Of a stretch of DNA of 64,000 nucleotides, positions 1 through 64,000 are shown piece by piece (the first letter of the stretch is position 1; every line of letters begins with the position of its first letter). The DNA is taken from NCBI RefSeq assembly GCF_016482825.1, contig NZ_JAEMNV010000002.1:434001-498000 (forward strand). The letters are read 5' to 3'. A program made the translations under genes and the position numbers. The DNA is from Antrihabitans stalagmiti. GTDB lineage: Bacteria > Actinomycetota > Actinomycetes > Mycobacteriales > Mycobacteriaceae. The notes beneath the pieces were generated by a model that worked only from the letters and a program-made list of their open reading frames with translations, had not been told where the DNA came from and ran no database searches.

Positions 1-31
1 TGACGCAGGTGCCGACGTCGACCTGGCAAAG

Positions 32-460
32 ATGGACGCAACGAACTTCGCGAAGTTGATCGCTCGGGCGTCCGACGATCAACTCAAAGCTGCAACAGCG
101 GATCCCGCGTTGCGCACCCGAGTCCTGGACGAACTGTTCCGGCGGATGGACGCCCACTTCCTGCCCGAGAGAGCTCGCGACGGCCGGGTCGTCATGCAGT
201 TCCGGGTCAGCGGGAAAGGCAACGGCGGCAAGGAAACCGACGACTACGCAGTCACCATCGCGGATCGAAAGTGCAGCGTCGAGAAGTCACTCGCACCCGA
301 TGCGAAGACGACGATCACGCTCAGCCCGGCGAACCTGCTCAAACTGGCGACCGGCAACGCAGGTGCCAAGATGATGTTCGTTCGCGGCAAGGTCAAAGTG
401 AGCGGCTCGATCGGCTTCGCCGCGGGATTTATGAAGATGTTCGAAGTTCCGTCAGCCTGA
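32..460 (+). CDS. SCP-2 sterol-binding domain protein
   Basis: A 142-residue single-domain protein that resembles the SCP-2 sterol-transfer fold, a small soluble alpha/beta domain that binds lipids or acyl-CoA. The C-terminal half carries the typical pattern: a strand ending in a DDYAVTI stretch, then a helix around TLSPANLLKLATGNAGAK and the closing GFAAGFMKMFE helix. The reading frame is open upstream to the window edge, so the true start could lie outside; the ATG used here gives a length usual for stand-alone SCP-2 proteins in rhodococci. Role in lipid or steroid handling is inferred from family only. Confidence 0.75.
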   Translation: MDATNFAKLIARASDDQLKAATADPALRTRVLDELFRRMDAHFLPERARDGRVVMQFRVSGKGNGGKETDDYAVTIADRKCSVEKSLAPDAKTTITLSPANLLKLATGNAGAKMMFVRGKVKVSGSIGFAAGFMKMFEVPSA

Positions 461-569
461 CCGGGTACTTGCGCTCACCCAACACCGTGTGTGAGCCTCA
501 GTAACGTATAACCCAGCTTCGAAGAGACAGCTTTTTCCGGACAATGACGTCGAGGAAAGGTCCTCCCGC

Positions 570-1394
570 GTGACTCAGCCGACCGCAGCGCTCCACCTGG
601 GATCCGGTGAGCCGGTCCTGCTCCTGCAGCCCTTTATGCTCTCCCCTCATGTCTGGCGCGGTGTCGCCGAGCGATTGGCCGAGTCCTACGAGGTCTTCGC
701 ACCTGCCTTCGCGGGTCACTGGGGTGGGCCTCGCCTCAACGGCTGGGATGCCAGCGCCTCCGCCATCGCCGACGCCGTTGAGAACCAACTCGACGAACTC
801 GGCTGGAGCACCTGCCATATCGTCGGCAACTCGCTCGGCGGTTGGGTCGGTTTCGAACTCGAACGTCGTGGTCGCGCGCGCACCCTGACCGCTGTGGCTC
901 CAGCTGGCGGCTGGCGTCATCTGAGCCCGGACGCCATCCTGGTCGGTCTCAAGTTTCTTTCACTCGGTCCGCTCGTCGGGATCGGCAAACTCGTCGGCGG
1001 CTTCGCGGCCCGAAATCGCCTCGTACACCGCGCTTTCCTGCCCCTGGTGAGCAAAGAGGCGAAGACCGTCGAACCGCGGGACGCCGAAGCGATGATTCTC
1101 GCCGCGTCGAACTGCAGAGCATTTCTGCCCGTGCTGTGGTCCGGCCTGAAGGGTGGCGGAGTTACCGGACTTGCCGATGTGAAGGTGCCGACCCGGCTAC
1201 TGCTGTGCGAGTACGACCGCATCATCCCCATGCGCCGCTACGGGAGCATGTTCATCGACGAACTCCCGCCGGTCGCCGACCGAGTCACGATGAAAGGCGT
1301 CGGTCACTGCCCTCAGTTGGAGGCACCGGAGAAGGTGGCCGCGCTGATCTCGGAACATGTCGCGGCCTATCGGCCGCACCTGCGAGCGGTCTAG
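570..1394 (+). CDS. alpha/beta hydrolase
   Basis: A 274-residue alpha/beta-hydrolase-fold protein. The nucleophile elbow is GNSLGG (serine near residue 88), an acidic residue lies in the CEYDRIIP segment and the catalytic histidine in VGHCPQLE near the C-terminus. The GTG start follows a purine-rich GAGGAAAGG. The gene is 109 bp downstream of the SCP-2-like gene on the same strand and ends 4 bp before the convergent MFS gene. Substrate is not deducible; an esterase or C-C hydrolase are both possible. Confidence 0.8.
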   Translation: MTQPTAALHLGSGEPVLLLQPFMLSPHVWRGVAERLAESYEVFAPAFAGHWGGPRLNGWDASASAIADAVENQLDELGWSTCHIVGNSLGGWVGFELERRGRARTLTAVAPAGGWRHLSPDAILVGLKFLSLGPLVGIGKLVGGFAARNRLVHRAFLPLVSKEAKTVEPRDAEAMILAASNCRAFLPVLWSGLKGGGVTGLADVKVPTRLLLCEYDRIIPMRRYGSMFIDELPPVADRVTMKGVGHCPQLEAPEKVAALISEHVAAYRPHLRAV

Positions 1395-1398
1395 CAGC

Positions 1399-2625
1399 TC
1401 AGGCGGCCGTCCGGCGCTGTGCAAGAACCGAGACGCCGAGTACGAACAATCCAGCGATGGCAAGCATCGCTCCGACTGCTGCCGGCGCGGTATAGCCGAG
1501 ACCCGCGGCGATGACGATGCCGCCGAGCCACGCGCCCGCTGCGTTGGCGATGTTGAGCGCGGCGTGGTTGAGCGCGGCGGCCAGTGATTGTGCATCTGCC
1601 GCCACGTCCATCAGTCGGGTTTGCAGCCCGGGGACCAAGGCGGCTCCCGCCGCACCGATGGCGAACACGCCGACAACTGCGGTGTACGGGTTGTGCGCTG
1701 CAGCGACGAACAGTGCGAGCACGATGGCCATCGTTGCCAGCAACGCGAAGAGGCTGGGAATCAACGCTTTGTCGGCAAGGATGCCGCCGACGATGTTGCC
1801 GACGACCATCCCGACGCCGTAGACCATCAGAACCACCGGGACCCAGGCGATCGGCAAGCCGGCCACATCGGTCAGCGTGGTGCTGACGTAGGTGTAGACC
1901 GCGAACATGCCACCGAAGCCGACCGTGCCGACTGCAAGGGTCAACCACACCTGGGAGCGACGCAGCGCGCCGAGTTCGGTGATCGGATTCGTCACCGCGA
2001 CCCCGTGCAGGTCGGGAACCCAACGCAGCAGCGCGCCGACCGTGGCAACGCCGATGACGGTGACGATCGTAAAGGCGCTGCGCCAGCCGAAATGCTGACC
2101 CAAAGCCGCGGCGGCCGGGACCCCGACGACGTTCGCGACGCTGAGGCCGAGCATCACCGTCGCGACAGCCTTGGCTCGCTGTCCAGCGGGAACGAGTGAC
2201 GCGGCGGCAAGGGATGCGACGCCGAAATACGCACCGTGTGGCAAGCCTGCGACGAAGCGCGAGACCATCAGCCACTCGTAGCTCGGCGCGAACACGGTGG
2301 CGGCGTTGCCGATGGTGAAGGCGACCATCAAGCCGATGAGGACCATTTTTCGCGGGAGCCGTGCCGTGGCGGCTGCGAGGAGCGGTGCGCCGACGACAAC
2401 ACCGAGCGCGTACGCGGAAATGACGTGGCCGGCAGTCGGCTCGGATACGCCGATGCCCGACGCGATGTCGGGAAGTAGGCCCATTGCCACGAACTCGGTG
2501 GTGCCGATACCGAACCCACCCATGGCGAGGGCGAGCATCGCCCAGCGGCGGGTAGCCGGGTGGGGCGAGCTGGTGCGATCGGAATCAGCACGAGGCGCGG
2601 TCGAAGTAGGCACGCTTGCGTACAA
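1399..2625 (-). CDS. MFS transporter, AraJ/Cmr-type drug exporter
   Basis: A 408-residue polytopic membrane protein with about twelve hydrophobic segments. The N-terminal GIGTTEFVAMGLLPDIA segment in TM1 is characteristic of the DHA1 family that includes AraJ and the actinobacterial chloramphenicol exporters, and an RLPRK loop follows TM2-TM3. It probably exports small hydrophobic compounds or sugars using the proton gradient. The start is uncertain: TTG at 2625 is used, a GTG four codons downstream (2613) is equally plausible. It is convergent with the upstream hydrolase and lies 56 bp downstream of icd on the same strand. Confidence 0.8.
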   Translation of the reverse strand: MYASVPTSTAPRADSDRTSSPHPATRRWAMLALAMGGFGIGTTEFVAMGLLPDIASGIGVSEPTAGHVISAYALGVVVGAPLLAAATARLPRKMVLIGLMVAFTIGNAATVFAPSYEWLMVSRFVAGLPHGAYFGVASLAAASLVPAGQRAKAVATVMLGLSVANVVGVPAAAALGQHFGWRSAFTIVTVIGVATVGALLRWVPDLHGVAVTNPITELGALRRSQVWLTLAVGTVGFGGMFAVYTYVSTTLTDVAGLPIAWVPVVLMVYGVGMVVGNIVGGILADKALIPSLFALLATMAIVLALFVAAAHNPYTAVVGVFAIGAAGAALVPGLQTRLMDVAADAQSLAAALNHAALNIANAAGAWLGGIVIAAGLGYTAPAAVGAMLAIAGLFVLGVSVLAQRRTAA

Positions 2626-2681
2626 CCGTCGCCACGGGCGGAAATCATCCCGCCGGGGCGGTGAAGTCGGTCACTGGCCGA

Positions 2682-3905
2682 TCAGCGCAAAGCCTTCTGC
2701 AGGTTCTCGTCGAGGGCGCCGAGGAACTCCTCTGTCGTCAGATAACCCTGATCGCCGCCGACGAGCAGTGCGAGGTCCTTCGTCATCTGACCGCCCTCGA
2801 CGGTGGTGATGACAACGTCTTCCAGCGCCTGCGCGAAGCCGATCACGTCGGGCGTGCCGTCGAGTTTGCCGCGGTGCTCCAGTCCACGGGTCCACGCGAA
2901 GATCGATGCGATCGGATTCGTCGAAGTGGGCTTGCCGGCCTGATGCTGCCGATAGTGCCGCGTGACCGTACCGTGCGCCGCTTCGGCCTCGCAGGTCTTG
3001 CCGTCCGGGGTCAGCAGCACCGAAGTCATCAGACCGAGCGAGCCGAAGCCCTGGGCGACCGTATCGGACTGCACGTCGCCGTCGTAGTTCTTACAAGCCC
3101 AGACGTAGCCGCCCTCCCACTTCATCGACGACGCAACCATGTCGTCGATGAGACGGTGTTCGTAAGTCAGTCCGGCGGCGTCGAATTCGGCCTTGAACTC
3201 TTTTTCGTAGATGTCCTGGAACGTGTCCTTGAACTGGCCGTCGTACGCCTTGAGGATCGTGTTCTTCGTGGACAGATACACCGGATAGTTCTGCTGCAGG
3301 CCGTAATTCAGCGAGGCCCGCGCGAAGTCGATGATCGACTGATTGAAGTTGTACTGCCCCTGCACGACTCCGCCGAGGCTTTCCTCTGTGAAGTGCACCA
3401 GCTCGTGCTGGATCGGTTCGTCGCCGTTGTCGGGTGTGTAGGTGATGGTGACCGTGCCGGGGCCCGGGACTTTGAAGTCGGTCGCCCGGTATTGGTCGCC
3501 GAAAGCGTGGCGACCGATGATGATCGGCTTCGTCCAGCCAGGGACCAACCGCGGCACGTTGGAGATGATGATCGGCGCACGGAAGATTGTGCCGCCCAGA
3601 ATATTTCGAATTGTGCCGTTGGGTGAACGCCACATCTTCTTGAGGCCGAATTCCTCGACCCGGTCTTCGTCGGGAGTGATGGTCGCGCACTTGACGCCGA
3701 CACCGTGCTTCTTGATGGCGTTGGCGGCGTCGACCGTCACCTGATCGTCGGTCTCGTCTCGATGTTCGATGCCGAGGTCGTAGTACTCGAGGTTCACGTC
3801 GAGATAAGGATGGATCAGCTTTTCTTTGATGAACTGCCAGATGATCCGCGTCATCTCGTCGCCGTCGAGTTCGACGACGGTGCCTTCTACCTTGATCTTC
3901 GACAT
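2682..3905 (-). CDS. icd: NADP-dependent isocitrate dehydrogenase
   Basis: Oxidatively decarboxylates isocitrate to 2-oxoglutarate in the TCA cycle, producing NADPH. At 407 residues it is the dimeric, eukaryote-like type, close to mycobacterial Icd1: N-terminal [19 protein letters not shown], substrate-loop SPNGTIRN, and the [12 protein letters not shown] and cofactor-binding region near the C-terminus. The ATG of MSKIKVEG is chosen because it fits the family N-terminus and is preceded by a GGAGGA; the frame extends upstream without support. It is divergent from metY, as icd1 is in M. tuberculosis. Confidence 0.95.
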
Positions 3906-4116
3906 GGGTGTTTCGCGTCCTCCTGAGAAGGTCTTCCCTCGGTGCTGCGGCCGCGAACGCACCTTGTGAGTGCGTTCGCGGCATCAACAGTCAACGTATA
4001 CGGCTGCGCCTGTCAGCGTGTCGATCAATGCTAAACATGACGGCCGTCCGCGTTGGAACACAATCTGCCAACCCCGGTAGTTCGATTCTTCGGAGCGGAC
4101 ATATACGATGTTCGCC

Positions 4117-4215
4117 AGGTCACGAGCATCAGCGACAAGCCCCGGCTCGCTGGTCGGCAACCCTCCTTCGCGGCGGGGTGCCCCGGGTGATGACAAGGCC
4201 CTCGACAGTCGAGAG
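4117..4215 (+). promoter_or_regulatory. SAM-IV riboswitch
   Basis: The sequence matches the actinobacterial SAM-IV aptamer nearly base for base from memory: an opening GGTCA-like P1 strand, the AGC-rich P2 side, the conserved core AAGCCCCGGCTCGCTGGT followed by CGGCAACCCTCC, then GGCGGGGTGCCCCGGGTGA and TGACAAGG closing P1. SAM-IV elements in this order sit before metY/metC genes, as here (start of metY 4308). It should reduce metY-metX expression when S-adenosylmethionine is abundant. Boundaries are approximate. Confidence 0.9.
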
Positions 4216-4240
4216 CAAGCGCGCCGTAGGAGGTTTCAAA

Positions 4241-4261
4241 ATGTGTTGCTGTAGCGGATAG
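4241..4261 (+). CDS. poly-cysteine leader peptide (uORF)
   Basis: A six-codon frame, ATG then three successive cysteine codons, Ser, Gly and a TAG stop (peptide MCCCSG). It is preceded by a perfect TAGGAGG Shine-Dalgarno seven bases upstream, far better than the one before metY. It lies between the SAM-IV aptamer and metY. Short poly-Cys frames before sulfur-metabolism genes are known in mycobacteria as cysteine-sensing attenuators: ribosome progress through the Cys codons reports charged tRNA-Cys. That role here is inferred from position and sequence. Confidence 0.7.
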   Translation: MCCCSG

Positions 4262-4307
4262 ACCCCATCCCCGCCCCGCATTCCCATTACCTTTCTCTGG
4301 AGTTCCC

Positions 4308-5603
4308 ATGACTGAATCCGTTGCGCCCGAATGGTCTTTCGAGACCAAGCAAGTTCACGTCGGCCAGGTCCCCGACGGCACGACCAACGCGCGCGCACTG
4401 CCGATCTACCAGACCACGTCGTACACGTTCAACAACACCGACCACGCCGCAGCCCTCTTCGGACTTGCCGAGCCGGGCAACATCTACACCCGCATCATGA
4501 ACCCGACTCAGGATGCCGTCGAACAGCGCGTCGCGGCACTCGAAGGCGGCGTCGCAGCACTGCTCGTCGCATCGGGTCAGGCCGCCGAGACCTACTCGAT
4601 CCTGAACATCGCAGGTGCCGGCGACCACATCGTGTCGAGCCCTCGCCTCTACGGCGGCACCTACAACCTCTTCCACTACTCGCTGCCCAAGCTCGGCATC
4701 GAGGTGTCGTTCGTCGAAGATCCGGACGACCTCGAGCAGTGGCGCGCCGCCATCCGCCCGAACACGAAGGCCTTCTTCGGTGAAACGATCTCGAACCCGA
4801 AGAACGACATCTTCGACATCCCCGGTGTCTCGGCTGTCGCGCACGAGTCGGGTATCCCGCTCATCGTCGACAACACCGTCGCGACGCCGTACCTGATCCA
4901 GCCGCTGAAGCACGGCGCCGACATCGTCGTGCACTCCGCGACGAAGTACCTCGGCGGTCACGGCACGGCCATCGGCGGGGTCATCGTCGACGGCGGCACG
5001 TTCGACTGGACTCAGGGTCGCTTCCCCGGCTTCACGACACCCGATCCCAGCTACCACGGTGTCGTGTTCGCCGATCTCGGCGCGCCGGCCTTTGCTTTGA
5101 AAGCCCGCGTCCAGTTGCTCCGCGACCTCGGTGCGGCAATATCGCCGTTCAACGCCTTCCTGATCAGCCAGGGTATCGAGACCTTGAGCCTGCGGGTAGA
5201 GCGTCATGTGCAGAACGCCAAGGCGGTCGCCGAGTTCCTCGAAGCCCGTCCTGAGGTGACGTCCGTTGCCTACGCGGGCCTGCCGTCGTCGCCGTGGTAC
5301 GAGCTCGGACAGAAGCTCGCGCCGAAGGGCGCAGGCGCGATCGTGGCATTCGAGGTGGCCGGTGGCGTCGACGCGGGCAAGCGTTTCGTCAACGCGCTCA
5401 CGCTGCACAGCCATGTCGCTAACATCGGTGACGTGCGTTCACTGGTGATCCACCCGGCTTCGACGACCCACTCGCAGCTGACTCCCGAGGAACAGCTCGC
5501 ATCGGGCGTCACCCCTGGTCTCGTCCGTCTGGCAGTCGGCATCGAAGGTATCGCCGACATTCTTGCCGACCTCGAGGTTGGGCTGACGGCGGCAGCATCT
5601 TGA
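4308..5603 (+). CDS. metY: O-acetylhomoserine (thiol)-lyase
   Basis: A PLP enzyme of the Cys/Met metabolism family that makes homocysteine from O-acetylhomoserine and sulfide (called MetC or MetZ in some mycobacterial annotations). The 431-residue length is typical of MetY. The PLP lysine is K213 in [11 protein letters not shown], and the N-terminal YQTTSY and [10 protein letters not shown] motifs are present. A GGAG precedes the ATG. The TTGA overlap with metX shows translational coupling: the next two steps of the pathway share one mRNA, preceded by a SAM-IV riboswitch and a Cys-rich leader. Confidence 0.95.
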
Positions 5604-6739
5604 CAGTGAGTAAATCTCGAGCAGCACGTCCGGAGGCGGTTCTGCCGCCTCCGGACGGGCGGCTCGGCAGCGTGTCGATCGGCGAGGTCGTACTCGAAAG
5701 CGGCGCAGTGATTCCCGAGGTCACCCTCGCGGTCCAACGCTGGGGCGCGCTGTCTCCGAACAAGGACAACATCGTGCTCGTCGAGCACGCGCTGACCGGT
5801 GATTCACACATCACCGGTCCCGCGAACTCCGAGCATCCTTCACCCGGTTGGTGGAACGGCATGGTCGGGCCAGGCGCACCGATCGACACCGACGAATGGT
5901 GCGTCGTTGCAACCAACGTGCTCGGCGGCTGCCGCGGCACCACGGGCCCGGGTTCGATCGCACCGGACGGCAAGGTGTGGGGTTCCCGTTTCCCCGAAAT
6001 CTCGATCCGCGATCAGGTCACCGCCGAAATCGCTCTTGCCGATGCGTTCGGTGTCGACCGGCTCGCATCGGTCGTCGGCGGATCCATGGGCGGCATGCGT
6101 GTGTTGGAGTGGATGGTCGGCGCGCCCGACCGCGTGTCCTCCGCGCTTGTGCTTGCCGTCGGGGCTCGCGCGACTGCCGACCAGATCGGCACACAGACGA
6201 CCCAGATCGCAGCGATTCAGGCCGACCCGGACTGGCAGGGCGGCGACTATCACGGCACCGGCCGCACTCCGACGACGGGCATCGGCATCGCCCGCCGCAT
6301 CGCACATCTGACCTACCGGACCGAGTTCGAACTCGACCATCGTTTCGAGAACTTCTCGCAGGAGGGCGAAAACCCCTGGGAGGGTGGGCGTTACGCGGTC
6401 GAAAGTTACCTAGAGCATCAGGCCGAGAAGCTGATCGCACGGTTCGATCCCGCGACCTACGTCTTGTTGACCGAGGCGATGAACCGACACGACGTCGGTC
6501 GCAACCGAGGTGGCGTCGAAGCAGCACTTCGTGCGACACACGTGCCGTGTGTGGTCGGCGGTGTCGACTCCGATCGCCTGTACCCGCTGCGGACGCAGCA
6601 GGAACTCGCAGATCTTCTACCGGGTTGTCGTGGGCTGGAGATCGTGCATTCGAAGGACGGTCACGACGGCTTCCTCACCGAAGCCACAGCAGTCGCGACG
6701 TTGCTCGACGAGACGATGGAACTCGCGCGCCGAGGTTAG
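5600..6739 (+). CDS. metX: homoserine O-acetyltransferase
   Basis: Activates homoserine with acetyl-CoA, supplying the substrate of the preceding MetY. The 379-residue protein has the alpha/beta-hydrolase fold of the MetX family: nucleophile serine in [12 protein letters not shown], aspartate in [10 protein letters not shown] and histidine in SKDGHDGF close to the C-terminus. The TTG start overlaps the metY stop in TTGA; a GTG two codons later is the alternative. The gene ends 10 bp before the convergent DUF3017 gene. Confidence 0.95.
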
Positions 6740-6749
6740 GTTTTCGTCG

Positions 6750-7052
6750 TTAGCCCGTGCCGAGCGGATCGATCGATGCAGCAAGCAGCACGATTGCCGC
6801 GCCAACCGCTGTCATTGCGCCGACATCGAACCATCGACCCCTGACTGCGAGCAGCCCGACCCGATCGGTCGGTAGGCACAGCCGAAACGCAGCGCCGAGC
6901 AGGGTCGCTGAGCCGAACACCAATGCTCCGCGCCGCCACCGTTCGGACAGGATGAACACGACGGCAAGTGTGACGACCGCGACGACCACCACCATCGGGA
7001 GGTGGCAGCGGACGTACAGCACGATGCGGCTGCGGCCAGTCCGGCTCGTCAC
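6750..7052 (-). CDS. DUF3017 membrane protein
   Basis: A 100-residue protein with three hydrophobic stretches (around VVVVAVVTLAVVFILS, GALVFGSATLLGAAF and AVGAAIVLLAA), consistent with a small integral membrane protein. DUF3017 proteins follow folD in mycobacteria (Rv3355c after folD), and here the GTG start is 7 bp after the folD stop, so the two are almost certainly co-transcribed. Function unknown. The frame continues upstream through folD in another frame, but the GTG before TSRTGRSR fits the family length. Confidence 0.75.
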   Translation of the reverse strand: MTSRTGRSRIVLYVRCHLPMVVVVAVVTLAVVFILSERWRRGALVFGSATLLGAAFRLCLPTDRVGLLAVRGRWFDVGAMTAVGAAIVLLAASIDPLGTG

Positions 7053-7059
7053 TTGCTCG

Positions 7060-7899
7060 TCATTCCTGTTCGGCCCGCTCGACGACGTTGGACAGCAGGA
7101 ATGCGCGGGTGAGCGGTCCGACACCACCCGGGTTCGGTGAAAGGAATCCCGCAACGTCGGCGACGTCGACCGCGAGATCGCCAACCCTTCCGTCGGGACC
7201 ACGGGTCGCGCCGACGTCGATGACCGCAGCGCCCGGCCGGACCATGTCCTTGGTGATCAATCCCGGTACGCCCGCTGCCGCAACCACGATGTCGGCACGA
7301 CGTACTTCGGCAGCGAGATCACGAGTTCCGGTGTGGCACAGCGTCACTGTCGCGTTCTCGGATCGTCTGGTCAGCAGCAGGCCCAACGGACGACCGACGG
7401 TGATGCCGCGACCGACGATCACAACGTTCGCTCCGGCGATCGGCACGTCGTAGCGCCGCAGCAGGTGCAGCACACCGCGCGGAGTGCATGGCAACGCCGA
7501 CTCCTTGCCGAGCACCAGACGGCCGAGGTTGACCGGATGCAGGCCGTCGGCGTCCTTGTCGGGATCGATCCGTTCCAACGCGGCGTTCTCGTCGAGGTGC
7601 TTCGGCAGCGGAACCTGGACGATGTAGCCCGTGCAGGCCGGATCTGCGTTCAGTTCGTCGATGGTGTCGTCGAGTTGCGCCTGGCTCACGTCGGCAGGCA
7701 GGTCGCGGCGGATCGAATTGATGCCGACCTTCGCGCAGTCGCTGTGCTTGAGACGTACGTACGTTGCCGAGCCAGGATCGTCGCCGACCAGCACCGTGCC
7801 GAGGCCGGGCGTGATTCCACGCTCCCGCAGCAATGCAACTCGTTTGGTCAGGTCCTCGAAGATTTCGTCACGGGTCGCTTTGCCGTCAAGGAGAATCAC
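7060..7899 (-). CDS. folD: methylenetetrahydrofolate dehydrogenase/cyclohydrolase
   Basis: Bifunctional one-carbon enzyme that interconverts 5,10-methylene-THF, 5,10-methenyl-THF and 10-formyl-THF with NADP. The 279 residues include the YVRLK catalytic motif (Y47, K51), the [10 protein letters not shown] loop, and the Rossmann motif [11 protein letters not shown] where most family members have GRS. The [13 protein letters not shown] segment is near the C-terminus. It leads an operon with the DUF3017 gene and lies 37 bp downstream of mfpA on the same strand. Confidence 0.95.
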
Positions 7900-7936
7900 A
7901 ACGCCATTGTTTCAGACTCGCGTTGCGGATCCCGCG

Positions 7937-8542
7937 CTACTCGACGATCAGGCCGTTCGCACGCGCGTAGGCGACCGCTTGCGTCAGTTCGATTCGTGCA
8001 CCGTCGACCTTGGCCGACATCCACAGTTGTGCATCCATCCGAGCTCCACGCAGATCGGCGTTGTCCAACTTCAGACCGATCGTGCGGGCGCCGGTCAGAT
8101 CGACCGAGTGCAGGGATGCGCCGCGAAAGTCCGCCTGCACCAGGCTCGCCTCGCGAAACCGGCAATCGCTGAGGTCCACTTTCCGTAGATCGGCGCCGCC
8201 GAGCGATGCCAGCGAGAAGTCGACCTCCTCGAGCACGATCGGCCGCATTCGACACCGCTCGAACACCGATCCCAGCATCGAGCAGCCACGAAACGTGCCG
8301 TGCCACAGTGTGGTTCCCGTGAACGTGCACGATCTGAACGCCGATGCGACGTGGACGGAACTACCGAGGTCCGCGCCGGTGAAGTCGCACTCGGTGAACA
8401 CGACACGTTCGGTTGTCAGTCCGGACAGGTCGGCGTCGCGAAAGGAGCAGCGGGTGTAGTGCCGATCGGACAGTCGCTGCTCCGACAACTGCGCTTCGGA
8501 ATAGTCCTCGTCGACGAACTCCTCGAAATCGACGCTAGCCAT
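7937..8542 (-). CDS. mfpA: pentapeptide repeat protein MfpA
   Basis: A 201-residue pentapeptide-repeat protein expected to fold as a right-handed quadrilateral beta-helix that mimics DNA and binds gyrase, giving fluoroquinolone tolerance. The repeats (ADLSG, CDFTGADLG, ADLRKVDLSDC, ADLRGARMD) run through the whole chain. The TERVVFTECDF, FRSCTF, TTLWHGTF and CSMLGSVF segments and the C-terminal QAVAYARANGL match M. tuberculosis MfpA closely. The N-terminus is about 15-20 residues longer than the 183-residue M. tuberculosis protein. Divergent from trmL with 33 bp between. The mfpB-E conservon genes that accompany it in M. tuberculosis are not in this window. Confidence 0.85.
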   Translation of the reverse strand: MASVDFEEFVDEDYSEAQLSEQRLSDRHYTRCSFRDADLSGLTTERVVFTECDFTGADLGSSVHVASAFRSCTFTGTTLWHGTFRGCSMLGSVFERCRMRPIVLEEVDFSLASLGGADLRKVDLSDCRFREASLVQADFRGASLHSVDLTGARTIGLKLDNADLRGARMDAQLWMSAKVDGARIELTQAVAYARANGLIVE

Positions 8543-8575
8543 AACTCCATTTTCCGCCTCTGACAGGCTGGTCGG

Positions 8576-9040
8576 GTGTTTCGACTGATGTTCCACGAGC
8601 CCCGCATCCCACCCAACACCGGTAACGCCATTCGCTTGAGTGCAGGCACCGGGTGCGAACTGCATCTGGTAGGTCCGCTCGGCTTCGACATGTCCGAGCC
8701 CAAGCTGCGCCGCGCCGGGCTCGACTACCACGACCTCGCGTCGGTGACCGTGCACGAGGACCTGCCGTCGGCGTGGGCAGCGCTACAACCTGAACGGGTG
8801 TACGCCTTCACGGCCCATGCGACGACGTCCTACGCCGATATCGCCTACCTGCCCGGCGACGTTCTGCTGTTCGGTCCCGAGCCGACCGGGCTGTCGGACG
8901 AGGTCCTCAACGACCCACACGTCACCGAGCAGCTGCGGATTCCGATGCTGGCGGGGCGACGCTCGCTCAATCTTGCGAACGCAGCGTCGGTCGCCCTGTA
9001 CGAGGCGTGGCGCCAGAACGACTTCGGCGGTGGGGTCTAG
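8576..9040 (+). CDS. trmL: tRNA (cytidine(34)-2'-O)-methyltransferase-like SPOUT enzyme
   Basis: A 154-residue minimal SPOUT methyltransferase, equivalent to the spoU gene next to mfpA in M. tuberculosis. SAM-binding knot motifs are seen: EPRIPPNTGNAIRLSAGTG near residue 9, LFGPEPTGLS near residue 100 and IPMLAGRRSLNLANAASVALYE at the C-terminus. Family members 2'-O-methylate the wobble base of tRNA-Leu; the symbol rests on this architecture. GTG start. The gene ends 8 bp before the convergent DUF4349 gene. Confidence 0.85.
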   Translation: MFRLMFHEPRIPPNTGNAIRLSAGTGCELHLVGPLGFDMSEPKLRRAGLDYHDLASVTVHEDLPSAWAALQPERVYAFTAHATTSYADIAYLPGDVLLFGPEPTGLSDEVLNDPHVTEQLRIPMLAGRRSLNLANAASVALYEAWRQNDFGGGV

Positions 9041-9048
9041 CGCACAGG

Positions 9049-10008
9049 TCACTTGTCTGCAGCAGGGACTTCCTCGTGCTCGCGGGTCGGCTCGGGGTGT
9101 GGCTGTGGTTGCTGCCGCCCGGATCGACGGGTGCGCCCGAGCACCCGCCAGCCGATCCAGATCACAGCCCCGACGACCGCGAGGAAGCCGAGCCACGGGA
9201 TCGCCTTGCCGATGAAGACCACGACCGCACCGATCGCGTCCAGGAGGGAATTCCAGCCTGCGACGATACCGTCCCAGAAGTTGTCCGGACCTGGGTCCTC
9301 TCCGGGTGGCGGTGCATCTTCTGTCGCGAATTCGATTGTGAGCGTCGATAGTTCGATCTGGTCGTCGAGAGCGCGCTTCTGTGCGGTCAGACCGTCCAAC
9401 TCGGCCTGACGGTTCGACAGCGCGTTCTCGGCTTCGATCAGGTCGGCGGTGTTGGTCGCGCCGGCGATCAGCGCGCGCAGCCGGTCGACCGAGGTCTGTA
9501 GTGCCTTGATCCGGGCGTCGACATCTTCGTATTGCAGCGTGACATCGCTTTTGCTGACCGAGATGCTCGTGACCTTGCCGAAGTCCTGCAGATCGTCGAT
9601 CAGTTGATCCGTCTTGTCCGAGGGAACTCGAACCGTAAGCGTCGCACGCGGTTTCGTGTAGTTGTCGGTACCTGGCTGCTCGGTTCGGTCGTCGATTCGC
9701 CCATCCAGCGACGTCACGCGGTCGGCGACTTTGCGGGCGGCATCGATCGGATCCGAGGCGGTGACATTCACACTGCCCGTTGTGATTTCCTTCCGCGTTG
9801 CCTGGTCGGCACCTGGCGGCGCCTTCATCTGGGTTTCCATGCTGCTCTCGGCGGGGTTGGCGGGCGCGGCGAGCGGCGGCGCCGAATCCATCAGCGCACC
9901 GGGCGATGAGGCGTCGGTATCGTTCGAGGAGTCGCTCTTGGAGTCGTCCCCACAGGCAAGCAGCAGAAAGCTCATCGCGACGAACATCGCGAGCAATAGG
10001 CGCTTCAT
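9049..10008 (-). CDS. DUF4349 lipoprotein
   Basis: A 319-residue predicted lipoprotein: signal peptide MKRLLLAMFVAMSFLLLAC with lipobox cysteine C19. A Ser/Asp-rich linker leads to a DUF4349 domain that starts ITTGSVNVTASDPIDAARKVADRV, contains a long charged helical part (around DVDARIKALQTSVDRLRAL), and ends in a transmembrane helix near residue 265 with a basic cytoplasmic tail. It would sit in the envelope with both lipid and membrane anchors. Function unknown. It is 18 bp downstream of dnaE2 and may be co-transcribed. Confidence 0.8.
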   Translation of the reverse strand: MKRLLLAMFVAMSFLLLACGDDSKSDSSNDTDASSPGALMDSAPPLAAPANPAESSMETQMKAPPGADQATRKEITTGSVNVTASDPIDAARKVADRVTSLDGRIDDRTEQPGTDNYTKPRATLTVRVPSDKTDQLIDDLQDFGKVTSISVSKSDVTLQYEDVDARIKALQTSVDRLRALIAGATNTADLIEAENALSNRQAELDGLTAQKRALDDQIELSTLTIEFATEDAPPPGEDPGPDNFWDGIVAGWNSLLDAIGAVVVFIGKAIPWLGFLAVVGAVIWIGWRVLGRTRRSGRQQPQPHPEPTREHEEVPAADK

Positions 10009-10026
10009 GAACGCAGGGTAGCGGAA

Positions 10027-13000
10027 TCATCGAAAGTCCCGAGACTTAGCGGCTATTCGCAGATCCATCCGTTGTAATCGGTCGGCTACCACGGTCACAG
10101 CCCCCTCTGCGTTCTGCACCTTCCCGCGGACCAGCAGCGCAGGAGCCAACTGCGCCAGCTTCCGATACTTCGCCCACAGCCCGACCGAGCAGACGACGTT
10201 GACCATCCCCGTCTCGTCTTCGAGATTGATGAAGGTGACTCCCGCAGCCGTCGCAGGACGTTGCCGGTGCGTCACCGCTCCCCCGACCAACACACGATCG
10301 CCGTCGGGAACGGCCAGTAGCCGATCGGCTGTGACGACTCCGAGGGCGTCCAACTGCGGCCGTAGAAACTCGGTCGGGTACTTGCCTGGCGATACCCCTG
10401 TCGCCCACACATCGGCCGCGGACAGTTCCAGATCACTCATGCCTGGCAGTGCCGGGGAGTGTGTCGATGCGCCGATACCCGGCAGCCGATCGGGTCGCTC
10501 GCCGGCTGCGGCACCCGCCGCCCACAGCGCCTCTCGGCGAGTGATGCCGAGGCTGCCGAGTGCGCCGCCGGTTGCCAGCGCTTCGGCTTGCGCGGTACTC
10601 AGCTCGACTCGGCCGGTGAGGTCGAGAAACGACGAGTACGGACCCGATTCGCGAGCAGCGACGATCCGTTCTGCGAGTTCGGTGCCGATATGGCGAACTG
10701 CAGCGAGACCGAGCCGCACCACCATGCCTTTCTCCTCGAGGGTCGCCTCGGCGCGACTGGCATTGATATCGGGACCGTGCACGACCACACCGTGGCGACG
10801 AGCATCCGCGACAAGCGATTGCGGGGAATAGAAGCCCATCGGTTGCGCTCGCAACAGACCCGCGCAGAACGCCGCAGGGTGGTGCAGCTTGAACCACGAG
10901 GAATAGAACACCAGCGAGGCGAAACTCTGCGAATGACTTTCCGGGAAGCCGAAATTGGCGAACGCGTAGAGCTTCTCGTAGATCCGGTCGGCGACATTGC
11001 CTGTGATGCCGTGCAATTCCCGCATACCGTCGAACAACCTGCCTCTGAGCTGCTCCATCTTTTCCGGTGACCGCTTGGATCCCATCGCGCGTCGGAGTTG
11101 ATCGGCTTCGGCTGGGGAGAATCCCGCGACGTCAATGGCCATCTGCATCAGCTGCTCCTGGAAGAGCGGAACACCTTTCGTTCGTTCGAGCGAGTTCTTC
11201 AACGCAGGGTGGTCGTAGGTCACCGGTTCCAGACCGTTGTGCCTGCGGATGTACGGGTGCACCGAGCCGCCCTGGATCGGCCCTGGCCGAATCAGAGCCA
11301 CCTCGACGACGAGGTCGTAGAACGTTCGCGGTTTGAGCCGGGGCAGGGTCGCCATCTGTGCGCGAGATTCGACCTGGAACACACCGACCGAGTCGGCACG
11401 TTGCAGCATCTCGTAGACGGCCGCTTCGGTGAGATCGAGCCTGGACAGATCCACCTCGATGCCCTTGAACTCGGCGACAAGGTCGATCATGTAGTGCAAC
11501 GCCGAGAGCATGCCGAGGCCGAGCATGTCGAATTTGACCAATCCCACTGCGGCACAGTCGTCTTTGTCCCACTGCAGGACACTTCGATTCGCCATCCGCG
11601 CCCATTCGACCGGGCAGACGTCTGCGATCGGGCGGTCACAGATCACCATGCCGCCCGAATGGATACCGAGATGTCGAGGGAATCCTTCGATCTGTTCCGC
11701 CAGTTCGAGGACCGCGGCGGGGATATCCGTGTCGACCTCCTTGCCTATGCCACTCCAACGGTTCACCTGTTTGCTCCACGCGTCCTGTTGGCCTTGCGAA
11801 AAACCAAGCGCGCGAGCCATATCCCGAACCGACGACTTACCTCGATAGGTGATGACATTGGCTACCTGTGCCGCATACGCGCGGCCGTACTTGTTGTAGA
11901 CGTGCTGAATTGCCTCTTCCCGCCGGTCCGATTCGATGTCGACATCGATGTCCGGTGGACCGTCTCGCTCCTGCGAAAGGAACCGTTCGAAGAGCAGTTC
12001 GTTGTTGACCGGATCGACATTGGTGATCCCGATCGCGTAGCAGACGGCCGAGTTGGCGGCCGAACCTCGCCCCTGACACAGGATGTCGTTGTTCTTGCAG
12101 AACGACACGATGTCGTGCACGACAAGGAAGTAACCGGGAAAGTTCAGCTCGCCGATGGTTTTCAACTCGTGCTCGATCTGCCGATAGGCCTTCGGTTGTC
12201 GCTCCGGGGTGCCGTAGCGCCTACGGGCACCCGTCATCGCCAATTCGCGTAGCCAGCTGTTCTCGGTATGGCCGGCCGGGACGTCGAACGGTGGCAGCTG
12301 CGGGGCGATCAGCTTCAGGTCGAATGCACACTCACGTCCGAGGTCTGCCGCATTGCCGACCGCTTCGGGATGGGCATGCAGCAGCCTGGCCATCTCGGCA
12401 CCTGATCGCAGATGCGCGCCGCCGGTCGGCGCGAGCCAGCCGGCTGCCTCGTCCAAGCTCTGCCTCGCCCGCACCGCGGCCATCGCCATGGCAAGCCTGC
12501 GACTGCGTGGCGCGGCGAAATGCGCTCCCGTTGTAGCGATCACCTGCAGCTGCTGTTGCCTGGCAATGGTTGCGAGAACGGCATTGCGTTCGTCGTCCTC
12601 GGGTATGCCGTGATGGGTCAATTCGACGACCACACGATCCTTGCCGAACCGTTCGACGAGATCGAAAAGCGCAGCGCCTGCCGCTTCGGCTCCTCCTTGC
12701 GTCAAAGCCTTGCGGACATGACCTTTTCGGCAGCCGGTCAAGATTTGCCAGTGCCCACCGGCCGCCTCCGTCAGCGCGTCGTAGTCGTAGTGCAACTTCC
12801 CTTTCTCACCACCCGCCAGATGTGCGGTTGCGATTGCACGAGAGAGGCGTCGATAACCTTCTTGGCCGCGGGCGAGCACAAGCAGGTGTGTGCCGTCGGG
12901 ATCCGGCGAACCGGTACGGGCGTCGGTGGTATCCAACGACAGTTCGGACCCGAACACCGTCTTCATATTCAGCTCTTTGGCCGCTTCGGCAAACCGGACG

Positions 13001-13335
13001 ACCCCGTAGAAGCCGTCGTGATCGGTGATCGCGATAGCTTCCAGACCGAGTCGAACAGCCTCCTCGACAAGTTCCTCGGGATGGCTGGCGCCGTCGAGGA
13101 AGCTGTACGCCGAATGCGCGTGCAGCTCCGCGTACGGCACCGTGGGTCCGGCGACCGAATCGATCGGCGCCCCCTGATACTCGCCGCGCTTGCGCGACCA
13201 CGCCGGACTGTCGCCGCCGTCGCCCGGATACATCGCCTCCGGGTTGGTCCTGCCTGGCCTGCCGGACAGCACTCGTTCCAATTCCGACCAGGTCGGTGGA
13301 CCGGAGTTCCAGCCCGATCCGTGATTCCAGCCCAT
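10027..13335 (-). CDS. dnaE2: error-prone DNA polymerase III alpha subunit DnaE2 (ImuC)
   Basis: Translesion polymerase of the actinobacterial mutasome, working with ImuA' and ImuB to copy past damage. 1102 residues, normal for DnaE2. The PHP domain begins YAELHAHSAYSFLDGASHP near residue 70; the palm has GRGSAANSAVCYAIG and the catalytic acidic motif PDIDVDIESDRREEAI; the C-terminus has an OB domain (VLVGGAVTHRQRPATAAGV). The N-terminus MGWNHGSGWNSGPPTW resembles mycobacterial DnaE2. A LexA-like box lies 27 bp upstream of the ATG, so DNA damage should induce it. Confidence 0.95.
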   Translation of the reverse strand: MGWNHGSGWNSGPPTWSELERVLSGRPGRTNPEAMYPGDGGDSPAWSRKRGEYQGAPIDSVAGPTVPYAELHAHSAYSFLDGASHPEELVEEAVRLGLEAIAITDHDGFYGVVRFAEAAKELNMKTVFGSELSLDTTDARTGSPDPDGTHLLVLARGQEGYRRLSRAIATAHLAGGEKGKLHYDYDALTEAAGGHWQILTGCRKGHVRKALTQGGAEAAGAALFDLVERFGKDRVVVELTHHGIPEDDERNAVLATIARQQQLQVIATTGAHFAAPRSRRLAMAMAAVRARQSLDEAAGWLAPTGGAHLRSGAEMARLLHAHPEAVGNAADLGRECAFDLKLIAPQLPPFDVPAGHTENSWLRELAMTGARRRYGTPERQPKAYRQIEHELKTIGELNFPGYFLVVHDIVSFCKNNDILCQGRGSAANSAVCYAIGITNVDPVNNELLFERFLSQERDGPPDIDVDIESDRREEAIQHVYNKYGRAYAAQVANVITYRGKSSVRDMARALGFSQGQQDAWSKQVNRWSGIGKEVDTDIPAAVLELAEQIEGFPRHLGIHSGGMVICDRPIADVCPVEWARMANRSVLQWDKDDCAAVGLVKFDMLGLGMLSALHYMIDLVAEFKGIEVDLSRLDLTEAAVYEMLQRADSVGVFQVESRAQMATLPRLKPRTFYDLVVEVALIRPGPIQGGSVHPYIRRHNGLEPVTYDHPALKNSLERTKGVPLFQEQLMQMAIDVAGFSPAEADQLRRAMGSKRSPEKMEQLRGRLFDGMRELHGITGNVADRIYEKLYAFANFGFPESHSQSFASLVFYSSWFKLHHPAAFCAGLLRAQPMGFYSPQSLVADARRHGVVVHGPDINASRAEATLEEKGMVVRLGLAAVRHIGTELAERIVAARESGPYSSFLDLTGRVELSTAQAEALATGGALGSLGITRREALWAAGAAAGERPDRLPGIGASTHSPALPGMSDLELSAADVWATGVSPGKYPTEFLRPQLDALGVVTADRLLAVPDGDRVLVGGAVTHRQRPATAAGVTFINLEDETGMVNVVCSVGLWAKYRKLAQLAPALLVRGKVQNAEGAVTVVADRLQRMDLRIAAKSRDFR

Positions 13336-13361
13336 CAGCTGGTCGTTTCGAAGAACATTCC

Positions 13362-13377
13362 TCGAACGTACATTCGA
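13362..13377. promoter_or_regulatory. LexA (SOS) box before dnaE2
   Basis: The 16 bases TCGAACGTACATTCGA match the actinobacterial LexA consensus TCGAAC-N4-GTTCGA except for one base in the right half. The centre lies about 35 bp upstream of the dnaE2 ATG. The same variant right half (ATTCGA) is found before imuA'. Confidence 0.85.
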
Positions 13378-13457
13378 CCACCGACAAGTCTGCGGCGCGC
13401 TGAATGATAGGTCTGCGTCGCCGCGTCGGACTGGAGCATTGACGACTGCGGGGTTCG

Positions 13458-13479
13458 GAACTTACTGTTGAGTAAGTTC
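13458..13479. promoter_or_regulatory. perfect palindrome before the SDR gene, candidate operator
   Basis: GAACTTACT and AGTAAGTTC form 9-bp perfect arms around the four bases GTTG. It lies 40 bp upstream of the SDR start and about 120 bp from dnaE2. The symmetry and length are typical of a TetR-family operator, but no such regulator is adjacent. Regulation of the SDR gene is inferred. Confidence 0.55.
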
Positions 13480-13518
13480 GGGTCACCGTCGACTCGAGCC
13501 GATCCTAGGAGCCTCCAC

Positions 13519-14451
13519 ATGTCAGCACTGGCCGACCGGCACGTCATCATCACAGGAGCCTCATCGGGCATCGGTAGAGCCTCGGCCGCGGCCGTCGCCG
13601 CAGAGGGCGCAACCGTCTTCCTCCTCGCACGCCGAGCAGAAGAACTCGACGTCGTCGTATCCGAGATCGAGGCAACCGGCGGGCGCGCATTCGCCTACCG
13701 CTGCGATGTCACCGATTCCGTCGCGGTCGACACCACCGTTGCTGCGATTCTCAGCGAGCACGGCCACGTCGACATGCTCGTCAACAACGCGGGTCGCTCG
13801 ATCCGACGATCCGTCTACCGCTCGACCGATCGCCTGCACGACTTCGAACGCACGATGGCGGTCAACTACTTCGGCGCTGTGCGTATGGTTCTTGCGCTAC
13901 TACCCCACATGCGCGAACGAAAATCCGGGCACATCGTCAACATCAGCAGCGCGGGAGTGCAGTTCAGCACGCCACGCTTTGCGGCATACCTGTCCAGCAA
14001 AGCCGCGCTCGACATGTTCACCGAGATCACCGCATCCGAAACCCTTGCCGACAGGATCACCTTCACCACCATCCACATGCCACTCGTCGATACGCCGATG
14101 ATCGCCCCGAGCGGATCACGCAACGCTGTACCACCGGCGAGTATCGAGTGGGCGGCCGCAACTGTGGTCCGGGCGCTGGTCAGCAAGCCCAAGCGCATCG
14201 ATGTTCCGTTCGGCACTCTGGCTCAGATCGGCTCGCTCATCACCCCCCGGCTCAAAGAGCGCGCGATGCACCAGTTCTATCGGCGTTACCCCGACTCCCC
14301 CGCGGCGAAAGGCCTGGTCGTGGAAGCGAAGGACACCGAGGCAAAGGACCCCGAGGCAAAGTCGCACGTACGGCGGACGAACTCGACTCGATCCAGTCGG
14401 CTCGCAGCGAAAGGGGCTCGGCGGCTGATTCGTCTAATGCCTGGAACATAG
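13519..14451 (+). CDS. short-chain dehydrogenase/reductase
   Basis: A 310-residue SDR oxidoreductase. The N-terminal GASSGIG motif (near residue 13) binds NAD(P); NNAG follows near residue 88; the catalytic S-x11-Y-x3-K is NISSAGVQFSTPRFAAYLSSK. The C-terminal 45 residues are an unusual charged tail with an EAKD repeat (EAKDTEAKDPEAK) and a basic end. The start at MSALADRHV is 40 bp beyond a perfect palindrome. Its substrate is unknown; it resembles SDRs linked to lipid metabolism. It is divergent from dnaE2. Confidence 0.85.
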   Translation: MSALADRHVIITGASSGIGRASAAAVAAEGATVFLLARRAEELDVVVSEIEATGGRAFAYRCDVTDSVAVDTTVAAILSEHGHVDMLVNNAGRSIRRSVYRSTDRLHDFERTMAVNYFGAVRMVLALLPHMRERKSGHIVNISSAGVQFSTPRFAAYLSSKAALDMFTEITASETLADRITFTTIHMPLVDTPMIAPSGSRNAVPPASIEWAAATVVRALVSKPKRIDVPFGTLAQIGSLITPRLKERAMHQFYRRYPDSPAAKGLVVEAKDTEAKDPEAKSHVRRTNSTRSSRLAAKGARRLIRLMPGT

Positions 14452-14518
14452 CGACAAAAGCTTCCGAACTGGGACCACGCAAGAAACGGGTCCGGACATC
14501 AGGGTCCGGGCATTAGGA

Positions 14519-14555
14519 AGCCCCGCCGGCGGGTCGGGGGTCTGCCGGCGAGGCT
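14519..14555 (+). terminator. hairpin terminator between SDR and sucrase/ferredoxin genes
   Basis: AGCC...GCCGGC pairs with GCCGGC...GGCT around a G-rich loop, in the 147-bp gap between two convergent genes. No T-run follows on the plus strand beyond TATCTATGTATT, so it is a likely but not certain bidirectional terminator. Confidence 0.6.
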
Positions 14556-14598
14556 ATCTATGTATTCGGCCGACCCCGTGAAAGCGTTACAACCTTTT

Positions 14599-15516
14599 TC
14601 AACTTTCTTTCGCGACCGGCAGCTCGGTCAACGAGACCACCGAAACGGCCTCGACGGGTTTCGGCGCCGCGCCGCAACTTGCGGGTCGAGCGGGCAAGGA
14701 TCGGGATGCCGTGGCCACTCGCCAACTACGACCGTCGATGTGCGAGACGATGATCGTCCCGTCCGCCTCTAGCACCGAGAGCTCCGCCGGACCTGCCTCG
14801 ATGCGTTCCCGGACCGCAATTTCGGCAGCCTGCGCGGCAGGCGAGTAGACACTTCGGCCGCGAAGGCCGTCGATCGCGACGACCCCGGCGAAGGCTGCGG
14901 CAACTACGGCCGCACTTGCAGTGGTATCGAGTCGACCGTAGGTGTAGCCGGTCGGCAACATGATCATCGAGGGCGCGAAGCGATGCCCGCCGGTGTGCGA
15001 GCACTCCCACACCGCATCGGGATACAGCTTGCCGAGTTGTGCTGCGATCGGGCGGCCGTACAGCGCGCAACACTGATCGCGTTTGGCATGCGCGCAGACG
15101 AGGACGACCGGGTTGGCGACTGCCGTTCCGATCCCCGGTGCAGGCCCGCTCAGAGCTGCCAGGTCCAGGTTCAGAAGTTCGTCGAGGTCGGCGATCTCCA
15201 GTTGTTCACACCAGGGATTCTCCGGCCCGGAGTTGACGAGCAGCACGGTTCGGGTGTCGCGACGTGCCGTTCTGCCTGGTCTTCGGACGAGCATCAGTCG
15301 CACCTTCGCCGCGGTGGTCGCACGAGCCAACTCGGCCGACAACTCGGTGCCGAGTACAGCGTCACCGAGCACATCGCGACCCCACGCTCCCGGCTGCTCG
15401 ACACACAACCACGTCGTGACGGTGGCAGCGGTGCCGGGAAGTGGTTCGTCGATCGCGGAGGCGGCCGAACAAGTCAGTGCCGCAACAGCATCCGCGCCCG
15501 TAGTTTCGGCAGTCAC
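14599..15516 (-). CDS. sucrase/ferredoxin-like family protein
   Basis: A 305-residue protein of the sucraseferredoxin-like family, related to thioredoxin-like [2Fe-2S] ferredoxins. The C-terminal half has the family signature CAHAKRDQCCALYGRPIA, then WECSHTGGHRFAPSMIMLPTGYTYGRL, with cysteines and histidines suited to an iron-sulfur or metal site. The GTG start (VTAETTG) is set by the upstream ydeI-like stop: the two overlap by one base in TAGTG. Electron-transfer role is inferred from the family; partner unknown. Confidence 0.75.
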   Translation of the reverse strand: MTAETTGADAVAALTCSAASAIDEPLPGTAATVTTWLCVEQPGAWGRDVLGDAVLGTELSAELARATTAAKVRLMLVRRPGRTARRDTRTVLLVNSGPENPWCEQLEIADLDELLNLDLAALSGPAPGIGTAVANPVVLVCAHAKRDQCCALYGRPIAAQLGKLYPDAVWECSHTGGHRFAPSMIMLPTGYTYGRLDTTASAAVVAAAFAGVVAIDGLRGRSVYSPAAQAAEIAVRERIEAGPAELSVLEADGTIIVSHIDGRSWRVATASRSLPARPASCGAAPKPVEAVSVVSLTELPVAKES

Positions 15517-16091
15517 TAGTGAAACTTCTCGCCGTTGGCGAACATCTCGACGTACTTCGCAATTCTGCGGGCGCGCGTGGCGGGGACGGTCGCATCGTGC
15601 AGACGAAAGTGCACCGCGTACTGGTTCTGCTTGTTCAGGGTGTCGAAAAAAGCTTGTGCGGCAGGGTTTTTCGCAAGTTCGTCGAGAAAGTCCTTCGGTA
15701 GCTCCGCAGCAGCCTGACCCTCGTAGGCGCGGTCCCAGCGGCCGTCTGCCTTCGCGCGATCGATCTCTGCCTGCCCTGGCGGTTGCATCAGCCCCTGTGC
15801 GATCAATTCCTCGACCTTGCCGCAGTTGCGTTTCGACCAAGGACTGCGAGCCCGGCGAGGTGTGAAACTCTGCATGTAGAACTCGTCGTCGATCCGTTTG
15901 ACCTGGCCGTCGATCCAGCCGAAACACAACGCGACATCGAGAGCACCGTCGTAGTTCAACGACGCGTACCCGGTGCCCTTCTTGGCGAACTTGATCCAGA
16001 TCCCCTTCTGCAGGGTGTGATTGCGCGCCAGCCAATCCCGAAAGGCAGCCTGGTCGGTGAAGAACTCGATCGTCTTCTCCGGTTGTGTCAT
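15516..16091 (-). CDS. YdeI/OmdA family protein
   Basis: A 191-residue protein of the YdeI/OmdA (bacteriocin-protection-like) family. The N-terminal FTDQAAFRDWLARNH, the central YASLNYDGALDVALCFGWIDGQVK and FTPRRARSPWSKRN, and the C-terminal RARRIAKYVEMFANGEKFH are all typical. YdeI homologues are reported in defence against antimicrobial peptides, but the molecular role is unclear. It is the first gene of a two-gene unit with the sucrase/ferredoxin-like gene and is divergent from the AraC-type gene with 23 bp between them. Confidence 0.8.
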   Translation of the reverse strand: MTQPEKTIEFFTDQAAFRDWLARNHTLQKGIWIKFAKKGTGYASLNYDGALDVALCFGWIDGQVKRIDDEFYMQSFTPRRARSPWSKRNCGKVEELIAQGLMQPPGQAEIDRAKADGRWDRAYEGQAAAELPKDFLDELAKNPAAQAFFDTLNKQNQYAVHFRLHDATVPATRARRIAKYVEMFANGEKFH

Positions 16092-16114
16092 GGCTCCACT
16101 CTAGAATCTGCGAA

Positions 16115-16960
16115 ATGGCTCGTGACGATGTGTCCAATGCAGCGGTGTCAGGTGCTGATCCACGTGGGGAACCCAGTGCCATTCTGCGACCCGATCTTGC
16201 CGCGCCGCTGCTCGATCTGACCCGTCACCATCCGAGGGAGTCGCTCGCCCCGTTCGTCGACTACCTCTGGATCGTTCGCTGGACGATCTCCGATGTGCAC
16301 CGGCAGCAGGTGCTGCCGCAACCCAAGATTCACCTCGCTGCCGAAGCCGGTCGGCTCCGCGTACAGGGGGTGAGCCGCGAGCCGTTCTATCGGACGTTCA
16401 CCACATCGGGTCAGGTGATCGGAGTTGCTTTCCGCGCCGGCGGTTTTCGTCCACTACTCGGGTCGAGCGTCGGGGCGCTGGAAGGCAAAGTTGTTCCGGC
16501 AGGCGAACTCTGGCCGCACGACGACGCCCCCGTCGCCGCCCGGGGTCTTGCCGAAGAGGATCGCGAGGCGATGACGAAAGGGGTCGAAGACTATCTGGAA
16601 CTGATTGCGCCGGAACCGGATCCGATGGTCGACGAGGTCGATGCGATCGTGTCGAGAATCGAGACCGACACGAGCATCCATCGAGTCGATCAGGTCGCGG
16701 CGCTGGCAGGCACCAGTGCTCGCACACTACAACGGCTGTTCATCGACTACGTCGGCGTCGCTCCGAAATGGGTGATCCAGCGCCGCCGACTGCTCGATGC
16801 TTCCGAACGTGCGCACAGCGGTCCGGTGGTGTGGGCTGAGCTCGCCGATCAGCTCGGCTTCAGCGATCAGGCCCATCTCATTCGAGCGTGGACCGCAGCG
16901 GTCGGCACACCACCCGCGACCTACGTCCGCGAAACGGGCAACTGGGTGCCGCGGGGCTGA
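16115..16960 (+). CDS. AraC-family transcriptional regulator
   Basis: A 281-residue regulator. The N-terminal part (SLAPFVDYLWIVRWTI, QVLPQPKIHLAAE, GVAFRAGGFRPLLG) is the DUF6597-type sensor domain found in many AraC proteins. Two helix-turn-helices follow near residues 185-270 (VDQVAALAGTSARTLQRLF and WAELADQLGFSDQAHLIRAW). It faces away from the YdeI-like gene with a 23-bp gap, so it may control that pair. The ATG at 16115 is supported by this tight spacing; later starts cannot be excluded. Confidence 0.8.
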   Translation: MARDDVSNAAVSGADPRGEPSAILRPDLAAPLLDLTRHHPRESLAPFVDYLWIVRWTISDVHRQQVLPQPKIHLAAEAGRLRVQGVSREPFYRTFTTSGQVIGVAFRAGGFRPLLGSSVGALEGKVVPAGELWPHDDAPVAARGLAEEDREAMTKGVEDYLELIAPEPDPMVDEVDAIVSRIETDTSIHRVDQVAALAGTSARTLQRLFIDYVGVAPKWVIQRRRLLDASERAHSGPVVWAELADQLGFSDQAHLIRAWTAAVGTPPATYVRETGNWVPRG

Positions 16961-16964
16961 ACCC

Positions 16965-17726
16965 CTACTCGGCCATCAGGAAGGGCAGGACATCGGCTTC
17001 GAACTGTCGGTAGTTGTCGCGGTGAATGCTGTGCCCAGTTTTGTATCTGACGACGCGAGAATCCGGGAGCAGCTCGGCGAACGCCGTCAACTTGACGGGG
17101 TCGACCATGCCACCGGGGCCGCCGACCAGCACCAACGTCCTCGCTTCGATGCCGGACAGCCGCTCCCACCACACCGGATTCGGCTTTCTGAACTGCGCGA
17201 GGGCAGTCGATGTCATCGATCTGTCGAAAGCCAGCACCGCACGCGGATGCCGAATGACGCTTGTTCCGGCGTGCCACAGCTCTGGCAGCGTCGGGAAGCG
17301 CCCGGTCAGCGACATCGGCGGGTCACCTGGACGCAGCGGTAGCGGCGACTCTTCGACGACCAGACGACGGACCAGTTCCGGCCGGTCCTGCGCGACCCGC
17401 GAGCAGGCGTATCCGCCGAGCGAGTGTCCGACCAGGTCGATTCGTGTCACATCGAGGTCGTCGCACAGCCGGCGGAGATCGTCGCCGAACTCGTCGAACA
17501 GATAGGACGGCGTGTGCGCGCTGCGGCCATGGCCGCGAAGGTCCGGAATGATCACACGTCGACCACGCTCGAGCAGTGCTTGGGCGAACTGATCCCAGGT
17601 ATGACCGTCACCGCCCATGCCGTGCACGAGCATTACCGGCACAGGATCGATCGATCCCGATGTCGCTGAATCCCGATAGGCGATGTTCACACCGTCCAAC
17701 GTCACCTTCGTTCGTGTCAGCTCCAC
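16965..17726 (-). CDS. alpha/beta hydrolase
   Basis: A 253-residue alpha/beta hydrolase. The oxyanion region is VHGMGGDGHTW, the nucleophile elbow GHSLGG (serine near residue 103), an acidic residue is in LVGGPGGMVDPV and the histidine in KTGHSIHRDNY near the C-terminus. It starts with GTG. It lies 28 bp downstream of imuB on the opposite flank (same strand order reversed: imuB is downstream of no shared leader), and ends 4 bp from the convergent AraC gene. Substrate unknown. Confidence 0.8.
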   Translation of the reverse strand: MELTRTKVTLDGVNIAYRDSATSGSIDPVPVMLVHGMGGDGHTWDQFAQALLERGRRVIIPDLRGHGRSAHTPSYLFDEFGDDLRRLCDDLDVTRIDLVGHSLGGYACSRVAQDRPELVRRLVVEESPLPLRPGDPPMSLTGRFPTLPELWHAGTSVIRHPRAVLAFDRSMTSTALAQFRKPNPVWWERLSGIEARTLVLVGGPGGMVDPVKLTAFAELLPDSRVVRYKTGHSIHRDNYRQFEADVLPFLMAE

Positions 17727-17754
17727 CCGTCGAGCCTATCGACGCTCGAAGGTG

Positions 17755-19335
17755 CTATTCGTAAACCCCCTCCACGCTCCAACTCCGGTCGTGGCACACC
17801 AGCAGCAAAGCCTTCTGTTCCGCGCTGCCTCCCCCGAGCAGAACCTGCGCCCGAGCAGCATCGTGTCCTGTTGCGCGATCCCACCAGCGCTCGTCGACCG
17901 ACCACGGACCCGCCCAGCCTTGCAACTGCCATGTCCTCGTGCCCCAACGCAATCGGTATGGGACGGAACTGAAAACACCACGCTCTGTCACGTATACGGA
18001 GGCACCGGAGCTGTCTTCCAGCGCGACTTCGGGCCTGCTGCCAAGCACTGCCGCGGGTGCAGGCTGCGGTAATCGGCCGGGCCACGGCGCATTCGGATCC
18101 GCTTCGGGGACCAGTTCGTCGCCGAGCGGGACCATGGTGATCCGCTCGCTCGGCCCTCGTCCACCGCTGAGCACCCCGATCTGTACCGCCTCGCCACCGA
18201 GCAGACCTTGCACGCGGACCAACGCTCGACGAGCGCGCTCGTCGTCTTCGCCGACCCCACCCCAGAGTCCGAGCTGGAGTGCGCCTGCGGCAACGACTTC
18301 GACCGGTTCCAACCGCAAGATCGTGATGCCTGCCGTCGGCTTCGCCTCGCTACGACCGGTCAGCCAGCCGTCCAGCTGCCAACGCACTCGATCCGCGGTG
18401 CCCTCCGGTGTCAAAGGTTCTGCACAGCGCCATGTCCGCGACAGGTGCTCACCGTTTCCGGTGCTTGCCTGCACGAGCAATCTGGTGCACGCCACGGCTG
18501 CCGCGGCCAATTTGACGTGCAACTGCTCGGCGAGCGAGCGGCCGGCGAACGCGGCAGCGTCCACTCGATCGATCGGTGGATCGCACTGCTGCTCGACGTC
18601 GAGATCCGGTGGCAGCACCCGAGCCGACGGCGGACGTTCGGGTTCGCCACGCGCACTGCGATGCGCAAGGACGGCATCGGTCCCGAAACGGGAAGCGACA
18701 TCGACGGTCGACAACGCAGCGAAGTCGCCGATAGTACGTAAACCCAAGCGATGCAACAGATCTACGAGTTCGGATCGTTCGGCAGCAGCAAGGGAAGGCT
18801 CTGCCGCCAACTCCTTCACGGCAAGGGGAGCGAGAAAGCTCGCACCACCGCCACGTGGAACGAGCGCTGCTCTGCGAGCCGCAATCACCGCGGTGGACAG
18901 TTCGTCGGCAACACCGATCTGACTCTCGACACCGACAGCGGATACTTCGTCGACGAGCCGTTCGGCTGCTGCCTGTTCGGAACCGAAGTACCTGGCGACC
19001 CCTCGCGCCGACAACACAAGCAGTCCAGGCCTGAGCACTTCGACACCGGGAGCGACTGCAGCCACCGCCGCGGCGACCGGCTCGAACAGCCTGGCATCCC
19101 GGTCGGGGTCCGCACCGACGACGTGCAGTTCCGGGCAGCGCCCCTGTGCCTCGCGACGTCGCAGGCCACGTGTGACGCCCTCGGCCCTCGCGGTTGCCGT
19201 ACAGGCGACGACCCTGTTGGCGAGAGTGACCGCAACCGCGGCAACGGGTGAGACGTCCGTCGCGACGGCGGCGGCGATCGCGGGCCAATCCGGGCACCAG
19301 AGTGCAAGCACCCGAGACGACGAGTCGCGGGTCAT
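17755..19335 (-). CDS. imuB: mutasome protein ImuB (inactive Y-family polymerase)
   Basis: A 526-residue Y-family-like protein equal in length to mycobacterial ImuB. It begins VLALWCPDWPAIAAAV where active Y-polymerases have the first catalytic acidic motif; here the aspartate of the usual D-x-D context is not preserved, as in other ImuB proteins, so it is an adaptor that links DnaE2 to the beta clamp. Helix-hairpin-helix and little-finger regions follow (LVDLLHRLGLRTIGDFAAL). ATG start overlaps the imuA' stop by four bases. Confidence 0.9.
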   Translation of the reverse strand: MTRDSSSRVLALWCPDWPAIAAAVATDVSPVAAVAVTLANRVVACTATARAEGVTRGLRRREAQGRCPELHVVGADPDRDARLFEPVAAAVAAVAPGVEVLRPGLLVLSARGVARYFGSEQAAAERLVDEVSAVGVESQIGVADELSTAVIAARRAALVPRGGGASFLAPLAVKELAAEPSLAAAERSELVDLLHRLGLRTIGDFAALSTVDVASRFGTDAVLAHRSARGEPERPPSARVLPPDLDVEQQCDPPIDRVDAAAFAGRSLAEQLHVKLAAAAVACTRLLVQASTGNGEHLSRTWRCAEPLTPEGTADRVRWQLDGWLTGRSEAKPTAGITILRLEPVEVVAAGALQLGLWGGVGEDDERARRALVRVQGLLGGEAVQIGVLSGGRGPSERITMVPLGDELVPEADPNAPWPGRLPQPAPAAVLGSRPEVALEDSSGASVYVTERGVFSSVPYRLRWGTRTWQLQGWAGPWSVDERWWDRATGHDAARAQVLLGGGSAEQKALLLVCHDRSWSVEGVYE

Positions 19336-20129
19336 TGCGATACAGCTTCGGGCAGCCGGGTGAACGAGATGACAGGTGCGCCTGCCTGCGCAACCCACTC
19401 CACACCACCGCGGGCCGGCTGTAGATCGAGCCGGGCGGTCGTCGTACCGAAGGCCTTGCCCTGAGCGCGTACTGCCAATTGCAACGAACACAGGCGACCC
19501 GTGCCCTTGCCGAGCCCGCCGTAACCGACAACCTTTGCATCGAGTCGCAACTCGGCACCTCCCCAATCGCCATCGGTCACAAGCAGGGTGGAGCCCTTGC
19601 TTCGGGCACGTGCGACGACGGCCCGTGCCCGTGACGGCGACACAGCGGCACCGCTCAAGCCGAGTACGACAAGATCCATACCGTCGAGCAGCACAGCAGC
19701 CACTTCGACAGGATCGGGTCCCGGTTCGGGTATCAAAGCGATACGGCCGAGGTGCGCGCCCATCTCGGCCGCCGCGAGCAGACCCAACCGAGGCCGACCG
19801 ATCACGACCGCGTGGCCGCCGTCTGCGGTGACCGAGGCAAGCAACCCGAGCAGCAGCGAACTCGCGCCCGAATACGACACCACCGAGCCGCGAGCCAGAC
19901 CACCGCGTGGAAGCAAGCCGGCAAGCGCGCTCGGGACTTGCAGGATCTCCGCAGCGGCAGCACCGGATTCCGTCGGGCACTGCTCGATCACCGCTTCGCC
20001 GCGGACCGGAACGGCAGCTATCTGCCGTCGAAGCTGGTCCAACCGCTCCTGCCGTGACAACCCGGCAAGTTCGGAACCGGGCGATTGGACTGTGCCGGCA
20101 ACTGAAATACTCAACCTCGAAACCCCCAT
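19332..20129 (-). CDS. imuA': mutasome protein ImuA'
   Basis: A 265-residue RecA-fold-related accessory protein that associates with ImuB and DnaE2 in damage-induced mutagenesis. Visible features: SRQERLDQLRRQIAAV near the N-terminus, the degenerate P-loop-like GGLARGSVVSYSGASSLLLGLL, and LDLVVLGLSG-like core strands. The ATG of MGVSRLSIS is chosen because the LexA box at 20200-20215 would otherwise lie inside the coding region; a GTG four codons earlier is possible. The stop overlaps the imuB ATG. Confidence 0.85.
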   Translation of the reverse strand: MGVSRLSISVAGTVQSPGSELAGLSRQERLDQLRRQIAAVPVRGEAVIEQCPTESGAAAAEILQVPSALAGLLPRGGLARGSVVSYSGASSLLLGLLASVTADGGHAVVIGRPRLGLLAAAEMGAHLGRIALIPEPGPDPVEVAAVLLDGMDLVVLGLSGAAVSPSRARAVVARARSKGSTLLVTDGDWGGAELRLDAKVVGYGGLGKGTGRLCSLQLAVRAQGKAFGTTTARLDLQPARGGVEWVAQAGAPVISFTRLPEAVSQ

Positions 20130-20199
20130 GCTCTGGTGCACCAGCAGCCGTTTTTCGGCGTCGGCAGCGTTCCCGAACCACGGGGAAGTCGTGGATTCT

Positions 20200-20215
20200 T
20201 CGAACAAATATTCGA
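20200..20215. promoter_or_regulatory. LexA (SOS) box before imuA'-imuB
   Basis: TCGAACAAATATTCGA matches TCGAAC-N4-GTTCGA with one mismatch. It is about 71 bp upstream of the imuA' ATG and 140 bp upstream of the divergent kinase gene, so it could in principle act on both. Confidence 0.85.
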
Positions 20216-20354
20216 ACAGATTCAAGTAAAGCTGCATTCTCAACTCACGTCAAGCGCGCAGGTAGAGACGTTTTTTGCAACAACTGCGGCACGGGAGCAC
20301 AACATAGGCCCGCATCGATTCGGCAGTCCGACAAGACGCGATACGCTCGCTCAG

Positions 20355-21584
20355 GTGACGCAACGCTCAGGACCGGGGATCGGCCCGGACTATCTCGTAG
20401 CCGGCCGCTATCGCCTCCGGGCGAAAATCGGCGGTGGCGGCATGGGAGCGGTCTGGCTCGCCCACGACAAGCTGCTCGACCGTGAGGTGGCCGTCAAGCA
20501 GGTTGCTACGACGATCGGGCTCGACGCGGACACCGCCGAAGCGCTCCGCAGCAGCACCATCCACGAAGGCAGGATCGCCGCACAGCTGTCGCACCTGCAC
20601 GCGATTGCCATGTACGACGTCGCCGTTCACTCCGGTGAGCCGTGGCTTGTGATGGAACACCTGCCGTCTCGCAGCCTCGCTCATGCCCTCACCCTCGCCA
20701 ACACGTTGCCGCCGTTCGAGGTTGCCCAGATCGGCGCTCAGGTGGCGGACGCGCTCGCGGAAGCGCACGCCGCGGGCATCATTCATCGCGATATCAAGCC
20801 GGGCAACATCCTCGTCGCCGACCGGGGACGAGCACTCGGAATGGTGAAGATCAGCGACTTCGGCATCTCCCGCGCCAAAGGCGAGAGCAGATCCGAAGCC
20901 GATGTCATCACCGGAACACCGGCTTTCCTCGCACCCGAGGTCGCACGAGGCGACGACCACAGCGAGGCGAGCGACGTATTCTCCCTCGGCGCAACGCTGT
21001 ACACGGCGACCGAAGGGCAACCGCCGTTCGGCTTCAACACCGATTCTGTGCGCTTTCTCGAAAAGATCGCGCGCGCCCAGATCACTCCACCGCAGCGCAG
21101 CGAGCAGATCACCGACACCCTGTTGCGTATGCTCGAGCCGAATCCGGCGAATCGTCCCGGGATGGCCGAGGTCCGCGACGAGCTCGCCGCGACCATCATC
21201 GGACCCGGTGGCAACGTGGCGTACCTGCTCGGTGTGCCGGTTCGCTCCGCCGAGGGGACCGTCCCGATGTGGGCGCACCGCACCACCACCTACACCGAAT
21301 CGCGAACCAGCCGAGCACATCGCATCAAGAGCGAAGATTCCGCAGCGCGGCAACAGAATTCACCTATCACCCACGCCGAACCAGTCGTACCGTGGAAGGC
21401 CGAGCCCGCTGCCGCGCAGCGAAGTTCGGGACCGAGATCGACAGCGACACCCCAGACCGCTCGACTCGGGACCACAACCAGAACCAGAACCACCTCTACG
21501 GCAAAGCCTTTGGTGGTCGCCGCCCTACTGCTGATCGCAGTGCTTGCAGCCATCGCACTGATCGTCGTGCTGCTGACGACCTGA
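20355..21584 (+). CDS. PknB-like Ser/Thr protein kinase, membrane-anchored
   Basis: A 409-residue Hanks-type kinase. Motifs: glycine loop IGGGGMGAVW, lysine K48 in VAVKQ, catalytic HRDIKPGN (D146), DFG at D168, and activation-segment TPAFLAPEVARGDDHSEASDVFSLG. After the kinase domain (to about residue 280) comes a disordered Thr/Arg-rich juxtamembrane linker and a single C-terminal transmembrane helix (VVAALLLIAVLAAIALIVVLL), leaving only a few residues outside, so no extracellular sensor. GTG start. Adjacent to an envelope-stress system but transcribed towards it. Confidence 0.85.
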   Translation: MTQRSGPGIGPDYLVAGRYRLRAKIGGGGMGAVWLAHDKLLDREVAVKQVATTIGLDADTAEALRSSTIHEGRIAAQLSHLHAIAMYDVAVHSGEPWLVMEHLPSRSLAHALTLANTLPPFEVAQIGAQVADALAEAHAAGIIHRDIKPGNILVADRGRALGMVKISDFGISRAKGESRSEADVITGTPAFLAPEVARGDDHSEASDVFSLGATLYTATEGQPPFGFNTDSVRFLEKIARAQITPPQRSEQITDTLLRMLEPNPANRPGMAEVRDELAATIIGPGGNVAYLLGVPVRSAEGTVPMWAHRTTTYTESRTSRAHRIKSEDSAARQQNSPITHAEPVVPWKAEPAAAQRSSGPRSTATPQTARLGTTTRTRTTSTAKPLVVAALLLIAVLAAIALIVVLLTT

Positions 21585-21599
21585 CAGGCGCGAGCGAAA

Positions 21600-22271
21600 T
21601 CAGTCGATCCGACGCCGATGCGCCCACCGCGTCAGCGCGTTGCGATTGGACTGCTGGGTCTTGCGCAGCACGTTGGAGGCATGCGTCTCAACGGTTTTCA
21701 CGGAGATGAACAGGTCCTCCGCAATTTCGCGATAGGTGTACCCGCGGGCGAGCAGACGTAGCACCTCCAACTCGCGTGGCGTCAGCGAATCGAGCTCGGG
21801 ATCGAGCGGCGGCTCGGGAACAGTCGACCGACCGGTGAACGAGTCGAGAACGAAACCGGCCAATCGTGGACTGAACACCGCGTCACCGCCGGCAACGCGA
21901 CGTACGCCGTCGGCGAGTTCGGAACCCGAGATCGTCTTCGTCACGTAGCCGCGCGCACCCGCCCGGATCACGGCGATGACGTCTTCGGCTGCATCGGACA
22001 CACTCAACGCCAAACACACAGGCCCGCTGTGGATACCGTTGAGGACCGACACCCCACCGCCGTCGGGCATGTGTACGTCGAGCAGTACGACGTCCGGCTT
22101 GGTCGTATTGATACCGGCAATCGCTTCGGCAACGCCGCCTGCTTCACCGACAACCTCGATGTCGGCCTCGCGACCGAGTTCCGCCCGAACTCCCGAACGA
22201 AACACCGCGTGATCGTCGACGAGAAAAACCCTGCAGCTCTTGCCGTTCGACGTCGTCACAGTTGAGCTCAC
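21600..22271 (-). CDS. NarL/LuxR-type response regulator (EsrR/LiaR-like)
   Basis: A 223-residue response regulator: receiver domain with phospho-acceptor D65 in VVLLDVHMPD, and a C-terminal LuxR helix-turn-helix (LTPRELEVLRLLARGYTYREIAEDLFISVKTVETHASNVLRK). The GTG start overlaps the histidine kinase stop in GTGA, so the pair is translationally coupled. Together with the divergent PspC/LiaF-like gene it has the layout of the C. glutamicum EsrISR envelope-stress system. The gene is convergent with the kinase gene, 15 bp apart. Confidence 0.9.
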   Translation of the reverse strand: MSSTVTTSNGKSCRVFLVDDHAVFRSGVRAELGREADIEVVGEAGGVAEAIAGINTTKPDVVLLDVHMPDGGGVSVLNGIHSGPVCLALSVSDAAEDVIAVIRAGARGYVTKTISGSELADGVRRVAGGDAVFSPRLAGFVLDSFTGRSTVPEPPLDPELDSLTPRELEVLRLLARGYTYREIAEDLFISVKTVETHASNVLRKTQQSNRNALTRWAHRRRID

Positions 22272-23623
22272 CCTGCCTGTTCCTCGTGATTCCGGTTCTC
22301 GTGCTGGCGGGTGAAGCGTACCGAAGCGGGCTCATGAGCCGCGCTCGCCGAGCCGGACGCGTTGCGCGGCATCCGAATACGAATTTCCGTGCCTTTGCCG
22401 ACCGTGGAGCGGATCTTCACCTCACCACCACGCCGTTCGATTCGAGCGCGTATCGAGCGGCTGAGCCCTTGCCTGTCGTCGGATACCTCGCCGACATCGA
22501 AGCCGACACCCCGATCGCGGACGAACACACTGACCCGCTCTGCCTCCGCTTCGGCGAACAGATCGATGTCGTTGGCCCCGGAATGCTTGGCCGCGTTGAC
22601 CAACGCCTCGCGGGTTGCCCCGAGTAGCGCGGTGAAATGTTCTTTCGACAAGCCACCGGACGAGCCGCCTGCCGCGTCGCCGTCGACGCGTTCGACGATC
22701 ATCGGTACGTCGCCGACGGTCACCGGCGTTACCTTGACACCGTGCTGATCCTCGACCTCGCCTGCGATCGTCCGCAACGCCGAGGCAAGAGAAGAGTGTG
22801 GCGTCTCCGCACCGCTGAACAACCACTTGCGCAGTTCGCGTTCCTGGCCGCGCGCCAGCCGCACCACTTCCTGCGGACTTTCGGCTTGCCGTTGAATCAG
22901 TGCCAAGGTCTGCAACACGGAGTCGTGCAGGTGTGAGGCGATCTCGTCTCGTTCTTCGTTTCGAATCCGTGCTGCGCGTTCGGCATTGAGCGCACGCCAC
23001 ATCCGCAGCCAGAGCGGAACAGTCAACAGTGCGGCGCCGAAGAGGGTTACGAACACCGCGAGCAACGACGATCCGAGTGAGCTGAGATCGATCCGTGCGA
23101 GTACGACCACACCGAGGCCGACGAAGATAAGCGTTGCGCCACCGACGATTCGGGTCCAGGTAAGCACCGTCGGCCGCTGCGGCAAACCGATGATCGACCG
23201 CGGGCCTTCGGAATCGAACTCGCGCCAGACGAGTGCAGCACCGACTGCGACGACGATGATCGGCACGATGATCTGCGCAGCGGTACCGCTGAACAACCAC
23301 GACACACCGGCAGACAGCCCGAGCCCGATGATCGCGAAACCGTAGGCCTGCTTGCGTTCTGCAGGCGACGGCCGCGTCGTGTCTGGACCGCCAGGCGTGA
23401 AGATCCACAGCATGCCGTAGGCGACGATGCCTGCTCCGGCCATCGCTGCGAGAAAGACGAACGCGACCCGCACCTTGAGCACGTCGATACCGAGATGATC
23501 GGCAACACCGCCCGCGACACCGCCGACGATCCGTCCACCCGATCGCCGAAAGAGGCGGCCGGTGTCGGATTGCGTCAGCGCATAGTCGTATACGGGTGGT
23601 GGCACACTTCGATAGTGCCCCAT
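22268..23623 (-). CDS. PspC-domain sensor histidine kinase (EsrS-like)
   Basis: A 451-residue sensor kinase. An N-terminal PspC domain (RLFRRSGGRIVGGVAGGVADHLGID, residues about 23-80) is followed by four to five transmembrane helices to about residue 205, a HisKA_3 dimerisation helix with H233 in SHLHDSVLQ, and a C-terminal HATPase domain (ATREALVNAAKHSG, DRGVGFD). It would sense cell-envelope stress and phosphorylate the overlapping response regulator. Its promoter region holds a 21-bp inverted repeat shared with the divergent PspC gene. Confidence 0.9.
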   Translation of the reverse strand: MGHYRSVPPPVYDYALTQSDTGRLFRRSGGRIVGGVAGGVADHLGIDVLKVRVAFVFLAAMAGAGIVAYGMLWIFTPGGPDTTRPSPAERKQAYGFAIIGLGLSAGVSWLFSGTAAQIIVPIIVVAVGAALVWREFDSEGPRSIIGLPQRPTVLTWTRIVGGATLIFVGLGVVVLARIDLSSLGSSLLAVFVTLFGAALLTVPLWLRMWRALNAERAARIRNEERDEIASHLHDSVLQTLALIQRQAESPQEVVRLARGQERELRKWLFSGAETPHSSLASALRTIAGEVEDQHGVKVTPVTVGDVPMIVERVDGDAAGGSSGGLSKEHFTALLGATREALVNAAKHSGANDIDLFAEAEAERVSVFVRDRGVGFDVGEVSDDRQGLSRSIRARIERRGGEVKIRSTVGKGTEIRIRMPRNASGSASAAHEPASVRFTRQHENRNHEEQAG

Positions 23624-23637
23624 AGGCGCCGCGTCGG

Positions 23638-23709
23638 CATCGGGGATTGCCCTGATCTATCAGGGATTTCTCGCCTGCACCGCGGCAAAGATCAGGGCAA
23701 TCCCCGATG
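23638..23709. repeat. 21-bp perfect inverted repeat in the Esr-like divergent promoter
   Basis: Arms at 23638-23658 and 23689-23709 are perfectly complementary (the right arm reads AGATCAGGGCAATCCCCGATG less its last base, and the left is its complement), with a 30-bp spacer. The left arm is 14 bp from the sensor-kinase start and the right arm 34 bp from the PspC-protein start. The spacer contains another partial copy (ATCAGGGAT). Likely a binding site for the response regulator, giving the same signal to both divergent genes. Confidence 0.7.
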
Positions 23710-23743
23710 TGCGGAACCAGTGCCGATCGCCACGATAGTTCTC

Positions 23744-25162
23744 ATGAGGAACACGACCTTCTCCGATCAGCTCCACGACATGTGGCGAACACGACCCACT
23801 CGATTACCGAACAGGGGTCCGGTGGCAGGCGTCGCAGCGGGCATCGGCTACCGCTACGGCGTCGACCCTGTGCTCATCCGCGTCGCCTTCGTTGTCTCCA
23901 CGATCTTCGGCGGCGCCGGCATCGTGCTTTATCTCGCAGGCTGGTTGCTACTCAGCCAGTCGGGCGACGCCGCGTCGCCGGCCGAATCGCTGTTCGGCAA
24001 GGGCGCCAGTTCCGAGTCACGCACCAAATCGATCGTGCTCGTCGTCGGCCTCGCAATCGCCGTCTCCACAATGGGTCCGGTCGGGGTCGGGCTCGGCGGG
24101 TCCGGCTTGATCAGCACGCTGCTGATGCTCGGCGGGCTGTGGCTGCTGCATCAGCGCCAGCCGATCCCACCGCCGCTGCCGGACGGGGGCTACGGCTTCC
24201 CGTCCTCGGTCACCGGCTATCCGGGAACCGGCTTCCCGACCGGGGCTTTCTTTCCCGGCGCCGCACCGACCGACCTCTACAGTCCCTACACCCGACTGCC
24301 GGACAGCTACGTTCCCGATCCGCCGGTCGAGCAGTCACCCACACCTGCCGAACCGACAACGCAGGGACCGTCGTTGCGGAAGGACACACCGCCCGCCACC
24401 GGTGAGAACACGGCCACCGCCGCGTTCGAGCGCGCCGAATCCAGGTCGGCGACCGATGCCGATCAGACCAACGTCATTCCGATACCCGGCATGCCGCCGT
24501 CATGGGACCCGCTCGGCGTCGCACCGTTCGCCTGGGATCTCCCCGAGCCGACCAGTGCGTCTCCGGTTGCAGTGCAGGTCGAACGTCGGCGGTCCAGACT
24601 GACGTCACTCGTTCTCGGACTTGCCATCCTCGCTGCCGCAGGGGCAGGCGCGGCCGCGGTCGCCGACACGGAATGGCTGACCCCGGGTCGCATATCCGCG
24701 ATAGCGCTCGCCGTCGTCGGCGTCGGCCTCGTCATCGGCGCATTTCTGCGGCGCGGCTACGGACTGCTGGTCATCACCGGACCGCTGATCGGGTTCACGG
24801 TACTGGCATCGATGATCGGACCGATCGACTTCGAGAACGCCACCTTTGGCGAAAGTAGATGGAGTCCAACAACTCTCACAGATCTGAAGCCGGAGTACTC
24901 GGTCGTTCTCGGCGCAGGAAAGCTCGATCTGCGCTCGTTGGATCTGACGAAGAACACCACTGTCGACATCAACGTCAAACTCGGTACCGTCGAGGTGATC
25001 CTGCCGGAAGACCTGAACGTCCAGAAGAACAGCACGATGTTCAGCGGTGAGGTGACGGGAATGCCGGACGGCTTGGACGGCGGCGCTGACGGCACCGATG
25101 GACCAGTGCTCACCCTCGATATCAACAGCCGTTTCGCAAGTGTGGAGGTGCATCGTGGCTGA
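23744..25162 (+). CDS. PspC/LiaF-like membrane protein (EsrI-like)
   Basis: A 472-residue protein with an N-terminal PspC domain (RLPNRGPVAGVAAGIGYRYGVDPVLIRVAF), further helices around residues 60-145, a proline-rich cytoplasmic or linker section (residues 150-285), four more hydrophobic helices, and a C-terminal beta-rich LiaF-like domain (YSVVLGAGKLDLRSLDL, VDINVKLGTVEVILPEDLNV). LiaF/EsrI proteins restrain their partner kinase until envelope stress occurs. Divergent from the kinase-regulator pair. ATG at 23744 chosen; the frame upstream overlaps the inverted repeat. Confidence 0.85.
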   Translation: MRNTTFSDQLHDMWRTRPTRLPNRGPVAGVAAGIGYRYGVDPVLIRVAFVVSTIFGGAGIVLYLAGWLLLSQSGDAASPAESLFGKGASSESRTKSIVLVVGLAIAVSTMGPVGVGLGGSGLISTLLMLGGLWLLHQRQPIPPPLPDGGYGFPSSVTGYPGTGFPTGAFFPGAAPTDLYSPYTRLPDSYVPDPPVEQSPTPAEPTTQGPSLRKDTPPATGENTATAAFERAESRSATDADQTNVIPIPGMPPSWDPLGVAPFAWDLPEPTSASPVAVQVERRRSRLTSLVLGLAILAAAGAGAAAVADTEWLTPGRISAIALAVVGVGLVIGAFLRRGYGLLVITGPLIGFTVLASMIGPIDFENATFGESRWSPTTLTDLKPEYSVVLGAGKLDLRSLDLTKNTTVDINVKLGTVEVILPEDLNVQKNSTMFSGEVTGMPDGLDGGADGTDGPVLTLDINSRFASVEVHRG

Positions 25163-25367
25163 TCGGACCGGGACCGGAGACGGTACGAAGAAGCGGCCGT
25201 CGGCGCTGCTGCTGTTCGCCGGCCTGGCGGCGCTTGCAGTCAGCGCGTACGGGCTGATCGGCCCAGACACCTGGGAGAACGTCGCCGATGTTCAGTTCGG
25301 CTGGATCGTCGTCCTCATCGCGATAGTCGTCGGTCTCGTACTGGTCGTCGCACCGAGCAGGCGATAG
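25155..25367 (+). CDS. small membrane protein of the Esr-like operon
   Basis: A 70-residue protein with two hydrophobic segments (LLLFAGLAALAVSAYGLI and FGWIVVLIAIVVGLVLVV) and short charged ends, so a two-helix membrane protein. The GTG start overlaps the end of the PspC/LiaF-like gene by 8 bases, showing coupling. Function unknown; a role as accessory to the envelope-stress sensor is inferred from position only. Confidence 0.75.
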   Translation: MADRTGTGDGTKKRPSALLLFAGLAALAVSAYGLIGPDTWENVADVQFGWIVVLIAIVVGLVLVVAPSRR

Positions 25368-25437
25368 GCGGCTACGCCGCTCGTGAGTCCTTTCGGAGGT
25401 CGGACCCTCCGAAAGGACTCACGAGGCGCGAAGCGCC
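25368..25437. repeat. triple-hairpin palindromic element, copy 1 (probable bidirectional terminator)
   Basis: A central perfect 20-bp inverted repeat (25380-25399 and 25406-25425, beginning CTCGTGAGTCCTTTCGGAGG) is flanked by mini-hairpins GCGGC-TAC-GCCGC on the left and GGCGC-GAA-GCGCC on the right. It fills the gap between a gene end and the convergent guaA end. A second copy with a near-identical central arm lies at 60892-60961, also between convergent genes. Confidence 0.8.
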
Positions 25438-27000
25438 CTACTCCCATTCGATCGTGCCCGGCGGCTTGCTGGTCACATCGAGCACGACCCGGTTCACCTC
25501 GGCAACCTCGTTGGTGATCCGGGTCGAAATGCGTTCCAGCACTTCGTAAGGCAAACGGGTCCAGTCAGCGGTCATCGCGTCTTCGCTGGACACCGGACGC
25601 AGCACGATCGGGTGACCGTAGGTCCGGCCGTCGCCCTGCACGCCGACACTGCGCACATCTGCGAGCAGCACAACCGGGCACTGCCAGATCTGCTTGTCGA
25701 GACCTGCCGAGGTCAGTTCTTCACGCGCGATCGCGTCGGCTTGCCGCAGCAGGTCGAGCCGGTGCTGATTGACTTCGCCGACGATGCGGATGGCAAGACC
25801 GGGACCGGGGAACGGCTGCCGACCGACGATCTCCTCGGGCAAGCCGAGCTCACGCCCGACCGCACGCACCTCGTCTTTGAACAGCAGTCGCAACGGTTCG
25901 ACCAACTCGAACTCGAGGTCGTCGGGTAGCCCACCGACATTGTGGTGACTCTTGATGTTCGCGGTGCCCGCGCCGCCGCCGGATTCGACGACGTCCGGGT
26001 ACAGCGTGCCCTGTACGAGGAAATCGACGCCGGCACCGTTCTCTGCGACCACCTGGGCGGCGGCACCCTCGAAGCTACGAATGAACTCGCGGCCGATGAT
26101 CTTGCGCTTCTCCTCGGGGTCCGACACACCTTCCAATTCGCGGAGAAAGACCTCGACAGCATCGGCGGTGACGAGTTTGGCGCCGGTCGCGGAGACGAAA
26201 TCCTGCTGAACCTGCTCGCGCTCCCCCGCTCGCAGGAGTCCGTGGTCGACGAAGACGCAGGTCAGGCGATCCCCGATCGCTCGCTGCACCAGCGCCGCGG
26301 CGACTGCGCTGTCGACCCCACCCGACAGACCACAGATTGCGTGCCCGTCGCCGATCTGGTCGCGCACCTTCCCGATCAGTGACTCGGCGATATTCGCGGC
26401 GGTCCACGTTGGACCGATACCTGCGATGTCGTGCAGGAATCGGCTCAGCACCTGCTGCCCGTGGGGAGAGTGCAGCACCTCCGGGTGGTACTGGACGCCG
26501 GCAAGTTTGCGTTCGCGGTTTTCGAATGCGGCGACCGGCGCACCGGCACTCGTACCCGTCACCTCGAACCCGGCAGGTGCATCGGTGACGGCATCGCCGT
26601 GACTCATCCAGACCGGCTGCAGCGTCGGCAGACCGCCGTGCAAGATGCCGCCGTCGACGCTGAGTTCGGTACGCCCGTATTCGCGGGTTCCGGTGTGCGC
26701 GACCGTACCGCCGAGTGCCTGCGCCATCGCCTGGAAGCCGTAGCAGATACCGAAAACCGGCACGTCGAGATCGAACAGACGTGGGTCGAGCTGCGGTGCA
26801 CCCTCGGCGTACACGCTCGACGGACCGCCGGAAAGGACTACCGCCGCAGGATTCTTCGCGGCAATCTCGTCGACGGTCGTAGTGTGCGGAACGACCTCCG
26901 AGTAGACATTCGCCTCCCTGACCCTGCGCGCGATCAGCTGCGCGTACTGCGCACCGAAGTCGACGACGAGAACCGGCCTGGTCTGATTCGTATCTGACAC
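25438..27000 (-). CDS. guaA: GMP synthase (glutamine-hydrolysing)
   Basis: Converts XMP to GMP with glutamine and ATP. The 520-residue chain has the class I amidotransferase domain first (nucleophile cysteine in [15 protein letters not shown], then the [11 protein letters not shown] histidine region), the ATP pyrophosphatase P-loop [15 protein letters not shown] near residue 225, and the C-terminal dimerisation domain ending [10 protein letters not shown]. It is the fourth purine gene of the wider region, with guaB3 and guaB some 8 kb away. Confidence 0.97.
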
Positions 27001-27041
27001 CGATTCAGTCTAGTTGGCAGGGTAGCCACGCCAGTTCTCCC

Positions 27042-27506
27042 CTACGCGCTACGCCCGCGCAGTGTTGCGTCGTCCAACTCGGCCAAGGTCCGGCGCAGGG
27101 TTGCGAGTTCGTCGACCCCGACCTTGCCGACGAAGCGCATCAACGCGGTCGAGCGGCCGTTGGGTTCGGGTGCTTCGTGCAGTGCGTCGACCATCATGTT
27201 CGCGACCAGCTCCGATTGCGCCTGGGTCGGCGAGAATCTGTGCGCGCGACTGTCGCGGTGTTGGGTGAGCAGATCCTTGCGTGCAAGACGATTCATCACG
27301 GTCATCACCGTCGTGTAGGCGAGGCTTCGGTGCAGCGAGATCGCCTCGTGCACTTGGCGGACCGTGGTCGGGGTGTTGACCGACCACAGGTAGTCCATGA
27401 CGAGCTTTTCCAGATCGCCGAGCTGCTTCTTTCTGGTGAACCGCCGCTCCGGACGCCGCTTGGCGCCGCCGAGCACGGTTATCGGCGTGGTCTCGCGTTT
27501 CGGCAT
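27042..27506 (-). CDS. BlaI/MecI-family transcriptional regulator
   Basis: A 154-residue winged-helix regulator of the BlaI/MecI/CopY family: the N-terminal LGDLEKLVMDYLWSVNTPTTVRQVHEAISLHRSLAYTTVMTVMNRLARKDLL is the DNA-binding half (positions 30-85), then a dimerisation tail. No BlaR1-type M56 peptidase gene is next to it. An IdeR-like box lies 28 bp upstream of the ATG (27506), suggesting iron control. Start at MPKRETTP; an ATG seven codons upstream is possible. Confidence 0.8.
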   Translation of the reverse strand: MPKRETTPITVLGGAKRRPERRFTRKKQLGDLEKLVMDYLWSVNTPTTVRQVHEAISLHRSLAYTTVMTVMNRLARKDLLTQHRDSRAHRFSPTQAQSELVANMMVDALHEAPEPNGRSTALMRFVGKVGVDELATLRRTLAELDDATLRGRSA

Positions 27507-27534
27507 GGCACCGAACGTAGCCGCCACGCCTCAG

Positions 27535-27553
27535 TTAGGCAAGGCTAACCTGC
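27535..27553. promoter_or_regulatory. IdeR/DtxR-like iron box
   Basis: TTAGGCAAGGCTAACCTGC matches the consensus TTAGGTTAGGCTAACCTAA at 15 of 19 positions, including the GGCTAACCT core. It is placed just upstream of the BlaI-like gene and overlaps the final codons of the GMC oxidoreductase gene upstream. Confidence 0.6.
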
Positions 27554-29284
27554 CTGCAGTTCCGAACTCGCCGCAGTATTCCTGATTTCGACGATGGGAA
27601 GCACCAACGCAGCAGGCGCATGTGCGGGCACCACCGGATTCACCGGGGCGACAGCCGCGATGCGTCGATACCCTTCACCCTGTCCGGGCCGCAGGTCCTG
27701 CTCACCCTTGTTGGGCCACAACGACGCTGCCCTTTCGGCCTGCGCGCTGATCGTGAGCGACGGGTTCACACCGAGGTTCGCCGACACCGACGCACCGTCG
27801 ACGACGCTCATGGTCGGGTACCCGTAGACGCGATGGTACGGATCGATGACGCCGTGCTGAGCGTCCGAACCGATTGCACAACCACCGAGAAAGTGCGCCG
27901 TCAACGGCACATTGAAGACTTCACCCCACGAGCCGCCTGCAATACCGTCGATCTTCTCGGCGATGCGCCGGGTCGCGTCGTTGCCGACCGGAATCCACGT
28001 CGGGTTGGGTTCACCATGGCCTTGCTTGCTGGTGAACTTGCGACCGAAGACGCCCTTCTTCGTGTACGTCGTGATCGAGTTGTCGAGGTTCTGCATCACG
28101 AGCGCAATGATCGTGCGCTCGCTCCAGTTCTTCACCGACAACATCCGAACCGTCAGCAACGGATGGGTGATCATGAAGATGAGCAGCTTGAGCCAACGCG
28201 GAATTCGCCCGCCGCCGTCGGTCATCAACGTCTGCAACATGCCCATCGAATTCGAGCCCTTGCCGTAGCGCACTGGTTCGATATGGGTGTCGGCCGTCGG
28301 ATGGAACGACGACGTGATGGCAACGCCCTCGGTCAGATTCAGGTTCGGGTCGACCTTCAGCTTCGCTGCGCCGAGGATCGCTTCGGAGTTGGTGCGAGTG
28401 AGAACCCCAAGCTGATCCGACAGTTCGGGCAGCACACCCTTGTCCTTCATGTCGAACAGCAGCCGCTGCGTTCCCCAGGTGCCTGCGGCAAGCACGACAC
28501 GGTCGGCCGTGTAGGTGTGCGGCTTCTTGCGAACCCAGGCACCGGTGCGCTCCGTCGACACGTCCCACGAACCGTCGGGCAACGGCTTGACCTCGGTGAC
28601 AGTTGTCATCGGAATGATTTCGGCGCCCGCTCGCTCGGCGAGAGCAAGGTAATTCTTCAGCAGAGTGTTCTTCGCACCGTGCCTGCAGCCGGTCATGCAC
28701 TCGCCGCACTCGATGCAGCCCGTGCGGTCGGGGCCGACGCCACCGAAGTACGGATCGGACACCGTCTTGCCGGGCTCCCCCATGAACACGCCGACCGGGG
28801 TGTGTACGAACGTATCCCCCACGCCCATGTCTTCGGCAACGGACTTGATGATTTCGTCGGCGGGCGTCATGTGCGGGAACTGCACCACACCGAGCATCTT
28901 GCGGGCCTGCTCGTAGTGCGGGCTCAGCTCGTCGTGCCAATCGGTGATGTGCGCCCACTGCTTGTCGGCGAAGAACGGTTGCGGTGGTTTGTAGAGGGTG
29001 TTCGCGTAGTTCAACGAACCACCACCGACCCCAGCACCGGCGAGGACAAGACAGTCGCGCAGTAGATGCACTCGCTGAATGCCGTAGCAGCCGAGCTTGG
29101 GCGCCCACAGGAACTGGCGAAGGTGCCAACTGTTCTTGGCGAAGTCCTTGTCGGCGTAGCGTTGGCCGGCCTCCAAAATGCCTACGCGGTAACCCTTTTC
29201 GACCAGACGCAACGCTGTGACGCTGCCGCCGAAACCGGACCCGACGATCAACACGTCGAAATCTTTCGTGCTCTTGCCGGCCAT
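27545..29284 (-). CDS. choD: GMC-family FAD oxidoreductase, cholesterol-oxidase (ChoD)-like
   Basis: A 579-residue flavoenzyme. The N-terminal FAD-binding motif is VLIVGSGFGGSVTALRLVEKG; the GGGSLNYANTLY flavin region and the C-terminal HFLGGCAIGSDAQHGVIDPYHRVYGYPTMSVVDGASV are typical of bacterial cholesterol oxidases and ChoD of M. tuberculosis, which also precedes guaB3/guaB2. A cysteine group CIECGECMTGCRHGAK near residue 195 recalls that family. No signal peptide, so a cytoplasmic enzyme. The ATG 7 bases after GGAGG is chosen. Activity on cholesterol itself is not proven for this subfamily. Confidence 0.8.
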   Translation of the reverse strand: MAGKSTKDFDVLIVGSGFGGSVTALRLVEKGYRVGILEAGQRYADKDFAKNSWHLRQFLWAPKLGCYGIQRVHLLRDCLVLAGAGVGGGSLNYANTLYKPPQPFFADKQWAHITDWHDELSPHYEQARKMLGVVQFPHMTPADEIIKSVAEDMGVGDTFVHTPVGVFMGEPGKTVSDPYFGGVGPDRTGCIECGECMTGCRHGAKNTLLKNYLALAERAGAEIIPMTTVTEVKPLPDGSWDVSTERTGAWVRKKPHTYTADRVVLAAGTWGTQRLLFDMKDKGVLPELSDQLGVLTRTNSEAILGAAKLKVDPNLNLTEGVAITSSFHPTADTHIEPVRYGKGSNSMGMLQTLMTDGGGRIPRWLKLLIFMITHPLLTVRMLSVKNWSERTIIALVMQNLDNSITTYTKKGVFGRKFTSKQGHGEPNPTWIPVGNDATRRIAEKIDGIAGGSWGEVFNVPLTAHFLGGCAIGSDAQHGVIDPYHRVYGYPTMSVVDGASVSANLGVNPSLTISAQAERAASLWPNKGEQDLRPGQGEGYRRIAAVAPVNPVVPAHAPAALVLPIVEIRNTAASSELQAG

Positions 29285-29438
29285 GTGCATACCTCCTCGA
29301 CGATGAGTGCTTCCAGTATGGCGCGCTTACCGGTGAGTAGGGTCACAAAGGGTGACCTAAACGGTGCCGATTCGTTCGCTGACATGCCCACTCCACACGA
29401 CTCGGCACACGGATGTCCGATGATCAGGTGTCCATCGA

Positions 29439-30401
29439 TCAGAACGGGAGTTGCGGCAAAACCAACCGGCATACCGGTTCGACGCTGTTCGCGGGGTCGA
29501 GAACATTGCGCAGCACCCGCAGCGCGTACGGATCGTAGGGGTAACCGAGGTGGGAGGAAAACGCGGCCGGACATAAGTCAGTGGTCCGGATGTTGCGCAC
29601 GTTGGCGGCCGGCGGGAGTTCGCCGCCGTCCGGGACGATCCGAGTGACGGCGTTGTTCATCGCGACGTACTGGACCTCGGGGACGGTGGGGCCGACGCTG
29701 TCGTACAGCTTTGTCACCATCGGCCCACCCGGGTCATAGCCGCGAAGGGGCGGAATCAAGCCGTAGAGGGGCGCTAGTGTCCGGCCGGTCAGGGCTTCAG
29801 CCGCACCGATCAGGCCGAAGGCGTCGAACCCGTGGGGGGTGCCCGAATAGGCGACGAAGGTGTTTACGTCCTGATGGCCGCCGAGGAACTTCACGTAGTA
29901 GAGACCGATCGTGATTGCCTGGGAGAACGCCACGACATCTACCTGCCGAGCACCAGTGACTGCGCGCACCTGCGCAACCGCGCGCTGCATGGTATCGGCG
30001 TAGGCGAACGGATCACCCGACTGCCAGATGGGCAATGGCGCGTACTGCTGCGCGGTCTGCAGGGTGTAGACACATGCTCCGTCGGCTTGAAGCTGGTCCG
30101 CCATCATGGAGAACGTGCCGTACGCCGACTGCACCCAACCCGGAAACAACAGCACCGGTCGGGGACGCGCAACGGAAGGCCGGCGATTCGGGTCGTTGGT
30201 GCCCGCCGGCATCACGCCCGGGTGAAGATTCGCGTAGAGCTCGGCAGCGTAGAAGTTGGTCTGGACCGGCCCGGTGCCTGTGCTCATCACGATGGGCGGA
30301 TGATCCGCCGGGCCACCAGAATCCGCCGCCGCTGCGCCACGCAACGCCCTGAGCGGGAGTGCACGATTCACCGTGCGACTCACCGACCGACGATCGAACA
30401 T
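29439..30401 (-). CDS. lipase-like alpha/beta hydrolase
   Basis: A 320-residue protein resembling the triacylglycerol-lipase (class 2 / lipase family) fold: PRPVLLFPGWVQSAYGTFSMMADQL gives the oxyanion loop, VDVVAFSQAITIG contains the nucleophile, TDLCPAAFSSHLGYP the region near the catalytic histidine. The elbow is A-x-S-x-A (AFSQA) instead of G-x-S-x-G. An AAGGAGG lies just upstream of the ATG at 30401. The N-terminus is basic with no clear signal peptide. Divergent from the CocE-type gene, 180 bp apart. Catalytic ability is uncertain. Confidence 0.7.
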   Translation of the reverse strand: MFDRRSVSRTVNRALPLRALRGAAAADSGGPADHPPIVMSTGTGPVQTNFYAAELYANLHPGVMPAGTNDPNRRPSVARPRPVLLFPGWVQSAYGTFSMMADQLQADGACVYTLQTAQQYAPLPIWQSGDPFAYADTMQRAVAQVRAVTGARQVDVVAFSQAITIGLYYVKFLGGHQDVNTFVAYSGTPHGFDAFGLIGAAEALTGRTLAPLYGLIPPLRGYDPGGPMVTKLYDSVGPTVPEVQYVAMNNAVTRIVPDGGELPPAANVRNIRTTDLCPAAFSSHLGYPYDPYALRVLRNVLDPANSVEPVCRLVLPQLPF

Positions 30402-30581
30402 AAGGCCTCCTTGCCTCCGAGGCGCGACGATACCTGCGACGGCGAATCGGCCCGCACTCACGACCGCAGTTCGAGAGCGATGTGGACTGCATGTGCTGCT
30501 GCCCGACGGTCACCGCAATGCGGATCGGACAACAGACCGTCGGGTATAAATGGTGTGCTCCACCTCGTGCCAGAGACGAAA

Positions 30582-32390
30582 GTGACCGATCACCGAATGA
30601 TCCGTCGAACAAGAATCGCCGTGCTCGCTGTCGCAGCCACGCTTGCGGCCGCGCCGGTGTATCCGGGGCTCGCGAGCGCAGCGCCAGGGTTCACGAAACA
30701 GACGCTGAACTTTGCCGTGTTCATCGGGCCTGACGACAACGTCGCGTGCAATATCGTCGGCGATCTCTATCTGCCCGACGGCGCCTCCGCAACCAGCAGG
30801 GTCCCCGCGGTGTTGACGACGAGCGGGTTCGCCAAGTCGAAGAACGATCTGGTCGATACCGCCGAACCGCTCGTCCGCGAAGGTTATGCCGTGCTGGCCT
30901 ATTCGCCGCTCGGATTCGGCGGGTCCGGCTGCAAGGTCACCATGGACGACCCCGATTTCGACGGCAAGGCAGCCAGCCAGCTGGTGAGCTTTCTCGGCGG
31001 TGCACCGGGAATTGCGTTCCGCGACAATGCCTATCGCGAACCCTTTCCCGCGCTCGACGTCGTCGCACGCGACAGCACCGCCGTGGACGGCATCAAACAC
31101 GCCAACGATCCGCGAGTCGGAATGATCGGCAGTTCCTACGGCGGCCAGGTGCAGTTCGCAGCGGCAGCGCTCGATCCACGGATCGACGCGATCGTCCCGA
31201 TGATCACCTGGAACGATCAGTCCTACTCACTCGCACCGAACAACGCCGGACCCTCGACCGGAGTGTCGACCACGATCCCCGGCGCGATGAAGCTGACGTG
31301 GGCCGCTGGCCTCGGCGTTCTCGGCGCGATCAATCCCGGCCCTGCGGGCTACGCCGAGGAACCGAGCCGCGCGCTCGGCTGCCCGAACCTCCCGACCGAA
31401 CTGTGCGCGATGATCTCGGCAGGAATTGCCGGCTACCCGTCTGCCACCGATATCGGCTATCTGCGCAACAACTCGGTGACGACCTACATCGACAAGATCC
31501 GCGCTCCGGTGCTTCTCGTGCAGGGCCAGAAGGACAGTCTGTTCGACTTGAACGAAGCGCGGGCCACCTACGACGCGCTGAAACGCCAGGGCACCGAGGT
31601 CAAGATGATCTGGCAGTCGTGGGGACACAGCGACACAGTCCCAGCTCCGGGGGAATACAGCGCCGTCGACCCGCGGAACAACTACGAGAATTCTCGGATT
31701 CTCGACTGGTTCGATCACCATCTGAAGGACAGCGCCGTATCGACGGGACCCGAGTTCGCCTACTTCCGCGGCTGGGTCAACTACGCCGGAAATGCTTATC
31801 CCGCATACGCTTCCGCGTCGGATCCCGACGTCGGCACACCGCAGTCGTTCCACCTCTCCGGCGCCGGTCTCACGACGCAGGCCGACGCGGCGGCACCTGG
31901 TCTGCAGACGTTCGCAACGGGTCCGGCCGGACTGCCGACCAGCAGTCGTCCTCCCGATCCACTGTCGAGAATCGCGCTGCCCGACATGTCGATACCCGGC
32001 ACGTTCGCGCGCTGGACCGGGGCACCGCAGACCGAGCCGATGGACGTCGTCGGCGCACCGAAACTGGACATCGTGGTATCGACCGACAGACCTCCTAACG
32101 GATCGTTGGACGACTCTCTCGTCGTCTTCGCGAAGCTCTACGACATCGCGCCGAACGGTGTCGCCGACCTGATCGGCGATCTCGTCGCGCCTGCACGCAT
32201 CGTCGATCCGAGCAAACCCATCGCCATCACGATGCCTGCGATAGTGCACCGCTTCGACACGGGCCATCGGCTTGCACTCGACATCGCAGGCGGCGACCTC
32301 AACTACCGCGGCGGGTTGGTCTCCTACCGGGTGTCCATTGCATCGGGTCCCGACCAGGTGCTGACGTTGCCGGTGGTGGCAGCAAGCTAG
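30582..32390 (+). CDS. secreted CocE/NonD-family hydrolase (X-Pro dipeptidyl-peptidase-like)
   Basis: A 602-residue secreted serine hydrolase of the CocE/X-prolyl dipeptidyl-peptidase S15 fold. A signal peptide is visible (MIRRTRIAVLAVAATLAAA ... ASA). Catalytic elements: GMIGSSYGGQVQ (serine), GQKDSLFDL (aspartate), WGHSDT (histidine). A C-terminal beta-jelly-roll domain starts near residue 420. GTG at 30582 gives five extra residues before the ATG at 30597; both are possible. Family members are esterases or peptidases; no specific substrate is evident. Confidence 0.8.
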   Translation: MTDHRMIRRTRIAVLAVAATLAAAPVYPGLASAAPGFTKQTLNFAVFIGPDDNVACNIVGDLYLPDGASATSRVPAVLTTSGFAKSKNDLVDTAEPLVREGYAVLAYSPLGFGGSGCKVTMDDPDFDGKAASQLVSFLGGAPGIAFRDNAYREPFPALDVVARDSTAVDGIKHANDPRVGMIGSSYGGQVQFAAAALDPRIDAIVPMITWNDQSYSLAPNNAGPSTGVSTTIPGAMKLTWAAGLGVLGAINPGPAGYAEEPSRALGCPNLPTELCAMISAGIAGYPSATDIGYLRNNSVTTYIDKIRAPVLLVQGQKDSLFDLNEARATYDALKRQGTEVKMIWQSWGHSDTVPAPGEYSAVDPRNNYENSRILDWFDHHLKDSAVSTGPEFAYFRGWVNYAGNAYPAYASASDPDVGTPQSFHLSGAGLTTQADAAAPGLQTFATGPAGLPTSSRPPDPLSRIALPDMSIPGTFARWTGAPQTEPMDVVGAPKLDIVVSTDRPPNGSLDDSLVVFAKLYDIAPNGVADLIGDLVAPARIVDPSKPIAITMPAIVHRFDTGHRLALDIAGGDLNYRGGLVSYRVSIASGPDQVLTLPVVAAS

Positions 32391-32500
32391 CCCGGTGACC
32401 TGGCGCACAGAAGTTGCCGCGCCGATTGTCCGGAGGTACATTCGCTGCGTTTGGCATGTCGGAGTAGACGAAAATTCGGAGGAAAGGAGGTGTGGCCACG

Positions 32501-32530
32501 ATGAGTAGCCAGCCTCCGAGTACCTGCTGA
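32501..32530 (+). CDS. nine-codon leader peptide before corA
   Basis: ATG starts a nine-residue frame (MSSQPPSTC) that ends in TGA. A full AAAGGAGG Shine-Dalgarno lies 10 bases upstream, the best in the neighbourhood and stronger than any before corA. The Pro-Pro pair followed by a C-terminal Cys could stall ribosomes. The peptide ends 124 bp upstream of the assigned corA start and is in a different context from any long ORF. A regulatory leader is inferred. Confidence 0.55.
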   Translation: MSSQPPSTC

Positions 32531-32654
32531 CGGCGCACCGGTTTCATCAGGCAGGTCGCGTCGTCCTCTCTCACACGTTCGATTCGTGTCTTTACGTGTG
32601 CCTATCCAGTCCTTCGACGAGTTTCGTGCGACCTTCATGAAAGCGGTGTTCGCA

Positions 32655-33788
32655 ATGCGACCAATTCGCCAAATCCTTCCCAAATCAGTTGCCACCGAAG
32701 TAGATTCGCCAATTCTTCCGGATGTGAAAACAGTCGGTCTTGCGCCATGCGAGACCACGGACGACAGCGTTGTCAACTGCGCGGTTTACCGCGACGGCGT
32801 GAAGATGTCGTCCCAACCCACCCTCGCTGCGACGCTGGCGGCGATGCCAACCGAGCCGCAGCCAGGAACCATGGCTTGGATCGGGCTGCACCGGCCCTCC
32901 GAGGCGCACCTACGCGCCGCGGCCGAACAGTTCGGGCTGCACGAACTCGCGGTCGAAGATGCGATCCAAGCCCACCAGCGCCCGAAGCTCGAACGCTACG
33001 GGCACACCCTCTTCGTGGTGCTACGCGCGGCGCGCTACGTCGACGACACGGAAGAAGTCGAGTTCGGAGAACTGCATCTTTTCGTCGGTCCGGGGTTCGT
33101 CGTGACCGTCCGCCACGGGCCGAGCCCGGACCTATCGGCTGTTCGTCGCCGAATGGAAAGCGACCCTGCATTGCTGAGCCGGGGACCGGAGGCAGTGCTG
33201 TACGCCATTCTCGACACCGTCGTCGACGGCTACGCACCCGTGGTTGCCGGCCTGGAGAACGACATCGACGAAATCGAAACCGAAGTGTTTCGGGGTGACC
33301 CGGACGTCTCACGTCGAATCTATGAACTGTCCCGCGAGGTGATCGAGTTCCAGCGTGCAGCTCGTCCATTGCCGAAGATGCTCGACGCGCTGTCGGCAGG
33401 GTTCGCCAAGTACGGCACCGACCTGGAGTCGCAGCGATACCTACGTGATATCGGCGACCACGTTGCCGGCGTCGTCGAGCATGCAGACAGCTTCCGTCAA
33501 CTGCTCGACCGCATCCTCACAGTCAATGCCACCCTGGTCGCCCAGGTCCAGAACGAGGAAATCCGGCACCTCACCCGCGCCAGCTACGACCAGAACGAGG
33601 AGATCAAGAAAGTCTCGGCGTGGGCCGCGATCTTGTTTGCCCCGACCCTGATCGGCACCGTCTATGGAATGAACTTCGACGATATGCCCGAACTGAACTG
33701 GGAGTGGGGTTACCCCATGGCGCTGCTGATGATGCTGGGAACCTGCCTTGGGTTGTGGGGCATTTTCCGCCGTGTCGGCTGGCTCTAG
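32655..33788 (+). CDS. corA: CorA magnesium/cobalt transporter
   Basis: A 377-residue CorA-type channel for Mg2+ (and Co2+). The large cytoplasmic N-domain (AWIGLHRPSEAHLRAAAEQFGLHELAVEDA) is followed by the long stalk helix, two C-terminal membrane helices and the GMN selectivity motif in YGMNFDDMPELNW. The acidic periplasmic loop EWGYP follows and the chain ends RRVGWL. Start is uncertain: ATG 32655 is used; ATG 32637 and GTG 32586 are alternatives, and none has a strong Shine-Dalgarno. A leader ORF precedes it. Confidence 0.85.
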   Translation: MRPIRQILPKSVATEVDSPILPDVKTVGLAPCETTDDSVVNCAVYRDGVKMSSQPTLAATLAAMPTEPQPGTMAWIGLHRPSEAHLRAAAEQFGLHELAVEDAIQAHQRPKLERYGHTLFVVLRAARYVDDTEEVEFGELHLFVGPGFVVTVRHGPSPDLSAVRRRMESDPALLSRGPEAVLYAILDTVVDGYAPVVAGLENDIDEIETEVFRGDPDVSRRIYELSREVIEFQRAARPLPKMLDALSAGFAKYGTDLESQRYLRDIGDHVAGVVEHADSFRQLLDRILTVNATLVAQVQNEEIRHLTRASYDQNEEIKKVSAWAAILFAPTLIGTVYGMNFDDMPELNWEWGYPMALLMMLGTCLGLWGIFRRVGWL

Positions 33789-33801
33789 GCGGTACGAAGG
33801 T

Positions 33802-33825
33802 CGTTCGCGCAATTACGCGCGAACG
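33802..33825. terminator. hairpin between corA and guaB3 (convergent)
   Basis: CGTTCGCGC and GCGCGAACG form 9-bp arms around AATTAC. The element overlaps the last codons and stop of guaB3 and lies 14 bp after the corA stop. Probable bidirectional terminator; a T-run is not present. Confidence 0.5.
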
Positions 33826-34955
33826 GTCAGGCCGACCTTCTGGAACTCCTTGAGATCGGAGTAGCCGGTCTTCGCCAGCGCGCGACGCAGTCCGCCGACC
33901 AGGTTCAGCGATCCGAACGGATCGTTGGAGGGTCCGACCAGCACTGTCTCCAGGCTCGGCCGCTGGACCGAGGACGCGACGGGCAGCAACGCGCCACGCG
34001 GCATCGAGGGGTGGGCGGCGGCAGACGGCCAATACCAGCCCGCGCCAGGCGATTCCGCCGCAACAGCGAGCGGAACACCGAGCATCGCAGCATCCGCGCC
34101 ACAGGCGATCGCTTTCGCGAGCTGACCCGACGTCGCGATGTCACCGTCGGCGATCACATGGACGTATCGACCACCGGTCTCGTCCAGGTAATCGCGACGA
34201 GCGGCAGCAGCATCGGCGATAGCGGTCGCCATCGGGACCCCGATACCGAGCACCTCGCCGGTTGTGGTCGCACCTTCGAACGAGCCGTAGCCGACGATCA
34301 CACCTGCGGCACCGGTTCGCATCAGATGCAACGCCGTGCGGTGGTCGCTGACGCCGCCTGCAACAACCGGAACGTCGAGTTCGGCGATGAAGGTCTTGAG
34401 GTTGAGCGGCTCGTCGCCACCGGGTCCGACGTGCTCGGCAGAGATGATCGTGCCGTGCACGACGAGCAGATCGATACCGGCTTTGATCAGCGCGGGGGTC
34501 AGCGCACGGGCGTTCTGCGGGCTGACCCGAACCGCTGTCGTCACGCCTGCTTCACGAACCTGCGCGATGGCAGCCGCGAGCAGGTCGGGCTGCAAGGGCG
34601 CACTGTGCAGCTTCTGCAGCAGTGTGATCGACGCATCGACGTCGTCGTCGGACTCGGCGACGTGGATCAGCTCTTCCAGCTTGGCGTCGACATCCGCGTG
34701 CCGCGCCCACAGGCCTTCACCGTTGAGGATGCCGAGACCACCGAGCTTGCCGAGCGCAATGGCGCTCGCAGGCGACATCAACGCATCGGTCGGATGCGCA
34801 AGAATCGGGATTTCGAATCGGTAGGCGTCGAGCTGCCACGCCGTCGACGCCTGCTTGGACGACCGCGTCCGTCGCGACGGAACGATGTCTACGTCATCCA
34901 ATTCGTAGGTACGACGGGCTGTTCTGCCCATGCCGATCTCGACGAGGTCGCGCAC
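33813..34955 (-). CDS. guaB3: GuaB3 family IMP dehydrogenase-related protein
   Basis: A 380-residue protein equal to mycobacterial GuaB3 (about 375 residues). It begins VRDLVEIGMGRTARRTYELDDVDIVPSRRTRSSKQ and has the TIM-barrel glycine stretches AAGVIVGYGSFEG and AIACGADAAMLG, but lacks CBS domains. The IMPDH-type active-site cysteine region is not seen, and GuaB3 of actinobacteria is thought to be a GMP reductase-like or non-canonical enzyme. The GTG at 34955 follows GGAAGGGA and matches the family start; co-directional with guaB, 54 bp apart. Confidence 0.9.
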   Translation of the reverse strand: MRDLVEIGMGRTARRTYELDDVDIVPSRRTRSSKQASTAWQLDAYRFEIPILAHPTDALMSPASAIALGKLGGLGILNGEGLWARHADVDAKLEELIHVAESDDDVDASITLLQKLHSAPLQPDLLAAAIAQVREAGVTTAVRVSPQNARALTPALIKAGIDLLVVHGTIISAEHVGPGGDEPLNLKTFIAELDVPVVAGGVSDHRTALHLMRTGAAGVIVGYGSFEGATTTGEVLGIGVPMATAIADAAAARRDYLDETGGRYVHVIADGDIATSGQLAKAIACGADAAMLGVPLAVAAESPGAGWYWPSAAAHPSMPRGALLPVASSVQRPSLETVLVGPSNDPFGSLNLVGGLRRALAKTGYSDLKEFQKVGLTVRA

Positions 34956-35009
34956 ACGCGTCCCTTCCATGAGGAATATGGGGTGGAAATAGTTGAATTG
35001 AAGTTAGCG

Positions 35010-36650
<1,641 letters not shown>

Positions 36651-36770
36651 TCAAGGTCTGGGTGTAGAAGATTATTCCCCAGGTTGTTCTGCCATGGTAT
36701 CGGCTCTACGGATGCGACGCGTCCACCCGACGGCTGGCGCAGACCCGCAGGTTCTGCGTACCGTTGTGTT

Positions 36771-37178
36771 GTGCGAGACCAACTGCCTCCAGGCCTGCCG
36801 CCGGACCCGTTCGCGGGTGACCCTGCTGATCCCTCGGCTGCACTCGACGAAATCGAGCCCGGCCAACCGCTCGATCCCGCCGAGCGCCTCGCTGTCGAGG
36901 AGGACCTAGCCGACCTCGCTGTGTACGAGGCGCTGCTCGGCCACCGCGGTATCCGCGGCCTCGTCGTGTGCTGCGAGGACTGTAAACAGGATCACTATCA
37001 CGACTGGGACATGTTGCGAGCCAACCTGCTCCAGCTGCTGGTCGACGGCACTGTGCGGCCACACGAACCCGCCTACGACCCCATGCCGGAGTCCTACGTC
37101 ACCTGGGACTACTGCCGCGGCTACGCGGACGCATCCATGAACGAGGCGCTGCACGGCGATGGCGGCTTCGATACCTGA
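36771..37178 (+). CDS. DUF5319 protein (Rv3412-like)
   Basis: A 135-residue acidic, soluble protein matching the length and position of M. tuberculosis Rv3412, between guaB2 and rsdA. The N-terminus is proline-rich (LPPGLPPDPFAGDP); a HRGIRGLVVCCEDCKQDHYHDWDML core holds paired cysteines and histidines that look like a metal site; the C-terminus is YVTWDYCRGYADASMNEAL. Function unknown. GTG start fits the family length. The 222-bp gap upstream, between guaB and this gene, shows no other coding region. Confidence 0.75.
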   Translation: MRDQLPPGLPPDPFAGDPADPSAALDEIEPGQPLDPAERLAVEEDLADLAVYEALLGHRGIRGLVVCCEDCKQDHYHDWDMLRANLLQLLVDGTVRPHEPAYDPMPESYVTWDYCRGYADASMNEALHGDGGFDT

Positions 37179-37205
37179 CGCACCCAACCACATACGCACA
37201 ACGCA

Positions 37206-37234
37206 AAGGCCCGGCGAGATTCTCGCCGGGCCTT
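37206..37234. terminator. terminator between the DUF5319 gene and rsdA
   Basis: AAGGCCCGGCGAGA pairs with TCTCGCCGGGCCTT around a very short loop, 27 bp after the DUF5319 stop, followed by CGTCTTGTT. A bidirectional intrinsic terminator for these convergent genes. Confidence 0.8.
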
Positions 37235-37267
37235 CGTCTTGTTACGAGCACTGTTCCAGTACGCGAG

Positions 37268-38266
37268 CTATCGCGGTTCGGTCGCCGTTGTCGTCTCGAC
37301 GGGCTGTTGCGTAGCGGGCGGTTCGACAACGGGCGGCTGCGTCACCGGCGGCTCAATGACCGGCGGTTCCGTCACCGGCGGTTCCGTAACAGGGGGCTCC
37401 GTCACCGGCGGCTCGGTGACCGGCGGTTCGGTAACCGGAGGCTCGGTGACCGGATCGGTAGTCGTATCCAGGATCGTCGGATCGGTCGTCGTCGGCGCAC
37501 TAGTGTCGGGGCTCACCTGCGGGTCCGGGATCAGGACCTGCGACGTCGGGTCAGGGCTCGACGGCGTATCGGTGGTGGGAGCACTCGAAGTCGTCGACGG
37601 CGGAGTCACCGGGAGCAATTTCTCGACCTCTTTGGTCAGTTTTTCCCACATCGCGATGAGATCGTCGCGCTTGGCCGAATCGTCGACGTCGTCGGCTCGA
37701 TCCACTGCACGATCCAACCGAGCCTTGGCCTCCTGCGGATTGCCTTCGGCGATGTAACGCTGCGCCTCTTGCAGGTCGGACGTCGTATCGATGTTGGCGA
37801 CGGTCGAATCGGCCTGATCGCTGAATACAACTTCCTTGACTTTCCACAGTGGATCGCCGGGCTCCGCGTTGTAGGACATGGCCGTCATACCGCCGACTAC
37901 CAGGGCAATCGCCGCTGCGGCACCGATGATCGGGCGGACCAACCTGAGCCGGCCGCTGGCGTTGACCCGCGCGTTGCGAGCACCGATCTCCTGATTGACA
38001 GCTGCGAAAACTTCGTCGAGATCGGGGGCCGCGGGAAGTGGGGGGCTGGTGATCTCGGCTCGCCAACTCGCGAGCAACGTGGCAATCTCGTATTCGTCCG
38101 GGCTGTCCGTGGCAACGGGCCCGTCACTGGCAATTGCGTCGATCAGTTCGTCGTCGCGCCGGACCGCTGCGATGTCGATAGGCCCGGTGTCTGCGACGGA
38201 ACCGTCGCCGGGATTGCCGTGCTGCGAACCCGCGCCGAAGCGGCCGCGCCTGCTATCCCTAGCCAT
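37268..38266 (-). CDS. rsdA: anti-sigma-D factor RsdA
   Basis: A 332-residue single-pass membrane protein. The cytoplasmic N-domain (DIAAVRRDDELIDAIASDGPV ... LASWRAEITSPPLPAAPDLDEV) is the SigD-binding region of the RsdA family. One transmembrane helix lies near residues 110-132 (IIGAAAAIALVVGGM). An extracytoplasmic region follows (EPGDPLWKVKEVVFSDQADS, AKARLDRAV), then a long Pro/Thr tail that includes tandem TEPPV repeats. The ATG at 38266 overlaps the end of sigD by 8 bases, a coupled pair. Release of SigD probably follows proteolysis. Confidence 0.85.
   Translation of the reverse strand: MARDSRRGRFGAGSQHGNPGDGSVADTGPIDIAAVRRDDELIDAIASDGPVATDSPDEYEIATLLASWRAEITSPPLPAAPDLDEVFAAVNQEIGARNARVNASGRLRLVRPIIGAAAAIALVVGGMTAMSYNAEPGDPLWKVKEVVFSDQADSTVANIDTTSDLQEAQRYIAEGNPQEAKARLDRAVDRADDVDDSAKRDDLIAMWEKLTKEVEKLLPVTPPSTTSSAPTTDTPSSPDPTSQVLIPDPQVSPDTSAPTTTDPTILDTTTDPVTEPPVTEPPVTEPPVTEPPVTEPPVTEPPVIEPPVTQPPVVEPPATQQPVETTTATEPR
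37316..37454 (-). repeat. tandem 15-bp repeats encoding TEPPV units in RsdA
   Basis: Within rsdA, about nine tandem 15-bp units encode the pentapeptide V-T-E-P-P, then degenerate into VIEPP, VTQPP and VVEPP units and end at VETTTATEPR. Codons vary between units, so they are under protein-level rather than recent slippage. Such a Pro-rich spacer would extend the C-terminus through the peptidoglycan. Confidence 0.8.
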
Positions 38267-38837
38267 ACATCTCACCTGCCTTTGCCACTTGAGTCTTCAG
38301 TTTTGCTATCGCTCGGTGCTGAGCGACACGCACAGCCCCTGCCGTACTGCCCACGGCGGCGGCCGTTTCTTCTGCCGAAAGTCCTACAACGAGCCGGAGA
38401 ATCAGGATCTCTCTGTGCTTGTCCGGAAGTGTTGCCAGCAGAGTGTTCATCTGCCGACTAGCTTCGGAATCGAGAGCCTGCTGCTCCGGGCCTTGGTCGG
38501 TGGAAATTACATCCGGTACCTCGGCCATCGGGTCCGCTTTGTTACGCGAAGCGTTCCGGTGTGCGTCGGCGACCTTGTGCGACGCAATTCCGTATACGAA
38601 CGCCATGAAGGGCCTGCCCTGGTCTTGATACCTCGGCAAAGCTGTCATCACGGCGAGGCATACCTCCTGCGCCACGTCATCTGCAGAGAGCTGTCCGCGC
38701 TCCGCAGATCCGACTCTCGCTCTGCAGTAGCGCACAACGAGGGGTCGAACAATCTCTAGGACCTGAGCTAGAGCTGATCTGTCGCCCTGCCCTGCGGCAG
38801 CTACGGCGGAGTCCAACTCCTCACCCGTATTAGTCAT
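38259..38837 (-). CDS. sigD: ECF sigma factor SigD
   Basis: A 192-residue ECF sigma factor. Region 2 has RSALAQVLEIVRPLVVRYCRARVG and VAQEVCLAVMTALPRYQDQGRPFMAFVYGIASHKVADAHR; region 4 has LPDKHREILILRLVVGLSAEETAAAVGSTAGAVRVAQHRAIAKLK. The start at MTNTGEELDS gives the family length. It shares an operon with rsdA (8-base overlap), as in M. tuberculosis, where SigD is restrained by RsdA and responds to starvation and stress. Confidence 0.92.
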   Translation of the reverse strand: MTNTGEELDSAVAAAGQGDRSALAQVLEIVRPLVVRYCRARVGSAERGQLSADDVAQEVCLAVMTALPRYQDQGRPFMAFVYGIASHKVADAHRNASRNKADPMAEVPDVISTDQGPEQQALDSEASRQMNTLLATLPDKHREILILRLVVGLSAEETAAAVGSTAGAVRVAQHRAIAKLKTQVAKAGEMYG

Positions 38838-38978
38838 CGTCAGAGATTTTCCCGGCGTTACAGTGGCACTTTTCGGAGGGCACATTTCCCGACCGGTCGT
38901 GCTTCCGCTGAAAGGCAGAACACTATTAACAATAGCTACCGGAAGGTCGGCCGCTGCCAACAACACTGCCGGTAGAAG

Positions 38979-39836
38979 TCAGGTCTTGCGAAACCTTCCA
39001 CCCCGCAGTTCTATTGTCTGCGCAGTTTCGATTACCAAAACAGCGGCCGCGGTGTCGTCTGCGATTGCAGAGCGCAGCATCGCTGCCGCCCACAGCAGAG
39101 GCAGTAGTCCGTTGTCGCGGCAGTCCGACACCACCGCAGCGGAAAGTGCCTGCGCGGCCGTTAGGTCGTCGTCGCAACACAGCGCCGCCGCAAGGATCAA
39201 GCGGGACTTCACGACGTGGCGTACCGACGCACTCACCTGTGCCGCCGCGAAGGCAAGGTCGGCAGCTGTGCGCGCGGTAGATGCGTCACCTGCAGCGAGT
39301 GCCAGCTCGGCGCGCACCCAGTTCAAGCGGATGTGCTGGCGCCACAGTGCTTGCGGAGCGGCCACCCCGGTCGCTTCGGTCGCGCCGGTCGCTGCGGTGA
39401 GCAACGTCTCGCAACGCCGAAGCAACGAATGACCGAGCGCAAGCCTGCCTACTCCGAGCGCGTCTGCTGCTAGGCCGGTCAACGCATCGCATCGGGCGGC
39501 GACCGCGTCGATCGAGGTCCCGTCGCCTGCAGCGGCGAGCGCGGCACCGTCGAATGCGGCAGCACGCGCATGCCAACCGAGTTGACGTAGCAGCGAGGCC
39601 TCCGTACTCGCCGCGAACGATCGGAGTGCGCTGTTCGGCCGCTCCGACCGGCCGAGCAGATCCAGCTCGGCGCGTGCGCGGGCGAAGTGCCCCTGCCCGC
39701 CGAGAACGACCGCCCTGTGCCACCTGTCGCGACCGCTGCGAGCCGGACGTAGATGTGCCAGGCCCGGATTCGCGCCGAACGCAGCGTCGCGCAACGGGTC
39801 GAAAATGGCACCGTCTGCGGCGCTGTCGGCTGGCAC
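38979..39836 (-). CDS. Rv3415c-like conserved protein (helical repeat)
   Basis: A 285-residue alanine-rich protein with a strongly helical pattern (RAVVLGGQGHFARARAELDLLGR, SLLRRCETLL, WRQHIRLNWVRAELALAAGDASTARTAADLAFAAA), reminiscent of tetratricopeptide-like repeats. It occupies the position of M. tuberculosis Rv3415c next to sigD. No signal peptide. Function unknown. GTG start at VPADSAADG is the first candidate in the frame; the gene is separated from sigD by 141 bp. Confidence 0.65.
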   Translation of the reverse strand: MPADSAADGAIFDPLRDAAFGANPGLAHLRPARSGRDRWHRAVVLGGQGHFARARAELDLLGRSERPNSALRSFAASTEASLLRQLGWHARAAAFDGAALAAAGDGTSIDAVAARCDALTGLAADALGVGRLALGHSLLRRCETLLTAATGATEATGVAAPQALWRQHIRLNWVRAELALAAGDASTARTAADLAFAAAQVSASVRHVVKSRLILAAALCCDDDLTAAQALSAAVVSDCRDNGLLPLLWAAAMLRSAIADDTAAAVLVIETAQTIELRGGRFRKT

Positions 39837-39926
39837 CGAACCACCCTAGAGGCAGACGACGAAACGCCGCGGCAGCTACTGCCGCGACGCTTCGCCTCAC
39901 CTGTATTCGCTGGCCGGAATTGCCGA

Positions 39927-40523
39927 CTAGACGGGGCAGTGGACCGTGTAGGTCCACACTGTTCCGCTCGGTCCGGTTACCCGCACCGCTACCGACGAGG
40001 CGCTGCCTGCCGGAACATCGACTCTGATCGAGCCGTACTGCGTGCCCTTCTGTCCGCCGACGTATCCCGTGTTGGCGATCGGCACACCCTGGTAGAGCAC
40101 AACTATTTCGTCCGGAATGTCTTCGGTATCCCAGGACAGGTCGAATGACGTCGGCCCGGTTCGTCCGATCGTGTGCGTCGTCGTCGTGACGCCCTCTTCG
40201 CCCGATTTGGTGGACTGGTTGCACGACTGCGTCGCTCCTGGACCACTGCTGCTGCCGCCGGAAAGGATGCCGCTTCCGGTACCGAGGACGCTGCTGCCGC
40301 CGTCGAGGAGTCTGCCGAAGCAGCTTCCGACGTCCTGCACGCAACCGTTGATTATGCTGCTGCCGCCATCGATCACAGCGCTGCCGGTGTCGCCGATCGG
40401 AGCCGCGTCTCCTACCGGTTCCGCCGCCGCAACGGCGGGCGAAAAGAGTGCGGCCGTCGCCAGTATTGCGGCAACTGCAGCCATTCTTCGTATTCCGGTT
40501 TCAGTTTTACGATTTGTACTCAA
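39927..40523 (-). CDS. secreted protein of unknown function
   Basis: A 198-residue protein with a Sec signal peptide (AAVAAILATAALFSPAVAAAEP). The mature part begins with a Gly/Ser-rich, low-complexity region with two cysteines (GGSSIINGCVQDVGSCFGRLL) and ends in a beta-rich domain (VTTTTHTIGRTGPTSFDLSWDTEDIPDEIVV ... SVAVRVTGPSGTVWTYTVHCPV) that resembles an immunoglobulin-like or pilus-type sandwich. Start is TTG with a GAGGGGG Shine-Dalgarno. No family recognised. Confidence 0.65.
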   Translation of the reverse strand: MSTNRKTETGIRRMAAVAAILATAALFSPAVAAAEPVGDAAPIGDTGSAVIDGGSSIINGCVQDVGSCFGRLLDGGSSVLGTGSGILSGGSSSGPGATQSCNQSTKSGEEGVTTTTHTIGRTGPTSFDLSWDTEDIPDEIVVLYQGVPIANTGYVGGQKGTQYGSIRVDVPAGSASSVAVRVTGPSGTVWTYTVHCPV

Positions 40524-41313
40524 CGCAATTCCCCCTCGGTTACTTCGTGGTCGCTATTTCCCATGAAATCGATCTTTCACCCGAACGGTTCACCCAGCTA
40601 TCCACCATTCGCACGACAGGTGAGCAATGGGCTGCGAACGAATTACGAAGCGCGTGCAGGGGGTCGCGCCGACGGTTCGGCCCCACCGGGAGGTTCCCCG
40701 CCCAGGTTGCGCACCGGCCGACGCGACTCGGTCCGGTCCGCCTGGTTGCAGATCGCTCGGCGCAATATTTCCAATCATCGAGAATTGTTTCGTTCTCGTT
40801 AAACTCGACCCCGACCGTTTGTTGCAGAAACTCGCCGTGGCACGGAAGTGCAACCGAATTGTCGGTTTCGCGCGAGCGAGCAACGGCGCGGAGCGCGCAC
40901 AACACGCTTGCCGACGTAGCCAGGAAGTTGCCGTCGGCAGCTCGGCTCGCAACGCCGTTCATGCCTTCGCAAAACGCCCTGAGCTGGGCCTATACGGGAA
41001 CTGACGCATCGGCTACGGCCGTCGAGATAGGCCGCAGCAGCAGGCGGTCGGCAGCGCGGAGAGGCTTTCGGCAACCACGGAAGTGCGCCGATGTAAACCG
41101 TTTTCAGGTTAATTCTCGACTATCGGTATATGGAAATTCCCACCACGCAGAACTATTGACGTAATTTCGCGCCTGGCCCTAACGTTTGCGGAACGTCACC
41201 GGATTCCACCACGACGATGTGGATCAGGTCGGTGACGCATCGAATGGTCTCGGGTCGAACCCGAGTCTCGCCGAACGCTCGACGACTCCGACGAGCTCAC
41301 ACAAGGAGTTCAC
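40524..41313. other. 790-bp non-coding region upstream of whiB3
   Basis: No convincing gene. Several arginine- and serine-rich frames cross it, but none has a Shine-Dalgarno, codon bias or protein-like pattern. GC content looks lower than in the flanking genes. It contains a candidate SigA promoter at 41156-41185 and a 7-bp hairpin (CTCGGGT ... ACCCGAG, 41249-41265) that falls in the whiB3 leader. An unseen small RNA is possible. Confidence 0.5.
41156..41185 (+). promoter_or_regulatory. candidate promoter of whiB3
   Basis: TTGACG, 18-bp spacer, TAACGT (TANNNT-type). It would start a leader of about 120 bases to the whiB3 GTG. It is the only convincing SigA-like pair found in the upstream region. 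Confidence 0.45.
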
Positions 41314-41607
41314 GTGCCACAGCCGACGCACCTACCCGGCCCGAACGCAGACATCTGGGATTGGCAGATGCGCGGACTCTGCCGCGGAGTCGATTCATCG
41401 GTATTTTTCCATCCGGACGGCGAACGTGGCCGCGCTCGGTCGCAGCGTGAAATGCGTGCCAAAGAGATCTGCAAGCAGTGCCCGGTTCTCGCACAGTGCC
41501 GTAGTCACGCGCTCAACGTCGCCGAGCCGTACGGAATCTGGGGCGGAATGTCGGAGACCGAGCGCGAGCTGCATGCCCGCCGGGTCCGGCGCCGGATGGC
41601 CGGCTGA
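41314..41607 (+). CDS. whiB3: WhiB3 iron-sulfur redox regulator
   Basis: A 97-residue WhiB-family protein holding a [4Fe-4S] cluster through C23, C53, C56 and C62, with the WhiB turn motif GIWGGMSETER and a basic C-terminal tail (RRVRRRMAG). The N-terminus MPQPTHLPGPNADIWDWQMRG closely matches M. tuberculosis WhiB3, as does the DSSVFFHPDGERGRAR motif. It interacts with the principal sigma factor and responds to redox and NO. GTG start with AAGGAG five bases upstream. Gene order after Rv3415c and before groEL1 is as in M. tuberculosis, although the flanking genes are expanded here. Confidence 0.95.
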   Translation: MPQPTHLPGPNADIWDWQMRGLCRGVDSSVFFHPDGERGRARSQREMRAKEICKQCPVLAQCRSHALNVAEPYGIWGGMSETERELHARRVRRRMAG

Positions 41608-41718
41608 CGCCTGTCGCGTCAACCTTTTTTCTATCCGGAACCGATCGAACGGCGATTGCTGTAAACGCACTGCCGCCAGGGCGCTAACGTAGACCTCAAT
41701 GATGTCGATCGGATCACT

Positions 41719-42354
41719 GTGAGCCAGCGCCCAGGTCAGCGCGTGGAATCGAACTCCGGCGCCGCGTGCGCAACGGACCTCGGAAAGGTTGTCTCGGCGC
41801 GTGAAGCCGAAGCAGCCGCCCTCGGTACTCTGCTGGTGCGGACCGCAGCGAAAGACCAAGCTGCGTTCGCCGAGCTCTACGACCGGACGAGCGCACGCAT
41901 CTACGGGATGACTCTGCGCGTTCTGCGGGACTCGGGCTTTTCCGAGGAGACGACGCAGGAGGTCTACCTGCAGGTCTGGCGAACGGCAAGCAGCTTCGAT
42001 CCAGCAAAGGGTTCCGCACTGTCGTGGTTGATGACGCTCGCGCACCGACGCGCGGTCGATCGAGTCAGATCGGAGCAGTCGAGTACGGACCGCGAGCTCG
42101 TCTACGAGACCCGCAACCAGTCCGACGAGTTCGATCAGGTGACCGAAGCGGTGCTAGATCGCATCGAGCAGCAGGCCGTCCTGCAGTGCCTCGACACGCT
42201 CACGACAATGCAGCGTGAATCTGTCGCGCTTGCGTATTACGGTGGACGTACGTATCGCGAGGTGGCTGCTCACCTCGGGGTAGCCGTGCCAACAATCAAA
42301 TCTCGAATCCGCGACGGGTTGATTCGACTCAGAGGATGTCTGGGGGTCGGATGA
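41719..42354 (+). CDS. sigK: ECF sigma factor, SigK family (copy 1)
   Basis: A 211-residue ECF sigma factor. Region 2: AAFAELYDRTSARIYGMTLRVLRDSGFSEETTQEVYLQVWRTASSFDPAKGSALSWLMTLAHRRAVDRVR; region 4: YYGGRTYREVAAHLGVAVPTIKSRIRDGLIRLRGCLGVG. These match mycobacterial SigK closely, except for a longer N-terminal extension. It overlaps the anti-sigma gene by four bases. A second pair lies 7 kb away. The GTG start at 41719 lacks a clear Shine-Dalgarno and could be later (GTG 41743). Confidence 0.85.
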   Translation: MSQRPGQRVESNSGAACATDLGKVVSAREAEAAALGTLLVRTAAKDQAAFAELYDRTSARIYGMTLRVLRDSGFSEETTQEVYLQVWRTASSFDPAKGSALSWLMTLAHRRAVDRVRSEQSSTDRELVYETRNQSDEFDQVTEAVLDRIEQQAVLQCLDTLTTMQRESVALAYYGGRTYREVAAHLGVAVPTIKSRIRDGLIRLRGCLGVG

Positions 42355-43160
42355 TGGACGACAGGTTCATCGACCTTGCGCACGCCTATGCGCTCGACAG
42401 CCTCGACACCGAAGAACACGCCGCTGTCGCAGAACTGCTGAGCGGCCCGGCATCGGACCTACGCTCGGAGTTCGAGGCAACTGTCAGGCAAACCCGCGAG
42501 ACGCTGGCATCGATCAGCTCGACAACGGCAACCGCGCCCCCGGCAGAGCTACGTTCGCGATTGCTCGACCTCGTCGCGGCCGATGCCGTCACTTCAGCGC
42601 CGCCCCAGCCGCCCCGGCCGTCCGAGCCATCCCAACCATCCGAGTCGACCCCGCAGACCGACTCCGACACCAATGTCGTTGCGATGCCGCTCGCTCGGCA
42701 CCGGCGCACTGATACATCGCGCTGGCGCACTATCGCCGTTGCTGCCGCCGCAGCTGTCGCCCTGCTCGTCGGTGGTGCGGTGGCCGGTTACACGTTGCGC
42801 GGATCGGATCAGACCCCGTCGACGACCGAGGACGTGCTCGCTGCATCGGACGCCTACTCGGCGAGCGTCGCGTTGACCGTCGGTGGTACCGCAACCGTCG
42901 TCTACTCGAAGGAGAACAACGCGGCCGTCGTTCTGCTCGACGACCTGCAGAAGCCTGCACCCAACGCCGCCTATCAGATGTGGCTGGTCGAGGGAACGAA
43001 CGCGAAGTCGGCCGGTGTCATTGCGCCCGAGGCGGTCGGAACGAGAACTCAGGTGGTCCGTGACATCGGTACCGCGACGACCCTTGCTTTCACGATCGAG
43101 CCGAGCGGCGGATCCGATCAGCCGACCTCGACGCCGTTTGCCGCGCTGCCGCTCGCCTGA
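42351..43160 (+). CDS. rskA: anti-sigma-K factor RskA (copy 1)
   Basis: A 269-residue single-pass protein. Cytoplasmic N-domain DDRFIDLAHAYALDSLDTEEHAAVAELL is the RskA-type anti-sigma motif; a Pro/Ser linker follows; one transmembrane helix (WRTIAVAAAAAVALLVGGAVAGYTL) near residue 135; then the extracytoplasmic RskA C-domain (VALTVGGTATVVYSKENNAAVVLLDD ... YQMWLVEGTN). ATG at 42351 overlaps the sigK stop in ATGA. Membrane retention of SigK until regulated proteolysis is inferred from the family. Confidence 0.87.
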   Translation: MMDDRFIDLAHAYALDSLDTEEHAAVAELLSGPASDLRSEFEATVRQTRETLASISSTTATAPPAELRSRLLDLVAADAVTSAPPQPPRPSEPSQPSESTPQTDSDTNVVAMPLARHRRTDTSRWRTIAVAAAAAVALLVGGAVAGYTLRGSDQTPSTTEDVLAASDAYSASVALTVGGTATVVYSKENNAAVVLLDDLQKPAPNAAYQMWLVEGTNAKSAGVIAPEAVGTRTQVVRDIGTATTLAFTIEPSGGSDQPTSTPFAALPLA

Positions 43161-43166
43161 GCTGTC

Positions 43167-44453
43167 CTACACCCCGAAGATCGCCAGGTGGAGCAGTCCG
43201 GCGAACGCCCCGAGCACCCCGCCGTGCAGAAAGAGTAGCCATTCGTCCTGCTTGATTGCCGACCGAAGTAGCTCGACGAAGTCGTCGGGTCCCATCGCGG
43301 ACATCTGTTTGGCGATGAACGTCTTGATGTTGCCAGCCTGATGTATGCCGAATTCTTCGTCGGCGTACATCATCGGGACGAAAGCGCTGACCTCGCTCGC
43401 CATCGAATCCTTGAGCCGGTCGTAGCTGGACGACCCCATCGCGAATTTCACGGCGACCCTCGCAGGACCCATGGATTTATCGACAGCCGGCCGCAACGTG
43501 GTCTCCAACAGCGCTTTCGTGCGATCTGCATTGGCGCCGTGCAGTAGCTCGTGTCCGATGTTCTCCAGGGTCATCACCTTCTCGGCGACCATCGCCGCGT
43601 AGAGGACGGTGATCTCGGGTTGGCGTTTGAGCAGCAGCCCTTGGCGCCATGGGCAGTACCACTTCGGGAAAACGGGCTCGAAGATCATCGAGATACCGAT
43701 GTAGTTGACGACCCAGCCGATGATGATTCCGCCGATGGGGAGTACGTACCATTCGCGCGCTACGAGCTCCAGAAATGCGACGGTCAAGAATCCCATTGGG
43801 AATCCGAAATAGAACCCGAAGTTGACCATGAAGCGGAGTTCGCGTTTTCCCATGATCATGAACAGGTCGTTCAGCAACTGCGGGTTCGCGGTGAAATGTT
43901 TGATGACCATCAGCTTCACGTCGAGCAATTGATCGATGTTGTCGCCGAACGCGTCCGTCATCTCTTCGACGATTTCCGGTAGCTGCTGTCGGACCCTCGC
44001 GTGGACGGCTTCCTTGACCTGCGAAGGCAGATTGCGCCACAGCTGCGGATTCTCGCGTTCGATCAACGTCTCCACGATCGCCCGAATCTCGCTCTGCGCG
44101 ATGACGGTCATGTGTGCCGCGAGCTTCTCCGGTTCCATCTGCCGGTAGAAGTCGGATACGTTGCCGAGCTTCGACAGCCCCTTGTCCACGGCGAGACTTG
44201 CCATCTTGTCCGCCCGCGACGGAATGATGCCCTGCCAGCCGAGACGGCCGTCCTCCCGAAACAGTGGAAGGACCTGCACACGCTTCGGGAGGTAGCGGAA
44301 CACCATCCGAAGTCCCGGAACCCGGATGCCGTGGAACTCGAGTGGCCGAAACAGCATCAGAACGCCGGTCCAGTTGGTGATGTAGCCGATGACGCCGGTG
44401 AACAGCGGGACCGTGATCAGTTCGAGCAATAGCGAGTTGTACTGGTGCAGCAC
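43167..44453 (-). CDS. DUF445 membrane protein
   Basis: A 428-residue protein of the DUF445 family. It starts LHQYNSLLLELITVPLFTGVIGYITNWTGVLMLFRPLEFHGIR, with an N-terminal membrane helix and the conserved GYITNWxA-like motif, then a long helical cytoplasmic region and two hydrophobic segments (around FPMGFLTVAFLELV and ILGAFAGLLHLAIFGV at the C-terminus). Function unknown. The GTG at 44453 has a GGGAGG Shine-Dalgarno. It ends 6 bp from the convergent rskA. Confidence 0.75.
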   Translation of the reverse strand: MLHQYNSLLLELITVPLFTGVIGYITNWTGVLMLFRPLEFHGIRVPGLRMVFRYLPKRVQVLPLFREDGRLGWQGIIPSRADKMASLAVDKGLSKLGNVSDFYRQMEPEKLAAHMTVIAQSEIRAIVETLIERENPQLWRNLPSQVKEAVHARVRQQLPEIVEEMTDAFGDNIDQLLDVKLMVIKHFTANPQLLNDLFMIMGKRELRFMVNFGFYFGFPMGFLTVAFLELVAREWYVLPIGGIIIGWVVNYIGISMIFEPVFPKWYCPWRQGLLLKRQPEITVLYAAMVAEKVMTLENIGHELLHGANADRTKALLETTLRPAVDKSMGPARVAVKFAMGSSSYDRLKDSMASEVSAFVPMMYADEEFGIHQAGNIKTFIAKQMSAMGPDDFVELLRSAIKQDEWLLFLHGGVLGAFAGLLHLAIFGV

Positions 44454-44555
44454 GTCAGCCTCCCCTGGCCTTCTTTCAGCGTCAGGCTGATCGGTCGAAA
44501 GACAGCTGACAGCGTCGGCAACCGATGCCATAAGTTAGCACCCACTTTCAAGTTT

Positions 44556-44595
44556 TTCCTACACCTGGTAGTTTTTTCTTTCATGCGTGTAGGAA
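44556..44595. repeat. inverted repeat spanning the TetR gene start
   Basis: TTCCTACAC (44556-44564) and GTGTAGGAA (44587-44595) are perfect 9-bp arms 22 bp apart. The right arm includes codons 2-5 of the TetR-type gene. Position across the start codon fits an autoregulatory operator also within reach of the divergent DUF445 gene. Confidence 0.45.
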
Positions 44596-45215
44596 TTGGC
44601 CGTGCACGAAGTCCACGTGCGGCACACCTCGGCCCCGAGCGGCGCCGACCTCAGGTACTCGACGCTGCGCGCGAGATCGCCGTCGAACACGGCATCGCCG
44701 AAGTGTCGATGGCCGCCATCGCCGACCGCCTAGGAGTCACCCGACCGGTCGTCTACGCCTGCTACGACGGCCGCAAGGCCCTGCTGACCGCACTCCTCGA
44801 TCGCGAGGAACGGCTGTTGTTCGAAGGCATCGTCTCGGCGTTTCCCGACAAGCCCAACTTCGACGATCCCGAGCAACTGATCGTCCAAGGATTCGACGTG
44901 CTTCTCGGAACCGCTGCGGCACATAGCGATTCATGGAAGATCGTCTTTGCGACGGATACCGATCCAGCATTGGCCGATCGGATCGGGCGCGCCCGCGCGC
45001 TCGTCACCGACCAAGCAACCGGGCTCGTCCGATCAGCGCTGACCTCCGCTGGAACGAACGACGTCGAGCGGAAGGTCCCCGTGCTGGTCGAAATCTTCGT
45101 CGCGACCGGCGAGGCCGCGGTACGAGCCCTCATGAAATACGGCGACGACTGGACACCCAACGATCTTGCCAAGCTCGTCGGCCGCATGATCTTCAGCGCA
45201 GCGGGCTCGGCATGA
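44583..45215 (+). CDS. TetR-family transcriptional regulator
   Basis: A 210-residue TetR/AcrR regulator. The helix-turn-helix lies at residues 24-62 (RRPQVLDAAREIAVEHGIAEVSMAAIADRLGVTRPVVYACYDGRKALLTALLDREE); the ligand-binding domain follows (DPEQLIVQGFDVLLGTAA, ARALVTDQATGLVRSALTS). ATG at 44583 is used; there is no good Shine-Dalgarno and an inverted repeat overlaps the first codons. It heads a run with two small unknown genes. Confidence 0.8.
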   Translation: MRVGIGRARSPRAAHLGPERRRPQVLDAAREIAVEHGIAEVSMAAIADRLGVTRPVVYACYDGRKALLTALLDREERLLFEGIVSAFPDKPNFDDPEQLIVQGFDVLLGTAAAHSDSWKIVFATDTDPALADRIGRARALVTDQATGLVRSALTSAGTNDVERKVPVLVEIFVATGEAAVRALMKYGDDWTPNDLAKLVGRMIFSAAGSA

Positions 45216-45249
45216 TCGCGAACCACCGCATCGACACTCGGGGAACAGC

Positions 45250-45486
45250 ATGACAATCGCAGCTGCACGGTCGGCCATGGACCAACTCGGTCTCGAACTC
45301 GGCGGCCGGGTCCCCGACGGTCTGGCAGCGCTGACCGACGCCGAACTTCAGCAACTCTCCGAGCGAATCAGCCGCGCCAAGCGACGTGAACGTGCGGCCG
45401 TCAACCGAGCGAACAGGCGAGCGCTGACCACGTTGCCCTGGTCGTTGCGCGCGCCGTTTCGTGCGGTCGTAGGCCTCGTCCGATGA
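45250..45486 (+). CDS. small unknown protein in TetR operon
   Basis: A 78-residue soluble, basic protein with a helical pattern (LTDAELQQLSERISRAKRRERAAVNRANRRALTTLPWSLRAPFRAVVGLV). No membrane segment. Its stop overlaps the next gene's start in ATGA (45483-45486), and it follows the TetR gene by 34 bp, so the three are probably one operon. No family recognised. Confidence 0.6.
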   Translation: MTIAAARSAMDQLGLELGGRVPDGLAALTDAELQQLSERISRAKRRERAAVNRANRRALTTLPWSLRAPFRAVVGLVR

Positions 45487-46211
45487 GCGAGCTACTGGCC
45501 AAACGAGCGGAGATCACCAAGCTTGCGCGCCTGCTCGGCTGCGACGAGTGGGACCTCGCCTACCTCGAGCGGACGGACGCGACAACTCTGCGCGAACTAC
45601 GAGACAGCGCGACCGACGTATTGATCGTCGACCAGCACCCCTCGTTGCGCCGCCTGGCGCGACTGGGGAGATTGTTGCCCGTCGGTATGGCTGCACGGAT
45701 TGCGGAACGCAGTTTCGATCCACTGATCTGCGCACGGCTGGTGCCGCATCTGGACAACCGGCATGCCGCCGCCCTGGCACGACATCTGTCCCCCCGATTC
45801 CTTGCCGCCATATCGGTCGAGCTCGATCCCCGACGCGAAGCAGGCATCATCGATCGATTGCCGCACGACGTCGTCGCCGCCGTCGCCGAGGCACTGGTAG
45901 CTCGCGGCGAGATCGTCGCGATGGGACGGTTCGTCGGCTGCCTCGACCTCGAGGCCGTCGTTGCGGCGCTGTCCGTCGTCGATGCGGCCAACCTGGCCCG
46001 AATCGCACTCGTCGTCGAAGACCGCAGTTCGATCGCCGAGGTAGCCCGCCGACTATCGGACGAAACACTGTCGGGCATTCTCGCGGCCGCACTCGACGAA
46101 GAGTTGTGGCCCGACATACTCGGTTTGATCGACGGTATGGACGATGCGCGCCTTCGCGACCTGGCCGAGTCGGCGGCCGTCGACGGTCTTCTGGAGCTAG
46201 CCTGCAGGTGA
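45483..46211 (+). CDS. unknown helical-repeat protein in TetR operon
   Basis: A 242-residue protein of recurrent 25-30-residue helical units with pattern L-x-x-hydrophobic-ARLVPHLDNRHAAALARHLSPRFLAAIS, DPRREAGIIDRLPHDVVAAVAEALVARGEIVAMGRF, then two more. This recalls MgtE-type N-domain or ARM-like helical hairpins that bind peptides, but no signature is decisive. No signal peptide. Ends 11 bp before the convergent PNPOx-type gene. Function unknown; linked to the TetR gene by the overlap chain. Confidence 0.6.
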   Translation: MSELLAKRAEITKLARLLGCDEWDLAYLERTDATTLRELRDSATDVLIVDQHPSLRRLARLGRLLPVGMAARIAERSFDPLICARLVPHLDNRHAAALARHLSPRFLAAISVELDPRREAGIIDRLPHDVVAAVAEALVARGEIVAMGRFVGCLDLEAVVAALSVVDAANLARIALVVEDRSSIAEVARRLSDETLSGILAAALDEELWPDILGLIDGMDDARLRDLAESAAVDGLLELACR

Positions 46212-46222
46212 CGTCGCGGAGA

Positions 46223-47113
46223 TCACGCCGGGTTGAATCGCGAATAGTCGCCTAAGGTCCACCGCAGCCCGACGGCCGCGTCGATATCGACGACCTGCTC
46301 GACGTCGAAATCGATCATGCGCTGCGCTCCAGGTGTCGCTGCCGCACGTGCAGGATCCCAGTCGACGGCGGCTCGTCCTGAAATATGCAGCGCCCCACCG
46401 CTTTCCCAATCGAGGAAGAGAAGTCCGCAGCGCGGGTCGAGCTCGAGGTTCCCGAGCGTCATGTACATAAAATTGCCCGAATAGTCGGGCCACGACAACC
46501 GCTGTCCAGCGGTGGCGGTAACGAATCCAGGGTTTCCGCCGCGGTGCGAGACGTCTGCGCCTACGCCGTCCGCACGCGTCGCGATGAAGAACGTGTCCGC
46601 TTTGCGGATCTGCGCGCGGTGCGCGTCGGTGAGAACCCTGCTGTGCCGGACCTGTCGTCGACCCGACACCACCTCGGTCGACTCGCGAACCTGAATGTAC
46701 TTCGGGCAGTTGCCGTATACCTGCTCGGTCCGCACGGTCAGACCCGATTCTTCGCGTACGGCGATGCCGTTCACGCGTATGCGCCGTCTGGTTTCGAGGT
46801 CGATCGCAACCATGCCGATGTCACGTTCGTCCTCGAACAGCCCAGCAAGCGGATCCGGCGCTTCGGGCAGACGATCGATCACCAAGGTCCGCTCCCCCGT
46901 CGCCCCGACGAATCCCGGTCGGCCGGCAAGCATGGTCGCCCACATCGAGCCATCGTTCGCCGCTGCACCCAACACGACGAACGACCGCTCCGAGAGAAAA
47001 TCCGCGGCGGCAGGTGAGATGACAGGCGAGGTACGCGCCGAGCCCCAGTCTGCGATTCGAACCCCGACGCGCGCCTGCACGGTCTGCTCGCCGATGTGTT
47101 CCGACCTGCTCAT
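46223..47113 (-). CDS. pyridoxamine 5'-phosphate oxidase-like FMN protein
   Basis: A 296-residue PNPOx-like flavoprotein of the split-barrel fold. The first barrel has SFVVLGAAANDGSMWATMLAGRPGFVGA; the second has CPKYIQVRE and a DTFFIATRA-like strand followed by GVGADVSHRGGNPGFVTAT and DYSGNFMYMTLGNLELDPRCGLLFLDWESGGALHISGRA. It probably binds FMN or F420. Start MSRSEHIGEQ with AGGGG upstream. Divergent from a CGNR regulator across an operator array, so it is likely to be its target. Substrate unknown. Confidence 0.8.
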   Translation of the reverse strand: MSRSEHIGEQTVQARVGVRIADWGSARTSPVISPAAADFLSERSFVVLGAAANDGSMWATMLAGRPGFVGATGERTLVIDRLPEAPDPLAGLFEDERDIGMVAIDLETRRRIRVNGIAVREESGLTVRTEQVYGNCPKYIQVRESTEVVSGRRQVRHSRVLTDAHRAQIRKADTFFIATRADGVGADVSHRGGNPGFVTATAGQRLSWPDYSGNFMYMTLGNLELDPRCGLLFLDWESGGALHISGRAAVDWDPARAAATPGAQRMIDFDVEQVVDIDAAVGLRWTLGDYSRFNPA

Positions 47114-47125
47114 CGGTGACCCCTG

Positions 47126-47207
47126 CTCTAACGCCGAATGCTCCAACTACCGTTAGAAACGGTAGCCAATGCTTCTAATGGTGTCAACCGTCCGATACCA
47201 TTAGAAG
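47126..47207. promoter_or_regulatory. operator array between PNPOx and CGNR genes
   Basis: A family of ACC(A/G)TTAGAA half-sites: plus strand at 47149-47158 and 47197-47206, minus strand at 47173-47182, and a weaker one (GGCGTTAGAG, minus) at 47126-47135. Successive sites start 24 bp apart (23 for the weak one). The 47172-47182 and 47197-47207 arms are a perfect 11-bp inverted repeat; CTACCGTT-AGA-AACGGTAG (47147-47165) is another palindrome. A TACCAT -10-like element at 47196-47201 sits 8 bp before the CGNR start, compatible with a leaderless transcript. Confidence 0.65.
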
Positions 47208-47208
47208 T

Positions 47209-47796
47209 ATGGATGTTGCAGGTGGGGCGCCCCTACTCGGCGAACCGCTCCCGATCGAACTGGCCAACACGGCCTACGCGGTGCGCGGGCAACCACGAGA
47301 CGGTTTGCAAACGACCGCCCACCTCGCGGCGTGGCTGGGCGAGGTTGCATCGGGCGAGGTTGCATCGAGCGAGATGCGAACCACCCCGACCACGGCCGAC
47401 CTTGCGACAGCACGCCGACTTCGCGACGCGATCCGAACCATCGCAGCGGCCATCGTTCGCGGCGACCAACCCGACGATGCGGCGGTCGCCATCCTCAACT
47501 TATGTGCGGTCAGCACGCGACAGTGGCGCGAGCTACAACTCCGACCCGACCTTCACGTCGTGCCTCGTACTGACGGAACACATTCTGCAGCAGTGCTTTC
47601 CCGGATCGCAACCGACGCAATCGAACTGTTCGGCGGGCCGTTGCGCACCGAGCTGCGGGCCTGCGCAGGCCCAGGCTGCGTGCTCTTCTTCCTCAAGGAT
47701 CGACCGCGCCGCGAATGGTGTTCGCCTGGCTGCGGCAATCGCGCACGTGCTGCGCGGCACTACGCGAGGGCACGCGAATCCGGCCCGACGAGCTGA
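47209..47796 (+). CDS. CGNR zinc finger/ABATE-domain regulator
   Basis: A 195-residue protein of the ABATE/CGNR family: N-terminal all-alpha ABATE-like domain (LPIELANTAYAVRGQPRDGL, ARRLRDAIRTIAAAIVRGDQPDD) and the C-terminal treble-clef CGNR zinc finger (RTELRACAGPGCVLFFLKDRPRREWCSPGCGNRARAARHYAR), which binds nucleic acid. The ATG lies 2 bp after an operator half-site, so the mRNA may be leaderless. It is probably the repressor or activator of the divergent PNPOx gene and of itself. Confidence 0.8.
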   Translation: MDVAGGAPLLGEPLPIELANTAYAVRGQPRDGLQTTAHLAAWLGEVASGEVASSEMRTTPTTADLATARRLRDAIRTIAAAIVRGDQPDDAAVAILNLCAVSTRQWRELQLRPDLHVVPRTDGTHSAAVLSRIATDAIELFGGPLRTELRACAGPGCVLFFLKDRPRREWCSPGCGNRARAARHYARARESGPTS

Positions 47797-47843
47797 GCCA
47801 GGTCCGCCAACGACCCCCGGGCGTCCGACCTCGAAAGATCCAC

Positions 47844-47870
47844 CGATCCGACCTCATCGGTGCTCCGAAT
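47844..47870 (+). promoter_or_regulatory. candidate SigK promoter of the MPT83-like gene
   Basis: CGATCC (one mismatch to the SigK -35 CCATCC), 15-bp spacer, CCGAAT (exact SigK -10). The predicted start would be about 30 bases before the MPT83-like ATG. The spacing is 1-2 bp short of the preferred 16-17. Confidence 0.5.
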
Positions 47871-47904
47871 AACTCAGGACAGCAATACTTTTCAGGAGGA
47901 CTTT

Positions 47905-48558
47905 ATGAGGCTCAGCACATCCCGGACCGCCGTGATCGTCGCAGCCGCGGCTGCGTTGCTGACGGTGTCGGCCTGTAGTTCCGACGACAGTTCGGCTACG
48001 TCGGAAACGACGAGCAGTGCTGCCGCCATGACGAGCGCAGCGACGACGAGTGGTGCGGCCGATCCCGCCGCCGATCTCGTCGGGCCCGGATGCGCCGCGT
48101 ACGCGGAGAGCGTTCCGTCGGGCGCCGGCTCCGTGTCGGGGATGGCGCAGGATCCGGTCGCGACAGCAGCATCCAACAACCCGCTGCTCAAGACACTCGT
48201 CGCTGCCGTGTCCGGCCAGCTCAACCCCAAGGTCAACCTGGTCGACACCCTCAATGGCGGTGAGTTCACGGTCTTCGCGCCGGTCGACGACGCCTTCGCC
48301 AAAATCGATCCGGCAACCATCGAAACACTGAAGACCGACGATGCCTTGCTCACCAAGATCCTCACCTACCACGTTGTTCCCGGCCGCATCGCGCCGAGCG
48401 ACATCGCAGGCGAACACACGACGGTCGAAGGCGGATCGGTGAACGTGACCGGCTCGGGCAACGACCTGAAGGTCAATGCGGCAGGTGTCATCTGCGGAGG
48501 CGTTTCGACCGCGAACGCAACTGTCTACCTTGTCGATTCGGTCCTGATGCCGCAGTAG
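47905..48558 (+). CDS. MPT83/MPT70-like fasciclin-domain lipoprotein
   Basis: A 217-residue lipoprotein: signal peptide with lipobox LTVSAC, a Ser/Thr-rich linker, then one fasciclin (FAS1) domain. Motifs such as [57 protein letters not shown] and [19 protein letters not shown] are almost those of mycobacterial MPT70 and MPT83, which SigK controls. ATG preceded by AGGAGG. A SigK-like -10 lies upstream and a sigK-type gene follows 62 bp downstream. Role at the cell surface, perhaps adhesion, is inferred. Confidence 0.9.
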
Positions 48559-48620
48559 TCTCCGCCCGTCCAGTGTGATCGTCAGTGGGCCCGAGGAGCC
48601 CAGCAGGAAGGCAAACAAGG

Positions 48621-49301
48621 TTGTTTCTCGAAGAAGGTGGCCGGTCGTTCGCGACCGCCCCTGGACAGCAACGCCGACGAGGTGCGCATTCGCGCGGCTC
48701 GAGTGATTCGGGTTGCCCGACGGACAGCGGAATCGTCCGGTCGGCGAGAGATGCCGAAGCTGCCGACCTGACTGGGCTGCTCGCTCGCACAGCGGAGGGT
48801 GACACCGCAGCGTTCGCAGAGTTGTACGACAAAACGAGTTCCCGGGTGTACGGCATGGTTCTCCGAGTCATCCGGGACTCGGGTTTCGCCGAAGAAACTA
48901 CGCAGGAAGTTTTCCTTCAGGTGTGGCGGACCGCGGACAAGTTCGACCCGACGAAGGGATCGGCAGTGTCATGGCTGATGGTGCTTGCCCAACGTCGGGC
49001 AATAGATCGAGTTCGAACCGAGCAGTCGAACAGCGATCGTGAAGTTACCTACGAAGTCAACAACCACCGCGACGAGTTCGACCAGGTGACAGAAGAAGTC
49101 TGGCGGCGCATCGAACAGCAGGCAGTGCTCGATTGCCTGGACCGACTGACCGACGCTCAACGTGAAGCCGTAGCGCTCGCTTACTACGGCGGCCTTTCTT
49201 ACCGCGAAACAGCCGTTTCGCTAGGCGTGGCACTGCCCACAGTGAAATCCCGCATACGGGATGGATTGATAAGACTCAGAGCATGTTTGGGAGTGATCTG
49301 A
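48621..49301 (+). CDS. sigK2: ECF sigma factor, SigK family (copy 2)
   Basis: A 226-residue SigK-type sigma factor with a 45-residue N-terminal extension rich in Arg/Gly/Ser. Region 2 is AAFAELYDKTSSRVYGMVLRVIRDSGFAEETTQEVFLQVWRTADKFDPTKGSAVSWLMVLAQRRAIDRVR; region 4 is AYYGGLSYRETAVSLGVALPTVKSRIRDGLIRLRACLGVI. It is about two-thirds identical to copy 1 by eye. The TTG at 48621 is chosen because AGGAAGG lies 9 bases upstream; GTG at 48585 is an alternative. 62 bp after the MPT83-like gene. The symbol sigK2 is mine. Confidence 0.8.
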   Translation: MFLEEGGRSFATAPGQQRRRGAHSRGSSDSGCPTDSGIVRSARDAEAADLTGLLARTAEGDTAAFAELYDKTSSRVYGMVLRVIRDSGFAEETTQEVFLQVWRTADKFDPTKGSAVSWLMVLAQRRAIDRVRTEQSNSDREVTYEVNNHRDEFDQVTEEVWRRIEQQAVLDCLDRLTDAQREAVALAYYGGLSYRETAVSLGVALPTVKSRIRDGLIRLRACLGVI

Positions 49302-50030
49302 ATGAACGAGGAAAACCTCGATCTAGCGAACGCCGTCGCTCTCGGCATTCTCGACGACGACGAGCGCGAAGCACTTGCACGTATCCACGCCGAGCCCGAC
49401 AGTCGGTTCGAGTTCACCAGTGCGGTGCGGCAGGCACGCGAGATGTTCGCGTTGGTCGCGTTCGTCACGCTGGCAACGCCACCGCCCGCTCTGCGGGACC
49501 GGATCATGGCGAAGATTGCCGAGGAGCCACGCGGCCAGGTGCCGCTCGCAGCGCCCATAGATCTTGCGTCACGTCGCACAGGCACGCTGCGGTGGCGATA
49601 CGCCGTCGGAGCCGCGGCCGCTGCCGTCGCCCTGGTTGTCGGCGGAGCCGCCATCGGAACTCAGCTACGCGGTACCGAGCCGCCGTCGACGACGGAATCG
49701 GTACTGGCGGCGAGCGATGCACGGTCGGCGAACGTGGCACTGCCTGTCGGTGGAGCCGCGACGGTGGTCTATTCGCGCGACGAGAACGCGGCGATCGTGC
49801 TGCTGAACAATGTCGGACCTCCCGCGCCCGAATCGGTATATCAGCTGTGGCTGCTGACGGATGGGAATGCGACGTCGGCGGGGATCGTCGATCCGGACCG
49901 CGCGACCGATTCGATCACCGCAGTCGTCCCGGACGTCGGGTCGGCGTCGACCTTGGCATTCACGGTCGAGCCGGCAGGCGGATCCGCACAGCCGACGACT
50001 CCGCCGTTCGCGAAGATCGCACTCGCCTGA
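49302..50030 (+). CDS. rskA2: anti-sigma-K factor RskA (copy 2)
   Basis: A 242-residue single-pass RskA protein. N-terminal cytoplasmic motif ENLDLANAVALGILDDDEREALARI; transmembrane helix (YAVGAAAAAVALVVGGAAIG) near residues 100-120; extracytoplasmic domain VALPVGGAATVVYSRDENAAIVLLNNVGPPAPESVYQLWLL and a C-terminal PPFAKIALA that matches copy 1. The ATG comes directly after the TGA of sigK2, so the two are translationally coupled. The symbol is mine. Confidence 0.82.
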   Translation: MNEENLDLANAVALGILDDDEREALARIHAEPDSRFEFTSAVRQAREMFALVAFVTLATPPPALRDRIMAKIAEEPRGQVPLAAPIDLASRRTGTLRWRYAVGAAAAAVALVVGGAAIGTQLRGTEPPSTTESVLAASDARSANVALPVGGAATVVYSRDENAAIVLLNNVGPPAPESVYQLWLLTDGNATSAGIVDPDRATDSITAVVPDVGSASTLAFTVEPAGGSAQPTTPPFAKIALA

Positions 50031-50040
50031 CCGCCGTTTC

Positions 50041-50095
50041 GACACAGATCGAGCCGCAACCCCCGAACTGAAGGGGTTGCGGCTCGATGTGTGTC
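50041..50095. terminator. long hairpin between rskA2 and groEL1
   Basis: GACACA-G-ATCGAGCCGCAACCCC pairs with GGGGTTGCGGCTCGAT-G-TGTGTC with a single G:G mismatch and a nine-base loop. 11 bp after the rskA2 stop and 11 bp before the groEL1 stop: a strong bidirectional terminator between convergent operons. Confidence 0.85.
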
Positions 50096-50105
50096 CAGCG
50101 CGAGC

Positions 50106-51734
<1,629 letters not shown>

Positions 51735-51745
51735 TTACTCCTGTT

Positions 51746-51775
51746 TTCGATCAGGCGTTGTTCGATCAGGCATTG
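51746..51775. repeat. 15-bp tandem direct repeat before groEL1
   Basis: TTCGATCAGGCGTTG is followed directly by TTCGATCAGGCATTG (14 of 15 identical), 20-50 bp upstream of the groEL1 start, within the groES-groEL1 gap. Purpose unknown. Confidence 0.6.
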
Positions 51776-51785
51776 TGAACGCACA

Positions 51786-51818
51786 CCGCCCCGGTTCCGA
51801 AGTTCGGCGCCGGGGCGG
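51786..51818. other. intercistronic hairpin in the groES-groEL1 operon
   Basis: CCGCCCCGG and CCGGGGCGG are perfect 9-bp arms with a 15-base loop, between groES (ends 51849) and groEL1 (starts 51725). It could attenuate transcription or mark a processing site for the mRNA, as the M. tuberculosis groES-groEL1 mRNA is reported to be cleaved between the genes. Confidence 0.5.
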
Positions 51819-51848
51819 ATGCGAGCTTGTTCTGGGTAAGAACGCTGC

Positions 51849-52148
51849 TTACTTGGTAACGACTGCCAGCACGTCACGCGCCGAAAGAATCAAGTATTCG
51901 GCACCGCCGTACTTGATCTCGGTGCCGCCGTACTTGCTGTAGATGACGGTGTCGCCTTCTTTGACGTCGACCGGGATTCGGTCGCCCTTCTCGGAGACGC
52001 GGCCTTCGCCTACAGCGATGACCGTGCCCTCCTGGGGCTTCTCCTTGGCCGTGTCGGGGATGACCAGGCCGGAGGCAGTCGTCGTCTCGGCCTCGTTGGC
52101 CTGGACGAGGATCTTGTCCTCGAGCGGCTTGATGTTCACGCTCGCCAC
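51849..52148 (-). CDS. groES: co-chaperonin GroES
   Basis: A 99-residue Hsp10. [45 protein letters not shown] includes the mobile loop that docks on GroEL; ends with [26 protein letters not shown]. The GTG at 52148 follows GGAGGGTT and gives the family length; the upstream extension is not protein-like. Regulated by the CIRCE element at 52275-52301, and cotranscribed with groEL1. Confidence 0.97.
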
Positions 52149-52274
52149 GATGAACCCTCCACTTTCAGTGGGTATACGGCCCGAAGCTGTTCCTCGGACC
52201 TTCGGAATTTCTGACGTTGATGACCCTTCGCGTGATCCCGTCGTCGCGGGTGCCGGGACCAAGCTCAGCGTCAC

Positions 52275-52301
52275 CTAGCACTCTATACATGCGAGTGCCA
52301 G
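52275..52301. promoter_or_regulatory. CIRCE element (HrcA operator) of groES-groEL1
   Basis: CTAGCACTC-N9-GAGTGCCAG fits the CIRCE consensus TTAGCACTC-N9-GAGTGCTAA with changes only at the outer bases. It is 127 bp upstream of the groES GTG, on the same side as the divergent Hsp70-like gene (189 bp). Confidence 0.85.
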
Positions 52302-52489
52302 CGCTCAAGGGTGGACTCTGCTTATTCGTCCGTCAGCGGAATCAAACGCGCCGAAACGCCCGCATCGATTTCCTTTGTGATCTTCATTTCTGTAACGTTC
52401 AGATAACGGGTGCGGAGGGTAACGTTCCAAGAGCTTTGTTTGCGGCGCGTTTGCGCCGAACCATGACCAACCTTCGCGGGAGGTGAGAA

Positions 52490-54028
52490 ATGCGAACGTC
52501 GCTGGGAGTTTCAGCCGGCAGCGAAGTGGTCTGCTCTGCCTTGCTCACCACCACGCCGAACGGCGCACAGACCATCGAATACCGCGTCATCTCCGCCGAC
52601 GACCAGGCCAATACCGACCTGGGCGATCTCGTCGCGTCCTCTATCGAACTGATGACGACGCAGGTCCTGCAGGACAAGGTCGCACCACGCGGCATCGCCG
52701 TCGCCTACCGGTCACGCGAACAAACGCACGCGATCAGGTCAGCGGTCGGTACCCGCCGACGCGATCTCCAACTCGTTCCCGAATCGGCCGCAGCGTTGAC
52801 CTACCTGCGCAGCACCGGCGAGGTCGCCCAGCACAAGACGATCGCCGTGTTCGATCTCGGCGCGTCCGGCCTCACCGTCACCGTGCTCGATCAGGTCGAC
52901 GGCACCGTGCTCGAATCGCAGCGCACCACCGACATCAGCGGCAACGCGATCGACGAACTGGTCGCGGGCCACCTGGTGTCCGAGCACTACGCACACGGCG
53001 AACGGCCGAGCCGAGCCTCACTGACTGCCAGGGCAAGAGCAGCAAAAGAGCATCTGTCCACCAACGACGCTGTGACCGTCGACCATGTGGACGGTCTGCC
53101 CCTCGAGCTGACCCGCGCCGACTTCGAGAAACTCATCGGCATCCTCCTGCACGAGGCTGCGGCCTTCGCAGGCGGAGTATTCGCCGAGGCAGCACACCAA
53201 CCCGAGATCATCGCGGTCGTCGGCGGCGGTGCCAACATCCCGATCGTCCGTACCGGGCTGGGAGACAAACTCGGCATTCCGGTCCTCGCGATCGACGAAC
53301 CCGAAGCCGTCATCGCCAAAGGGGCAGCGCTTCTTGCCGATTCGTCGGGCCCACTGAGCTATCCCATCGTCAGCATGGGATCGGACGCGCCTATCGGAAC
53401 GTTCACCAAGGTCGTCGGTGCACTCGTCGGCGCGTTCGTCGTCGTCGGGCTCGTCATCGGTTACGGCGTGCAGGCCCTGACGCCGACTCCCGACGACGTC
53501 AGTGGGGTCTCTCCCGCCGGCACCAGCAACGCCCAGACCACCACGCCGGAGGCGACGGCTGGTCCGAGCATCGCGATGCCGATCGAAACCGAGACCGGCG
53601 CAACATTTCCCACCTACGAATCGCAAGGACCCGCCGCGGTGGCAACCGGTACCGAGCGCGGGTACACCTACGAACAGCAGCCGGTGTCGAGCCGTCCCGC
53701 AGAATCGTCGACAACCACGACGACGACAACGACTCGGACGCCTGCGCCGACGCTGCGACCCGCGCCGGATCTGCCGTTGATTCCGTGGCCCGAGATCGAG
53801 CAGTGGCTACCACGTCCGCCCGAGGGTCCCCCACCGGCAAGCGTCACGGAGCCGAGCACCGAGGAAGCACCGAACACCGATTCGCAGGTGCCTGCACCGA
53901 CGCAGCCGGAAGCGCAGACCTACGCGCCGCGGGAAAACAGCGAACCGAATCCGCCAGTCGTCACAACGACACCGAGCGATGCGCCGGTGCCACCGCCCGC
54001 ACGGCTCGGCAGCGGTTCAGCGGGCTAG
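52490..54028 (+). CDS. membrane-anchored Hsp70/DnaK-like protein
   Basis: A 512-residue protein. Residues 1-300 look like an actin/Hsp70-type ATPase domain (LGVSAGSEVVCSALL, HKTIAVFDLGASGLTVTVLD, VVGGGANIPIVRTGL near the C-terminal end of the fold), but the N-terminal phosphate-1 loop is altered (LGVSAGSE rather than DLGTT). A transmembrane helix follows (VVGALVGAFVVVGLVIGYG, near residue 310), then a long Pro/Thr-rich tail with TTTTTT and PAPTQPE stretches, presumably outside the cell. SD GGGAGG. Not seen in the standard groES neighbourhood; role unknown. Confidence 0.7.
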   Translation: MRTSLGVSAGSEVVCSALLTTTPNGAQTIEYRVISADDQANTDLGDLVASSIELMTTQVLQDKVAPRGIAVAYRSREQTHAIRSAVGTRRRDLQLVPESAAALTYLRSTGEVAQHKTIAVFDLGASGLTVTVLDQVDGTVLESQRTTDISGNAIDELVAGHLVSEHYAHGERPSRASLTARARAAKEHLSTNDAVTVDHVDGLPLELTRADFEKLIGILLHEAAAFAGGVFAEAAHQPEIIAVVGGGANIPIVRTGLGDKLGIPVLAIDEPEAVIAKGAALLADSSGPLSYPIVSMGSDAPIGTFTKVVGALVGAFVVVGLVIGYGVQALTPTPDDVSGVSPAGTSNAQTTTPEATAGPSIAMPIETETGATFPTYESQGPAAVATGTERGYTYEQQPVSSRPAESSTTTTTTTTRTPAPTLRPAPDLPLIPWPEIEQWLPRPPEGPPPASVTEPSTEEAPNTDSQVPAPTQPEAQTYAPRENSEPNPPVVTTTPSDAPVPPPARLGSGSAG

Positions 54029-54053
54029 GCGGTCGCAAGCCGAGCTTCAACGC

Positions 54054-55091
54054 TTAGGCGAACACCTGGCTCGTCGACACCGACAAGCCAGGATCGGTAG
54101 CCGCGGTCAGCTGCGACGGTCCTGCGCCACCCGCGACGACGTGCGCACCCAATGCGGCGATCATCACGCCGTTGTCCGTGCACAGCCGTGGCTTGGGGAT
54201 CCGCAACGTCAAACCCGCATCGGCACAACGCTGTTCCGCCATCGATCGGATCCGCGAGTTGGCCGTGGCACCCCCACCCAGCACCAGGGTGTCGATTCCT
54301 GCGTCGTGTGCAGCCCGGACCGCCTTCATGGTCAGCACGTCGGCAACCGCCTCCTGGAAGCTCGCCGCGATGTCCGGTATCGACAGCGCGGCTCCTGCGC
54401 GCTCCTGTGCTTCCACATACCTGGCAACCGCCGTTTTAAGCCCGGAGAACGAGAAGTCGTTGCGCGAATCGCGCGGTCCGGTCATGCCACGCGGAAACGC
54501 GATCGCAGACGGATTGCCGTCCTGCGCGGCTGCATCGAGCGCAGGCCCGCCGGGAAAGCCGAGACCGAGGAGGCGAGCGACCTTGTCGAAAGCTTCACCT
54601 GCAGCGTCGTCGACCGTGCTGCCGAGTTCGACGATCGGCGCCGACAACTCCGATACCCGCAGCAGGTGGGTGTGCCCACCCGACACCAACAGGGCGACGC
54701 AGGGCGGCATCGGACCGTGTTCGAGGGTGTCGACGGCGACGTGGCCACCGAGATGGTTGAGCGCGTAGAACGGCACGTCCCATGCCGCGGCGTACGCCTT
54801 CGCGGCAGCAACGCCGACGAGTAGCGCACCGGCAAGACCCGGACCGATCGTGACGGCCAGCGCGTCGGGTTTGGCAACGCCTGCGGCAGCAAGCGCGCGG
54901 CGCATCGTCGGAACGATCGCCTCGAGGTGCGCACGTGATGCAACCTCGGGAACGACACCACCGAAGCGGGCGTGTTGGTCGACGCTGGAGGCGACCTCGT
55001 CGGCGAGTTGGACGCAGGTACCGTCGTCACGCAACTCGACAATGCCCACTCCTGTTTCGTCACAGGAACTTTCGATGCCCATCACGATCAT
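54054..55091 (-). CDS. tsaD: tRNA N6-threonylcarbamoyladenosine synthase TsaD
   Basis: The catalytic subunit that transfers the threonylcarbamoyl group to A37 of ANN-decoding tRNA. 345 residues: [16 protein letters not shown] at the start, [11 protein letters not shown] and the metal-binding RAHLEAIVP plus LNHLGGHV motifs, [11 protein letters not shown], and [14 protein letters not shown] near the C-terminus. The ATG at 55091 overlaps the rimI stop by four bases. It operates with TsaB and TsaE, encoded just upstream. Confidence 0.96.
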
Positions 55092-55576
55092 GAGGGTGCT
55101 CCCCCGCCTGCGGGACGACGCATCGTGAACGCATCGGCCCCACTGGGTTGGTAGTAGTTGCGCCGCGTGCCGACCGTGTCGAACCCGTACCTCCGATACA
55201 GCGCGATCGCAGGCTCGTTGTCGGTGCGGACCTCCAGAAACACTGGACCACCGTGCTTTTCGGCCTCGACAAGCAAACGATCGAGCAGCAGTGTCCCGAC
55301 GCCTCGCCGCTGATAGGACGGGTCGACGCCGATCGTGTGGACCTCCGATTCGGGACTGAAACGATTGCCGAGCAACGACACTCCCGCATAACCGACCATC
55401 AACGTCACGCCGGATTCGAGCGTGGTTCGCACCGCGAAGTATCTGTTGTGCTTCGCTGCGAGTTCGGCCCGAAACGCACCCGCGCTCCACGGATCGTCGC
55501 CGGGAAACAACAACTTCTCCAACTCCGCGCAGCGATCGGCGTCGTCCGGGGTAAGCACATCCAATTCGATCGTCAT
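55088..55576 (-). CDS. rimI: N-terminal acetyltransferase RimI
   Basis: A 162-residue GNAT-fold enzyme that acetylates the N-terminus of ribosomal protein S18 and other proteins. [22 protein letters not shown] opens the fold; acetyl-CoA binding is in [22 protein letters not shown] and the [23 protein letters not shown] motif. ATG overlaps the tsaB stop and the stop overlaps the tsaD ATG, so all three are coupled. Position between tsaB and tsaD is conserved in actinobacteria. Confidence 0.93.
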
Positions 55577-56232
55577 GTCGCGCGTGCCACCCGTGCGGCG
55601 GTCTCGACTGCGTCCGGACGTCGAAGATACAGCGGTACAAGGGTTTCCGGCACAGCTCCGGACCGTACGAGGTCGGCGACCGCACCGACCAGCCCCAACG
55701 GCGACGGACTTTCGACAGGCTCGACACGGAGGTCGAAGTAGTCGACGTGTTGCGCGGACCCGGCGATGAGCCTGGCCGATTCGAACTCCAGATCTGCCGG
55801 TTTGCACACACCGGGCCCGGCGATCCGCTCACCAGAACGGTAACGCGCCCAATAGATCTCCCGGCGTCGAGCATCGGTGACGACAAGAAGTTCCCGATCC
55901 TGCGCCGCCGCTCCGACGTCGACGGCAATTGCGTCGAGGCTGCAGACGCCGTACACGGGAATACCGAGCGCATCACCGAACGCGGCCGCTGTTGCCATCC
56001 CGACGCGAAGGCCCGTGAACGGCCCCGGGCCGACTCCGACCACGATCGCGTTCAGGTCGGCCGGCGTGAACCCGGCTTCGTGCAGGCATTCGAGGATGCT
56101 CGGTGTCAGGACCTCGGCATGAGCGCGCGGATCGACTGTCACGCGACTCGCGAGCAGGGTCGGAGTTGGGGAAAGGTCCACCAGACCGGCCGTCACGGCC
56201 GGGGTCGCGGTGTCGACGGCAAGAACGAGCAT
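55573..56232 (-). CDS. tsaB: TsaB, t6A modification partner of TsaD
   Basis: A 219-residue inactive ASKHA-fold homologue that forms a heterodimer with Tsa[18 protein letters not shown] at the N-terminus and [29 protein letters not shown] (residues about 68-98) are typical. The rest is short compared with TsaD. Its stop overlaps rimI. Also called YeaZ. Located 27 bp downstream of tsaE. Confidence 0.93.
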
Positions 56233-56259
56233 GATGCGCCAACGATACGCGGACGTAGA

Positions 56260-56712
56260 TCAGCTCGTCTTCCACTCCCAGGTGACCGTGCGCACTTCCG
56301 ATTCGGGTTCGCGGCGCAACGCGACGAGCAGGTGCCGTTCGGCGAGATGTTCGACGACCCCCGCACCCCATTCGACGACCACGACAGCATGCTCGAGTTC
56401 GGTGTCCAGATCGAGTGCATCGAGGTCGTCGAGCAGGTGGTCGCCGCCACCGAGCCGGTAGGCGTCGACGTGTACCAGCGCGACCGCGCCGTCGTGCGGA
56501 CCCGCGCGGTGCTGCCTCGCGATGATGAAGGTCGGCGAACTCACCCTGCCGACCACGCCGAGACCTGCCGCTATCCCGCGCGTCAACGCGGTCTTGCCAG
56601 CACCGAGCGGACCGTCGAGCACGACCAGATCACCTGCTGCAAGTTCGCCTGCGAGCATCCGACCGAACTCTTCGGTGTCCGCCGTGGTCGGCAGCGTTCG
56701 CTCAGCGGGCAT
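56260..56712 (-). CDS. tsaE: TsaE ATPase for t6A modification
   Basis: A 150-residue P-loop ATPase required for TsaB-TsaD turnover. Walker A GPLGAGKTALTRGI near residue 40, SSPTFIIA, the DAYRL motif VHVDAYRLGGGDHLLDDLD, and VVVVEWGAGVVEHL (catalytic Trp/Glu region). The ATG at 56712 overlaps the upstream hydrolase gene by 11 bases. Confidence 0.94.
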   Translation of the reverse strand: MPAERTLPTTADTEEFGRMLAGELAAGDLVVLDGPLGAGKTALTRGIAAGLGVVGRVSSPTFIIARQHRAGPHDGAVALVHVDAYRLGGGDHLLDDLDALDLDTELEHAVVVVEWGAGVVEHLAERHLLVALRREPESEVRTVTWEWKTS

Positions 56713-57763
56713 GGGTCGGGTCCGATTCGTGAAATTCGAGGGCTCGGTCCAACAGACGTTCGATGGCGTCGTTGACGAGGTCCGGGAATTCGAGGTGCAC
56801 CATATGGCCCGCACGGTGCACGACGACAAGTTCGCTGTGCGGTAGCGCAGCAGCGAGCCGGCGGGCTCCCGACGTGGGAATGACTAGGTCGGCGTCGCCG
56901 GAAAGGACCAACGTCGGTAACGAAGCGAGCACGGGCAACGCGTCGGATTCGTCGTGCAATTCGAGTGCGCGGAGGAACTTCACGATCGTCACGACCGACG
57001 TCTCGTCGATCATCTCGTAAGCGAACCTCGCAAGACTCGGGCTCACTTCGGTGCGGAACGACGCCGCATGCAGCACCGGCCACACCAGCGCACGCGCAGC
57101 CATGCGGCCGAACTGCACCACGCCCGGCGAGGCACGGACCGCCAGCCTGAAACCGTCTATCGCCGGGCTGCGCAGATTGCGCCCGAGACCGACCTGCGAA
57201 AGACCCGCTGCCGTCGTCGAGAGCAGGCCGACACCGATTACCCGGTCGCGGAAGAGGTCCGGCTGTAGTCGGGCTGCGGCAAGCACCGTCATCCCACCCA
57301 TCGAGTGCCCGACGAGCAGCAGCGGGCCTCGCGGAGCCGTCGCGCGGACGACGCTGACCAGATCCGCACCGAGTTGGTCGATGCTGCAGTGCTCGTCGGG
57401 CGGCTGACCCGAGAGCCCGTGTCCACGAAGGTCGAAGAAGACCATTCGAACGTCGGTTCCCCACCGCTGGCTCAGCAGCCGACGCTGCAGATGAAACGAG
57501 GTCATCCGATTGCTGAAGCCGTGGATGAAGATCGCCGTCACCGGAGCGTCGGGTGGACCGAATTCTCTGACGGCCAGTTCGATACCGTCGTCGGCGCTGA
57601 CGACGCTTGCGCGGTCCTCGTCGATCAGTGCGAAGTTCTCGTCGGCGTAGACGTCGTTGTTCTTACGTCGCGCTGCGCGGCGAACCGCTCGACCGCCCGC
57701 GACCAAGCCGAGGGCCGCCGCGCTGGCCGCGCCGCCGATCTGTCCCGCCCGGCGCCGCTTCAC
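56702..57763 (-). CDS. alpha/beta hydrolase in the t6A operon
   Basis: A 353-residue alpha/beta hydrolase. N-terminus has a basic residue run and AASAAALGLVAGGRAV, likely a membrane-associated segment. Motifs: IFIHGFSNRMTSFHLQRR, VGHSMGGMTVLAA (serine), LSGDADLVIPT (aspartate) and VHRAGHMVHLEFP (histidine). The GTG start overlaps the alr stop in GTGA and its end overlaps tsaE, so it is embedded in the alr-tsaE operon. Also found at this place in other actinobacteria; substrate unknown. Confidence 0.85.
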   Translation of the reverse strand: MKRRRAGQIGGAASAAALGLVAGGRAVRRAARRKNNDVYADENFALIDEDRASVVSADDGIELAVREFGPPDAPVTAIFIHGFSNRMTSFHLQRRLLSQRWGTDVRMVFFDLRGHGLSGQPPDEHCSIDQLGADLVSVVRATAPRGPLLLVGHSMGGMTVLAAARLQPDLFRDRVIGVGLLSTTAAGLSQVGLGRNLRSPAIDGFRLAVRASPGVVQFGRMAARALVWPVLHAASFRTEVSPSLARFAYEMIDETSVVTIVKFLRALELHDESDALPVLASLPTLVLSGDADLVIPTSGARRLAAALPHSELVVVHRAGHMVHLEFPDLVNDAIERLLDRALEFHESDPTHAR

Positions 57764-58920
57764 TCGACAGCTCCGCCAACGTAGTTGCGGACCGCACGAC
57801 CGCGAATGCCGGTCACCACTTCGTAGTGAATGGTGTTGAGCGTCGTTGCCCAGTCCTGTGCCGTCGGCTCGCCGTTCTTGCCGCTTCCGAACAGCACCGC
57901 CTCGTCGCCGGCGGCGACCCCGGCAGCATCGGGACCGAGGTCGACGACAACCTGATCCATGCAGACGCGGCCGATACTCGGCCGCCGCGCGCCGCCGAGC
58001 AGTACCTCGAATTTGCCGCCGAGCGCACGTGGCAGCCCGTCCGCGTACCCGATCGGGAGCAGGGCGACCGTCGTGTCGCGTTCGGCGGTCCACTCGTGGC
58101 CGTAGGACACACCCTCGCCCGCGGCGACCTCCTTGACCAACGCGACCCGTGCGCGCACGGTCATCGCAGGAATCAGCCCGAAGTCGCCGATGTCGGGCAC
58201 CGGAGTGAGCCCGTACACCGCGATGCCTGGCCGGACCAGATCGAAGTGCAGGTCGGGGCGGGTCAGCGTGGCCGCGGAGTTCGCGAGATGCACCAAATCC
58301 GGCGTCAGTCCGCGGGCCTTCGCAGCGTCGACGGCCTCGATGAAGCGGTCGCGCTGCAGGTCGTTGGTCGGGTTGTGCGGCTCGTCCGCGACAGCGAGGT
58401 GGGAAAAGATCGCGCGGAGGCGAACTGTGCCATGGCGAGCGAGCGTCACGAGTTCGTCGAGCAGGTGCGGATACTCGTTCGGCGATGCGCCGTTGCGGTT
58501 GAGGCCCGTGTCGACCTTGACCGAGACCGTTGCAGCCTCGCCAACTGCCCTGGCGGCAGCGGCGACAGCACGGAGATGTTCGGTCGACGCCACACCGATC
58601 TCGATGTCGGCGCTTACAGCCGAGGTGAAGTCGGCGTCCGGCGTGTTGAGCCAGCACAGTATCGGCGCACCGATCCCGGCCTCGCGCAACGCAACTGCTT
58701 CGGCGACCGTCGTCACGCCGATCGCTGTCGCACCGGCGGCAAGCGCGGTCTTCGCGACCTCGTAGGCGCCGTGGTTGTAGGCGTCGGCCTTGACCACGAC
58801 CAGCACATCGGCACTTCCCGCGTGGGTTCGCAGAATCCCGACGTTGTGGGCAATCGCGTCGAGATCGACTATCGCCTCGACCTGAGGTGAGCGTGCGAGA
58901 GGCGAGCTGTCCGGTGTCAC
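57760..58920 (-). CDS. alr: alanine racemase
   Basis: PLP-dependent enzyme that makes D-alanine for peptidoglycan. 386 residues. The PLP lysine is K44 in VVVKADAYNHGA; the C-terminal domain has RARVALVKEVAAGEGVSYGHEW with the catalytic tyrosine, and SIGRVCMDQVVVDLG. It starts with GTG (58920) as the frame continues upstream without a family-like sequence. The gene begins 37 bp downstream of the nnr gene and overlaps the next gene by four bases. Confidence 0.95.
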   Translation of the reverse strand: MTPDSSPLARSPQVEAIVDLDAIAHNVGILRTHAGSADVLVVVKADAYNHGAYEVAKTALAAGATAIGVTTVAEAVALREAGIGAPILCWLNTPDADFTSAVSADIEIGVASTEHLRAVAAAARAVGEAATVSVKVDTGLNRNGASPNEYPHLLDELVTLARHGTVRLRAIFSHLAVADEPHNPTNDLQRDRFIEAVDAAKARGLTPDLVHLANSAATLTRPDLHFDLVRPGIAVYGLTPVPDIGDFGLIPAMTVRARVALVKEVAAGEGVSYGHEWTAERDTTVALLPIGYADGLPRALGGKFEVLLGGARRPSIGRVCMDQVVVDLGPDAAGVAAGDEAVLFGSGKNGEPTAQDWATTLNTIHYEVVTGIRGRAVRNYVGGAVE

Positions 58921-58957
58921 AGCGACGATTTTGCCATCACCACGCGTACGAGATTGC

Positions 58958-60391
58958 TCACGGACTGAGGGACTGCCCACGAAGCACCCGAATCGCAGCT
59001 CCCACCTGTGCCAGCAGCGGACTCGCCGAGATCGGCGCACCCACGTTCCCCGACCTGGTCGCGGCGAGATTGGCAGCGAGGGCATGCACGCGAGCGGCGG
59101 CCGCGGCACTTCGGTCCGCGTCGAGTCCGCTCGCAAGCAGCGCGCCGACGATGCCGGACAAGACGTCGCCTGCACCGGCCGTCGCCGCCCACGAGCCGCC
59201 CGCGTCGTTGACGAGGGTGCGGCCCGAGCCAGCGACGAGGGTCGACCGTCCCTTCAGCAGCACTGTGACACCCCATTTCGCCGCGAGGTCACGGACTGCG
59301 CCGAGCCGGTCGAGACCGATCGGGCTCCCGGTCAGTCGCGCGAATTCGCCGGCATGTGGAGTCAGGACGGTCGGCGCGCTCCGATTGCGCACCAGGTCGG
59401 GATCGGCGGCGACCAAGGTGAGCGCATCGGCATCGACGACGACCGGCAGGTCGGTCGCGAGAATGTCCTGCAGTGCTTGCAATGCGGCCTCGTCGGTTCC
59501 GCCGCCGGGCCCGACAACCCAGGACTGGACGCGGCCCGCATCCCGAATTGTTTGCGCGGCAACCACTTCGGGACAGTGCGCGAGGACTTGATCGGTCGCC
59601 GACCCGACATAGCGGACCATCCCGGACGTGGCAGCGACCGCCGCTCCGGTGCACAACACAGCCGCACCCGGATATGTCGCACTGCCGGCCCGAATGCCGA
59701 CGACTCCTTGGCTGTACTTGTCGTCGAACGGTCCGGGCACCGGCCAGAGTGCGCCGACCTCGGCGGGTTCCAGAGCCTGCAATCGCGCATCGGGCAGCCG
59801 TAAACCTATGGGTATCAACTCGATTCGGCCGCAGCGCGCCGCTGCCAGCGCGTGCACCGGCTTGAGCGCTCCGAAAGCGACGGTGACTGTCGCGGTGACG
59901 GCGGGTCCGTCGACGGCCCCGGTGTTCGCGTCGACGCCGCTCGGCAGATCGGCGGCAACAATCGGCGCAGCTATCGTCTCGACCAGCCGAGCCGCGGCCG
60001 GTCGCAGCGGACCAGATCCGGAGATGCCGACGATTCCATCGATCACCACATCCGGTGTGCCGATGTCCGTTTCGATCCGTCCGCCCGATTTGCGAAATGC
60101 GGCAAGACCTTTCACATGCGCGCGGTCAGGATCGAGCAACACCGCGCGAACCGCGACACCGCGACGGCGCAGCATCGAACCCGCCCACAGCGCGTCGCCG
60201 CCGTTGTCGCCCGAACCGACGAGCAGTGTCACCGAGCGCCCGGCCACACCCCCTGTCGCGGCACGCAGTTCGGCGGCGACAACCGTCGCGAGTCCGTACG
60301 CCGCACGACGCATCGGGACCCCGTCGGCAACCTCGTCGAACAACCCCGCCTCTGCGGTCCGTACTTCGTCGGCCGTGTAATACCCGCGCAT
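58958..60391 (-). CDS. nnr: bifunctional NAD(P)H-hydrate epimerase/dehydratase
   Basis: Repairs hydrated NADH and NADPH. 477 residues: YjeF_N epimerase domain (residues 1-200; TLLVGSGDNGGDALWAGSMLRRRG) and the C-terminal YjeF_C ADP/ATP-dependent dehydratase (VLTPHAGEFARLTG, VTVLLKGRSTLV, GSWAATAGAGDVLSGIVGALLA). Start MRGYYTADEVRTAEAG matches the family. First gene of the alr-tsaE run; divergent from the cupredoxin lipoprotein gene, 56 bp apart. Confidence 0.95.
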   Translation of the reverse strand: MRGYYTADEVRTAEAGLFDEVADGVPMRRAAYGLATVVAAELRAATGGVAGRSVTLLVGSGDNGGDALWAGSMLRRRGVAVRAVLLDPDRAHVKGLAAFRKSGGRIETDIGTPDVVIDGIVGISGSGPLRPAAARLVETIAAPIVAADLPSGVDANTGAVDGPAVTATVTVAFGALKPVHALAAARCGRIELIPIGLRLPDARLQALEPAEVGALWPVPGPFDDKYSQGVVGIRAGSATYPGAAVLCTGAAVAATSGMVRYVGSATDQVLAHCPEVVAAQTIRDAGRVQSWVVGPGGGTDEAALQALQDILATDLPVVVDADALTLVAADPDLVRNRSAPTVLTPHAGEFARLTGSPIGLDRLGAVRDLAAKWGVTVLLKGRSTLVAGSGRTLVNDAGGSWAATAGAGDVLSGIVGALLASGLDADRSAAAAARVHALAANLAATRSGNVGAPISASPLLAQVGAAIRVLRGQSLSP

Positions 60392-60447
60392 ACGCCTCGT
60401 CCCGTGTCCGAGTTGGTTTCTCAGTCGCGAGGCTACGCTGGGAAACC

Positions 60448-60891
60448 ATGACCGGACAGTTTCGTAACGCCTCACGCCGCGCGCGTGTGGCAGCCATCGC
60501 CGTAGCGGCGATCTCACTCGTCGTCTTCAGCGCAGGTTGCGCACAACAGGATCCGGCGGACGATGCTGCGGCATCGTCGACGATCGCCGTTCCTGGAGCC
60601 CCTGCGCCGACGACGACAACTCCGGCACCGGACCCCGTGACGACGATCGATGTGTCGGACATGAAGTTCTCGCCGCAGTCGATCACCATCGAGGCCGGTC
60701 AGACGGTCAGGTGGGAATTCGACGACGACGGCAAGGCCCACAACGTGACGGGTCTGCGCGACATCGGGCTGATCATCAACAGCCCGATCATGAAAGAGGG
60801 CGAGTACAGCGTCACCTTCGACAAGCCGGGCACCTACGACTACATCTGCGCCCTACATCAGGAGATGACGGGAACAATCGTCGTCGAATAG
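60448..60891 (+). CDS. cupredoxin-domain lipoprotein (plastocyanin-like)
   Basis: A 147-residue lipoprotein with lipobox FSAGC, a Pro/Thr linker (APTTTTPAPDPVTT) and a plastocyanin/azurin-like cupredoxin domain. Type I copper ligands appear as KAHNVTG (His) and YDYICALHQEM (Cys, His, Met). It could accept or donate electrons at the envelope, or bind copper. ATG at 60448. Followed immediately by triple-hairpin copy 2. Confidence 0.85.
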   Translation: MTGQFRNASRRARVAAIAVAAISLVVFSAGCAQQDPADDAAASSTIAVPGAPAPTTTTPAPDPVTTIDVSDMKFSPQSITIEAGQTVRWEFDDDGKAHNVTGLRDIGLIINSPIMKEGEYSVTFDKPGTYDYICALHQEMTGTIVVE

Positions 60892-60961
60892 GCCGCAAGC
60901 GGCTCGTGAGTCTTTTCGGAGGGCGGGCCCGCCGAAAAGACTCACGAGCGGCGGAGCCGCC
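60892..60961. repeat. triple-hairpin palindromic element, copy 2 (probable bidirectional terminator)
   Basis: A central inverted repeat (arms 60902-60919 and 60932-60949, GCTCGTGAGTCTTTTCGG type, 18 bp perfect) with an inner GGCGGG|CCCGCC palindrome, flanked by mini-hairpins GCCGC-AA-GCGGC and GGCGG-AG-CCGCC. The arm differs from copy 1 (25368-25437) by one base in the shared CTCGTGAGTCxTTTCGG. Lies between convergent cupredoxin and glmS genes. Confidence 0.8.
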
Positions 60962-62826
60962 TATTCGACCGTGACCGATTTCGCGAGATTTCGCGGCTTG
61001 TCGACGTCGTACCCGCGGGCCTGCGCCACCTCCGCCGCGAACACCTGCAGCGGAATCGTCGACAGCAACGGCTGCAACAGCGTCGGCGCAACCGGGATCT
61101 CGATCAAATTGTCCGCAAACGGCCTGACCGTCTCGTCACCCTCTTCGGCAATGACGATGGTCCGGGCGCCGCGCGCCTGGATCTCGCGAATGTTGCTGAG
61201 CAGCTTCGAATGCAACACCGCGCGCCCCTTCGGCGACGGCATGACGACGATGACGGGCAGACCCTCCTCGATCAGTGCGATCGGGCCGTGCTTCAACTCA
61301 CCCGCGGCAAAACCTTCGGCATGCATGTAGGCGAGCTCTTTGAGCTTCAACGCACCTTCGAGCGCCACCGGGTAACCCACATGGCGACCGAGGAACAGAA
61401 CGGTCGGCGAATGCGCCAGCTCACGGGCAAGCGCCCGAACCGGTTCCACGGTCTCGAGCACACGCTGGACGAGATCGGGCATCGCTTCCAAGTCGGCGAA
61501 CTCGCGAGCGACCTCGTCGGGATACTTGGTGCCTCGCGCCTGCGCCAACGCCAACCCGACGAGGTAGTTCGCCGTGACCTGCGCGAGGAACGCCTTGGTC
61601 GACGCGACACCGATCTCCGGTCCCGCCCGCGTGTAGAGCACCGCGTCGGCCTCACGCGGAATCTGCGAACCGTTGGTGTTGCACACCGCGAGAACCCGGG
61701 CTTTCTGGTCCTTCGCGTGGCGGACCGCCTCGAGGGTGTCTGCGGTCTCGCCGGACTGGGAGATCGCGACGACGAGGGTCGAGCGGTCGAGAACCGGGTC
61801 GCGGTAACGGAATTCGCTGGCGAGCTCGACCTCGACGGGAAGCCTCGTCCAGTGCTCGATGGCGTACTTCGCAACCAGCCCGGAGTGATACGCGCTGCCA
61901 CAGGCGACGACGAACACCTTGTCGATCTCGCGCAGCTCCTGATCCGAGAGCCGCTGCTCGTCGAGAACGATGCGACCCTTCTGGAAATGCCCGATCAGCG
62001 TGTCGCCGACGGCGGCAGGCTGCTCCTGGATCTCCTTGAGCATGAAGTAGTCGTGACCACCCTTTTCGGCGGCCGCGAGATCCCAGTCGATACGGAACGG
62101 CCGCGACACGACGTCGGTGTTGCCGTCGAAATCGCTGATCGTGTAGCTGTCCGCCGTGATGACGACAACCTGATCCTGGCCGAGCTCGACGGCGTCACGA
62201 GTGTGTTCGATGAAGGCCGCCACATCGGAGCCGACGAACATTTCACCGTCGCCGACACCGACGACCAGTGGTGTGGATCGGCGGGCAGCAACGATCGTGC
62301 CCGGATGATCGGCGTGCGTGAACACCAGCGTGAAGTGCCCTTCCAACCGACGAAGAGCAGCCAGCGCGCTGGCCACGAAATCACCCGCCGTCGGGCCTTC
62401 GGCGTACGCGCGCGAGACCAGGTGAACCGCGGCTTCGGTGTCGGTATCGCTGCGGAACTCGACGCCGTCCTTCTCCAACTCGGCACGCAACGGCGAAAAG
62501 TTCTCGATGATGCCGTTGTGCACGACGGCTACCTTGCCGGTCGCATCCCGATGCGGGTGCGCGTTGCGATCCGTCGGTCCGCCGTGGGTCGCCCAACGGG
62601 TATGGCCCATACCTGCGGAGCCGGTGAAGTTCTCGGCACCGACCTCGGCCAGCTCGGCTTCCAGGTTGGCAAGTCGGCCCGCTTTACGTTCGACGGCGAC
62701 GCCACCGGCACCGTCCAGGATTGCGATTCCCGCCGAGTCGTAGCCGCGATACTCCATTCGTCGGAGGGCCTCGACCACAACACCGAGCGCATCACGGTGT
62801 CCGACATACCCAACGATTCCACACAT
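60961..62826 (-). CDS. glmS: glutamine-fructose-6-phosphate aminotransferase
   Basis: Makes glucosamine-6-phosphate for peptidoglycan and lipid precursors. 621 residues. N-terminal nucleophile cysteine in MCGIVGYVG, GMGHTRWATHGGPTD and NGIIENF glutaminase motifs, then two SIS domains (VVAISQSGETADTLEAV, HVGYPVALEGALKLKELAYMHAEG), ending PRNLAKSVTVE. Typical length. No ribozyme-like element is visible upstream, as expected for actinobacteria. Confidence 0.97.
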   Translation of the reverse strand: MCGIVGYVGHRDALGVVVEALRRMEYRGYDSAGIAILDGAGGVAVERKAGRLANLEAELAEVGAENFTGSAGMGHTRWATHGGPTDRNAHPHRDATGKVAVVHNGIIENFSPLRAELEKDGVEFRSDTDTEAAVHLVSRAYAEGPTAGDFVASALAALRRLEGHFTLVFTHADHPGTIVAARRSTPLVVGVGDGEMFVGSDVAAFIEHTRDAVELGQDQVVVITADSYTISDFDGNTDVVSRPFRIDWDLAAAEKGGHDYFMLKEIQEQPAAVGDTLIGHFQKGRIVLDEQRLSDQELREIDKVFVVACGSAYHSGLVAKYAIEHWTRLPVEVELASEFRYRDPVLDRSTLVVAISQSGETADTLEAVRHAKDQKARVLAVCNTNGSQIPREADAVLYTRAGPEIGVASTKAFLAQVTANYLVGLALAQARGTKYPDEVAREFADLEAMPDLVQRVLETVEPVRALARELAHSPTVLFLGRHVGYPVALEGALKLKELAYMHAEGFAAGELKHGPIALIEEGLPVIVVMPSPKGRAVLHSKLLSNIREIQARGARTIVIAEEGDETVRPFADNLIEIPVAPTLLQPLLSTIPLQVFAAEVAQARGYDVDKPRNLAKSVTVE

Positions 62827-62945
62827 GGTTCACCAGGATACTGGGTTGAAACTGGCTGCAAGGCCACTGTGGTGAGCAAGCCTTTCCGGCCGCACCGGCG
62901 CTGTCCGCCCGCGCACGGTGCCTGACATCGGATAACGTCACCACT

Positions 62946-63803
62946 GTGGCGCCTTCTGTGAAATCCCTCGTGTCCGAACTTGCCAGTCGTGGACCACACC
63001 GAGTGCAGCGTGGCGATTTGGCGCTCGCCGGCCAGCCAGGTGCTGTGTTCACACCATCCGAGGGTTTGGGTTTGCCCGCGGTCGCCTTCGCACACGGTTG
63101 GATGAGCGGCGTAGACAACTACCTCTCGCTGCTGCAGCACCTTGCATCATGGGGAATCGTCGCCGCAGCGCCGAATACCGAGCGCGGACCCTTCCCGTCA
63201 CACCTGGCACTTGCGACCGACCTGCAGACCACACTCGACATCTGCACCGGCATCCGACTCGGCCACGGCGACATCAGCGTGCATCCCGACAAGCTCGCTT
63301 TCGCCGGCCACGGCATGGGCGCGGGCGTCGCCGTCATCGCCGCGGCGCAACGACCGGTCGCCGCGGTGGCAGCCTTGTTCCCGGCGCCGACGGCACCGAA
63401 GTCCGAAGCAATTGCGCCCAAGATCACAGCTCCAGCACTGATCCTTGCCGGCGCAACCGACATCAGCGCGATCGACTCCAATGCGAAAGACCTCGCAGCA
63501 GCGTGGGGTGGCGAGGCGGTGCTTCGCAGCATCGACAAAGCGTCGGGCAACGGGCTACTCGAAGGCCGTCGTGTGCTGGGGGCCCTCGGCGTCGGCAAAG
63601 CCGAGAAGACAACGCAGAAGACGGCTCGCGCAATCCTCACCGGCTTCCTGCTGTACACACTCACCGGCGACAAGAAGTACTCCGACTTCGCCGAAGCAGA
63701 CTCGTCTATCCCCAAGACCCAGCTCGTCGACCCCTTTGCGGTCGAAGAGGTGGCCAAGAAGAAATCGCCGCTGGGTCAGATCAGCCAGCTGCGCGGCAAG
63801 TAG
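62946..63803 (+). CDS. dienelactone-hydrolase-like alpha/beta hydrolase
   Basis: A 285-residue alpha/beta hydrolase. GLPAVAFAHGWMSGVDNYL contains the oxyanion part; the nucleophile elbow is AFAGHGMGAGVA, where the usual serine position is a histidine or methionine (GHGMG), so the catalytic serine seems replaced. ILAGATDISAIDS supplies an acidic residue. GTG start. Divergent from glmS (119 bp apart) and overlapping the convergent partial gene at its end. Possibly catalytically altered; function unknown. Confidence 0.75.
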   Translation: MAPSVKSLVSELASRGPHRVQRGDLALAGQPGAVFTPSEGLGLPAVAFAHGWMSGVDNYLSLLQHLASWGIVAAAPNTERGPFPSHLALATDLQTTLDICTGIRLGHGDISVHPDKLAFAGHGMGAGVAVIAAAQRPVAAVAALFPAPTAPKSEAIAPKITAPALILAGATDISAIDSNAKDLAAAWGGEAVLRSIDKASGNGLLEGRRVLGALGVGKAEKTTQKTARAILTGFLLYTLTGDKKYSDFAEADSSIPKTQLVDPFAVEEVAKKKSPLGQISQLRGK

Positions 63804-64000
63804 TCGTCCGGTTCGAGCTGGGGTTCGACCTGCGGTTCGGCAATGTCCTCCTGGACGGGTACCGACCGGGAGTCGTCGCCGATCGAAGGGACCACCATTC
63901 GTCGCGACCGCATTGCAGCGCGTTCACCTGCCGAGTCGAGTTCTTCACGTAGCCCGGCCATCGCCCGGCGGTGCCCGGCCACAACCTGATCGATCTCGTC
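63776..64000 (-). CDS. partial gene: acidic-tailed unknown protein (C-terminal part)
   Basis: The last 74 codons before the window edge, read leftwards to a TGA. The visible chain (DEIDQVVAGHRRAMAGLREELD ... DDYLPRSWLI) is an N-terminal helix, a low-complexity acidic stretch, and a short hydrophobic end. It overlaps the end of the DLH-like gene by 28 bases. The frame is open to the right edge, so the start is outside or could be the GTG at 63982. No family recognised; low confidence. Confidence 0.45.
   Translation of the reverse strand, partial: DEIDQVVAGHRRAMAGLREELDSAGERAAMRSRRMVVPSIGDDSRSVPVQEDIAEPQVEPQLEPDDYLPRSWLI

Follow-up and report, generated by a model that had tools for sequence, protein, structure and literature searches.

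In the Salmonella mgtA leader, the proline codons of mgtL are combined with Mg2+ sensing. Mycobacterial polycysteine leader ORFs are reportedly leaderless, and the Cys-rich leader ORFs of Mycobacterium smegmatis are said to be attenuators. Translation attenuation by upstream ORFs (uORFs) of this kind is stated to control the cysteine genes of M. smegmatis (PMC13236596), and the 2005 study of Cys leaders reports no conserved RNA structure upstream of methionine operons and proposes, weakly, a pyrimidine-rich stretch as a Rho site for mycobacterial cys leaders (PMC1262725). A further motif with tandem Cys codons, uORFC-8-2, lies upstream of Rhodobacterales cysS, and attenuation has been proposed for it (PMC8632094). 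As to the RNA sensors, the SAM-IV aptamer carries PK-2 at its 3' end (PMC6890682), and in M. avium a SAM-IV element lies upstream of an O-acetylhomoserine sulfhydrylase, MAV_4315 (PMC3774663). The M. tuberculosis M-box is described as a riboswitch acting on uORFs, with Rho-dependent termination and a pyrimidine-rich stretch; its uORF1 contains several Cys codons counted as rare, and deletion of codons from uORF1 raised expression 2.5-fold (PMC12810186). In the Sinorhizobium metA leader, the SD of the SAM-II riboswitch is needed though translation starts 74 nt downstream (PMC9373788).

The open-licence PMC papers searched describe SAM-IV and Cys leader ORFs separately, as well as riboswitch-uORF pairs for Mg2+ and B12; no description of a SAM-IV/Cys-uORF pairing was found in them, in agreement with an earlier note on the present DNA, which had called such coupling not commonly described. 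Here we analyse this pairing upstream of metY in Antrihabitans stalagmiti, in a stretch of 64,000 nucleotides (the window), and across its relatives. Our main reading, to which we assign a probability of about 0.6, is that of a two-sensor leader in series, responding first to S-adenosylmethionine (SAM) and then to Cys-tRNA, with metY set downstream.

Results

Locus architecture

The leader and the genes that follow it are composed of the following features:

4118..4227, + strand: SAM-IV riboswitch aptamer (cmscan RF00634, full model 1-116; 96.5 bits, gathering threshold 38, E-value 1.3e-17)
4220..4223, + strand: putative PK-2 3' strand CGCG, pairing with the P3 loop (assigned by position)
4227..4233, + strand: Shine-Dalgarno (SD) TAGGAGG of the uORF, read from the sequence; it leads the first SD-led start past PK-2
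4241..4261, + strand: Cys leader uORF, ATG TGT TGC TGT AGC GGA TAG, that is MCCCSG and stop (sequence, conservation in relatives)
4262..4298, + strand: C-rich, G-poor spacer, a possible Rho-entry (rut-like) stretch, by composition over 34 leaders
4299..4302, + strand: metY Shine-Dalgarno GGAG, 5 nt from the ATG and weaker than the uORF SD (sequence)
4308..5603, + strand: metY, bifunctional O-acetylhomoserine/O-acetylserine sulfhydrylase (NCBIfam NF005872, 862 bits, cut-off 703)
5600..6739, + strand: metX, homoserine O-acetyltransferase (NCBIfam NF047917, 604 bits, cut-off 475; ORF list), with a listed TTG start and a GTG close by that is also possible

The distances are 4 nt from the PK-2 strand to AGGAGG, 7 nt from the SD to the uORF ATG, and 46 nt from the uORF stop to the metY start. 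The layout read from the sequence by the earlier note (aptamer, TAGGAGG, 7-nt gap and six-codon MCCCSG frame) is exact. A consensus scan of window positions 3950-4320 found neither a sigma-70-type promoter nor an intrinsic terminator.

Four SAM-IV elements are present in the 6.39-Mb assembly of this genome, before metY, metH, a rhodanese-MetZ pair and a class-V aminotransferase-like gene (the names other than metY being our reading of the translations), and only after the metY element does an SD-led uORF hold two Cys codons or more. The other three, at 1501-1618 of L001 (aminotransferase-like), 1501-1616 of L002 (rhodanese-MetZ) and 1501-1616 of L003 (metH), have no Cys uORF by this rule. A bare ATG/GTG-Cys-Cys-Cys string occurs at 27 places in the genome vs. 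26 for a reversed control pattern; among the 25 of these 27 places that were examined, AGGAGG precedes the metY one only, and a four-base SD-like match was seen in 4 of the 24 others. We therefore rejected the other poly-Cys frames of the genome as background, the string being about as common as its control; what sets the metY frame apart is where it lies and that it is conserved, rather than the string itself.

Conservation across relatives

The survey covered 66 family genomes, 63 of which carry at least one SAM-IV match (134 in total); by tblastn the next gene was classed as metY in 52 cases, metX in 6, aminotransferase-like in 39, MetZ in 14, metH in 1 and other in 22. This sample and a second one of 401 family genomes were drawn automatically, and gene starts in the leader surveys are approximate. 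The aptamer is followed by an SD-led uORF whose first eight positions include two or more Cys in 29/58 metY/metX leaders vs. 1/76 other SAM-IV leaders (Fisher p 3e-12, in a test that ignores relatedness); among 11,600 first-order Markov shuffles, such a uORF arises in 0.2%. With the requirement lowered to at least one Cys, the corresponding values are 36/58, 2/76 and 2.3%. The earlier note held that its proposal would fail were the Cys run to be absent from relatives that keep the aptamer; the run is kept in many aptamer-bearing metY/metX relatives within one large genus group.

A stricter search for the SAM-IV core and RTGTGYTGY separated by 37-67 nt matched in 56/401 family genomes and 6/31 genera, and its reversed control, read by eye from the table, in 3 genomes; four positives (G251, G277, G144 and G230) were left out of the closer look, G230 resembling a chance match. 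An SD-containing pattern applied to 84,980 species yielded 83 stretches, and by hand count the 80 listed comprise 66 from Nocardia, 6 from Rhodococcus, 3 from Antrihabitans, 1 each from Skermania, Actinotalea and a MAG named "Mycobacteriaceae bacterium", and 2 chance matches. A SAM-IV element was confirmed by cmscan in 8 of the 10 pattern loci tested. The two stretches rejected as chance are L262 and L245, and cmscan finds no SAM-IV in either. As a short SD-led ORF with clustered, conserved in-frame Cys codons, the reading frame behind the aptamer resembles a Cys leader peptide in sequence. Judged by comparison of the leaders, a SAM-IV aptamer, an SD-led uORF under in-frame Cys selection and a C-rich spacer are kept together in many genera.

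The uORF as the probable output of the aptamer

In leaders that carry a uORF, the SD-led start nearest downstream of PK-2 is that of the uORF, apart from a few exceptions that stem from the rule; in 13 uORF-less leaders it is that of metY/metX itself; by the rule used, no SD-led start was found past PK-2 in three leaders (L126, L115 and L144), and a few rows of this survey were caught by TTG or by other frames. In compact leaders (the window, Nocardia, Skermania) the uORF start lies about 22-27 nt from the beginning of the PK-2 strand. Since the uORF owns the first ribosome-binding site (RBS) past the aptamer, this site would be the natural riboswitch output, and the claim that the uORF occupies the RBS adjoining the aptamer stands.

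Folding predictions for this site, which the earlier note supposed the aptamer fold might mask or expose, are mixed. The SD is open in the consensus of 49 leaders, and single unconstrained folds often pair it (one accessibility row being NaN). In the window, unconstrained folds leave it mostly paired (0.17-0.20 unpaired), apparently with the 5' strand of P3, in which case the effect of SAM could be opposite to the one assumed below. In the 49-leader consensus, the PK-2 strand is also predicted, weakly, to pair with AUGUGU, both strands being conserved for other reasons. A candidate anti-SD formed by a hairpin after PK-2 was rejected, with mean energies over 29 leaders of -6.67 kcal/mol for own pairs vs. 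-6.57 for swapped pairs and -5.48 for a shuffled RBS. In the Rhodococcus opacus group (L199-L205 type), the start codon of the uORF falls, in a consensus fold, within a small stem closing over the SD, with no covariation to judge it by.

We assume that SAM acts here as an OFF-switch, on the grounds of the biosynthetic role of metY and of the stated rise of M. tuberculosis metC in methionine starvation (PMC9232105). At the first step of the proposed mechanism, SAM would close PK-2 beside the uORF SD and keep ribosomes off, and low SAM would admit them. At the second, the ribosome would read Cys codons, mostly the less used TGT and few codons before the stop, and would linger where Cys-tRNA is scarce. 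At the third, the ribosome on the uORF would decide the fate of metY, most likely in a tna-like manner: a lingering ribosome would shield the C-rich spacer from Rho (or hold the metY start open), a leader that has no ribosome, or soon loses it, would leave the spacer exposed, and metY would be highest with SAM and cysteine both low. Of the two sensors in series suggested by the earlier note, the comparative part holds (conservation of aptamer and Cys uORF, in-frame Cys), and translation, stalling and the responses to cysteine and SAM are what we infer.

From the uORF to metY

RNAalifold gave no conserved structure linking the uORF and the metY start in 49 Nocardia-type leaders (-0.4 kcal/mol) or in five Antrihabitans/Skermania leaders (-1.6 kcal/mol), so a hairpin attenuator is not supported in these two sets. 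A hairpin between the Nocardia uORF RBS and an anti-SD in the spacer, good by eye in single sequences, was dropped when RNAalifold showed essentially no structure over the 49 leaders. Six near-identical Rhodococcus leaders yielded a consensus fold (-25.8 kcal/mol) in which the start region of the uORF is paired, with almost no covariation to judge it by. As to composition, the spacers (n=34) average 0.43 C and 0.24 G, and C exceeds G more than twofold in 10/34 of them vs. 0/16 uORF-less leaders and 1/75 other SAM-IV flanks. This composition, strongly skewed in the said 10 of 34, would be consistent with Rho entry, of the sort proposed for the mycobacterial cys leaders (PMC1262725) and reported for the M. 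tuberculosis M-box (PMC12810186).

The same link can be read in the other direction. Ribosomes that have finished the uORF might feed metY by re-initiation or stop-start overlap; low Cys-tRNA would then detain them close to the start of the uORF and lower metY, sparing sulfide for cysteine synthesis, and high SAM would lower it as well. Such a positive relay would agree with the lack of a masking hairpin in most leader sets, with the presence of the weaker GGAG of metY itself, and with a few leaders in which the uORF is extended and its stop overlaps the metY start as ATGA (L120 and L167 of genus g6, and L267 of Rhodococcus tibetensis) or in which the stop lies 3 nt from metY (Nocardia panacis L218); the stop-start overlap suggests positive coupling and the opposite cysteine sign. 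Against it, most leaders have a spacer longer than re-initiation would favour (the median being 74 nt over the 34 leaders with at least 25 nt), and the Cys-rich leader ORFs of M. smegmatis are described as attenuators (PMC13236596). We consider the relay doubtful, though it is the strongest of the competing explanations.

Within the two-sensor reading, we are least sure of the direction in which cysteine acts. We lean slightly towards low cysteine raising metY, in view of the naming of MetY as a bifunctional O-acetylhomoserine/O-acetylserine sulfhydrylase and of the attenuation statement for M. smegmatis; that low cysteine lowers metY appears rather unlikely.

Selection on the Cys codons

When Cys is not demanded, 40/58 metY/metX leaders have an SD-led uORF that begins with ATG and runs to no more than 35 codons (the remaining 18 having none), and 36 of these 40 contain Cys within the first eight residues. 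Cys is the commonest residue at uORF positions 2-7 (79 occurrences). TGY triplets in the 40 uORFs number 82 in frame vs. 4 and 2 in the other two frames, which indicates that selection acts on in-frame Cys codons.

Among these codons TGT outnumbers TGC by 75:10, and by 222:14 in 78 named loci that were selected by pattern, whereas genes favour TGC (TGT:TGC 526:1235 in 80 named loci and 72:152 in the genes of the window; the Fisher tests ignore relatedness). The less used TGT codon would sharpen a stall. This bias could also mean that the UGU run is kept for reasons of RNA, either because it leaves the initiation region unstructured or because something binds it, rather than for the reading of Cys-tRNA. 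An explanation of this kind is hard to reconcile with the in-frame excess (82 vs. 6 out of frame) and with the shift of the Cys place among genera, in which the frame is kept with different nucleotides and positions (MCCCRR, MCSCHE, MCRDC, MRCRHC, MSRCR, MMCCSS), including genus g29 with its longer uORFs and Cys cluster at the end (e.g., MRASLHPLTRCCCR and MRPEMCHCC). We regard it as quite improbable.

Evolutionary history

The MetY tree comprises 51 rows (the fragment L061 being left out), with SH-aLRT support only and a midpoint root for drawing. All 33 Cys-uORF rows fall within one group of 37 (SH-aLRT 99), and none of the 14 rows outside has a Cys uORF. The Cys-uORF label requires 3 changes on this tree vs. 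a mean of 15.0 in shuffles, none of 500 being as low. The four non-Cys rows inside the group are two from g29 without a uORF and two from g8 with another conserved uORF, MWYPS... In the latter (L141 and L146), the MWYPS... uORF occupies the same slot after SAM-IV and ends with a TGA that overlaps the GTG at which metY begins.

An initial impression that g29 has no uORF (2/2 rows) proved wrong in a set of 25 g29 genomes, a non-random set, with 14 extra places taken as the best-scoring listed matches, that was classed by eye under a looser rule without SD demand. Ten of the 25 leaders carry a uORF with at least three Cys and two carry one with a single Cys (L031 and L327, the latter read by eye with a GTG start), all with 137-198 nt from PK-2 to the gene; 11 have no uORF and a PK-2-to-gene distance of 52-76 nt, and two, perhaps decayed, keep the long distance but have no Cys uORF. 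The grouping on the MetY tree together with these leader lengths suggests that the uORF is ancestral to the group and was probably deleted in part of g29.

The opposite loss, that of the gene, is seen in Nocardia. Among 39 pattern-selected loci without a metY match, 35 have metX next (some genomes being counted twice) and four have neither gene. In L056, L188, L248 and other Nocardia loci, metY is deleted or a remnant (remnants being visible in L188 and L248), and the aptamer, the uORF and the SD that follows are retained before metX.

That metY is controlled by SAM-IV alone, with a uORF that is translated but does not itself regulate, is very unlikely: aptamer lineages without a uORF do exist (18/58 leaders), but Cys conservation in 33 of the 37 group rows and the separate assemblies described below would be difficult to account for if the uORF had no function.

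Separate assemblies on other genes

The pair is also found on other genes. In Actinotalea solisilvae (Cellulomonadaceae; L208, about 3272-3450), a SAM-IV element of 87.5 bits is followed by AGGAGG, MCCCRH and stop, and MetN/MetI-like genes. In genus g28 (L160, G030:C1:393481), SAM-IV is followed by a GTG-led MCCCRGIRHSG with stop and then by an ABC substrate-binding-like protein; of the 76 SAM-IV leaders of genes other than metY/metX, this one alone has a uORF with two or more Cys, and g28 also has a metY leader with MCCCRQ. The MetN/MetI-like and ABC names were assigned by eye. The Actinotalea leader also shows, by eye, a G+C-rich inverted repeat directly past the uORF stop. These two assemblies suggest that SAM-IV and the Cys uORF work as a module.

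Discussion

A broader proposal, on which we are evenly divided, is that the direct client of SAM-IV in these leaders is a ribosome-read cysteine sensor rather than the enzyme gene. The arrangement would be an ancestral SAM/Cys-tRNA relay of a large Mycobacteriaceae group, with separate assemblies in Actinotalea, on MetN/MetI-like genes, and in one further genus, on an ABC transporter gene; some lineages would have lost it when the uORF was deleted and metY moved into its slot. Two counts tell against the reading of two sensors in series: 29 of the 58 metY/metX leaders have no two-Cys uORF, and the MetY rows outside the large group (14/14) have no Cys uORF at all. If the broader proposal is true, an annotation that makes metY the direct target of these SAM-IV elements is mistaken about what they act on first. 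The pairing would let the cell weigh the end product (SAM) as well as the sulfur donor (cysteine) before methionine synthesis. Such a widespread pair, often with a uORF of six codons and with natural variants with and without the uORF in sister lineages, makes a riboswitch/leader-peptide combination directly testable.

As compared with known systems, the leader described here does not appear to be leaderless (the Canestrari type of polycysteine ORF), its uORF lying behind a 110-nt aptamer and being led by AGGAGG. It resembles the Salmonella mgtA leader in having two sensors in series, one a structured RNA and the other a leader peptide in which a single codon abounds, and differs from it in ligands, genes and phylum. 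With the cys-operon leader ORFs (PMC1262725), it shares a short uORF, a Cys run near the stop, a pyrimidine-rich stretch that may be a Rho site and the absence of a conserved terminator hairpin, and is partly of the same family; unlike those ORFs, which stand alone before cys/cbs genes, the present uORF is SD-led and is placed behind SAM-IV and before metY. Likewise, it has the full-length aptamer, the PK-2 at the 3' end and the downstream sulfhydrylase gene of a known SAM-IV element (RF00634; cryo-EM in PMC6890682), with the difference that the first RBS belongs to the Cys uORF and not to the enzyme gene.

Other riboswitch or uORF leaders overlap with it in part. The M. tuberculosis M-box is a Mg2+ sensor with a poorly conserved uORF1, for which no cysteine sensing appears to have been proposed (PMC12810186). 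The M. tuberculosis B12 riboswitches, which share the combination of riboswitch and uORF translation, have a B12 aptamer and no Cys-codon sensor, and a search of the text of that paper returned no mention of SAM-IV or Cys (PMC11260477). The Sinorhizobium metA leader has SAM-II and no Cys uORF (PMC9373788), and uORFC-8-2 is an alphaproteobacterial motif with an intrinsic terminator, no riboswitch and a preference for UGC (PMC8632094). Both halves of the metY leader are known already, and it is their pairing on one transcript that appears to be new, as judged from the open-licence PMC papers.
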